Source: Bacteroidota bacterium (lineage in GTDB: Bacteria > Bacteroidota > Ignavibacteria > UBA10030). Taken from it: 38,259 bases of DNA. The notes below the pieces were generated by a model. The model worked only from the letters and a program-made list of their open reading frames with translations, was not told where the DNA came from and searched no databases. The position numbers were made by a program, and so were the translations under genes. Of this stretch, positions 1 to 38,259 are shown in pieces; within the stretch, counting starts at the first letter, position 1, and each line of letters opens with the position of its first letter. The DNA lies in NCBI GenBank assembly GCA_017882185.1, contig JADGQA010000006.1, forward strand, positions 1 to 38,259, read 5' to 3'.

Positions 1-578
1 AGACGATAACACAGCAAGAGCATGACAATAATCCCATATATCACAGGTCTTTGCGTGTCAGCCTTGACCAGCCAAAAATAGTGCACGACGCCAAGGATAG
101 CACATGCATAGACGAGTCGGTGAAGCCTCCGCCATCGTTTGCCTCCCATTCGCCGCATGACCGCATCAAATGAGGTAACTGCGAGAGGAATGAGCAGAGT
201 CAGAGCCGTAAATCCTACGGTGATAAACGGTCGTTTGCCGATGTCCTTGATGATCTCTTGCCAGTCGAAGAACTTGTCGAGGAAGATGTAGGTTGTGAAA
301 TGAAGACAAACATAAAGGAATGCAAACAGGCCGATCATTCGGCGGAATCGCTGGAGCGAAGTCCACCCACTGATCTTTCGGAGCGGAGTGATCGACAACG
401 TTATTACCAGAAAACGAAGAGTCCACACTCCCGTTACGTTCGTGAAATCGCTGATCGGATTGGCGCTGAGATTATCCGTGAAGAAATCGTAGCCAAGCAG
501 CCCAAGGGGCAGCAAACAAAGGATGAAGGCCACCGGCTTGAAGACAGCACGAACCCAATCGAATCTTCTGTTGCTCAT
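1..578 (-). CDS. msrQ: MsrQ, heme membrane subunit of methionine sulfoxide reductase (3' end cut by window)
   Basis: The frame read leftward from the ATG at 578-576 stays open to the window edge (192 codons; the family is about 200 aa), so only the last few residues are missing. It reads as a polytopic inner-membrane protein of the ferric-reductase-like (YedZ) family. Histidines likely to bind heme b are at residues 93 (CLHFTTYIF), 153 (RLHRLVYA) and 166 (VVHYFWLVKAD), all inside or next to hydrophobic helices. MsrQ passes quinone-derived electrons to periplasmic MsrP. The start overlaps the msrP stop by one base (TGATG), so the two are translationally coupled. Family assignment is firm from the LHRLVYA...HYFWLVKAD signature; the heme ligand assignment is inferred from the family. 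Confidence 0.93.
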   Translation of the reverse strand, partial: MSNRRFDWVRAVFKPVAFILCLLPLGLLGYDFFTDNLSANPISDFTNVTGVWTLRFLVITLSITPLRKISGWTSLQRFRRMIGLFAFLYVCLHFTTYIFLDKFFDWQEIIKDIGKRPFITVGFTALTLLIPLAVTSFDAVMRRMGGKRWRRLHRLVYACAILGVVHYFWLVKADTQRPVIYGIIVMLLLCYR

Positions 579-1528
579 CAGAAATATTTTTTCAAATCCA
601 TCCCGGAATACAATCCCGCTACCTGGTCCGCATAACCATTGAACATCAGCGTTTTCCGTTTGAAGAACTCGCCGATTCTTCTTTCGGTTTTCTGGCTCCA
701 CCGCGGATGATCAACTTCCGGGTTCACATTCGAATAGAATCCATATTCATTTGGTGCGGATTCATTCCATGTTGTCAATGGTTGAGTCTCGACGAATCGG
801 ATCCGCACGATAGATTTGCAGCACTTGAATCCATATTTCCAGGGGATAACCGAGCGCAATGGCGCCCCGTTTTGATTTGGCAGGCTTTTTCCGTAAAGAC
901 CGGTCGCCACAAAGGCCAGGGGATTCATCGCCTCATCCATACGCAGTGCCTCGCGGTAAGGCCAGTCAAGATACGATCTGCTCTGCCCTGGCATTTGGCT
1001 CGGATCCAGGAGTGTTGTAAACTCCACATATTTCGCTTTTGATGTAGGTTCCAGCCTATAAATCAAGGCGGACATGGGGAAACCGTGCCACGGAATAACC
1101 ATCGACCAACCTTCGACACAACGATGACGGTATATCCGGTCTTCCATTGTATACGGTTTTAGAAGGTCTTCCAAATTGTAGACTTTGGGACGTTTTACTT
1201 CCCCTTCAACGGAGACCTTCCACGGACTCGTCTTGAAATTTTGCGCGTACTCGGACGGGTCGCTTTTGTCGGTTCCGAATTCATAGAAGTTATTGTACGT
1301 GGTGATTTCTTTGTAAGTATTCACTTCTTCGTCCGTGTCATACGGACCTTTCTTGCCTTTTGGCCATCGATCCTGCGAGTCCGCAAGGAGACCATCCGGC
1401 ATTGCCACTCCGGCCGCAACACTCACGGCGGCTATAGAGGCGGCACGAATAAATTCCCTGCGACTGTGATAAAGCTTCTCATCCGTTATTTCTGATGATT
1501 TGATATTGGCAACACGTTTGATGAACAT
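578..1528 (-). CDS. msrP: MsrP, periplasmic molybdopterin methionine sulfoxide reductase catalytic subunit
   Basis: Catalytic partner of MsrQ; reduces oxidised methionine in periplasmic proteins. The 316-aa product carries a twin-arginine signal (SRREFIRAA, residues 22-30) followed by an Ala-rich hydrophobic stretch, consistent with Tat export of a folded molybdoenzyme. The sulfite-oxidase-like molybdopterin domain is recognised by [15 protein letters not shown], in which Cys137 would be the Mo ligand. Start choice: an in-frame GTG lies 18 nt upstream at 1546, but a GGAGGAGAGG Shine-Dalgarno lies between that GTG and the ATG at 1528, so the ATG is the real start. It lies 71 bp downstream of herA on the same strand and may be read from it. 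The function is well supported; the substrate is family knowledge. Confidence 0.95.
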
Positions 1529-1599
1529 ACCTCTCCTCCTCCACACATCTCTTGCTGGATGACATCGATTGTTTTACGGACAGGCGGCAGAGCGGCTGG

Positions 1600-3213
1600 C
1601 TACACTTTCTCCTGCTTCCACCATCGGTCGACCACTTCGTTGATTTTGGTCCGGGCCTCACTCTTCTTCCACTTCTCATAGAACTTGATATCCGCGCTAT
1701 CGGGTTCCGGATTTGGATAATCGATTTGAACCCTAAGCGGCATCGAAATCGCATCGCCAACGATCAATGCCTCTCCCTGCCGAAGAGCAGGCAGCACATC
1801 GACCAGGCCGACGAAACTATCCGGTACTAACTTCCTAACATAATTTTGGTCAAGGGGGTTCGTGAGGCGGAGGATGACAAAGTTGTTGCACTGAGAAAGA
1901 ATCGTTTCGGACACCTCGACGGGGCGCTGGCTCACAACCATACAGCTCACGCCGTATTTTCTGCCTTCTTTCGCTATTCGCTCAACCGTTCGCCTTGCAG
2001 CCCCCGACCCTGCACCAACGCCGGTGCTGGGGAGGTAGTTGTGCGCCTCTTCGAATACGAGCAGGATTGGGAAGTCACGGCGATTAGAGTTCCAGAAATT
2101 GAAGTCGAAGATCATCCGGGCAAGCAATGAGACGATCGTATTAACAACATCGAAGGGCACACCGCTCAGGTCGAGTATCGTGACTTGTGCGGAACCGTCG
2201 GCACCAAGTATTTTTGACAAAAATTCAATCATTGTCGAAGATTTGATGTACGTTTTTGGTCTGAAGACGAAACCGTAACGAGGGTCATTCAGTTTCCCAT
2301 CGAGACGCACGAGGAAGCGAGTGAATTTACCATAGAACGGTCCCTCTTTCGGAATCGAGAGTCCGGCAGTTATTTTTTCCGTGTCGAGATACTGCATGCG
2401 CGCCCTCACTTCAGCGAGGTCGAAATAGACCGGCGTGTCGACGGTGATAATGCTGGACATTTCCGGATTCTTGCCTTTCTTGGATCCCACAATCAAGTCT
2501 TTGAAGACCGTGATCTGGCTGGCGGCATTTTCGTCGTTCTCGTCGATGAACGTTTCTCGCAACTCCTCGAAATTCATCAACCAATACGGTAACTCAAAAT
2601 CGGCGATTGCAATGTGATTGCACTTTCCTTCAAACGCCTTTGCATACTCGTTATGGATATCGAGGATGATGATGTTCGTATCAGGATACGGTGCCACCTT
2701 TTGGAGAATTGAAGCAACGGTGCACGATTTTCCCGATCCGCTTGACCCGAGGACAGCGATATGCTTTCCAAAGAATTTGTTTGCATCCAGGTACGCCCGC
2801 TGCGTCTCGAACAGTGAAAGATTCCCCACAGAAAATCCATATCGTTGATATACCGAAAACGCAACCGCCAAGTCCGCGTCTTCGGCAATATACACTGGAG
2901 TGTCAACCGTTGGATAGTTTGAAACGCCTCGCTCGTATTTTCCACCTTTGACCGTGCCCACGAGCGTGACCAACATGAGGTATCGCTGAGTTGGACTACC
3001 GTTGATGGTTACGTCTTCTTTCTTCAGCTCGCTGCACATGCCAACGATCACAAGATTCCCCATGGGAATCAACACATACGTGCTCAGCTGGCCGATGAAA
3101 TATGTTTTTCCATTCAAATCCCTGTTGAGCGACGTGATATTGCCATCGAGAAGCACGGAGAGACCGGCGCTGTTGATTGATGTGACGACCCCAATGAGTT
3201 TTTGTTCTAACAT
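1600..3213 (-). CDS. herA: HerA-type hexameric DNA translocase/ATPase (HAS-barrel, DUF87)
   Basis: A 537-aa FtsK/HerA-superfamily ATPase. The N-terminal roughly 100 residues look like a HAS barrel (beta-rich, LIGVVTSI...VLIPMGNLVIVG). The RecA-like core has Walker A GSSGSGKS at 155-162, Walker B ILLVFEEAHNYLP at 383-395 with the paired glutamates, and a sensor-like VVSQRP at 427-432. HerA proteins pump DNA, classically with the nuclease NurA in end resection; others work in phage defence or with unrelated nucleases. No NurA-like or other nuclease gene is adjacent: the neighbours are a PP2C phosphatase upstream (80 bp) and msrP downstream. ATG start at 3213, with AGGAT about 10 nt upstream. 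The family is confident; the process it serves here is unknown. Confidence 0.88.
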   Translation of the reverse strand: MLEQKLIGVVTSINSAGLSVLLDGNITSLNRDLNGKTYFIGQLSTYVLIPMGNLVIVGMCSELKKEDVTINGSPTQRYLMLVTLVGTVKGGKYERGVSNYPTVDTPVYIAEDADLAVAFSVYQRYGFSVGNLSLFETQRAYLDANKFFGKHIAVLGSSGSGKSCTVASILQKVAPYPDTNIIILDIHNEYAKAFEGKCNHIAIADFELPYWLMNFEELRETFIDENDENAASQITVFKDLIVGSKKGKNPEMSSIITVDTPVYFDLAEVRARMQYLDTEKITAGLSIPKEGPFYGKFTRFLVRLDGKLNDPRYGFVFRPKTYIKSSTMIEFLSKILGADGSAQVTILDLSGVPFDVVNTIVSLLARMIFDFNFWNSNRRDFPILLVFEEAHNYLPSTGVGAGSGAARRTVERIAKEGRKYGVSCMVVSQRPVEVSETILSQCNNFVILRLTNPLDQNYVRKLVPDSFVGLVDVLPALRQGEALIVGDAISMPLRVQIDYPNPEPDSADIKFYEKWKKSEARTKINEVVDRWWKQEKV

Positions 3214-3292
3214 GGCGTTGTGATCCTAAGAATTGATGGATTGAACATCTTTGATCGTCGGAATCCACGACCGCAATGAACTACGTCCGGAT

Positions 3293-4525
3293 TCACGATC
3301 GTTTGATGACGACAATGGACTTGTCGTCGGAGTATTCGTCTGAATCCTGCGAAAACTGATTCACTTCATTCAAGATGTTCACACAAATTTCTTTGGCCGT
3401 GAGTGTATGCAGAGAAGTGAGGCTTTGCTCGATCCGCTTCTCGCCAAAAGCCCCGCCATCCGATCCGCGGGCTTCACTCACGCCGTCCGTATACATAAGG
3501 CAGACATCTCCTTTCTGAAGATACGTATTTTCAACTCTAAAATTCTCATCCGGGAATGGCCCGAGGATTTGGCCTGTAGGTTCAAGAACTTCCAGCACCT
3601 TGGTACTCGCGTGATACACAAACGGACTGTTGTGACCGGCGTTGGAATAAAGGAGAAGGCCCTTCTTATTGTCCGAAAGCTCAGCATAGAACATCGACAC
3701 GAATTGCTCCTCGGCAAAAGCCTTGTTAACAATCCTGTTGATGCGTGAAATCAACGAGCTGATTTTGGTATGATACGAAGTACCCATTCTGATAGCACCG
3801 ACGACATACAGCGCTTGAGAGGCAGCCCGAAAGCCCTTGCTCGCCGCATCTCCGATGACAATTCCAAGCCTGTCCTTTTCCGAATCCGTGTACAGGTAGT
3901 CGAAAAAATCGCCACCGACGATTCGGTCGGGTTGTGAGACTCCATAAATCTCATAATCAAAAAATGTGAACGAAGATTCGGGGAGTATATTCAGCTGTAT
4001 CTCCCTCGCCTTGTCAATATCCATCTCCAGCAGTTTCGCCTTCCGTTCGATCTTCCTGCTTCGAAGAACAGACGACGCCGCCAGACTGATGATATTCAGG
4101 TCGGCCTGGAGAGTCTGATCGAGGAAGTCCGAGTTGAATGCAAGAACATACTGATAAACAAGGCCGTTTTTCCAGCCAATTTTTTCGCCGACTCCCGTGG
4201 CCGAATACTTGACGATTCCCTTCTTACGAAGGTATTTGTCGGTTTCGTGGGCGATAATGGTACGCTGCTCCGTAAGCGCCTGAAACATCGGATACTGCGC
4301 AACCGGTATTTTGTATCCGATCTCGACCTTTTCGATGACACCAATTTGGTGGACAAGGCGGTATGACTCACTCGTCTGTTCATATTGCCATATCCTGCCC
4401 CCTTTGATGCTAATGTTTTCATCCTTTACGATCTCGTTGAGGATGTGTTTGAGTACTTCTTTGTCTGTCTTAAAATGTTCAGAGGCAAAGCTCTCGATGG
4501 TTCTGTATAGTCGTCGTAGGTTCAT
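3293..4525 (-). CDS. GAF-PP2C (SpoIIE/RsbU-type) serine/threonine phosphatase
   Basis: A 410-aa soluble signalling protein. Residues 1-155 look like a GAF-type sensor domain, 155-180 a charged helical linker (RKIERKAKLLEMDIDKAREIQ, trimmed: the typical linker before this phosphatase), and 180-410 a PP2C/SpoIIE domain. Metal-binding aspartates are in VGGDFFDYL (Asp206), VIGDAASKG (Asp225), MYTDGVSEA (Asp347) and SDDKSIVVIKR (about Asp400). Such proteins usually dephosphorylate an anti-sigma-factor antagonist in a partner-switching cascade; no STAS or RsbW-like partner gene is in the window, so the target is unknown. The IGDAASKGF motif differs slightly from the usual IGDVSGKG but keeps the Asp. 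A promoter-like sequence lies at 4656-4684 and would leave a leader of about 120 nt. Confidence 0.9.
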   Translation of the reverse strand: MNLRRLYRTIESFASEHFKTDKEVLKHILNEIVKDENISIKGGRIWQYEQTSESYRLVHQIGVIEKVEIGYKIPVAQYPMFQALTEQRTIIAHETDKYLRKKGIVKYSATGVGEKIGWKNGLVYQYVLAFNSDFLDQTLQADLNIISLAASSVLRSRKIERKAKLLEMDIDKAREIQLNILPESSFTFFDYEIYGVSQPDRIVGGDFFDYLYTDSEKDRLGIVIGDAASKGFRAASQALYVVGAIRMGTSYHTKISSLISRINRIVNKAFAEEQFVSMFYAELSDNKKGLLLYSNAGHNSPFVYHASTKVLEVLEPTGQILGPFPDENFRVENTYLQKGDVCLMYTDGVSEARGSDGGAFGEKRIEQSLTSLHTLTAKEICVNILNEVNQFSQDSDEYSDDKSIVVIKRS

Positions 4526-4839
4526 TTGTTTCTATCGTTGTCCTTGCTCATGCCGGCATTGTGATTGCAGAGGGTCAAATTAAGAGCTTGGAATTGCGTC
4601 GAACAGGTTCCGCTGGCCCCCTTTCTTGACGTGTCGATGACGTTGAAGCGATGTGATGATAGCTGAAAAACGAGTGAAAATCAACGTAAGGAAATCGAGT
4701 TTTAGATAATGATGAACAGAATATTGTGACGTGGTACAATGCGGAAGTGAACTGACACAACAGAGCGAGTCGAAAATCTCCGATGCATCAACGAGGGAAA
4801 TTTTGTAGGGGCCCCGTGGAACTCACACGTCAATCTGCC
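4526..4839. other. Intergenic region upstream of the phosphatase gene
   Basis: 314 bp without a convincing gene. It holds the promoter candidate for the phosphatase gene at 4656-4684. A self-complementary GGGGCCCC at 4808-4815 has no loop or U-tract, so it is not called a terminator for the RDD gene. A 61-codon open frame on the minus strand (4575-4760) lacks family resemblance and a ribosome-binding site and crosses the promoter; it is not called. Confidence 0.6.
4656..4684 (-). promoter_or_regulatory. Promoter candidate for the GAF-PP2C gene
   Basis: On the minus strand TTGATT, a 17-nt spacer, then TATCAT. This fits a sigma-70-type -35/-10 pair and also a Bacteroidota-type TTG-N20-TAnnAT reading. 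Transcription would start near 4648, about 120 nt before the start codon. Found by eye only. Confidence 0.35.
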
Positions 4840-5325
4840 TCACTGAGGGTACTGTTTGTTGACGACAAGACAACTTGCCATTATGTCGTGCAACGCCTGT
4901 TTTTTTTCAGTGAAGCCTGCCATAATAAAACCTATGTAGAGGATCATCCCGGAAACAATTTTCCCAAAGTATCGCCCCGTCGCCCTGCCAAACGAAATTC
5001 GATTGCCGTCAAGATCTGTCACCTTGATGCCAAGTGCCATCTTTCCAAGCGTTGCCTGATTCACCGATGATTCCATCAATGCGAAGTACAGCCATCCGAC
5101 GATCATCAGTGCTAGAATTGCCATCAGGATTGCGGATGCTGCCGCGATGATGAGAGCGACCGTTGATTCCGCGTCGCTGGAGAACAAAGAAAGAAAACTA
5201 AGGCCAAACAGTGCCCCGATAAATACAATGACAAAGAAACCCGCCAGTGACAGAACGATGTCGTCGATGATGTAGGCAACGAACCGCTTCCAAAACCCCG
5301 CGTAGGAGACATTGATCTGTTCCAT
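4840..5325 (-). CDS. RDD family integral membrane protein
   Basis: A 161-aa protein with three to four hydrophobic segments. The N-terminal YAGFWKRFVAYIIDDIVL carries the Arg...Asp-Asp pattern (RFVAYIIDD) that names the RDD family, and the C-terminal part has the usual ATLGKMALGIKVTDLDG stretch followed by IGRY-like FGRATGRYFGK. RDD proteins are small inner-membrane proteins; some have been linked to ion exchange but most are uncharacterised, and no function can be read from this context. The ATG at 5325 is preceded by AGGAGTGACACC, a good ribosome-binding site. It lies 35 bp downstream of the DinB-family gene and is probably co-transcribed with it. Confidence 0.88.
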   Translation of the reverse strand: MEQINVSYAGFWKRFVAYIIDDIVLSLAGFFVIVFIGALFGLSFLSLFSSDAESTVALIIAAASAILMAILALMIVGWLYFALMESSVNQATLGKMALGIKVTDLDGNRISFGRATGRYFGKIVSGMILYIGFIMAGFTEKKQALHDIMASCLVVNKQYPQ

Positions 5326-5360
5326 GGTGTCACTCCTGACGATTGGTGGATGTGAGGTGT

Positions 5361-5858
5361 CTACTGTTGAATTGTACGATAAAATCCTATGAGATCTGTG
5401 TTCTGAGGCTTAGCGCCAAGCTGTCGGATCATCGTCACAATTTGTCCGCGATGATACGAAGCGTGGTTCACTTTATGCAACATTTGTTGAACGAGAGGCT
5501 GTGAATGTTGATTGCCTTTCGTATCCTTATACGTAACGGGTTTCTGGAGACGGGCATCCTCAAGCGTGCCCAGAAATTTCCGAATTTCTTCCCGGTACGA
5601 GTTCCACCGCTCTTTTAAAATCCCCAACGTTGGTATTTGGTCAGTGGTCATCAGCCCATTGGGGGAATTCCCTTTCCACCGCTCCAACCAGATCCAGTCG
5701 GCTGCGCAGATGTGAACCAAAGTTCCTTGAATGCCTCCGTGGCTCGATTTCATATCTCGTTCGAATTGTTCTTCGGTGAGCGCCGAGACCGACTCAAGCG
5801 TTCGGTTCGTGGCCCATTCGTCAAACATGAACAACTCTTGAATCTCTTTTGAAATCAT
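5361..5858 (-). CDS. DinB-family metal-dependent protein (four-helix bundle)
   Basis: A 165-aa protein of the DinB/YfiT-like fold. Features seen: an N-terminal LFMFDEWATNRTLESV helix, then GTLVHICAADWIWLERW containing the first metal-type His, and HKVNHASYHRGQIVTMIRQLG near residues 128-148 with the His-x3-His pair expected in helix 4. Family members bind a divalent metal with three His; many act as thiol-dependent S-transferases or damage-induced proteins of unknown substrate. The ATG at 5858 has GGAGAGGAG upstream. It follows the radical SAM gene by 48 bp and precedes the RDD gene by 35 bp, all same strand. The family call is good; the substrate is unknown. Confidence 0.88.
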   Translation of the reverse strand: MISKEIQELFMFDEWATNRTLESVSALTEEQFERDMKSSHGGIQGTLVHICAADWIWLERWKGNSPNGLMTTDQIPTLGILKERWNSYREEIRKFLGTLEDARLQKPVTYKDTKGNQHSQPLVQQMLHKVNHASYHRGQIVTMIRQLGAKPQNTDLIGFYRTIQQ

Positions 5859-5906
5859 GGAGTCTCCTCTCCAGGCTTTCTGTCTGTGAATTGCTCCGAC
5901 TGAGTC

Positions 5907-6935
5907 CTACGCCTCCAGGACCTTCAAACCTTCAGTGCAGTTTGTGCACATATCGATATTTTTTCGACCTCGCAGTATCGCTTGCCGAAAATTCGTGTAC
6001 TTTTTCGAGTGCCAGATATCCCGAAATGACTGGGTTGCCGTATCTCCCATTTGATATTTCGCGTGCTTATCGAAACAACAAGGAACGACTCGATTGTCCC
6101 AAGTTACGGAAGCCGTATGCCACAAAAACCAACAATGGTTCGCCAGATCCGACTTGATATGGTAGTGCCCATCGGCGCCAAGCTCATAACGGCTGAGCTG
6201 CTCGTTGCGCGGCATCAGTTCATTGCCGTTTTCCGGATTGTAGATTTGTGCCGTCTTGATTGACACCTCATCGACACCCAGTTCCTTCCCGAGTTTCTTG
6301 ATATCTTCAATTTGGTGCTCGTTGTGGGAGAAGACGATAAACTGAAATACGATGTAGGGGTTCCTTCTGCCCAACTTCTTCTTCCATTCGATGAGACGCT
6401 TTGTCCCTTCAATCACTTTGGAAAGCCTGCCGCGAACCCGATATTTTTCGAACACTTCCTGCGTCGTTCCATCTATCGATATGATCATCTTCGTGAGTCC
6501 GGCTTCGATCGTCTTGCGACAGTTTTCATCCGTAAGAAAGTGAGCGTTGGTACTGATCTCGCTGAAGAGATTCTTCGATGTAGCATATTCGACCATTTCG
6601 AAGAACTTTGGACTCAGGTATGATTCGCCCTGGAAATACAGCTGGACTAGAAAACTGTCTTTTGCGAGTTCATCGACGGTTTTCCTGTACGCTTCTGTGT
6701 CATCGACCATTCCTTCGGGACGAGCCAGTTCGCGTGTGCCCGTCGGACATTGCGGACACCGCAAATTGCAGTAGTTCGTCGGCTCATATAATAGATAAAT
6801 TGGCAATCCCCACACCACCGGTCGTTTGAGGACTTTGGAAACATAGAAGCTGGAAACGACTTTGGCATAGTTCCAGACCCTTCGTGGCGTCACGACGGGA
6901 AGAACATAAGACAGTTCCTTGAAGGTTGTCTTCAT
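5907..6935 (-). CDS. Radical SAM/SPASM domain protein
   Basis: A 342-aa radical SAM enzyme. The N-terminal YEPTNYCNLRCPQCPTG holds the CX3CX2C cluster-binding motif (Cys56, Cys60, Cys63). A TIM-barrel-like middle follows, with FQGESYLSP (the GGEP-like strand), ISTNAHFLT and MIISIDGTTQEVFEKYR. The C-terminal SPASM-like region has VVPCCFD and CTNC cysteines for auxiliary cluster binding. SPASM proteins include peptide maturases and many enzymes acting on cell-surface precursors. There is no small precursor-peptide gene next to it, so a RiPP role is not supported. Start: ATG at 6935 gives the N-terminus typical of relatives (MKTTFKEL); an in-frame GTG at 6947 is possible, and neither has a clear ribosome-binding site. 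It lies downstream of mutS on the same strand. Confidence 0.9.
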   Translation of the reverse strand: MKTTFKELSYVLPVVTPRRVWNYAKVVSSFYVSKVLKRPVVWGLPIYLLYEPTNYCNLRCPQCPTGTRELARPEGMVDDTEAYRKTVDELAKDSFLVQLYFQGESYLSPKFFEMVEYATSKNLFSEISTNAHFLTDENCRKTIEAGLTKMIISIDGTTQEVFEKYRVRGRLSKVIEGTKRLIEWKKKLGRRNPYIVFQFIVFSHNEHQIEDIKKLGKELGVDEVSIKTAQIYNPENGNELMPRNEQLSRYELGADGHYHIKSDLANHCWFLWHTASVTWDNRVVPCCFDKHAKYQMGDTATQSFRDIWHSKKYTNFRQAILRGRKNIDMCTNCTEGLKVLEA

Positions 6936-6971
6936 AGAGCTTGGCACGTATTCAAACAGAAATCCATCATC

Positions 6972-9578
6972 TCAGTTCACTCTCTTTCTCAATTCCGCTA
7001 GTTTGCCCAGGGCCTCGAGTGGAGTCATCTTGTCGATCTCGAGTCCTCGTATCTCATTCCGCAATGCATCATCTTTCATCTCGAACATTGTCATCTGAAT
7101 CTCGTCGCCACCAATACGGCTTCGATCCGATTGTTTTCCCTCTCCGCTCAAGGTCAACTCTGATCCCTCAAGGTTCTTCAGTATTTTCTTCGCCCGTTCT
7201 GTAACCTCTTCCGGCAATCCGGCCATTTGCGCAACTTGTATACCGTACGAGTGGTCGGCAAATCCAGGGACGACTTTATGGAGAAATACTACTTTGTCCC
7301 CATATTCACGCACATCGACCTTATAATTCCTGATCCGTGGGAAATGCTCAGCAAGCTCATTGAGTTCGTGATAGTGCGTTGCAAACAGAGTCTTCGCGCC
7401 TATGCGTTGATGCAGGTATTCTGTCAAAGCCCAGGCAATGCTTATTCCATCAAACGTGCTCGTTCCCCTCCCCACCTCATCAAGCAAGATCAGACTGCTT
7501 TGAGTAGCGGTATTGACAATGTTCGCTGCTTCGTGCATCTCCACAAGAAACGTGCTCTCGCCGGATGCAATGTTGTCACTCGCACCCACCCGCGTGTAGA
7601 TTCGATCGACGATTCCCACCTTCGCAGCCGAAGCGGGAACAAAGCTCCCGATCTGTGCGAGCAGGACAATCAGCCCAACCTGTCTTAGGTAACTCGATTT
7701 GCCGCTCATGTTAGGACCGGTCAGAATCAAAATGAGGTCTTTCTCCGTGTCCATGAGAGTGTCGTTCGGCGTATAGGGCTCGCCCGGAGGAAGCAGTTTT
7801 TCAATGACTGGATGACGGCCTTCTTTGATTTCAATGATCCGGGACTTGTCTACTTCAGGACAGACGTAGTGATTTGCCACCGCGACTTCAGCAAGGGAAA
7901 CATAGCAATCGAGCACACCAATCAGTTCGGCATTATTCTGTATCTCGGCCGCGTGCTCCGAAATCAACATCCGCAGATCGTTGAAAATCCTCGTTTCCAA
8001 GGTAAGGATTTTCTCTTCGGCGTGAAGGATCTTCTCTTCATAATCCTTCAACTCCGGGGTAATATACCGCTCGGCATTGGTCAGGGTCTGTTTGCGAATA
8101 TAGTCAACCGGTACTTTTTCTTTATGAGTGTTCGTGATTTCTATGTAGTACCCAAAAACGTTGTTGTAGCTGATTTTCAACGATGGTATGCCGGTGCGTT
8201 GACGTTCGCGTTGTTGCTGTGCTGCGATCCATTCCTTAGCTCCGGATGCAAGTGACCTGATCTCATCAAGCTCCGTATTATAGCCTTTCCGAATCACTCC
8301 ACCATCAGCCAACGAAAGCGGCAATTCATCTGCGAGGGCTTTTTGAATCACGCCGACGGCGTCATTCATCGGATCCAATCCGGCACAGAGCGCCTTCATG
8401 GGCAAAGATTTCGTAGCAGCCAAATGGTTCTTCAATGGACCTATGTGTAAAAGAAATTCTTTGAGCTGGTTCACCTCGCGCGGATTTGCACGGCCTGTCG
8501 CGATTTTTGCGATAAGTCGTGAAAGGTCCCCAATGTGACTCAGTTCATGCTTGATTGTTCTGCGAACGGCATCCAGGCTCACGAGCTCTCGAATTGCGGT
8601 CAGCCTCTGTTGAATGGGCTCGAGCTTTTTCGAAGGTCTATTGATCCAGATCTTCAACAATCGTCCGCCCATGGGTGTTTGTGTATCGTCAATTACGGAG
8701 AACAGAGTCCCGTCTGCCTGTCCCGACATCGATGAAGTAATCTCGAGATTCCGTTTGGTCGATATATCAAGAACCATATAATCGCTAATGTCTGCAGGAA
8801 CAATTCGCCGGATATGAACCAAGTTGGTTTTTTGTGTCTCTTGCAAATAGTTCATAATGGCACCAGCAGCCACAACACCGATCCTCATTTCCTCAATACC
8901 GAACCCCTTGAGAGTCTTGGTTTTGAAATGGTTAATCAGAATTTCGTATGCGTAGTCAACATTGAATACCCAGTCATCCGACTTCGTGTAGATTCCGCGG
9001 TAATCGTCCTTGAGCAACCCTTTAAGGGTTTCAAGGTCTCTTTTTTGCACAATCAATTCAGATGCCTGCAGGTTGGAAACCTGTTCTGAAAGATTTTTCA
9101 AAGGAAACTCACTCACCGTAAATTCACCCGTGGAAACATCGATATACGCGAAACCCACCAGGTCTTGACTCGTTGCCAGAGGAGAGGTGAGCGCAACTGA
9201 AGCCAGGAAGTTGTTCTGGCTGCGTTCAAGTACCTTGTCTGAAAAAGCGATTCCGGGAGTCATAACTTCGATCACATCGCGCTTCACGATCCCCTTCGCG
9301 AATTTCGGGTCCTCCAGCTGCTCGCACACCGCGACACGATATCCTGCCTTCAGAAGCTTTGGCAAGTATGCATCGAGTGCGTGATGTGGGAATCCAGCGA
9401 GCGGGATCTCACCAGCCGCACCATTTCCCCGTTTTGTCAGAACGATCCCCAACACTTTGGCTGTGACCTTCGCATCGTCTTCGAACGTCTCGTAAAAATC
9501 ACCCATACGGAACAACAGAATTGTTTCCGGATACTTTGCCTTCACTTGCCGATATTGTGACATCAACGGCGTTGACAT
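6972..9578 (-). CDS. mutS: DNA mismatch repair ATPase MutS
   Basis: Full-length 868-aa MutS1, the sensor of base mismatches and small loops in post-replicative repair. The N-terminal mismatch-binding motif is DFYE (27-30), with Phe28 the base-stacking residue and Glu30 its partner. Connector, lever and clamp regions follow. The ATPase has Walker A GPNMSGKS at 621-628, then the LLDEVGRGTSTFDG Walker B/signature region and FATHYHELNELAEHFP. The C-terminal helix-turn-helix dimerisation region includes HSYGIQVAQMAGLP. The ATG at 9578 is used, with a second in-frame ATG five codons on. No mutL gene is in the window. It lies between rtcB (43 bp upstream) and the radical SAM gene, all same strand. 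Confidence 0.97.
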   Translation of the reverse strand: MSTPLMSQYRQVKAKYPETILLFRMGDFYETFEDDAKVTAKVLGIVLTKRGNGAAGEIPLAGFPHHALDAYLPKLLKAGYRVAVCEQLEDPKFAKGIVKRDVIEVMTPGIAFSDKVLERSQNNFLASVALTSPLATSQDLVGFAYIDVSTGEFTVSEFPLKNLSEQVSNLQASELIVQKRDLETLKGLLKDDYRGIYTKSDDWVFNVDYAYEILINHFKTKTLKGFGIEEMRIGVVAAGAIMNYLQETQKTNLVHIRRIVPADISDYMVLDISTKRNLEITSSMSGQADGTLFSVIDDTQTPMGGRLLKIWINRPSKKLEPIQQRLTAIRELVSLDAVRRTIKHELSHIGDLSRLIAKIATGRANPREVNQLKEFLLHIGPLKNHLAATKSLPMKALCAGLDPMNDAVGVIQKALADELPLSLADGGVIRKGYNTELDEIRSLASGAKEWIAAQQQRERQRTGIPSLKISYNNVFGYYIEITNTHKEKVPVDYIRKQTLTNAERYITPELKDYEEKILHAEEKILTLETRIFNDLRMLISEHAAEIQNNAELIGVLDCYVSLAEVAVANHYVCPEVDKSRIIEIKEGRHPVIEKLLPPGEPYTPNDTLMDTEKDLILILTGPNMSGKSSYLRQVGLIVLLAQIGSFVPASAAKVGIVDRIYTRVGASDNIASGESTFLVEMHEAANIVNTATQSSLILLDEVGRGTSTFDGISIAWALTEYLHQRIGAKTLFATHYHELNELAEHFPRIRNYKVDVREYGDKVVFLHKVVPGFADHSYGIQVAQMAGLPEEVTERAKKILKNLEGSELTLSGEGKQSDRSRIGGDEIQMTMFEMKDDALRNEIRGLEIDKMTPLEALGKLAELRKRVN

Positions 9579-9621
9579 TTCCGAGACTTCAGCAAAATTA
9601 ATTAGTAGACACTGAGTTCCA

Positions 9622-10800
9622 TCAGCCTTTGACGCAGATGACCTGTTTCAGCGCTACAACAGGCTCGACGAGATCACGCTCATTCTCGATCACGGTATCG
9701 ATATCCTTGTAGGCCTTCGGAATCTCGTCGATGACTCCTTCGTCCTTTCGGCATTCGACACCGATTGTTTGTTCTTCCATGTCTTTGGCAGTGAACGTGG
9801 CCTTTGCCCTTGTTCGGGACATCCTTCTCCCAGCTCCGTGGCTTGCGGAATTGAATGATTCGGGGTTCCCCAACCCTCTCACAATATATGACTTCGATCC
9901 CATGGAACCAGGAATAATTCCCTCATCTCCGTGCTCAGCACGTATTGCGCCTTTGCGCGTTACCCACACCTCTGCGCCGAAATGAGATTCCTTGGCGACA
10001 TAATTGTGGTGACAATTGACAACCTTTGTAGGCTCAAAGGGCACTCCATCGTTCATTGTCCGGGCGACATCGTTCATAATGAGCTCAAGCATGATATCCC
10101 GGTTTTTCCGAGCGTATGCCTGAGCCCACAACACGTCGTGGAAGTACTGGGCACATTCCCGCGTCCCGACTCGGAGGTAAGAAAAATCACGATGTGGAAG
10201 CTTGATTTCGTGGAGCTTCATCAATTCTTCAGCGATATCGATGTGCACATCGGCAAGAGTCTTGCCAATGTTTCGACTTCCGCTATGGAGAAGAATCCAC
10301 ACGCGATCCCGCTCATCATAACAGATCTCGATGAAATGGTTTCCGCCGCCGAGGGTCCCGTGCTGATGCTGTGCTTTTCTGAAAAGGTTCTGAACAAAGG
10401 GCGTAAGGTTTTTGAATTCGGACCATCCATCCCAACCCTCTGTCTGTCGCACAAGATCTTTATGTTCATGAAAACCTACGGGGACAGAGCGTTCGATGGA
10501 ATGTCTCAGCTCACCGAGTTTCCCTTCCAGCATCACAAGATTGAACGGAGTCTGAACGGCAGCCATCCCGCATCCAATGTCAACTCCTACGGCAGCGGGT
10601 ATAATGACATCCTTGGAAACGTAAACCGTGCCTATGGTTGATCCACGCCCTACGTGGACATCCGGCATCACCGCCACATGTCTGAAGACAAACGGCATCG
10701 AGGCGAGCTGGAGGAGCTGTTTCTCCGCTTCTTCCTCGATGTCATCGGTCCATACCTTTATGGGAACATATGTGCCGCGCAGAGTCTTCTTGATCGGCAT
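9622..10800 (-). CDS. rtcB: RtcB-family RNA ligase (tRNA-splicing/RNA repair)
   Basis: A 392-aa GTP- and Mn2+-dependent RNA ligase that joins 2',3'-cyclic phosphate or 3'-phosphate ends to 5'-OH ends. The metal and guanylylation residues are all present: Asp75 and Cys78 in VGVDIGCGMA, His155 in LGGGNHFIEI, His172 in LHSGSRNIG, His264/265 in NCHHNYVAKE, and the nucleophile His321 in SASHGAGRRMSR. At 392 aa it belongs to the shorter bacterial RtcB type (archaeal and human-type enzymes are near 480-500 aa). GGGGAA lies upstream of the ATG at 10800. No rtcA, archease or RtcR-type regulator is nearby; instead it follows a small CPXCG zinc-ribbon gene by 47 bp. The function is well supported; the physiological substrate is unknown. 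Confidence 0.95.
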   Translation of the reverse strand: MPIKKTLRGTYVPIKVWTDDIEEEAEKQLLQLASMPFVFRHVAVMPDVHVGRGSTIGTVYVSKDVIIPAAVGVDIGCGMAAVQTPFNLVMLEGKLGELRHSIERSVPVGFHEHKDLVRQTEGWDGWSEFKNLTPFVQNLFRKAQHQHGTLGGGNHFIEICYDERDRVWILLHSGSRNIGKTLADVHIDIAEELMKLHEIKLPHRDFSYLRVGTRECAQYFHDVLWAQAYARKNRDIMLELIMNDVARTMNDGVPFEPTKVVNCHHNYVAKESHFGAEVWVTRKGAIRAEHGDEGIIPGSMGSKSYIVRGLGNPESFNSASHGAGRRMSRTRAKATFTAKDMEEQTIGVECRKDEGVIDEIPKAYKDIDTVIENERDLVEPVVALKQVICVKG

Positions 10801-10847
10801 ATTCGATTCCCCAATTCATGGCGCATTTTGAATTAAATGCGGTCCAA

Positions 10848-11039
10848 TCATTCCTCTATCACGGCCTGGATGACGACCGCACCGTTGGATTGCTCGACCC
10901 GGATGCTAAGAACATTTGGGTGACAGCAGACCGAACAATCTTCCACGTACGACTGCTTTGCACCTGCGGTTGGATCGACAAGCGTCTCGTTCCCCTCCCC
11001 GCAATACGCGCAAGCATATTCTACCAAGACACCGTCCAT
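10848..11039 (-). CDS. Small CPXCG-type cysteine-rich (zinc ribbon) protein
   Basis: A 63-aa protein starting at the ATG at 11039. It has CAYCGE near residue 11 and EDCSVCCHP near residue 35, i.e. two Cys-x2-Cys knuckles separated by a TLVDPTAGAKQSYVEDC-like linker. This is the layout of the Cys_rich_CPXG family, whose members are short predicted zinc ribbons of unknown role. The frame remains open upstream to an ATG at 11120, but those extra 27 codons run through the pfk terminator hairpin, so the short form is preferred. No Shine-Dalgarno is visible; a promoter candidate at 11047-11078 would start transcription almost at the ATG (see findings). It lies 47 bp upstream of rtcB on the same strand. 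Confidence 0.8.
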   Translation of the reverse strand: MDGVLVEYACAYCGEGNETLVDPTAGAKQSYVEDCSVCCHPNVLSIRVEQSNGAVVIQAVIEE

Positions 11040-11046
11040 TGTCCGG

Positions 11047-11078
11047 TAAAGATACAGAAAGTTGCATCTGGAGACAAA
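11047..11078 (-). promoter_or_regulatory. Bacteroidota-type promoter candidate for the CPXCG gene (leaderless)
   Basis: On the minus strand TTTG, a 20-nt spacer, then TATCTTTA, matching the -33/-7 pattern TTTG-N19/20-TAnnTTTG except for the last base. Only 7 nt (CCGGACA) separate it from the ATG at 11039, so the mRNA would have little or no leader. It starts right after the U-tract of the pfk terminator, which makes an independent start of transcription here sensible. Confidence 0.42.
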
Positions 11079-11111
11079 TAAGAAAGGCTCCCTGTAAGGA
11101 CAGAGAGCCTT
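11074..11111 (-). terminator. Rho-independent terminator of the phosphofructokinase gene
   Basis: Arms at 11084-11095 and 11100-11111 pair over 12 bp in the RNA (one G-U), with a 4-nt loop, followed on the minus strand by the U-rich UUCUUAUUUG. It lies 28 nt after the pfk stop codon. Confidence 0.85.
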
Positions 11112-11138
11112 GCTTTGCATATCGGCTGACTTGTGTGT

Positions 11139-12299
11139 CTAATAAAGAAACATCGGCTTGCCCAGCAGGTGACTGACGTTTGGCCGGTAATGTTGTGAAT
11201 CGTATAACTCAGCCACGTCTAGCCTCTTCAATCCTTGTCCAAGCATTTCGATCGGCACTGTCGCGTATTTCCCATCCCTCAATGCGACCATGCGGCCACA
11301 ATCTTTTTTCAGCGCCATGTCCGTAGCTATGACTGCGAAACTCGAAGCGACCATTCTGTCCAGAGCGTCCGGTTCTCCACTTCGCATCAGATACGCAAGC
11401 TGTTGATACACGGTATGAGTTCCAAGAATCTTCCTGATCGCCTGTTCGGTGATCGCACCGATCCCTCCCAGCTTCTTGTGTCCGTAGGCATCCTCTTCGC
11501 CATATTCAACTACCTGACCTCCGATCAAATTTGCCCCTTCGGAAATCGTCATGATGGCATAGTTGCTTGGATTGTTTTTCTTATCTTCCCACAGCATCGC
11601 AGCCAGCTTTTCTACATCAAAAGGAACTTCTGATATCACAGCACGATCTGCTCCGCCCAGATAGGCGGCAAGCAGAGATGTCTCGCCCGAGTTCCGTCCG
11701 AACAGTTCCACTACCGCGATCCGTTCGTGGGATCCTGCAACGGTTCTCAAAGCAGTAATGAAATCCACGCTGCGCGTTATCGCCGTGGAGAATCCGATAC
11801 AGTAGTCGGTCCCGTACACATCATTGTCCATCGTCTTGGGAATTGCAACGACCGGCACCCCCTCCTTGTGGAGACGCGCGGCATAACTCTGCGTGTCGTC
11901 GCCACCAATGCTGATGATGACATCGAGTTTCAAGTGCTCGATCACTTTGAGAACGTGAGGCGTAAAGTCTATTCTCTTATCCTTATCAATCTTGTCGTAG
12001 TCGGAATCTCTCAGAAAATCCGGGACATCCTCCTTGCGAACTTTACCGGGATTCGTCCGGGAAGTATGCAGAAAGGTGCCGCCGGATCGATCGACGGTGC
12101 GTGTATTCGACTTGTTCAGTTTGACAAAATGTTTTCCTTCGTTATCAGTAGCGTCGAGGTTATAGTTAAGCAGGCCTCCCCAACCTTTGCGGAAGCCAAT
12201 TACCTCGGCGCCTTTATCTTCGGAGCGATATACAACAGCTTTAATGCAGGGGTTCAAGCCTGGAACGTCACCACCACCTGTTAGGATTCCAATTCTCAT
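11139..12299 (-). CDS. 6-phosphofructokinase family, residues predict pyrophosphate dependence
   Basis: A 386-aa group A phosphofructokinase; converts fructose 6-phosphate to fructose 1,6-bisphosphate in glycolysis. Seen: the nucleotide/phosphate loop [11 protein letters not shown] at 7-17, GGDDTQ at 132-137, PKTMDND at 154-160 with the catalytic TxDxD, the effector/substrate loop [17 protein letters not shown] near 198-214, and ISEGA. The two positions that separate ATP from pyrophosphate users are Asp135 (Gly104 in E. coli PfkA) and Lys155 (Gly124 there). Both are of the pyrophosphate type, so a reversible PPi-PFK is predicted; this is inference from residues only. It lies 24 bp downstream of surE and ends at a strong terminator. 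Confidence 0.9.
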
Positions 12300-12323
12300 A
12301 TTGTTTTTTCCCTTTATACGGAT

Positions 12324-13118
12324 TTAGTGAATGAGATCGTTCAAATTCCAGCGTTTAAGCACATCCATCATCGCATAGTCTGTGAGATCATACTGGATGG
12401 GTGAAATAGAAATATAGTCTTTGCGTACTGCCGCCTGATCAAACTCTAGATCTATGTCCGCTTCGTCGAGACCTCCGGTCAACCAGAAGTATTCCTTGTT
12501 TCCTGGATCTCTTCGCGTATCGAATGTATCATTCCAGATGGAGCGTCCCTGGCGGGTCACAAGAACTCCACGAATATCCGTTTCTTTCAATGGAGGGATG
12601 TTCACATTGAGGAGCGTCCGATCAGGCAATCCCTTCTTCACAACACGAAGGGCGAGTTTTCTCACAAACTTTGCTGCAAAGCGGAAGTCCACTTTTCCGT
12701 ACGTCGTGACGGAAGCAGCGATCGAGGGAATACCCAGAATAGTCCCTTCGGTTGCTGCCGAGACGGTCCCGGAATAAATGATGCTGATGGCGGTGTTCGA
12801 TCCGTGATTAATGCCGGAGACTACAAGATCCGGCTTCCGCTTCAGTATCGCGCGAACCGCGAGTTTAACGCAGTCTGCAGGAGTGCCTTGAACTGCATAA
12901 CCGAAGAACTTGCCATCCTTTCGAAATTCCTTCATTCGCAAGGGATAGCTCATCGTTATGGCATGACCCACCGCGCTTTGCTGCTTGTCCGGCGCAACGA
13001 CAGTGACCGTCCCGATCTTTTTTAATTCCTGCACGAGAACATAGATCCCGGGTGCATCAATTCCGTCGTCGTTGCAGACCAAAATTCTGAGAGTCTTCGC
13101 TTTTCTTTTCTTCAGCAT
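12324..13118 (-). CDS. surE: 5'/3'-nucleotidase SurE
   Basis: A 264-aa SurE family phosphatase that hydrolyses nucleoside 5'- and 3'-monophosphates. The metal site is recognised by ILVCNDDGIDAPGI (Asp17, Asp18) near the N-terminus, the VVAPDKQQSAVGHAIT motif near 40-55 with the metal-binding Ser, and VSGINHGSNTAISIIYSGTVSAA (shortened reading: the Asn of GINHGSN is the fourth ligand). The length is normal for the family. The ATG at 13118 follows a candidate promoter by only 6 nt, with no Shine-Dalgarno. It follows panB after a strong hairpin terminator, so it probably starts its own transcript, which continues into pfk. Confidence 0.95.
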   Translation of the reverse strand: MLKKRKAKTLRILVCNDDGIDAPGIYVLVQELKKIGTVTVVAPDKQQSAVGHAITMSYPLRMKEFRKDGKFFGYAVQGTPADCVKLAVRAILKRKPDLVVSGINHGSNTAISIIYSGTVSAATEGTILGIPSIAASVTTYGKVDFRFAAKFVRKLALRVVKKGLPDRTLLNVNIPPLKETDIRGVLVTRQGRSIWNDTFDTRRDPGNKEYFWLTGGLDEADIDLEFDQAAVRKDYISISPIQYDLTDYAMMDVLKRWNLNDLIH

Positions 13119-13124
13119 CGGATT

Positions 13125-13155
13125 GGAAGATAGAAAAAATTTGAACCCTAAACAA
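13125..13155 (-). promoter_or_regulatory. Bacteroidota-type promoter candidate for surE (leaderless)
   Basis: On the minus strand TTG, a 20-nt spacer, then TATCTTCC, followed by AATCCG and the surE ATG at 13118. The TTG touches the outer edge of the panB terminator hairpin. It has the same spacing and the same short distance to the ATG as the candidate in front of the CPXCG gene. Confidence 0.36.
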
Positions 13156-13187
13156 CGAAGCCCTGAATTATAGTTCAGGGCTTCGTT
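13154..13187 (-). terminator. Terminator hairpin after panB
   Basis: Perfect 14-bp inverted repeat (13154-13167 with 13174-13187) and a 6-nt loop, about 31 nt after the panB stop. The downstream minus-strand sequence is GUUUAGGG and then, further on, AAUUUUUUC, so the U-tract is imperfect, but the stem is very stable. Confidence 0.75.
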
Positions 13188-13217
13188 CCTGTCGTTTACA
13201 TTTCCGAGAGCGGAGTA

Positions 13218-14042
13218 TCAGTAGCTTTCTTCCTTCGAAGGGAACTTGCCGGCTTTCACATCCTTCACGTACCCGCTGACTGATTCTTGAATGGCCTGGG
13301 CGAGATGTGCGTACTTTCTCACAAACCGCGGATTAAAGTCCTCGTAGAGCCCAAGCATATCCGAAACAACTAGCACTTGACCATCGCAGTGTATGCCCGC
13401 TCCGATTCCAATCGTCGGTATTCTTAATGATTTTGTGATTTTTGTTGCGAGTACTCCGGGTATTTTTTCAAGAACGACAGAGAACGCACCGGCTTCCTCC
13501 AACACTTTTGCATCCCTTAGCAGTTGCTTCGCCTCTCCGGGAGAAACTCCCCTGGGTTGATATCCTCCGAATTGATGAATCGACTGCGGGGTCAATCCGA
13601 TATGTCCCATGACCGGAATTCCCGCCTGCATCACTTTGTGGACCATTTCGGCAATTCGTTCGCCACCTTCGAATTTGACACCCCCCGCTCCGGTTTCTTT
13701 CATAACCCGTCCTGCATTGCGAAATCCGTCGTCCGCATGGACTTGATAACTCATGAACGGCATATCGACGATAACCATCGCCCGATCAACTCCACGGACA
13801 ACCGTCTTGGCGTGATAAATCATTTCATCGAGCGTCACGGAGATCGTTGTCTCCTGACCCTGGAACACCATCCCCAGCGAATCGCCGACAAGAACAAGGT
13901 CTATTCCCGCACGGTCCAATAATCGGGACGTGATGAAATCATACGCAGTCAGACAAGCAATGGGCTGTCCTTTGCGTTTCATTTCTGCTATCGTTCTCGT
14001 CGTAATGCGCTTGGGCCCAGAAATGTCAGAGACTTGCTTCAT
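13218..14042 (-). CDS. panB: 3-methyl-2-oxobutanoate hydroxymethyltransferase PanB
   Basis: First committed enzyme of pantothenate (coenzyme A) synthesis; adds a hydroxymethyl group from methylene-tetrahydrofolate to alpha-ketoisovalerate. The 274-aa (beta/alpha)8 enzyme shows CLTAYDFITSRLLDRAGIDL, then LVGDSLGMV (metal-binding Asp), VIVDMPFMSY, GGVKFEGG, GHIGLTPQSIHQFGGY (catalytic Glu/Lys region) and IGIGAG. The start is set at the ATG 14042-14040 because it overlaps the upstream lipM stop as ATGA and has GGAG in front; a longer reading to 14099 would lie inside lipM. No panC or panD is nearby. The coupling to a lipoyl-attachment gene suggests a shared cofactor-themed operon, by position only. 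Confidence 0.96.
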   Translation of the reverse strand: MKQVSDISGPKRITTRTIAEMKRKGQPIACLTAYDFITSRLLDRAGIDLVLVGDSLGMVFQGQETTISVTLDEMIYHAKTVVRGVDRAMVIVDMPFMSYQVHADDGFRNAGRVMKETGAGGVKFEGGERIAEMVHKVMQAGIPVMGHIGLTPQSIHQFGGYQPRGVSPGEAKQLLRDAKVLEEAGAFSVVLEKIPGVLATKITKSLRIPTIGIGAGIHCDGQVLVVSDMLGLYEDFNPRFVRKYAHLAQAIQESVSGYVKDVKAGKFPSKEESY

Positions 14043-14815
14043 GAATACGCTCCAGTCATAGATAGCTCTTGATTCGCAAAGTCGAATTTGATTCCCCAAG
14101 CCTCTTCAAAACCAGTCCGTACAGCCTCAGCGCATTCTTCAAACGTGACCACTCGACCGAGTGCCGCAGACAAGTCAATCGTCTTCTTATCGATTTCCAT
14201 TTTGAGTCGCTCTCTGTCCAAATCATCTTGCAGCTTCAGATACTCGATGAGTCGCTTGTGATCAGGGCCCAGGAGCAGTGATCCGTGTTGCAGTACGATT
14301 TCTCCGCCATTCCTCCCAACATACCTTCGTTGTGCACTCCCAACAAGTTTCCTGCCACCGATCTGAATTTCATACCTCGCGGAACTGGAAAAACAAGCTG
14401 CTGATGAAGTTGACCGATACAACGATGGGAAATGTGGCTGGGATTTTTCGAGGGTGACATCGACCCCTAACATCTTTAGCCCCTGGACCAGCGCCTGGCT
14501 GATTTCATTGTATACAGCTAAAACTCTCTTTGCGGGTGAACCCATGGTAACACAGTATGTCAACTCCTCAGAATGCAGAATTGCCCTTCCCCCTGTTGGC
14601 CTCCGAACGATGTCTATGCCATCACGCGTGGCTTTTGAAATATCGATTTCGTCCATGGACTGATTCCAGCCGAGTGAAATTGCGGTAGGTTTCCAACCAT
14701 AGACACGCACAGTCGGATTCCCGTTTCCTTCAGCAAGTGAGTGCACAAGGGATTCATCGAATTCCATATTGAATGTGCCGGGATGGTTCCCCGTGTCGAC
14801 AAATATCCAACGCAT
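14039..14815 (-). CDS. lipM: Lipoate/octanoate transferase, LipM-like
   Basis: A 258-aa protein of the biotin/lipoyl ligase fold. It shows VRRPTGGRAILHSEELTYCV (67-86, the lipoate-pocket loop) and ACFSSSARYEIQIGGRKLVG (140-159) with Cys141 and Lys156. The Cys-to-Lys spacing of 15 matches Bacillus LipM, where Cys150 is the acyl-enzyme nucleophile and Lys165 the key lysine, so octanoyl-ACP:protein octanoyltransferase is the first choice and lipoate ligase LplA the alternative. Start: ATG at 14815, preceded by AGGAAG; a TTG at 14836 would place the start only 3 nt from the lpxA stop. It is coupled to panB by a 4-nt overlap. No lipA is seen in the window. Confidence 0.85.
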   Translation of the reverse strand: MRWIFVDTGNHPGTFNMEFDESLVHSLAEGNGNPTVRVYGWKPTAISLGWNQSMDEIDISKATRDGIDIVRRPTGGRAILHSEELTYCVTMGSPAKRVLAVYNEISQALVQGLKMLGVDVTLEKSQPHFPSLYRSTSSAACFSSSARYEIQIGGRKLVGSAQRRYVGRNGGEIVLQHGSLLLGPDHKRLIEYLKLQDDLDRERLKMEIDKKTIDLSAALGRVVTFEECAEAVRTGFEEAWGIKFDFANQELSMTGAYS

Positions 14816-14839
14816 CGTTCTTGATTCTTCCTGCAAGAA

Positions 14840-15631
14840 TTACCTGTGTGGATGACCCGTCAGAATGCCCCGCTTGCTGCCTGCAATGAAATCGAGTACG
14901 TTCTTCACTTCAGGGACTTGCTCGACTTCTTCTTTAACGCGGGCTACTGCCTGTGACACATTCAGGTTTGATCGGTAGATTAGTCGATAGGCCTTATCCA
15001 GCATCTCGATAGACTTGGCAGAAAACCCTCGCCGCTTGAGGCCAATAACGTTCAGACCTTCAAAACAAAGGGGCTCCTGACCACAGAGAATGTAGGGGGG
15101 AACGTCTTTCACGACTCTGAATCCTCCTCCAACCATGGCGTGATCACCGATATGCACGAACTGGTGAACGGGGGTCAACCCCCCGATGATGACATAATCG
15201 CCCAGATGCACGTGTCCTCCAAGGGGGGCACAGTTCGCGATGATAACATTGTTGCCAACACGGCAGTCGTGGGCCACGTGTGTGTAGGCCATAAAGAGAC
15301 AATCGTTGCCGATAATCGTTTTGCCAGTCTCCACCGTTGCTCGATTCAATGTCACACACTCCCGGATGATCACGTTGTTGCCAATTTCCAATGTCGTAGG
15401 TTCGCCATCGTATTTGAGGTCTTGGGGTGGACCGCCGACGACTGCACCCGGGAAGACCTTGCAGTTTCTTCCTAACCGTGTCCCATTTGCAATGTGAGCG
15501 TGTGGACCAATCCACGTCCCTTCACCTATGACGACATCGTCTTCAATCGTGGAAAAGGCCCCAACGCAAACGTTCTCGCCCAGTTGTGCCTTCGAGCCCA
15601 CGAGTGCGTGGGGGTCAATTGAAATGCTCAT
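14840..15631 (-). CDS. lpxA: UDP-N-acetylglucosamine acyltransferase LpxA
   Basis: First acyl transfer of lipid A synthesis: moves a 3-hydroxyacyl chain from ACP to UDP-GlcNAc. The 263-aa protein is a left-handed beta-helix built of hexapeptide repeats (IGEGTWIGPHAHI, VIIRECVTLNRATV and others), with the catalytic His121 in MAYTHVAHDCRVG and a C-terminal helical tail. The length is standard. It lies 14 bp after the lpxC-fabZ stop and 24 bp before lipM, in one run on the minus strand. The order lpxD, lpxC-fabZ, lpxA is the usual one in Bacteroidota/Chlorobiota. Confidence 0.97.
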   Translation of the reverse strand: MSISIDPHALVGSKAQLGENVCVGAFSTIEDDVVIGEGTWIGPHAHIANGTRLGRNCKVFPGAVVGGPPQDLKYDGEPTTLEIGNNVIIRECVTLNRATVETGKTIIGNDCLFMAYTHVAHDCRVGNNVIIANCAPLGGHVHLGDYVIIGGLTPVHQFVHIGDHAMVGGGFRVVKDVPPYILCGQEPLCFEGLNVIGLKRRGFSAKSIEMLDKAYRLIYRSNLNVSQAVARVKEEVEQVPEVKNVLDFIAGSKRGILTGHPHR

Positions 15632-15645
15632 AGATTCTGAATTCG

Positions 15646-17100
15646 TTAGTTCTGTGAGATTGAAACATTCGAGGGTACGCTTCCTTGCGCCGAAGATCCC
15701 CCTTCTTCCCGGTCAACGATCGCTGCTGTGAATTCACCCTCCGCCACGACGCTGGTGTTCACGAATGCCTTTGCTCGAATATGGATCACCTTCGATCGTC
15801 TGTTCACCATCTCAACCTCCAGGACAAGCTGATCACCGGGAACGACGGTTTTCCTGAATTTCACATTATTCATCGACATAAAATAGACCAGCTTGTTGCC
15901 AGGATTCTCGAGACCGTTTAAGAGCAACACTCCGCCTGCCTGGGCCATCGATTCTACGATCATAACTCCGGGCATCACGGGGCGTCCGGGAAAATGTCCC
16001 TGGAAGAACGGTTCGTTGATGGTCACGCTTTTTACTGCGACCACCTTCTTGTCCATTTCGAAATCGATGATCTTGTCGATCATCAGGAAAGGATAGCGGT
16101 GCGGCAGAATTCTCTGGATAGCGTTGATATCGAAAACAACGCCCTCTTTCTTCTCGTGCTGATACTTGCGTACGAGTTTCTTTTGCTGATACAGCTTGCG
16201 AACCATTTTGGCAAACTCGACATTGCTGGCGTGACCTGGGCGCGCTGACAGGATCTGCGCTCTCAACGGAACACCTATGAGCGCAAGGTCTCCTATTAAA
16301 TCGAGGAGTTTGTGACGCGCAGGTTCATTTCTATAATGTAGCTTCTTGTTATTAAGCACGCCGGAAGAACCAAGGATCACGGAATGTTCGATCCCGAGTT
16401 TGTGTGTCAGCTTGCGCAACTCGGAATCCGAAAGATCACGATCGTTAATGACAATCGCGTTATCCATGTTGCCGCCTTTGATCAGACCCTGATCCCAAAG
16501 CATTTCGACTTCGTGGAGAAAACAGAAGGTTCGGGCGGAAGCATACTCTGTAACAAACTCCTTTTCCAAATTGAAAAGTCCTGTGTGCTGCGTTCCCAGT
16601 GCCGGGTTATTATAGTCAATAACGACGGACATGCGGAACTCATCCGAAGGCAATGCAACGATATCGACCCCTTTTGATTCATTGTGATAGTGAATAAGCT
16701 GGTCGATAATGAGATAATCCTTCGGCTCATCCTGCTCCTGCAATCCCGCCTCCTGAAGCATTTCCACGAACGGCATCGAACTGCCATCCGCAATCGGCGG
16801 TTCAATGTTATTCAACTCGATGATGATATTGTCGATCTCAAGGCCAACGACGGCGGCAAGCACGTGTTCTGTCGTATGGACTTTCGCCTCTCCGATCCCG
16901 ATCGTGGTTCCCCGCTCGATATCCACGACATGATCGACATCCGCGGGTATTTCCGGATGGCCTCCCAGGTCGATACGACGAAAGCGGATCCCGAAGTTTT
17001 CAGAAGCCGGCTTAAATGTCATTGTTGTCTGCACACCAGTGTGAAGACCGACGCCGGACATCGAAACGGGTTTCTTGATTGTTCTCTGTTGAACTAGCAT
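15646..17100 (-). CDS. lpxC/fabZ: LpxC-FabZ fusion: UDP-3-O-acyl-GlcNAc deacetylase plus 3-hydroxyacyl-ACP dehydratase
   Basis: A 484-aa bifunctional protein. Residues 1-310 are LpxC, the committed deacetylase of lipid A synthesis, with zinc ligands His79 (HTTEHVLA), His263 and Asp267 (RHKLLDLIGD) and the catalytic His290 (RPGHASN). Residues 325-470 are FabZ, the dehydratase of fatty-acid elongation, with ILPHRYPFLMID, His369 in QGHFPGRPVMPG and Glu383 in VESMAQ. The fusion puts in one chain the two enzymes that compete for 3-hydroxyacyl-ACP flux, and is characteristic of Bacteroidota/Chlorobiota. ATG at 17100 with AGGA upstream. Both active sites look intact. Confidence 0.97.
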   Translation of the reverse strand: MLVQQRTIKKPVSMSGVGLHTGVQTTMTFKPASENFGIRFRRIDLGGHPEIPADVDHVVDIERGTTIGIGEAKVHTTEHVLAAVVGLEIDNIIIELNNIEPPIADGSSMPFVEMLQEAGLQEQDEPKDYLIIDQLIHYHNESKGVDIVALPSDEFRMSVVIDYNNPALGTQHTGLFNLEKEFVTEYASARTFCFLHEVEMLWDQGLIKGGNMDNAIVINDRDLSDSELRKLTHKLGIEHSVILGSSGVLNNKKLHYRNEPARHKLLDLIGDLALIGVPLRAQILSARPGHASNVEFAKMVRKLYQQKKLVRKYQHEKKEGVVFDINAIQRILPHRYPFLMIDKIIDFEMDKKVVAVKSVTINEPFFQGHFPGRPVMPGVMIVESMAQAGGVLLLNGLENPGNKLVYFMSMNNVKFRKTVVPGDQLVLEVEMVNRRSKVIHIRAKAFVNTSVVAEGEFTAAIVDREEGGSSAQGSVPSNVSISQN

Positions 17101-17132
17101 AGTAGATTCCTAAAGCCCGTGATGGGATTGCG

Positions 17133-18194
17133 CTACGATTTCTTTTCCTTCAGCGCTTGTTGCAGAGCTTCGACTTCCCGTTGCAGTTGATACAGGTCCC
17201 GACTCAATTCCGGAAGCGATCGGATGACTGCCTCAATACGGTACGCGCGAGAACGTTCCTTGACGGTCGTTCCAAAATAGACTCCCCCCGGTTCTCTGAT
17301 TGACTTGGCCACTCCCGATTGGCCAAGAATGGTCACACGATCTGCAATCTCAAGGTGGCCCGCGAATGCCGCCTGTCCGGCAATCATGCAGTGTCTTCCG
17401 ATTTTTGTACTCCCTGCAAGACCAGTCTGGGCCGCAATGACCGTGTACTCACCAATAACACAGTTGTGCGCCACCTGGACGAGGTTGTCAATCTTAACTC
17501 CTCGCTTGATAACCGTTTCCCCCATGGTTGCCCGATCAATCGTGGAATTTGCTCCAATTTCGACGTCATCTTCAATGACGACAATTCCAAGCTGAGGAAT
17601 CTTCTCGAACGGCCCATTCGCGTTTGGTACAAAGCCAAATCCATCCGCCCCAATCACAACCCCCGAATGAAGCGTGACTCGATTCCCGATCCTCGTTTGA
17701 TGGTACACTGTGACATTAGGGTACAACTGACATTCAGCTCCCAACGACGTAGCGACACCAATCACGCAACCGTGAGATATCTTAGTCTTCTCTCCGATGA
17801 TGACACCGTCTCCAATGACCACATTTGCTCCGATGCAAACGTCCTTGCCCAATCTCGCCGTGTCGGCGATTGTAGCGGAGGCATGGATACCGGCCGGAAA
17901 AGGGTCAACGACAGGAGTGAGCTTCTTGTGTACTTGAAGGAAGGCTAAGTATGGATCGTCAACTTTGATGAACGCAAGGTTATCCCGATGGGGGAGTTTT
18001 ACGTTCTGGTATTTCTTCGATACGAGGACAGCGGCTGCCTGAGTTGTTTCCAGAAACCGCTCATACTTGGAATTTGCAAGGAAGGAAATGCTGGTTTGGT
18101 CGGCTTCCTCAATTTTGGCGACACGCTCAATTCGCACCGTCCCATTGCCGACAACTTCGCCTTGAAGCCACGTCGCGATTTCCTGTACCGTCAT
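17133..18194 (-). CDS. lpxD: UDP-3-O-acylglucosamine N-acyltransferase LpxD
   Basis: Third step of lipid A synthesis: N-acylates UDP-3-O-acyl-glucosamine from 3-hydroxyacyl-ACP. The 353-aa protein has the N-terminal uridine-binding domain (residues 1-100, with [14 protein letters not shown]), a left-handed beta-helix of hexapeptide repeats (about 100-310), the catalytic His243 in [12 protein letters not shown], and a C-terminal helix rich in Gln/Glu/Lys ([18 protein letters not shown]). ATG at 18194, 8 bp after the stop of the Skp/OmpH gene; no clear ribosome-binding site, consistent with coupled translation. Confidence 0.96.
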
Positions 18195-18202
18195 TCAGGA
18201 CA

Positions 18203-18739
18203 CTATTTCTTAATGGACTGAGGAGTGACTTTCAGTTTTTCAAGAACTTTGTCAGTCAGGTCGTACTTTGGATTTGCGTACATCAAGAGAATCTCTCCAC
18301 TTTTGTCGAACACATAGTCAAGCCCCTCTTCTGCAGCAACGTCCTGTATGGCCTTGAAGACCCGGTCCTGCACCGGCTTCATAAGCTCATTTTGTTTGGC
18401 AAAGAGTTCACCGTTCTGGCCAAACTTCTGAGTTCGAAAATCAGCCATCTTCTGATCCAATTCCCTCAATTCCCGCTCTGCGTCGGCTCGCCGCTGGTCC
18501 GTCATGATGAGCTTCTTCTTGTCATACTCATCATATTTCTTCTTCCAATCATCCTGCATCTTGTTGAGCTCATCTTGCCAGTTCGCTGTCAGAGCATCGA
18601 GTTGTTTTTGTGCATCCTGCGCATCCGGAAGCTGTTTCATAATTGCTTCGGAACTGACGTGCCCGATTTTCATCTGCGCGATCGCAGGCAATATACCAAC
18701 AAACAACGTGCAACAAAGTGCTATTGACATTCTTTTCAT
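18203..18739 (-). CDS. Skp/OmpH family periplasmic chaperone (copy 1)
   Basis: A 178-aa protein with a cleavable signal peptide (residues 1-21, ending AIAQ) and then KIGHVSSEAIMKQLPDAQDAQKQL, the typical OmpH start. Residues 40-120 are a long charged coiled coil (DDWKKKYDEYDKKKL, ELRELDQKMADFRTQ), the tentacle region that grips unfolded outer-membrane proteins, and a C-terminal beta segment returns to the body (GLDYVFDKSGEILL). It delivers clients to the BAM complex. ATG at 18739 with GAGGGAAC in front. It lies 135 bp after the paralogous copy 2. Confidence 0.92.
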   Translation of the reverse strand: MKRMSIALCCTLFVGILPAIAQMKIGHVSSEAIMKQLPDAQDAQKQLDALTANWQDELNKMQDDWKKKYDEYDKKKLIMTDQRRADAERELRELDQKMADFRTQKFGQNGELFAKQNELMKPVQDRVFKAIQDVAAEEGLDYVFDKSGEILLMYANPKYDLTDKVLEKLKVTPQSIKK

Positions 18740-18874
18740 GTTCCCTCTTCTTTTATAGAGCTATTCCGTTCCTTTTGTTATCAAAACCGATGATGATCAT
18801 TCTCTTGCAGCAGAAATTGGCAGGCAAGCCGATCTGCAAGATCCTTTTGACTCTCGCCAGCCAGAATTCACTCG

Positions 18875-19402
18875 CTATTTCGTTTTTCCGGATGGTCCCC
18901 TCTTCAGCCTGTCGATTACTTTATACGTGAGGTCATATTTGACATCCGCGAATAAGAGAACGGTTTGATTGAGCTTGTCGAACACAAATGTGAATCCTTC
19001 TTCTTTGGCCACACCTTCGATCGCCTTCAGAACTTTGGTCCGAATCGGCTGAAACTTGGTATCCCGGAGTTGTGCAGCATCTTGTTGTCGTTTGAGCTGC
19101 AAATCGCGGATATTCTGCTGCATGCCCGCAAGTCTCTTTTGTTCCTCATCCTTTTTCTGTGGAGAAAAGAGGGCTGATTTATTCTGATAGTCCTGCAGGC
19201 TCGAATCAAGATCCCTCCCCATCTTGTCGAGCTCGTCTTGCCACTGTTTGACAGCTTCATCGACTGCGATTTTTGCATCTTGAGCTTCCTGCAATTGACC
19301 TAAAATTGTTTCAGAATCGACGTACGCGAGCCTCTGGGTTTGAGTCACTGCGAGTGAAGAGAATACGAAAATGGCAAGAACAACTAGAAGAATCTTTTTC
19401 AC
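18875..19402 (-). CDS. Skp/OmpH family periplasmic chaperone (copy 2)
   Basis: A 175-aa paralogue of the neighbouring chaperone. It has a signal peptide (MKKILLVVLAIFVFSSLAVTQ, cut after the Ala-Val-Thr region), RLAYVDSETILGQLQEAQDAK, a coiled coil over about 45-115 (MGRDLDSSLQDYQNKSAL, EQKRLAGMQQNIRDLQLKR) and a closing GFTFVFDKLNQTVLLFADVKYDLT. The end of copy 1 has the same sequence plan (YVFDKSGEILLMYANPKYDLT), which shows they are tandem duplicates that have diverged. The start is GTG at 19402, with AGAGGT 6 nt upstream. It lies between bamA and copy 1; a weak promoter candidate precedes it. Confidence 0.92.
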   Translation of the reverse strand: MKKILLVVLAIFVFSSLAVTQTQRLAYVDSETILGQLQEAQDAKIAVDEAVKQWQDELDKMGRDLDSSLQDYQNKSALFSPQKKDEEQKRLAGMQQNIRDLQLKRQQDAAQLRDTKFQPIRTKVLKAIEGVAKEEGFTFVFDKLNQTVLLFADVKYDLTYKVIDRLKRGPSGKTK

Positions 19403-19444
19403 AAGTACCTCTTTGATGTTTGTATGAGGAAATCAGTTATCTGC

Positions 19445-19473
19445 AATATTGGAAAAAAAAGTAAACCGTTCAA
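19445..19473 (-). promoter_or_regulatory. Promoter candidate ahead of the skp pair
   Basis: On the minus strand TTGAAC, a 17-nt T-rich spacer, then AATATT. It lies in the 194-bp gap between bamA and the first skp gene, about 45 nt before the GTG. It would allow the chaperones and lpx genes to be expressed apart from bamA. Confidence 0.3.
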
Positions 19474-19596
19474 CACCTTAGTCCAGACAACCATGACCAT
19501 CTCTTTGTCGAATCGTCTGCTTGTACGTCCGGGATTTCGCCTTACCTGGAAAGCCAAACATCCACTCAAGTAATGCTACGCTCTGCCGATGGAACA

Positions 19597-21975
19597 TTAA
19601 AAGCCTCTTCCAAATTGAAAGTGGAATTTCCATCCCGAAGGCGAGGTCCCGGGCCTGGGACCGTCAAATCCATATGCATAATCGAATCCAACCAATCCGA
19701 TCGGATTGATCATGAGTCGCACGCCGACGCCTGCAGACCTCCTGAGCCTGAGCGGATCTTGTGTTAACTGATCAAGCCACACGTTTCCGGCTTCTGCGAA
19801 TGTCAATGCATAAATTGGAATAGGACTGAGCGCAATGGCGACACGGAATTCGAGAGAATGTTTGATCATTGCTCTCCCGCCGAGAATACTGCCGCTGATT
19901 GGATCAGTCGGACCAACCGTACGGTCGTCATACCCTCTGAGAGGAGTCACGGAGATATATCCCAATCCCGTGCCTCCCATGAAAAAGTACTCCTGGGGCG
20001 GAAGCAATAGTTGCTTTCCTCCAAACCCGAAGATATACGCGACCACATTCTGACTGACAAGGGCGAGACGAGGGCTGTTGAACAGAGGAATGTACCAATC
20101 GGCAGTGAGAATGTGCTTGCTGTAGTTTGCATTGCCGGGCAAGAACGGGCCACCATCGATCTCTGTTGAAACCGAGAATGTCGAGCCTTGCGAAGGGAAC
20201 ACCGGATTGTTCGTGCTGTTGCGGGAAATAACCTGCGAAATAGCAAACTGATTGATTATTCCTGCGTACGAGTAGGCTGTCGTCGTGCTGGATTGATTCC
20301 GCTGATAGCGCACGCTCCATAGCCCCCTGAAATAATCATCAGGCCATTTGAACTGACGACCCACCTGAATTGAGGCACCAGAATAGCGAACGTCATAGTA
20401 GTAAATCTGGTGCGTATCAAATATGTTGACACCGAATGATGTCGGCGTGTCAAACATCCACGGTTCCTGGAAGCCTATAGAAAACGTCTGGTAGTAGCTG
20501 GATACTCCGAATTGCCAATCGAAGTTGAGCATCTGGCCCGCTCCCCCACGAAGAGGTTCAGCGAGGGAGAAATTGTTGAACGTGAGACCTACCCCTCCAT
20601 TGAACCCGAACGCACCGCTGTAACCGACAGACATATTGAATGTATCGCTCGATTTTTCCTCTACATCATAGATAAGATCAACGGTCTTGTCGTTGACAAT
20701 TTTCGTGTCCGGCTTGATTTTCTCCGGGTTGAAATAGTTGAGCTGTTGCAGCTGCCGAAGACTGCGGATAATGGCCTGACGGCTAAACGTGTCGCCCGGA
20801 CGAGTTCTCAATTCTCTCCGTATGACCTTTTCAAATGTCTTCGTATTTCCAGTGATTGAAACCTGACCGACCTTAAAGAGATTATGCTCATGAACAACCA
20901 TCCTGATGTCGAGACTGTCATCGCCAACTCGTAGCTCTTGAGGGTCAACCTGGAACATTAGATATCCATTGTCATAATAGAGCGACGATACGTCTGACTC
21001 TTCTTCATTTCGATGGAGGTTTTGATCGAACTTCTCCTGATCGTAGACATCACCCTTCTTGAATCCCATGCGCTCATTGAGCACGGCTGTTGGGTAGACG
21101 GTGTTTCCTTCCCAGGTGATCGTTCGAACGTGATATTGCGGCCCCTCGTGAAGATACACATCGATCGTGAGGTACTTTTTTGACTTGTCGTAACTCAGCG
21201 AATCAGACAGAATCTCCATATCCCGGTAACCATGTTTCCTGTAGAATGCCGCGAGGAGATCTTTGTCTTCCTTCCATTTTTTCCTGTCAAACTTGTTTGT
21301 CGTCCAGAATTTCCACCATTTGCGTTCGCTCGTTTCCTTAAACTCACTCTTCAAATCATCAGCATCATAAGCCTTGTTTCCGAAGAACACTAGCTTGTCA
21401 ACTTTGACTTTTGGTCCCTCATCGATATTGATTTTGAGAACAACGCGGTTTTTTGATGTGTCTTCAAGAGGCAGCAGTTCGGGCTTGATATCCGCGTTCA
21501 AATAGCCGTCCGTTTCATACTGGGCCTTCAAGAGCCTCTTGACGGTGATCAGGTCATCGCCGCTGACAATCTGACCCTTGATCAACCCAATTTTCTTGAG
21601 AATGTCGTCTTCGCCCAACTCATCATTGCCCGATATTTCGATTTTATCCAATCGTGGATTTTCCTTCACGCGGATGAGCAAATATACTCCGTCCTGCACC
21701 TTGCGATCAATCAGGATTTGAACGTCGCTGAACAATCGGAGATTGTACAGCCGCTGTATTGCCTGCCGGCTCTGGTCCCCTGGGATTGTGAGTTCATCGC
21801 CGACTTTCAGGCCGGTGTTTGCAATAATGGCGGTCGGCTCTGCGGATCGTTGCCCCTCGACGTTAACTCCCAGGATCTTATAGACCTCGGGACGTGTCTG
21901 AGCTTCAAGATTCGTAGAATTTACGCCTAGACAAAGGACAAGAAGGAGAACGGGGATTCTAGAGTTTTGCGACAC
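19597..21975 (-). CDS. bamA: BamA, outer-membrane protein assembly factor
   Basis: Core of the BAM complex; folds beta-barrel proteins into the outer membrane. From the GTG at 21975 the product is 792 aa: a signal peptide (IPVLLLVLCLGV...EAQ, residues 6-25), a row of five POTRA domains (about 30-440), then a 16-strand barrel with the VRYQRN and GGTGLGYISVTPLRGYDDRTVG (shortened: the L6-type R-G-Y loop) region. It ends in FHFQFGRGF, with the terminal Phe of the beta-signal. The frame stays open upstream to 22248, but those 91 codons lie inside uppS and do not look like signal or POTRA sequence, so the GTG is chosen. It overlaps uppS by 17 nt. Confidence 0.95.
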   Translation of the reverse strand: MSQNSRIPVLLLVLCLGVNSTNLEAQTRPEVYKILGVNVEGQRSAEPTAIIANTGLKVGDELTIPGDQSRQAIQRLYNLRLFSDVQILIDRKVQDGVYLLIRVKENPRLDKIEISGNDELGEDDILKKIGLIKGQIVSGDDLITVKRLLKAQYETDGYLNADIKPELLPLEDTSKNRVVLKINIDEGPKVKVDKLVFFGNKAYDADDLKSEFKETSERKWWKFWTTNKFDRKKWKEDKDLLAAFYRKHGYRDMEILSDSLSYDKSKKYLTIDVYLHEGPQYHVRTITWEGNTVYPTAVLNERMGFKKGDVYDQEKFDQNLHRNEEESDVSSLYYDNGYLMFQVDPQELRVGDDSLDIRMVVHEHNLFKVGQVSITGNTKTFEKVIRRELRTRPGDTFSRQAIIRSLRQLQQLNYFNPEKIKPDTKIVNDKTVDLIYDVEEKSSDTFNMSVGYSGAFGFNGGVGLTFNNFSLAEPLRGGAGQMLNFDWQFGVSSYYQTFSIGFQEPWMFDTPTSFGVNIFDTHQIYYYDVRYSGASIQVGRQFKWPDDYFRGLWSVRYQRNQSSTTTAYSYAGIINQFAISQVISRNSTNNPVFPSQGSTFSVSTEIDGGPFLPGNANYSKHILTADWYIPLFNSPRLALVSQNVVAYIFGFGGKQLLLPPQEYFFMGGTGLGYISVTPLRGYDDRTVGPTDPISGSILGGRAMIKHSLEFRVAIALSPIPIYALTFAEAGNVWLDQLTQDPLRLRRSAGVGVRLMINPIGLVGFDYAYGFDGPRPGTSPSGWKFHFQFGRGF

Positions 21976-22792
21976 TTTTGAGAAACCTTTCCACGTAAAC
22001 GGAACCGGCGCGCGGCGTTTTTCGGATTTGCTCACTGACCATCCCAAAACGGCGCTCTCGTTTCTGGAAGTCCGCAATTGCGGAATACAGGTGCTTTCGT
22101 CGAAATGACGGCCAAAAATCTTCAGATATAACGAGCTCACTGTAAGCGAGTTGCCAAAGGAGGAAATTGCTAATGCGGTATTCTCCGCTTGTTCGAATGA
22201 GGAGATCTGGATCGGGGAACTCTTTGGTTGAAAGGTAGCTGGAAACAAGCTGTTCAGATATTTCTTCCTTCAGAAGCGCCCCCTGTTTGATCTCGTCGTG
22301 CATTCGCTTCATGGCATTCAAAAGATCCCATCGACCGCTATAGCTAAGAGCAAGGATAAGGGTTAGGCCATTGTTGTGGCGCATCATTTCTATGGCGTCG
22401 AGCAGTTCATCCTGTACATCCTGAGGTAACGCGGCAATATCCCCTATCGCTCTTAACCGGACTTCATTCTGGTGCAGCCTGTCCCTTTCGTCCCTCAAAG
22501 CCTTCAGCAAAAGCCTCATAAGCATGGAGACTTCATCCTTGGGCCTTTTCCAATTCTCGGTCGAAAAAGCATACAGAGTGAGGAATTTGACACCCAACTG
22601 GCCACATGCCTCCACGATGTCACGCACGGAATTTACGCCTTCGTGGTGACCTGCAATGCGAGGCAATCCCCTGCGTTTTGCCCAACGCCCATTGCCATCC
22701 ATAATGATGGCTATGTGCTTTGGAATTTCACCATTTTCCAATAGACGATCTTGAAGTTTTTTGTCGAGCCCGGTCGCCTTCTCTAATGCCAC
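21959..22792 (-). CDS. uppS: Isoprenyl transferase / undecaprenyl diphosphate synthase UppS
   Basis: Makes the C55 lipid carrier for peptidoglycan and other surface glycans by cis-addition of isopentenyl diphosphate. The 277-aa protein has HIAIIMDGNGRWAKRRGLPR with catalytic Asp32, GHHEGVNSVRDIV, TLYAFSTENWKRP and DLLIRTSGEYRISNFLLWQ, the last two lining the tunnel and diphosphate site; it is about 25 residues longer than E. coli UppS, mainly at the N-terminus. The start is GTG at 22792 with GGAG 8 nt upstream. It is the first gene of the minus-strand run and has a good promoter at 22835-22863; bamA begins within its last codons. Confidence 0.96.
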   Translation of the reverse strand: MALEKATGLDKKLQDRLLENGEIPKHIAIIMDGNGRWAKRRGLPRIAGHHEGVNSVRDIVEACGQLGVKFLTLYAFSTENWKRPKDEVSMLMRLLLKALRDERDRLHQNEVRLRAIGDIAALPQDVQDELLDAIEMMRHNNGLTLILALSYSGRWDLLNAMKRMHDEIKQGALLKEEISEQLVSSYLSTKEFPDPDLLIRTSGEYRISNFLLWQLAYSELVISEDFWPSFRRKHLYSAIADFQKRERRFGMVSEQIRKTPRAGSVYVERFLKSVAKL

Positions 22793-22834
22793 AGAATCTC
22801 CATTTCACTGAAATTCGTTCAAATTACAGTTTAC

Positions 22835-22863
22835 AATGTAACCTTTTTTGAAAATAAAGTCAA
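22835..22863 (-). promoter_or_regulatory. Promoter of the uppS-bamA run
   Basis: On the minus strand TTGACT, exactly 17 nt, then TACATT; the same sequence also reads as TTG-N20-TAnnTTG. Transcription would begin near 22828, about 36 nt before the GTG. It is back-to-back with the clpC promoter; the two -35 boxes are 55 bp apart. Confidence 0.55.
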
Positions 22864-22918
22864 AAAAGGGCAAAGAAACGCGAACGATCTTCTGGAACGT
22901 CGTGCGAACTTTGGTTTC

Positions 22919-22947
22919 TTGACTGACCGTTCAAATTTGGGTATATT
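22919..22947 (+). promoter_or_regulatory. Promoter of clpC
   Basis: TTGACT, exactly 17 nt, then TATATT (followed by GA). Transcription would begin near 22954, leaving a leader of about 85 nt before the clpC ATG. No CIRCE-type inverted repeat or CtsR-type heptamer repeat was seen near it. Confidence 0.55.
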
Positions 22948-23039
22948 GAGTGCGGAACTTAACCTACAGTGAGTTCGTTTTTAATACAGGTTGAGACGGG
23001 GAAAAGCGGGCAATCGTTCCATTAAGCACAAGGAAAGTC

Positions 23040-25556
23040 ATGGAAGGGAATTTCTCAAACAGAGTTCAAGATGTTATTCGCCTGAGCCGGGAAGAAGCGC
23101 TCCGGTTGGGTCATGATTACATCGGAACCGAGCATCTGCTTCTCGGGATTATTCGCGAGGGCGAGGGGATTGCGGTCAAAATACTTAGGAATCTCGGTGT
23201 AGATCTTTACAAGCTGAAGAAGTCGATTGAAGATACCGTCCGCACCTCAGGCGGAACACTGACAATTGGGAACATCCCCCTTACGAAACAAGCCGAGAAG
23301 GTACTTAAGATTACGTACCTTGAGGCAAAGCTTTATAAATCCGATGTCATAGGCACGGAACATCTCTTACTATCGCTGCTTCGGGACGATGATAATATTG
23401 CTGCACAAATCTTGCACCAATACAACGTTCATTATGATGTAGTAAGGAACGAGCTGGACAACATTATTTCCGGCAAACCCTCTACTCCCCCATCATCTGG
23501 TGGACATCAACCTGGTTCTGCTGAAAAGAAACAAGATAAGTCCAAGACGCCTGTGCTCGACAATTTCGGCAGGGATTTGACCAAACTTGCTGCGGAAGAC
23601 AAGCTTGACCCGATTGTGGGAAGAGAAAAAGAAATTGAGCGTGTCGCACAGGTTTTGAGCAGAAGGAAAAAGAACAATCCGGTGCTTATTGGAGAGCCTG
23701 GCGTGGGAAAATCCGCAATTGCCGAGGGCTTGGCGCTGAGGATTGTTCAAAAGAAAGTATCAAGGGTCTTGCACGACAAACGCGTTGTGACCCTGGATCT
23801 CGCAGCTCTTGTAGCAGGCACAAAATATCGCGGCCAGTTCGAGGAACGCATGAAAGCCGTGATGAATGAGCTTGAAAAAGCGAAGGATGTCATTCTGTTT
23901 ATTGACGAGCTCCACACGATTGTCGGCGCAGGCGGAGCAAGCGGTTCACTTGATGCTTCAAATATGTTCAAGCCAGCGCTGGCCCGTGGCGACCTGCAGT
24001 GTATCGGGGCAACAACCCTTGATGAGTACAGGCAATATATTGAGAAAGACGGAGCCCTTGACCGCCGGTTTCAGAAAATTATGGTTGACCCGACGACCGT
24101 CGATGAAACCATTCAAATACTTGAGAATATCAAGCAAAAATACGAAGAACACCACGGCGTGCGGTACACCGATAAGGCTATAGATTCTGCCGTGAGGCTC
24201 AGTGACCGCTATATCACAGACCGGTACCTGCCGGACAAAGCCATTGATGTAATGGACGAAGCAGGAGCACGAGTCCACCTCGCGAATATCAAAGTACCAA
24301 AAGAGGTGCTTCATCTCGAAGAAGAGATCGAAAAAATTCGACAGTCGAAGAATCAAGTCGTCAAGAATCAGAATTTTGAGGAAGCAGCGAGACTGCGCGA
24401 CCTGGAAAAGAAATTATTGAATGACTTGGAGATTGCAAAACGCGAATGGGAATTAAAAGCGCACGACACTGTTTACGAGGTTAATGACGAGGACTGTGCA
24501 GCAGTCGTCTCTATGATGACGAGCATTCCCGTTCAGAAAGTTGCTCAAGGCGAATCCGCAAAATTGCTGAGAATGGGAGAAGAGCTTAAAGCGGTCGTCA
24601 TCGGGCAAGATGAGGCAATCGAAAAGCTGACAAAGGCAATCAGACGAGCACGCGCCGGCCTGAAAGATCCGAAGCGTCCAATCGGGTCCTTTATATTCCT
24701 CGGCCCGACCGGCGTCGGCAAGACTGAACTTGCAAAATCTCTCGCCCGGTACTTGTTTGATTCCGATGATGCACTCATCCGCATCGACATGAGCGAGTAT
24801 ATGGAGAAGTTTTCGGTTTCACGCCTTGTCGGAGCCCCTCCAGGCTATGTCGGTTACGAGGAGGGTGGCCAACTGACAGAGAAAGTTCGCAGGAAACCGT
24901 ATTCTGTCGTATTGCTGGATGAGATCGAGAAGGCCCACCCGGACGTATTCAACATTCTCCTGCAGGTCCTCGACGATGGAATACTGACAGATAGCCTCGG
25001 AAGAAGGGTGGATTTCAAGAACACCATCCTGATCATGACTTCGAACATTGGATCTCGAGATATCAAGGTAAACGGAGCCCTGGGATTTGGGATGCAAACC
25101 ACGAAGGACAAGTATTCCCAGATGAAATCCGGCATCGAAGACGCGCTGAAGCGTGTTTTCAACCCGGAATTCCTCAATCGCGTGGATGACGCTATCATTT
25201 TCCACAGCCTGGAACGGGAGCACATGTTCGCGATCATCGATATTGTGGCAAAAGAACTCGTCGCACGTATGGGCACGCTCGGAATTTCCATTGAAATCAC
25301 AAGAGAAGCGAAGGAGTTTATTGCCGACAAGGGATTTGATCCCGCCTTTGGAGCGCGACCGCTCAGAAGGACAATTCAGAAATACGTTGAGGACAAGCTT
25401 GCTGAGGAAGTTCTTAAAGGAACCTTTGTGCAAGGTAGCAAAGTAAGAATCGAGTTAGCCGGGTCGAAGGAGGAGCTTGAGTTCATCATTGCGAGCAAGG
25501 ACGCTGGTGGCGATGAGGTGAAGGAAGAAGATAAACGCGTTGCAGATCTGACTTAG
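23040..25556 (+). CDS. clpC: ClpC, AAA+ unfoldase of the Clp protease
   Basis: An 838-aa Hsp100 unfoldase that feeds proteins to ClpP. Two Clp_N repeats (residues 1-145, each with IGTEHLLL), a Ser/Pro/Gly-rich linker, then D1 with Walker A GEPGVGKS (218-225) and Walker B ILFIDE. A UVR-type helical insert follows around 442-457 ([17 protein letters not shown]), the mark of ClpC rather than ClpA or ClpB. D2 has Walker A GPTGVGKT (555-562) and [12 protein letters not shown]. The ClpP-docking loop is LGF (681-683). AAGGAAAG precedes the ATG at 23040. No ctsR, mcsA or mcsB genes adjoin it, unlike in Firmicutes. It is monocistronic as far as the hairpin at 25585 goes. Confidence 0.97.
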
Positions 25557-25584
25557 GCCTGCGGTCCTACCATGATTTAAGAAT

Positions 25585-25615
25585 TCTCCCGAGAAGTCAT
25601 CGGGGGATTTTTTTT
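25585..25615 (+). terminator. Rho-independent terminator of clpC
   Basis: A 7-bp stem (CTCCCGA with TCGGGGG, one G-U) and a 7-nt loop, followed by a run of eight T. It ends only about 6 nt before the ATG of the next gene, and its GGGGGA 3' arm is the only purine-rich stretch upstream of that ATG. Confidence 0.82.
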
Positions 25616-25621
25616 GATGAT

Positions 25622-26230
25622 ATGTCAAAATCATTCAGGAAGAAGAATCGATTTCGCTACATTTTGTTCTACAAACCATACGGAGTGCTTTCCCAGTTCA
25701 CTTCTGAAACAGGCCAACGATCACTCAAAGAGTTTGGCCCCTTCCCTCCGGACGTCTATCCGGTCGGCAGACTTGATGCCGACAGTGAAGGCCTACTTCT
25801 CCTTACCGATGATGATACCACAAAGCACAGACTCACTGATCCAAAATACGGACACCCCAGAACGTACCTCGCTCTCGTAGAGAACAAGCCGAACGAGGAA
25901 GACCTGGAGAAGATCAGGAATGGAATCGTCGTCAGCGGAAAGCGAACGATGCCAGCAGAGGTCACACTTCTTCTGAATGAACCATCACTGCCAACACGTT
26001 CTGCCCCAATCCGTTATCGCAAGAACATTCTAACATTCTGGATTGAACTCACCCTCCACGAAGGGAAAAATCGCCAAGTACGGAGAATGACTGCCGCAAT
26101 CGGCCATCCCACTCTAAGGCTGGTACGCACGAAGATAAGTTTTCTTGGCCTGGATGGTCTGAAATCGGGAGAACACCGTGAGCTCACAGATGAGGAAATC
26201 CACCATCTGCGGATCCTTGTGAGCGGCTAA
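25622..26230 (+). CDS. rluE: rRNA large-subunit pseudouridine synthase, RluE/RsuA type
   Basis: A 202-aa pseudouridine synthase of the RsuA/RluB/E/F branch without an N-terminal S4 domain, as in RluE, which modifies U2457 of E. coli 23S rRNA. Seen: YILFYKPYGVLSQF (motif I), the catalytic PVGRLDADSEGLLLLTDD with Asp52, KTYLAL-like RTYLALVE, and the closing ELTLHEGKNRQVRRMTAAIG and LRLVRTKI motifs. The exact rRNA position is inferred from the best-matching subfamily. The ATG at 25622 has no normal Shine-Dalgarno and sits right behind the clpC terminator, so expression may depend on readthrough or an unrecognised promoter. Confidence 0.9.
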   Translation: MSKSFRKKNRFRYILFYKPYGVLSQFTSETGQRSLKEFGPFPPDVYPVGRLDADSEGLLLLTDDDTTKHRLTDPKYGHPRTYLALVENKPNEEDLEKIRNGIVVSGKRTMPAEVTLLLNEPSLPTRSAPIRYRKNILTFWIELTLHEGKNRQVRRMTAAIGHPTLRLVRTKISFLGLDGLKSGEHRELTDEEIHHLRILVSG

Positions 26231-26574
26231 CTGCTTGCCGACACTCTGTCCCGGATTCGGACTCTCTGTCTCATGACAATCCGCATATCTGGTTGGGGAC
26301 TTAAGTCTCACTCCATTTGGACCAGCCTCTCATTCTATTCCCATTCATGACAATTGCCACTCAATGATTCCATTCTTTGAGAACTTCGATCTCCTCAGAA
26401 TCCATTTGGTGAATCCACTAGCTTTACTAAGAAGGAGAAACATGCTTCGATCGTCGAAAATTGCCACAGGGATAATTGATTTAATATTAAACAGTGTGGC
26501 AGATTGGAGAATTTTTCTTACATTATTTGGTTCGTTAGCATTCATATTTCAATTCGTTTACAGAGGAGGCATCA
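26231..26574 (+). promoter_or_regulatory. Intergenic leader region of gltA
   Basis: 344 bp without a supportable gene. It becomes AT-rich towards gltA. It contains a 7-bp inverted repeat (TGCCACA at 26462-26468 and TGTGGCA at 26495-26501) around an AT-rich centre, and a short palindrome TTCGA-TCG-TCGAA at 26446-26458; both could be operator sites, but neither is recognised. A strong ribosome-binding site, AGAGGAGGC, ends 5 nt before the gltA ATG. No clear promoter could be picked by eye. Confidence 0.4.
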
Positions 26575-27864
26575 ATGGCAGATACGATAACAATTATCGA
26601 CAACCGAACCGGTAAAAAATACGATCTTCCGATTCAGCATGACACCATCAAGGCGCTGGACCTTCGTCAAATAAAAGTGAAGGATGATGAGTTCGGCATG
26701 ATGGGATACGATCCGGCATTTATGAACACTGCCTCGTGTGTCAGCAAGATCACTTACATCGACGGGGATAAAGGCATCTTGAGATATCGCGGATACCCGA
26801 TAGAGCAGATTGCGGAGAACGCCCAATCGTTTCTCGAAGTCGCCTATCTCGTACTGAAAGGCGAATTGCCGAACAAGAAACAACTTGAGGATTGGCGCTA
26901 CAACATCAAAATGCACACCATGGTGCACGAGAACGTCAAGACGCTCATGGAAGGTTTCCGGTACGATGCGCACCCGATGGGAATTTTTATCAGCACGGTC
27001 GCCGCTCTCTCAACATTTTACCCTGAGGCAAAACAAGTCCGCAACGCTGAAGTCAGGGAAAAACAGATATATCGCCTCATTGGCAAGGTGCCTACGATTG
27101 CCGCGTTTGCATATCGTCACTCCAAAGGAATGCCGTATGTCTATCCGGATAACGACCTCACGTATGCCGGCAATTTCCTCAAGATGATGTTCAAGGCGGG
27201 CGAATCCCCATATAAAGTAAACGACACACTCGAGCACGCTCTCACGATCCTCTTTATTCTACACGCCGATCACGAACAGAATTGCAGTACTTCGGCGATG
27301 CGGGTCATCGGCAGTTCGGAATGTGATCCGTACTCTGCGACGGCAGGAGCGGCCGCTGCTCTCTGGGGCCCATTGCACGGAGGCGCAAATGAAGCTGTCA
27401 TTCATATGCTTGATCAAATCGGGTCAATGAAGAACGTGCCTGGATTTATTAAAGAAGTGAAGGACGGCAAGGGACGCCTCATGGGCTTCGGTCATCGCGT
27501 CTACAAGAATTACGACCCACGTGCCAAAGTCATCAAGAAAATGGCCTACGAGGTATTCGAAGTGACCGGAAGAAATCCGATGCTTGATATTGCTCTCGAA
27601 TTGGAGCGGATTGCTCTCGAAGACGAATACTTTGTAAAGCGGAAGCTTTACCCAAACGTCGACTTCTATTCTGGTCTCATTTATCAGGCGATGGGCTTCC
27701 CTCTCGATCTGTTCCCTGTGTTGTTCGCAATTGGAAGAACGACTGGCTGGCTTGCCCAGTGGGAAGAAATGCTGACAGATCCCGAACAAAAGATTTCCCG
27801 ACCGCGACAAGTCTACCTTGGGTCAGGGTCAAGGAACTGGGTGCCGACGATCGATCGCAAGTAG
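26575..27864 (+). CDS. gltA: Citrate synthase (type II-like)
   Basis: A 429-aa citrate synthase, the entry enzyme of the TCA cycle, joining acetyl-CoA and oxaloacetate. Catalytic residues are present: His268 in WGPLHGGANEA, His307 in MGFGHRVYKNYDPRA, and Asp363 in NVDFYSGLIYQ; His233 in LHADHEQNCSTS is the fourth conserved His. The N-terminal beta domain (1-50) and length near 430 match the hexameric Gram-negative (E. coli-like) type, whose members are often NADH-inhibited; that regulation is not shown here. It has a strong AGAGGAGG ribosome-binding site. The C-terminus NWVPTIDRK and following 30 bp reappear in degenerate form at 29541-29610. Confidence 0.97.
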   Translation: MADTITIIDNRTGKKYDLPIQHDTIKALDLRQIKVKDDEFGMMGYDPAFMNTASCVSKITYIDGDKGILRYRGYPIEQIAENAQSFLEVAYLVLKGELPNKKQLEDWRYNIKMHTMVHENVKTLMEGFRYDAHPMGIFISTVAALSTFYPEAKQVRNAEVREKQIYRLIGKVPTIAAFAYRHSKGMPYVYPDNDLTYAGNFLKMMFKAGESPYKVNDTLEHALTILFILHADHEQNCSTSAMRVIGSSECDPYSATAGAAAALWGPLHGGANEAVIHMLDQIGSMKNVPGFIKEVKDGKGRLMGFGHRVYKNYDPRAKVIKKMAYEVFEVTGRNPMLDIALELERIALEDEYFVKRKLYPNVDFYSGLIYQAMGFPLDLFPVLFAIGRTTGWLAQWEEMLTDPEQKISRPRQVYLGSGSRNWVPTIDRK

Positions 27865-27900
27865 GCGGCACTTCAGCTTCCCTTTTGAAATTCCCCTTCC
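27831..27900 (+). repeat. Direct repeat, copy A: 3' end of gltA plus downstream bases
   Basis: The last 11 codons of gltA and about 36 bp after the stop align without gaps to 29541-29610; by hand count 51 of 70 bases agree. The offset is 1710 bp. This is the functional copy. Confidence 0.75.
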
Positions 27901-27945
27901 TTCCTAACGAGGGATCAGTCGGTATCTGCACGAGTCAAGCGGTGT

Positions 27946-27982
27946 CACGGCGTGGCATTTTTTCCCAAAATGCCACGCCGTG
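27946..27982. repeat. Perfect 16-bp inverted repeat downstream of gltA
   Basis: Arms 27946-27961 (CACGGCGTGGCATTTT) and 27967-27982 are exact reverse complements with a 5-base loop. GTGT and ACAC just outside could lengthen the stem after a mismatch. A bidirectional transcription-stop role for gltA is possible, but no T-run follows the stem on either strand; the T-run lies inside the stem next to the loop. Confidence 0.85.
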
Positions 27983-28108
27983 TAACACAAACGGACGACG
28001 AAGGTGATACCCAAGCACGACCAATTGTTTCGCCGCTGTGGACTTCACCTTCTCGGACAATATCTCCACGACACCAATCTGTGTAAGTCGCACCTTGTGG
28101 TTCCTGAC

Positions 28109-28139
28109 TTTGACAAATCATAATGTTTGCCTATCTTTC
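28109..28139 (+). promoter_or_regulatory. Bacteroidota-type promoter of the T9SS-sorted protein gene
   Basis: TTTG at 28109-28112, a 19-nt spacer, then TATCTTTC at 28132-28139, which matches the primary-sigma consensus of Bacteroidota (TTTG-N19-TAnnTTTG) in all but the last base. The start of transcription would be near 28145, leaving a leader of about 170 nt. Confidence 0.5.
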
Positions 28140-28314
28140 GGATGAGTGTTGCGATAGCATGAGATATGAGTGTTTGGTTCAACGTAAAGTGCAACCTGGA
28201 ATAGATTAATCGTGCGCTGATTTATACACTCAGAGGAAGTGCAAAGTCCACCAGTAGAGAGCAACTCAATTGCCGAAATAATCCAAATCTCATTTATGAG
28301 GATGGCTAGAACTC

Positions 28315-29406
28315 ATGGTTAAGATACTCAGATCATTCTCTCTTTTGATGGTTATCTTGATGCTTGTTTCCAACAGTCTTTGGGCCCAGACAGTCCAGGC
28401 AGGTATTTCCGCCAATGGAAACATATTGACAATAAGTGCAAAGCCTGATGCAGATTTCATAGCAAATTATGAATCTGGGATAGTGACTATCACGTGGTCC
28501 TCAGGATACGGTGTAACATTGGGAACACCTACGGATACGACGGGAAATTGGGCAGCCTCTTCGAGTGGGACATTAGGTGGAAACAGCTACACCATATTCA
28601 GTTTTAGTGGCGCATCAATTCTTTTGACGTGGACAAATGGAAGTATCAATACGTTATTTACCGTCCCCGTAAATCAGACGGGCTCGGGATTTGGACAATT
28701 CTCGTTGGCGACCCCATCATTTGTCACCGGGTCAGATTGGCAATTTGTAGTGTCATCAGGCACTGACATAACAAATCATGTTTCATTTTACTACAATTCG
28801 AGCACGGGCACTGATGTTCCTTTGCCAGTCGAGCTCACAAACTGCATGGCAGTTGCGAATCGCCTGAATACCGAACTCAAATGGACGACGGCGACAGAAA
28901 CGAACAATTTTGGGTTTGATATTGAAAGAAAAGCTGTCAGCACTCAGCTTTCAGCGGTGAGTGTTTGGACCAAGATTGGTTTCGTCCCCGGCAATGGAAC
29001 CAGCACAACTCCAAGACAATACTCATATGTGGATGAAGGCTTAGCCACCGGCTCGTATGATTACCGTATCAAGCAAATTGACAAGAGCGGTTCGTTCAAA
29101 TATTCAACGGTGATGCAAGTTGAGATAGGCAATGTCCCGCAGGCTTTGACGCTCGCGAACAACTATCCAAATCCCTTCAATCCATCGACCAGCCTTGAGT
29201 TTACAGTTCCGAACGATGGCTGGGCGACACTGAAAGTGTACAACTCGATCGGAGAGGAAGTTGCAACATTATTCGATGCACAAGCCACGGCCGGACGTAT
29301 CGTGCAGGCAAGATTCGATGCCTCGCGTCTTCCTTCGGGAGCCTATTTTGCACGTTTGCAATACGACGGCAAGTCGCTGATGACGAAAATGTTGTTCATG
29401 AAATAA
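28315..29406 (+). CDS. Secreted protein with T9SS C-terminal sorting domain
   Basis: A 363-aa exported protein. It has a signal peptide (residues 1-25, MVKILRSFSLLMVILMLVS then ...LWAQ), a Gly/Ser/Thr-rich beta region without a recognised family (about 26-170), a fibronectin-like segment typical of these proteins (LPVELTNCMAV...ELKWTTATETNNFGFDIERK, about 175-205, then a YSYVDEGLATGSYDYRIKQID stretch), and a type A sorting domain from about residue 280 (NNYPNPFNPST, then LKVYNSIGEEVATLF and LPSGAYFARLQYDGKSLMTKM). The sorting domain directs export by the Por secretion system and release or anchoring at the surface. The cargo function is unknown. The gene has its own promoter and terminator and lies between the two gltA tail copies. 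Confidence 0.88.
   Translation: MVKILRSFSLLMVILMLVSNSLWAQTVQAGISANGNILTISAKPDADFIANYESGIVTITWSSGYGVTLGTPTDTTGNWAASSSGTLGGNSYTIFSFSGASILLTWTNGSINTLFTVPVNQTGSGFGQFSLATPSFVTGSDWQFVVSSGTDITNHVSFYYNSSTGTDVPLPVELTNCMAVANRLNTELKWTTATETNNFGFDIERKAVSTQLSAVSVWTKIGFVPGNGTSTTPRQYSYVDEGLATGSYDYRIKQIDKSGSFKYSTVMQVEIGNVPQALTLANNYPNPFNPSTSLEFTVPNDGWATLKVYNSIGEEVATLFDAQATAGRIVQARFDASRLPSGAYFARLQYDGKSLMTKMLFMK
28932..28961 (+). repeat. Short internal repeat unit inside the T9SS protein gene
   Basis: The stretch reads as three imperfect copies of a GCT-nTCAGC-like unit (GCTGTCAGC, ACTCAGC, GCTTTCAGC) followed by GGTGAG, and encodes AVSTQLSAVS in frame. It looks like a small dispersed DNA repeat that was taken up by the reading frame. 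No other copy was seen in the window. Confidence 0.4.
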
Positions 29407-29439
29407 CAGTCTCAGTCAATACTTAGCTGTTTCAATGAA

Positions 29440-29481
29440 AAACGCTCTTTGGCCGGGAAGGTCAATGAGCGTTTCTATTTT
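29440..29481 (+). terminator. Rho-independent terminator of the T9SS protein gene
   Basis: An 8-bp outer stem (AAACGCTC with GAGCGTTT), one T-T mismatch, a 6-bp inner stem (TTGGCC with GGTCAA, one G-U) and a 5-base GGGAA loop, followed by CTATTTT. It begins 34 nt after the stop codon. Confidence 0.8.
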
Positions 29482-29540
29482 GCGCGCGTTCGGTCTTGGT
29501 TCACGGAAGTCACGTTCTCTAACCTTGTCCGACGAGGCCC

Positions 29541-29610
29541 AGGCAAGTGGATGCCCACGATCGATCGAAAACAGTCGAAACCACAGCTTCTCATTTGATA
29601 TTCCCCCTTT
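29541..29610 (+). pseudogene. Degenerate second copy of the gltA 3' end (direct repeat, copy B)
   Basis: It aligns without gaps to 27831-27900 (51 of 70 bases by hand count) and in frame reads KWMPTIDRK where gltA reads NWVPTIDRK. The stop codon position is CAG here, so the frame runs on to a TGA at 29597. Weaker similarity with two small insertions may reach back to about 29518 (TCTAACCTTG for TCTACCTTG). The rest of a citrate synthase gene is absent; upstream lies the terminator of the T9SS gene. This is either the remnant of a duplicated gltA or a junction left by recombination. Confidence 0.65.
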
Positions 29611-29667
29611 TTTCAGTATGATTGAATGTGGATTCTTTTTTCTGGCTGTTACTAACCAAGCAAATTC

Positions 29668-30828
29668 ATGAAACACCTCAAAGTGCTGATTCTGTCTGCG
29701 TCGGGGGGCGCGGGACATTTGCGCGCCGCCGAAGCACTCCATCGAACTGCGCAAGACTTAGACCTCCCGATTAAGACGGAGAACCACGACTGCCTCGATT
29801 TCACCTCATCGACGTTTAAGCGACTGTATGCAGGAACATACCTGAGTCTTGTCAACAAGACTCCAGAACTTTGGGGATATTTGTACGAGAAGGCCGAAAG
29901 CAAGCCATATCGCAAGAAAGGTCTTATCCGGCTGTTCGACCATTTTAATTACAACCGCTATCTCCGGTTTCTGAAATCCAACAAGCCTGACGCAATTATC
30001 TGTACACACTTCCTGCCGTTCATTTCCATATCAAATGAAATCCGGAAGTGGGGAATCGAAACGCCCATTTTCGCCGCTACGACGGATTTCGACGTCCATC
30101 AATATTGGGTGGATCCGATCGTCTACAGATATTATGTTTTCCACGAGGAGTCTCTCTGGCAACTGCAGTCCAAGGGAATACCTGCCCAAAGGATATCTGT
30201 CGCAGGCATCCCCGTGATGCCGGAGTTCCTTTCCAAGACGAGCAAGCGTGTTGCGAGACGATCATTCGGACTGGACGAGCGGACGTTTACCATACTCGTG
30301 CTCTCGGGCGGCTTCGGTGTTGGGCACTTTGAGGATATTGTTCGGTCGGTCGGAGAGACGCTTGCAGGCTTCCCGCGACGTCAATTCAGTCTCATCGTGG
30401 TTTGTGGGAAGAACGTGACAGCAAAGGCAAGTATCAGCACGATGAGGTTCCCGCAGAATGTCCATACGAGCCTCCACGGATTTGTGACGAATATTGCCGA
30501 GATGATGAGTGCATCAGACCTCGTCGTTACAAAATCGGGTGGCCTGACTTCGTCCGAGTCACTCGTCAAAGGCCTGCCCATGCTCATCGTTGACCCAATT
30601 CCGGGCCAGGAAATGCGCAATGCCGACCTCATCGTGGAACACGGCGCTGGATGGAAAGCCATTAATCTTGCCAACCTTGCTTACAAGCTTAGGAAAATTC
30701 TAGGAACTCCGTCAATGCTGAAAAATGCCCATAAGGCCTCGAGTACACTCGCACGACCTTACGCCGCGCGGGATATATTGACAGATGTTTACAGGCACAT
30801 TCAACCCCGGAAGGAGACCAGGCAATGA
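29668..30828 (+). CDS. MGDG synthase/UgtP-like diacylglycerol or glycolipid glycosyltransferase
   Basis: A 386-aa GT-B glycosyltransferase of the GT28/MGDG-synthase group. The N-terminal domain (1-170) opens with LILSASGGAGHLRAAEALH, the Gly-rich GGAGH motif of the family. The C-terminal donor-binding domain contains LVLSGGFGVGHFEDIV, HGFVTNIAEMMSASDLVVTKSGGLTSSE and LPMLIVDPIPGQEMRNADL, the GGxTxxE/PGQExxN pattern that binds UDP-sugar. Relatives add glucose or galactose to diacylglycerol at the inner membrane; the acceptor here is inferred. It starts at the ATG at 29668 with no obvious ribosome-binding site, and its stop overlaps the next start (ATGA). Confidence 0.88.
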   Translation: MKHLKVLILSASGGAGHLRAAEALHRTAQDLDLPIKTENHDCLDFTSSTFKRLYAGTYLSLVNKTPELWGYLYEKAESKPYRKKGLIRLFDHFNYNRYLRFLKSNKPDAIICTHFLPFISISNEIRKWGIETPIFAATTDFDVHQYWVDPIVYRYYVFHEESLWQLQSKGIPAQRISVAGIPVMPEFLSKTSKRVARRSFGLDERTFTILVLSGGFGVGHFEDIVRSVGETLAGFPRRQFSLIVVCGKNVTAKASISTMRFPQNVHTSLHGFVTNIAEMMSASDLVVTKSGGLTSSESLVKGLPMLIVDPIPGQEMRNADLIVEHGAGWKAINLANLAYKLRKILGTPSMLKNAHKASSTLARPYAARDILTDVYRHIQPRKETRQ

Positions 30829-31622
30829 AGATCAGAATAAATGGGATGACGATGAATTATGTCGAGCGAGGGACTCCCGGAGGGATCCCCATCGTCTTTG
30901 TTCATGGATTTCCGTTCAATCTTGAAACGTGGGAACCGCAGATGCGAGCGCTCCCCAACCACTTCCGGGCGATTGCCTATGACATCCGGGGGCACGGCCA
31001 GAGCGATGTCGGCGATGGTCAATACAGTATCGAGTTCTTCGTGGATGATTTGATCGCTTTACTGGACCATCTCGTAATCGAAAAGACGGTCCTTTGCGGT
31101 CTCTCGATGGGTGGCTATATCGCTTTGAGAGCTCTTGAGCGACATGCCAACAGGTTCAATGGTCTCGTACTTTGTGACACCAAAAGTGAACCCGACGGTG
31201 ATGAAGGCAAGGTGAAACGTGCCGCATCTCTGAAGGCCGTCAAGACAAACGGTGTCGATCAATTTGCCGAGGGATTTGCCAAAGCTGTATTTGCAGACTC
31301 GACGTTTCGCGACAATCCGACTTTGGTGGAGAAGGTCAAATCCATCATCAAAGCAAATTCTCCCATCGGAATCGGAGGAACGCTCCTCGCATTGGCCTGC
31401 AGAACGGATACAACTTCGGTGCTCACAAAACTGGCTGTCCCAACACTTATTCTCTGTGGGGAACACGACGTACTTACCACACCCAAAGATGCGGAATTCA
31501 TGCATGCCCGGATCAAGGGTTCATCCATGCATAGTATCCCGAATGCCGCTCATTTGAGCAATCTGGAAAACCCAACGGTGTTCAATGAACAGCTCATTTC
31601 ATTCCTCAAGGTCATTCGATAG
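30825..31622 (+). CDS. Alpha/beta-fold hydrolase
   Basis: A 265-aa alpha/beta hydrolase with a full catalytic triad: nucleophile Ser94 in LCGLSMGGYIA, Asp215 in LCGEHDVLT and His243 in NAAHLSNLENP. The oxyanion region is FVHGFPFN (25-32) and the conserved YDIRGHGQSD lies at 52-61. The family includes esterases, lipases and 3-oxoadipate enol-lactonase-like enzymes; the overall pattern resembles the latter group, but no aromatic-degradation genes are nearby. The 4-nt overlap with the glycolipid glycosyltransferase suggests a linked, perhaps lipid-related role (inference). No signal peptide is seen, so it is cytoplasmic. Confidence 0.92.
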   Translation: MKIRINGMTMNYVERGTPGGIPIVFVHGFPFNLETWEPQMRALPNHFRAIAYDIRGHGQSDVGDGQYSIEFFVDDLIALLDHLVIEKTVLCGLSMGGYIALRALERHANRFNGLVLCDTKSEPDGDEGKVKRAASLKAVKTNGVDQFAEGFAKAVFADSTFRDNPTLVEKVKSIIKANSPIGIGGTLLALACRTDTTSVLTKLAVPTLILCGEHDVLTTPKDAEFMHARIKGSSMHSIPNAAHLSNLENPTVFNEQLISFLKVIR

Positions 31623-31679
31623 ACTGAATCCTTCATTGAACTCAACGCAGAGACAAGGTGGCGTGCCGGAGATGGCTCT

Positions 31680-32366
31680 TTGAGTACGCTCAAGGAAATT
31701 CAACAAGAGGTCGTGGCTTGCCGACGATGTCCACGACTGGTCCGGTGGCGCGAGAAAGTTGCTCAAGAGAAAACCAGGCGGTTTCAAGACTGGGAGTATT
31801 GGGGAAAGCCAAACCCAAGCTTCGGCGATCCACACGCCCAAGTCCTTCTCGTGGGTCTCGCACCGGCAGCACACGGAGGGAACCGCACCGGCAGAATGTT
31901 TACAGGAGATAGAAGTGGAGACTGGCTCTACCGTGCCCTTCACAAATTCGGCTTTGCGAACCAACCTACATCTGTTTCTCGTGAGGATGGACTTCGTCTG
32001 ATCAACTGCTACATTACGGCCACATGTCGATGTGCACCTCCCTTGAACAAACTGCTTCCTTCTGAAGTCCTGAATTGCCGCCCTTTTTTTTTGCGCGAGC
32101 TGGGTCTGTTGAAAAACCTCAAGGTCGTTGTCGGATTGGGCAAGGTTGGTTTCGACTCGGCGGTGAACTGTTACGCCGAACTCGGCTGGTCGACGTTCGA
32201 GAAACGTCCAAAGTTTGGCCATGGGGTCGAGTACAGGTTGACAGAAAGCGTCACCTTGCTTGGCTCATTCCACCCTAGCCAACAGAATACATTTACGGGG
32301 AGATTGACCGAGCCGATGTTCGACCGGGTATTCAGGCGGGCGTCGGCGATCATCAAACAGGTTTAG
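31680..32366 (+). CDS. Uracil-DNA glycosylase family 5 (UDGb), iron-sulfur type
   Basis: A 228-aa DNA repair glycosylase that removes uracil and other deaminated bases. Motif A is LVGLAPAAHGGNRTGRMFTGD (58-78; no Asp or Asn at the classical catalytic place, as usual in family 5), and motif B is GSFHPSQQNTFTGRLT near residue 200. Cysteines for a 4Fe-4S cluster are at 14, 17, 118 and 133 (CRRC, RCAPP, LNCRPF). The start codon is TTG at 31680, with GGAG about 10 nt upstream. It lies 57 bp after the hydrolase gene. It is a convincing full-length member; no other base-excision gene is adjacent. Confidence 0.93.
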   Translation: MSTLKEIQQEVVACRRCPRLVRWREKVAQEKTRRFQDWEYWGKPNPSFGDPHAQVLLVGLAPAAHGGNRTGRMFTGDRSGDWLYRALHKFGFANQPTSVSREDGLRLINCYITATCRCAPPLNKLLPSEVLNCRPFFLRELGLLKNLKVVVGLGKVGFDSAVNCYAELGWSTFEKRPKFGHGVEYRLTESVTLLGSFHPSQQNTFTGRLTEPMFDRVFRRASAIIKQV

Positions 32367-32414
32367 GAATCGCTATGCATCGAATGATCCAGTCAACATC
32401 ATCCCGCTAGTACT

Positions 32415-34259
32415 TTGACGACCGAACATTCACGAAGTGATTTGAAGATTTTGGTCATCCTGCTTGGGATTCTCGGAATCCTTCTCGTCGCCACGACCAT
32501 CCGAGGCGCATTCATCATTGACGAAATCAATTACATGGTGAATGTCATTGGCCTTCGCGAAGGAAGATTGACAGTCCCGGGCACGGAGGGGCTGAGTCCA
32601 AGTAAAGAGCTTTTGTATTTTGACCCGGAGCCGTACGATCGGATTGTCAGTTCCACGCCTGTCTTTTCGCTCGCCCCACCGCTGTACGCTCCAATTGCGC
32701 TGCCATTTATCTTATTCGGATGGCGAGGACTGACCTTACTCAACACTCTCTCGTTTATCCTCTCGGGGCTCCTTGTGTTCCTCTTTGTCAGACGCTATAC
32801 GAGACAAGCGTCCAGTGCCTGGTTGGCTGTTGCCCTCCTCCTTCTTGGCGGATATTCAATGGAATACGCACAGGGGGTCTGGCCTCATATGTTGTCCGTC
32901 TTTCTCTGCGTAGCGGCTGTGTACTGCGTCAGTCTCGTGTGGGATGGGAAAAAGTCGATCTACGCGATTCTGGGTGGATTCCTCATCGGGGTGGCATGCG
33001 GCGTTCGGGAACAAAACATTTTTCTTGCAGGATGCCTTGGATTGACAATCCTGCTCTGGGGCAACCGGCGAATTCACTCAGCTGGTTATTACCTGGCGGG
33101 AATTGCCGCGCCCTTACTCACGAGCGCAACGCTGAATTATTTCAGACTTGGCATCTTCTTTCCAACTCCAAAGACGTCCAGCTACGCCAAGTTTGTCACG
33201 AGTCCCATACGTTCAGGTTCCTGGATAAGACCATTCGAAGTGTTCTGGGTTAAAATTGTCGACTTCTCAACGTTCGCGAGCTTTCAGGATCCGGCGGAAT
33301 TCGTTGACTATTCGAGAGAACCTTCGACCGGAGCTTTCCTTGTGGCAGGCATCGTCAAAAAGGCGCTTCTTCAATCTTCACCCTGGATTGCTCTTGGACT
33401 TGTGCTTTGCGTAACGATTTGGATGAAAATGCCGAACGTTTCCGATGACCGCAAGAAGACGGTGCGCGCATTATCAATTCTCATTCTATCTGCCATAGGG
33501 ATGTTCTCGATGGCGGGTTTCAGAATGGATGGCCTTTCGTTCAATCAGCGCTATTTGTTGGAGATCGTTCCTCTTGCGGCAATCGTCATTGCACTCTGCC
33601 TCGATGGATTGTCTATCTCTCCAGTCAATGTCATCAGCGGCTTTCTGTTTGGAGCATTCTCCCTTTCTCTCATGGTCATTTTGGCATCGACGCAGCTTCA
33701 GCATCTTGCCATCCTCCGGGTACCGGTTCTGCTGGGCTTCTTGTTGATTCTGACATGGATTCTCAGGCGCCGCCTTTCAATCGGAAAGGTATTCGGAATT
33801 GTCCTTGGACTGTGTATTGGTTGGTCCTTCATGGTTCAGACCATTGACCTGGCTTCGTCGAGAAGAGTTCGGACAACAAATGCCATCGGCCTCGATTCTC
33901 TCAATGCGAAAATTCCAAACCACGCTGCCTTATTCACGTTCTGGGGTGCTCAGAAATCGACGGCGGGCCCCCTCCAGCTTGGTAAAGACGTCGTCATCCT
34001 TGACGCCTGGGCAGACATGGGAAAGGATGCGCCAATGTTGACGCGCGAATTGGTTCAGCAACATCGAAAAGTCTTCATATTTGGCACGGGTATGCCGTCT
34101 GATATTCTGCAAAACGTAAAGGGGCGAGATTCTCTCTCCATCGTGCTCACAAGGCCATTCTTGCTCTATGAATTCGTCGAATGTCGCAAGGGAAATGATT
34201 CATCGTCAGCAATTGCGACTACTCCCACACTTCCGCCTCGTCATTCGCAGATTGAATAA
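32415..34259 (+). CDS. Polytopic membrane protein, GT-C glycosyltransferase-like
   Basis: A 614-aa protein with about 11-13 transmembrane helices over residues 10-475 and a soluble C-terminal part (about 480-614). After the first helix comes RGAFIIDEINYMVNV, an acidic motif in the first outside loop like that of GT-C enzymes (PMT/ArnT type), which use polyprenyl-phosphate sugars. Further loop features are REGRLTVPGTEG and SMEYAQGVWPH. The sugar and acceptor are unknown. The start is TTG at 32415 without a visible ribosome-binding site; an in-frame stop upstream and no other start codon before the first helix leave little choice. Codon use looks like that of its neighbours. It is paired with the next, similar gene. 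Confidence 0.72.
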   Translation: MTTEHSRSDLKILVILLGILGILLVATTIRGAFIIDEINYMVNVIGLREGRLTVPGTEGLSPSKELLYFDPEPYDRIVSSTPVFSLAPPLYAPIALPFILFGWRGLTLLNTLSFILSGLLVFLFVRRYTRQASSAWLAVALLLLGGYSMEYAQGVWPHMLSVFLCVAAVYCVSLVWDGKKSIYAILGGFLIGVACGVREQNIFLAGCLGLTILLWGNRRIHSAGYYLAGIAAPLLTSATLNYFRLGIFFPTPKTSSYAKFVTSPIRSGSWIRPFEVFWVKIVDFSTFASFQDPAEFVDYSREPSTGAFLVAGIVKKALLQSSPWIALGLVLCVTIWMKMPNVSDDRKKTVRALSILILSAIGMFSMAGFRMDGLSFNQRYLLEIVPLAAIVIALCLDGLSISPVNVISGFLFGAFSLSLMVILASTQLQHLAILRVPVLLGFLLILTWILRRRLSIGKVFGIVLGLCIGWSFMVQTIDLASSRRVRTTNAIGLDSLNAKIPNHAALFTFWGAQKSTAGPLQLGKDVVILDAWADMGKDAPMLTRELVQQHRKVFIFGTGMPSDILQNVKGRDSLSIVLTRPFLLYEFVECRKGNDSSSAIATTPTLPPRHSQIE

Positions 34260-34298
34260 CGCAGGGGATCACCATCACCTCCACCTTTAGACTTATAT

Positions 34299-36728
34299 AT
34301 GAAAAACATTTCTTCGAAAAAAGGTTATACGCTCCTGGCATTGACGTGTGTCGGATTTGTCATATTGGGATTTCTCCGGCTCAACGACACTTCTTTGTAC
34401 ACCGATAGCACCCGCTATGTCATTTGGGGGACTTCCTTTTCCCACGCGAGAGGATTTGTTGACGACACCCAGCCCGACCCCGAACGTTATGTTGTTAACG
34501 CCCCATTATACTCGGTGATTTTAGCACCGGTTCTCTTGTTTTTCCCCAATTCCCTCATCGCCGCAAAAGTCTGGACGCTGCTCCTGGGAGTCTGTGTGCT
34601 GGTTCTCTTTTTTGTCTGGCTTAATCGCCGATTGGGAACCCTGCTTGCACTGGTCGGGACCTTGATACTTGCCTGCAATCCATTGATGCTGGTTATGGCA
34701 ACCGAAGCAATGTCCGAAATGTGTTTCCTGGCGATGACGATCGCAGCAATGATTCTGCTTGACTCGTTCGAAGGCGACAGGTCGATCCTGTCCCGGAATT
34801 CAGTCATCCTCCTTCTCATTCTGTCATTCCTCCCTCTCCTCCGTGAGGTCTCTGTCGCATTGGTTGGAGCGGTCGTGATCATCTTGATTCTGAAGAAGTA
34901 CTACAAAATTGCTTTGGGGATCGTGATTGGAGCCGTCGTTCTGACTGCAGCCTGGATGTTTCGGAATATGGTCCTTGTTGGCACTCCATCGACATCACAG
35001 AGCACCAACGTTAGTTTTATTCTCGGCCATTTCGTCACGCCGGGTAACACGCCCATCATCTTCGAATTGATCCAACGTGTGTTCGTCAACATTCAAGGAT
35101 TCTATGGTTACATAGCAAGCTTGCTGACGTACCCGTTTCCCCAACCACTCATTGTTAATCCGCACCAATTGTTCCGGGTCTTTTTCAAATTGGTGGGCAA
35201 CGCAAAATACATACTGCCGTTCGTCGTTCTGCCCCTTGCGGTGGTAGGCATCATCAGGGACGTCAGACAGGACTTCAAGGGTTATATTCGTCTCCTCTTT
35301 TGCATTCTTTACGCGCTTATTATTGTCGTTTATCCGGTGCAGGATATCAGATTCCTTCTTCCGTTGCTGCCATTCCTCATCTACTTCTTGCTTCTGTCAA
35401 CGCAGGCCATATCGAGAACAAGCTTGCTTCAAAACAAGAACATCAGAGTCGGATTGGCCTGTATTGCTGTAGCTCTTGTCGTTATTCCAAACCTCGATTG
35501 CGATGTCGAGCTCGCCCGCACGAACTGGAACTATCAACACGCCCCCGGCGAATTGTACAAAGAAATCAAGCAGACCGGCGTGAACAAAGAGCTCTACATC
35601 AGACCGTGGCAGTTGTTCGGTGATTGGATGAAAGAGAATCTGCCCGATAGCACGGTCATTGCGGGCACGTTCAAGGAACTGGCGATCTTCATCGGTGACC
35701 GCAAAATTCTTGAGATTAACTATGGTGTGCCGTTGCCAATGTTTGAGCGCCTGCTGAGAGACAATGGAGTCGATTATCTCTTGTCTGCGGGAGTTGACGA
35801 AAACAACCGTCCATATGAGTTTGCCATGAACGAGACCAGGCGGTATTGGTTCGAGCCCGTTCATTCCTTGAGCGGCCTCCTCCTCTATAAGGTTCATTCG
35901 ACGCTCATGGAGCCCCCGCCTGCAAATACTCTGGCAACGGCGCTTCCTGACACCAACACCCCCCGCGGAATCCTCACGCTGGGTCGGTCCTTGCTCTTGC
36001 AAGGTGAATACTCCCGGGCAATCGGGGAATTCGCAAAAGCATTCAGCCTTGGCTCCAACCCGGCATTGACGGTATTTCAGGTTACGGTCGCTTATGCTCT
36101 GTCAGGACAACGGTTCGAAGCAACGAGATCACTCGAACAGCTCTATCGGCTGCCTCAATCGACCTCCTATATTCCGGCGGCAACGTCGCACCTGCATGCC
36201 ATGGAGACATACTTGAATGCCATGAACATTACAGGAATGTATCAGAGGTCGCAAGAGCTCTTCAATGTCGCAGGATTCTATTGGAATTTCGGCTACCGCA
36301 AACAAGGATATTCTCTCTTGCGAAACATCCTCAAGGAAGACACGACCTTTTTTGTGGGCCTGCTTTGGGGATGGGACTATTCCAGGGAATTGGGAAATGA
36401 AAAAGAGGCGAGTACGTATTTGAGGATTCTTGAGTCGATCGATCGGACGAATGACGTCGTGAAGGGATTTCGGCTGATCACGGCATGTGACGATACACTT
36501 CGCCGGACCAAGAATCCTGCTGACCGAAGCCGCCTTCAACTCGAAAAAGGAAGGATCTATTGGTCTATCGGTCTTTTCGACGAGGCATTTGACTGTGTAG
36601 AACGATCGCTTGGAGAAGACCAAAGCAATCATGCCGCTTATCAGTACCTTTGCGAGCTTTTTGAAAAGACGAGTAAACCCTGGGCCCTCAAGAATGTCCG
36701 TCGGGTGATCATTGAAAAAGCACAATGA
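34299..36728 (+). CDS. Polytopic GT-C-like membrane protein with C-terminal TPR region
   Basis: An 809-aa protein. Residues 1-400 hold about 10-11 transmembrane helices, with DTSLYTDSTRYVIWG in the first outside loop and PDPERYVVNAPLYSV after it, a plan like GT-C/PMT-type glycosyltransferases. Residues 400-530 form a soluble domain (LPDSTVIAGTFKELAIFIGDRK, as in many PMT-like C-terminal domains). From about 555 to 809 come helical repeats of TPR type, e.g. LGRSLLLQGEYSRAIGEFAKAF and YQYLCELFEKTSKPWALKNV. The combination suggests an enzyme acting on exported or lipid-linked substrates with a built-in protein-binding tail; the activity is not proven. ATG at 34299, 39 bp after the previous gene, with no clear ribosome-binding site. 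Confidence 0.7.
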   Translation: MKNISSKKGYTLLALTCVGFVILGFLRLNDTSLYTDSTRYVIWGTSFSHARGFVDDTQPDPERYVVNAPLYSVILAPVLLFFPNSLIAAKVWTLLLGVCVLVLFFVWLNRRLGTLLALVGTLILACNPLMLVMATEAMSEMCFLAMTIAAMILLDSFEGDRSILSRNSVILLLILSFLPLLREVSVALVGAVVIILILKKYYKIALGIVIGAVVLTAAWMFRNMVLVGTPSTSQSTNVSFILGHFVTPGNTPIIFELIQRVFVNIQGFYGYIASLLTYPFPQPLIVNPHQLFRVFFKLVGNAKYILPFVVLPLAVVGIIRDVRQDFKGYIRLLFCILYALIIVVYPVQDIRFLLPLLPFLIYFLLLSTQAISRTSLLQNKNIRVGLACIAVALVVIPNLDCDVELARTNWNYQHAPGELYKEIKQTGVNKELYIRPWQLFGDWMKENLPDSTVIAGTFKELAIFIGDRKILEINYGVPLPMFERLLRDNGVDYLLSAGVDENNRPYEFAMNETRRYWFEPVHSLSGLLLYKVHSTLMEPPPANTLATALPDTNTPRGILTLGRSLLLQGEYSRAIGEFAKAFSLGSNPALTVFQVTVAYALSGQRFEATRSLEQLYRLPQSTSYIPAATSHLHAMETYLNAMNITGMYQRSQELFNVAGFYWNFGYRKQGYSLLRNILKEDTTFFVGLLWGWDYSRELGNEKEASTYLRILESIDRTNDVVKGFRLITACDDTLRRTKNPADRSRLQLEKGRIYWSIGLFDEAFDCVERSLGEDQSNHAAYQYLCELFEKTSKPWALKNVRRVIIEKAQ

Positions 36729-36770
36729 AACGCCGATCGCACCCCCTCCGCTCCGCGCCCGGCTGAAACA

Positions 36771-37757
36771 ATGAAGAATGTCCTTGTCACGGGTGGAACC
36801 GGGTTCATCGGATCCAACCTCGCCATTGCTCTTCTGCAGGAAGGATGCAATGTTCGCATTCTTCGTCGTCCAAACTCGGACCTTCGCGCAATAGGTACCG
36901 CGGATGTCGAGCACCGATTTGGAGATGTGCGGGATCCGGATTCCCTGGGTCGCGCGATGCGCGGGTGTGATACCGTCTTCCACACCGCGGCAATAGTCTC
37001 ATACTGGCGCAAAGAACGTGAGCGAATGTACGACACCAATATCACCGGCACGAGGAACGTGGTCGCTGCCTGCATGGAGGCGGGGATTCAGAAGCTTGTT
37101 CATACCAGTTCTGTCGCGGCGATCGGATCTTCTGAACAAGGTGCTTGGGCAGACGAGACCAATAGCTTCACCTGGGAACCGAACGACGCTGGTTACAGGA
37201 TTTCGAAGCATCGGGCTGAGCAGGAAGTACTGCGAGGGGTCAAATCCGGATTATCTGCCGTGATGGTCAATCCCTCCGTTGTTTTGGGTCCCCGCGATAT
37301 CCATTTCAACGGGGGCCAGATTGTCCGCGACATCTACAAGAGGCGTCTGTTCTTTTATGTCGACGGGGGCATGAGCATCGTGTACGTGGACGATGTCGTG
37401 CGAGGGCACATTGCGGCGGCTCGCAGGGGAAGAACCGGAGAACGATACATTCTCTGCGGGGAAAACCTGCAAATCCGGGATGTTTTCAGAATAACCGCCG
37501 AGGTTGTGGGGGGAATCGTTCCAAAAAGAAAACTCCCAGTTTCAGTGGTTCGAACGGTGGCGGGCTTGGCTGAGATCATCGCAATAGTGACGAACAGAAA
37601 ACCGTGGTTGACGAGAGAACTTGTAGCGCGAGCGGGGACTTCGTATCATTTTTCGTGCGCCAAAGCTCAAAGAGAACTGGGATACACGGTAACTCCATTT
37701 CGCGTCGCAGTCGAAAAGACGTTTGCCTGGTACAAGGACAACAAGTTTCTCTCCTAG
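36771..37757 (+). CDS. NAD(P)-dependent extended SDR (epimerase/dehydratase family)
   Basis: A 328-aa Rossmann-fold enzyme. The cofactor motif TGGTGFIG lies at 7-14, the active-site YRISK pair gives Tyr142 and Lys146, and Ser113/Ser114 in HTSSVAAIG complete the site. Further family marks are FGDVRDPDSL, DTVFHTAAIVSYW, NITGTRNVV and VNPSVVLGPRD. It resembles the dihydroflavonol-reductase-like/HpnA branch more than sugar nucleotide epimerases, so the substrate could be a sterol, hopanoid, sugar or other carbonyl compound; this cannot be settled here. ATG at 36771, 42 bp after the GT-C/TPR gene, same strand, so probably the last gene of that operon. Confidence 0.9.
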   Translation: MKNVLVTGGTGFIGSNLAIALLQEGCNVRILRRPNSDLRAIGTADVEHRFGDVRDPDSLGRAMRGCDTVFHTAAIVSYWRKERERMYDTNITGTRNVVAACMEAGIQKLVHTSSVAAIGSSEQGAWADETNSFTWEPNDAGYRISKHRAEQEVLRGVKSGLSAVMVNPSVVLGPRDIHFNGGQIVRDIYKRRLFFYVDGGMSIVYVDDVVRGHIAAARRGRTGERYILCGENLQIRDVFRITAEVVGGIVPKRKLPVSVVRTVAGLAEIIAIVTNRKPWLTRELVARAGTSYHFSCAKAQRELGYTVTPFRVAVEKTFAWYKDNKFLS

Positions 37758-38219
37758 AGTGCATCCCCCGCTATCCAACCTGGTGTACCTTTGAAATGCT
37801 TCGGAAGACAAACCCCCTTGGGGTCTCATCGCGAGCTATCCTTCTGAATCTGACAATTACGATTAACGGAGTCGCAACATCGCCAGGTTCCGTTCATGGA
37901 GTCCCCAACACATCCAATGAAGAATAGCCCGAAAACCGCAAGATTACCTCAGGACGTCCTGTTACATATCTCCCTTCATAGGTAAAGACTCTTTTTTGAA
38001 ACACCCGAAGTGTATCCGGGAACATTGATATGAATCACTCTCCCCTTCAACGTATTTGCGAATCAATGAGGCGGTTGCTATCTTGCACTGGGTTCTCTTG
38101 TTACTTACTAAGAACAATGTAACATCAGACCTCCACATTTCGGACTTGCTCTAAGGGATTTTGCTAAGAAAACCACATTGAACATTACAGTCTAACACAC
38201 CAAATCTAATGGAGGAGAT
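37758..38219 (+). other. Intergenic region with short palindromes and a promoter candidate
   Basis: 462 bp with no supportable gene; the 107-codon open frame at 37604-37927 mostly overlaps the SDR gene and has no family look. It contains a perfect 12-base palindrome CAGGACGTCCTG at 37950-37961 and a promoter candidate at 38055-38086. No clear terminator for the upstream operon was found. Confidence 0.5.
38055..38086 (+). promoter_or_regulatory. Promoter candidate for the last gene
   Basis: TTTG, 20 nt, then TATCTTGC, a partial match to the Bacteroidota-type pattern seen elsewhere in this window. It would give a leader of about 125 nt before the ATG at 38220. Confidence 0.3.
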
Positions 38220-38259
38220 ATGACATCTTCGATAAAGCTTTATTCTGTCCGATGCTTGG
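38220..38259 (+). CDS. Start of a further gene, cut by the window end
   Basis: ATG at 38220 directly behind GGAGGAG, a textbook ribosome-binding site, followed by 13 open codons (MTSSIKLYSVRCL) to the window edge. The residues are too few to name a family; a signal peptide could begin here, but that is not visible yet. Confidence 0.6.
   Translation, partial: MTSSIKLYSVRCL

Follow-up and report, generated by a model that had tools for sequence, protein, structure and literature searches.

The locus and its gene neighbourhood

The window, by which we mean the complete stretch of 38,259 nucleotides that was analysed, derives from an uncultured Ignavibacteria-type bacterium of a little-studied lineage. 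Towards its end two adjacent genes encode large membrane proteins, here called A and B, and the features relevant to them are the following:

28315-29406, sorting-tail protein (profile match)
29668..30828, forward strand, MGDG/diglucosyl-diacylglycerol synthase-like GT-B gene (PF06925; PRK13609 at 200.7 bits, cut-off 500)
30825..31622, forward strand, alpha/beta hydrolase, part of a conserved run (profile match; synteny)
31680..32366, forward strand, UDG-superfamily gene, conserved upstream neighbour of B (PF03167; synteny)
32415..34259, forward strand, protein A, 614 aa, TTG start, predicted membrane GT-C-fold glycosyltransferase without TPR
32520..32525, forward strand, codons D36-E37 of A, putative catalytic pair of loop 1, invariant in 5/5 rows
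34299..36728, forward strand, protein B, member of the B1 clade, 809 aa, ATG start, polytopic
34404..34409, forward strand, codons D36-S37 of B, putative catalytic Asp of loop 1, D36 invariant in 40/40 rows
35961..36722, forward strand, TPR tail of B, residues ~555-808 (14 model helices; TPR_14 above its cut-off)
36771..37757, forward strand, SDR, HpnA-like, syntenic partner of B (TIGR03466 at 319.6 bits, cut-off 367.65)

Both reading frames of the tandem polytopic pair described in the initial annotation are present. The intergenic distances are 48 bp between the UDG gene and A, 39 bp between A and B, and 42 bp between B and the SDR gene. The GC content of A (0.508) resembles that of B (0.498) and of the window (0.493), and the idea that A is foreign DNA by composition was therefore rejected. 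The GT-B gene belongs to the conserved run in several relatives. The contig ends 500 bp past the SDR gene without a frame for the type IV pilus (T4P) in that last part, and no T4P gene is seen elsewhere on it.

Predicted fold, conserved residues and known relatives

The AlphaFold model of B (pLDDT 90.5, pTM 0.90) is composed of a GT-C core (residues ~1-430), a small alpha/beta domain (~435-535) and the TPR tail. Foldseek matched it to STT3 (E 1.2e-7) and ArnT (E 5.7e-7), and VIA gave Z-scores of 24.0 for ALG12, 23.9 for STT3, 22.1 for ArnT and 21.5 for Pmt1-Pmt2 over 355-443 residues. On the basis of this model we are highly confident in predicting that B is a GT-C glycosyltransferase. Protein A is likewise polytopic, with D36-E37 in the first outside loop and a C-terminal part of the alpha/beta type. 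Its model is weaker (pTM 0.70), stretches within residues 30-88 and 252-315 being poor. The best Foldseek match was ArnT (5f15, E 8e-9), and VIA yielded Z-scores between 19.7 and 23.3 (ALG12 23.3, Pmt4 22.6, ArnT 19.8), to be read with the pLDDT of 64.5 in mind. A too is very probably a GT-C glycosyltransferase, at slightly lower confidence than for B, and the models support the GT-C core that had been proposed for both proteins.

The first-loop acids singled out earlier proved to be invariant, that is D36 and E37 in all five aligned rows of A, and the aspartate of the YTDS motif (D36) in all 40 rows of the B family. In the latter N223, E256, R260, R351 and others are invariant as well, and the loop-1 motif reads DS in 39 rows and DC in one. 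The expected TPR tail of about 250 residues was also found, the model showing 14 helices between residues 555 and 808; TPR models match most of the 40 B-family rows. The profile check was less uniform. PMT_2 (PF13231) matched A with 29.0 bits in a six-frame search (cut-off 26.1) and 31 of the 40 B-family rows at E<=0.01, one of which is known to lie above the gathering cut-off (32 bits). The profile is absent from the hmmscan listing of A, and it did not match the window's own B in the Pfam search of the protein, in that of its row or in the six-frame search; ten places in the window's genome were matched by it. A second family, NF047440 (LA_3751/LA_3752 family putative glycosyltransferase), matched all five A rows, in the case of A itself with E 1.4e-16 and ~60 bits (60.4), far under the cut-off of 200 bits. 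We found no literature on LA_3751. A sequence search of solved structures gave nothing useful for A and six rows for the GT-C part of B, all of one calcium channel; pattern scans of genome contigs with A and of viral contigs with part of B were equally uninformative.

TfpO/PglL-type O-oligosaccharyltransferases carry a Wzy_C-type domain. The pair differs from these in that no such domain is among the families listed at E<=1 for the window's A or B. With PMT_2 proteins, ArnT (GT83) and PMT (GT39) the pair shares the predicted fold and the loop-1 acid; B adds TPRs. Two more of the closest known counterparts are TMTC1-4 and TfpW. TMTC1-4 are animal O-mannosyltransferases, and the excerpts of PMC7801869, from which the catalytic residues of other GT-Cs were also taken, report full-length GT-C plus TPR homologues from many prokaryotes. 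B (not A) has the same layout of a GT-C core followed by C-terminal TPRs, with an Asp in the first loop, but its loop-1 motif is DS where TMTC has DD, and DUF1736 is absent from both the seven families listed for the window's B at E<=1 and the 25 listed for the 40 rows. TfpW is, according to the excerpts of PMC11841053, the GT-C arabinosyltransferase for the type IV pilin of Pseudomonas aeruginosa. The likeness is that of a GT-C membrane enzyme encoded by a pilin accessory gene, as B2 and A lie near pilin genes in several relatives. The window's pair differs in not being beside a pilin gene on its contig. Within one open-access library no listed title combined Ignavibacteria with type IV pili and glycosylation, nor did any on pilins, GT-Cs and TPRs concern the Ignavibacteria lineage.

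Distribution and linkage to type IV pilus genes

A B match at E<=1e-5 was found in 53 of the 150 relative genomes, in 42 of them at E<=1e-20 (strong B). A is rare, with matches in six of the 150, two of which are fragments at contig edges, and in two of 395 genomes drawn widely across the phylum, both in the window's family. The window's own genome has an A paralogue on contig C283. PilC is present in 111 of the 150 genomes, so that many T4P-bearing relatives do without B. A pilin match occurs in all 42 strong-B genomes and is lacking in 8 of the 98 genomes of the order, all eight without B, a co-occurrence that was read by eye and is confounded by families.

In three taxonomic families members of the B family are physically linked to T4P genes. 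Of the 42 strong-B genomes, 18 have a B-family gene no more than 20 kb away from PilC, where uniform placement, a null that ignores shared ancestry, predicts about 1.2 and never gave more than 8 in 200,000 simulations. The input consisted of 62 B matches (E<=1e-20) and the PilC matches at E<=1e-80, weaker rows being excluded, and genes on different contigs were scored as unlinked. The linkage is found in 13/23 genomes of family f1, 2/2 of f2 and 3/3 of f5, and in 0/12 of f3 and 0/2 of f6. The ten unlinked f1 genomes are explained in part by contigs that end. The setting of B in f3 is a different one, with a histidine kinase and a HAD hydrolase, and none of eight fetched loci held a T4P gene.

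Genes of the B2 type are adjoined by pilin-like, PilC and PilB genes in G005, G006, G019, G032, G042, G059 and G091 (for G091 the type assignment comes from tblastn alone), and in the window's own genome 5 kb separate B2 from PilC. The most complete arrangement is that of a contig of G021. It starts with B1 and the SDR gene, followed by an Ig-repeat protein, a secretin, PilO-like and PilM/N-like genes, two ATPases and PilC, and continues with a pilin, two GT-Cs and A, with B2 8-9 kb further on. The names PilM/N-like, PilO-like and pilin-like are derived from position and sequence appearance, because Pfam gave no match. Two TMEM260-like GT-Cs (PF11028) adjoin A at this G021 locus, one of them at 22.9 bits, just below the cut-off of 24.2; the family is not listed for the window's A or B. 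One G021 GT-C beside the pilin matches NF047440. The relation between A and the G021 GT-C beside the pilin is faint (in BLASTP, E 0.003 across 38 residues; in hhalign, a probability of 35%). In G027 two pilin-like genes closely follow the end of A, and in G014 a pilin-like gene is found 4.4 kb from A at a locus without PilC or PilB, while the fetched stretches around the C283 paralogue and the A of G006 hold no T4P gene. The copies beside a pilin gene are the B2 relatives and the A genes of G021 (with two GT-C genes in between) and G027; no adjoining pilin is seen for the window's A and B, whose contig ends after the SDR gene.

By manual reading a GT-C or GT-C-like gene lies within 10 kb of PilC in 22 of 44 genomes, a count for which many loci had been fetched because they held B. 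Out of 19 PilC loci picked for the lack of a nearby B, four (G009, G035, G040 and G064) have TPR-bearing or GT-C-like polytopic proteins, those of G040 and G064 being outside the Pfam scan; a twentieth locus has a pilin only. PMT_2 exceeds its cut-off in one of the two G009 proteins (the other reaches 24.2 bits against 26.1), and both G035 proteins match TPR only. The proteins called GT-C in G008 (no Pfam match) and G033 (TPR only) owe that label to tblastn with a PMT_2-like relative. The large Ig-repeat gene adjoins T4P genes in G020, G026, G037 and G047, all without a strong B, and was therefore rejected as an obligate partner of B1. Two f2 genomes (loci L134, L135) have the SDR and the Ig gene beside the T4P cluster and no B match genome-wide, for which reason the synteny of B1 and T4P genes within f1 may simply be inherited.

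Proposed function and alternatives

Since relatives of A and B are often located near T4P genes, the two are candidate pilus-decorating enzymes. We infer the activity, the donor, the side of the TPR tail and the acceptor as follows. A and B would use a polyprenyl-phosphate-linked sugar at the periplasmic face of the membrane and transfer it to an extracytoplasmic protein. D36 of B and D36-E37 of A would provide a catalytic or metal-binding acid, and the presumably periplasmic TPR tail of B would serve to hold either the acceptor or a partner. As acceptor, a type IV pilin or another protein that is exported by, or anchored at, the T4P apparatus of the lineage would be likeliest. A role in glycosylation in general, as first suggested, is supported. 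We would give even odds to the full proposal of periplasmic GT-C glycosyltransferases with a polyprenyl-phosphate sugar donor and a pilus-linked protein as likeliest acceptor. That the acceptor is a protein and not a glycan or lipid is probable; that it is pilus-linked is a more tentative assignment, with chances somewhat below even.

The absence of a lipid-linked-sugar synthase from the vicinity had been put forward earlier, and this has to be qualified by the situation in G038, where a GT2 gene of such a type directly follows B at 73 bp. The window's own genome has another GT2 on contig C68, flanked by a pilin-like gene on one side and by two PMT_2-TPR proteins on the other. Both resemble AglJ, PpgS, ArnC and dolichyl-phosphate-hexose synthases, at scores below all equivalog cut-offs, and the G038 gene shares 51% identity with a GT2 located near B2 in G002. 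The gene at L078:2101-3117 of G038, at a distance of ~3.7 kb from the B-adjoining GT2, looks from its sequence like one for a sugar nucleotidyltransferase.

This last gene would suit the alternative that A and B act, like ArnT, on lipid or polysaccharide acceptors (LPS core, capsule, lipid A), the proximity to the pilus being inherited synteny. Foldseek places ArnT first for A and high for B, B1 is unlinked to T4P genes in f3, and a glycolipid-synthase-like glycosyltransferase is part of the same run. We nevertheless consider this alternative unlikely, albeit the strongest one, as B2 is tied to pilin and PilC genes in f1, f2 and f5 in differing arrangements, the annotated neighbour clusters (which cover part of the genes of the loci) showed no recognisable gene set for O-antigen or capsule, and TPR tails would fit protein partners. 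An O-glycosylation system for T9SS cargo, or for periplasmic proteins in general, seems more doubtful still. The genome has a T9SS (PorU), and sorting-tail proteins are encoded both in the window and beside the A paralogue on C283, but PorU is present in 150 of 150 genomes (142 over the curated cut-off), as against 6 with A and 42 with a strong B. No specific association is visible, and the suggested co-occurrence with T9SS genes, present as it is, cannot discriminate and was rejected as a test.

That A and B would form one two-subunit enzyme or pathway for which the SDR makes the sugar, close to the single unit first envisaged, accords with the short gaps and with an SDR gene no farther than about 2.1 kb from B at 12 of the 15 same-family loci, but is very improbable in view of the HpnA-like nature of the SDR, its occurrence near the T4P cluster in two f2 genomes without B, and a UDG gene that precedes B at all 13 testable window-family loci (directly in 12) with A intervening only in the window. 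Among the six genomes with A only that of the window was seen to have it adjoining a B (G029, where A sits at a contig edge, does not count either way), and a conserved tandem was rejected; a sequence relationship between A and B is not detectable (hhalign probability 4-5%), and recent duplication was rejected on that ground. The best reading is that A and B are separately recruited enzymes and not subunits of one machine; their tandem is probably a local arrangement and hence not to be read as a two-component system.

Returning to pilus decoration, a more speculative and on balance unlikely extension is that this order of Ignavibacteria has glycosyltransferases dedicated to the pilin and guided by TPRs. 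GT-Cs with a distant relationship or none (B2, A, TMEM260-like and TMTC-like) would be swapped at the T4P locus, each setting another sugar coat of the pilus, perhaps in an arms race with phages that bind the pilus, and the B1 and A of the window would be diverged members. If the pilus-linked reading itself is right, the GT-C plus TPR layout of animal O-mannosylation (TMTC) would gain a testable bacterial substrate, the pilus.

Gene layout and the relation between A and B

The two adjacent polytopic membrane proteins, A and B, are encoded as follows:

32415-34259, A, 614 aa, same strand as the UDG-superfamily gene, B and the SDR gene
34299-36728, B, 809 aa, same strand as the UDG-superfamily gene, A and the SDR gene

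The gene order is UDG-superfamily gene, A, B, HpnA-like SDR gene, with intergenic distances of 48, 39 and 42 bp, respectively. The initial annotation correctly described two neighbouring large frames, the second with a soluble TPR tail: 14 TPR helices are modelled at residues 555-808 of B. Its proposal that A and B, with the SDR, form one unit does not hold. A profile comparison of A and B gave a probability of 4-5%, and among the loci of clade B1 (that of the window's B) in the window's family f1, of which 15 were fetched and 13 had an upstream flank, A stands between the UDG gene and B in the window only. The UDG gene is the upstream neighbour in 13/13, directly adjoining in 12/13, and in 12 of the 15 the SDR is no more than ~2.1 kb away from B. 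A was found in 6/150 relatives and in 2/395 genomes of a phylum-wide draw, versus B matches in 53/150 relatives at E<=1e-5 (42 at E<=1e-20). A conserved A-B tandem was rejected on the basis of the locus comparison, and recent duplication on that of the profile probability.

A in G014 and B2 (the second B clade) in G001 have the same two genes around them (L066, L073), as judged by cluster membership: one for a calcineurin-like phosphoesterase on one side and one for an H+-pyrophosphatase on the other, as if one GT-C had replaced the other; in G001 one extra gene intervenes and the pyrophosphatase is inverted. Compared with the window's A, the A gene of G021 (L046:7021-8766) is missing ~46 residues in frame around positions 108-153 of the former, where early membrane helices lie; this is either a deletion or an assembly collapse.

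Predicted fold, putative active site and donor

Structure models predict both proteins to be membrane GT-C glycosyltransferases, in line with the GT-C-like nature originally assigned. The B model, built with 40 relatives, has a mean pLDDT of 90.5 and a pTM of 0.90. Its top Foldseek matches are oligosaccharyltransferase STT3, AglB and ArnT, and VIA-align gave Z 24.0 for ALG12, 23.9 for STT3, 22.1 for ArnT and 21.5 for Pmt1-Pmt2, mostly over residues ~1 to ~535 (Pmt only to 423). For A, modelled with just 5 sequences (pLDDT 64.5, pTM 0.70), ArnT was the first Foldseek match, and ALG12, Pmt4, STT3 and ArnT all reached Z 20-23 in VIA. The layout of B is TMTC-like, yet two TMTC features tested fail in B.

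The initial annotation asked whether the first-loop acids sit at the GT-C active site. They lie in loop 1 and are invariant: D36 of B in 40/40 alignment rows (as are G52, P69, P77, K90, F143, N223, E256, R260, G317, P346, R351 and P355) and D36-E37 of A in 5/5, in a poorly modelled loop (pLDDT <50). PMC7801869 equates the TMTC loop-1 acid with ArnT D55/E56 and Pmt1 D77/E78. By conservation and position, these residues are putative active-site acids.

In G038 a GT2 gene directly follows B. Its product and the GT2 on contig C68 of the window's genome have as best models polyprenyl- or dolichyl-phosphate sugar synthases (AglJ, PpgS, ArnC, dolichyl-P-hexose), all scoring under the cut-offs; a homologue of the former, 51% identical, lies near B2 in G002. 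A polyprenyl-phosphate monosaccharide would fit as donor. In the window's genome, 6 places encode GT2 relatives of the G038 protein with 26-33% identity to it, so a donor pathway is plausible there but would not be specific to the A-B locus.

Type IV pilus setting of the B family

Placement of B genes at type IV pilus (T4P) loci is recurrent but confined to some taxonomic families. The B tree, which contains several rows that are long or of odd composition, has two supported clades, B1 (22 rows, including the window) and B2 (18 rows). An Ig-repeat gene flanks all 14 other f1 B1 loci fetched, 9 of which also have secretin, PilO-like or PilM/N-like genes, and B2 genes neighbour those for PilC, PilB and pilin-like proteins in members of f1, f2 and f5. 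A B gene lies <=20 kb from PilC in 18/42 genomes with B, versus ~1.2 expected; the counts are 0/12 in f3 and 0/2 in f6, and B is absent from many T4P-bearing relatives. A single contig of G021 carries, in order, B1-SDR, Ig-repeat protein, secretin, PilO-like, PilM/N-like, two ATPases, PilC, pilin, two GT-Cs, A and B2. The window contig has no T4P gene before its end; in the same genome B2 lies on C182, 5 kb from PilC, and on C68 a pilin-like gene neighbours the GT2 and two PMT_2-TPR proteins.

In this genome PilC lies at the end of one contig and again at the start of another (L103 = C289; L062 = C182), suggesting that the B2-bearing C182 and C289, which runs from PilB to secretin, are chromosomal neighbours. 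Pilin-like proteins (L070:3589-3969 and cluster relatives) start with MGQQQLLLIILGVIIVGIAIAVG; their leader would be very short. NCBIfam gave no match for one protein of this cluster, nor Pfam for a relative. Possible TMTC-like enzymes are encoded near pilin-like genes of the f5 genomes G035, G040 and G070 (L131, L133, L112): these are polytopic, the first loop is of the WDD type in several of them, and those scanned have TPRs. A further polytopic protein of 410-460 aa, without match, is encoded there too.

A T9SS link of A and B is a possible but unsupported reading. At 28315-29406 the window also encodes a protein ending in a type A sorting tail of the T9SS (PF18962, TIGR04183), which fits a T9SS-bearing host.

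The closest working precedent for A and B is TfpW (PMC11841053). We hypothesize a pilus protein as candidate acceptor; the fold of A and B is ordinary, and it is their setting that is of interest.
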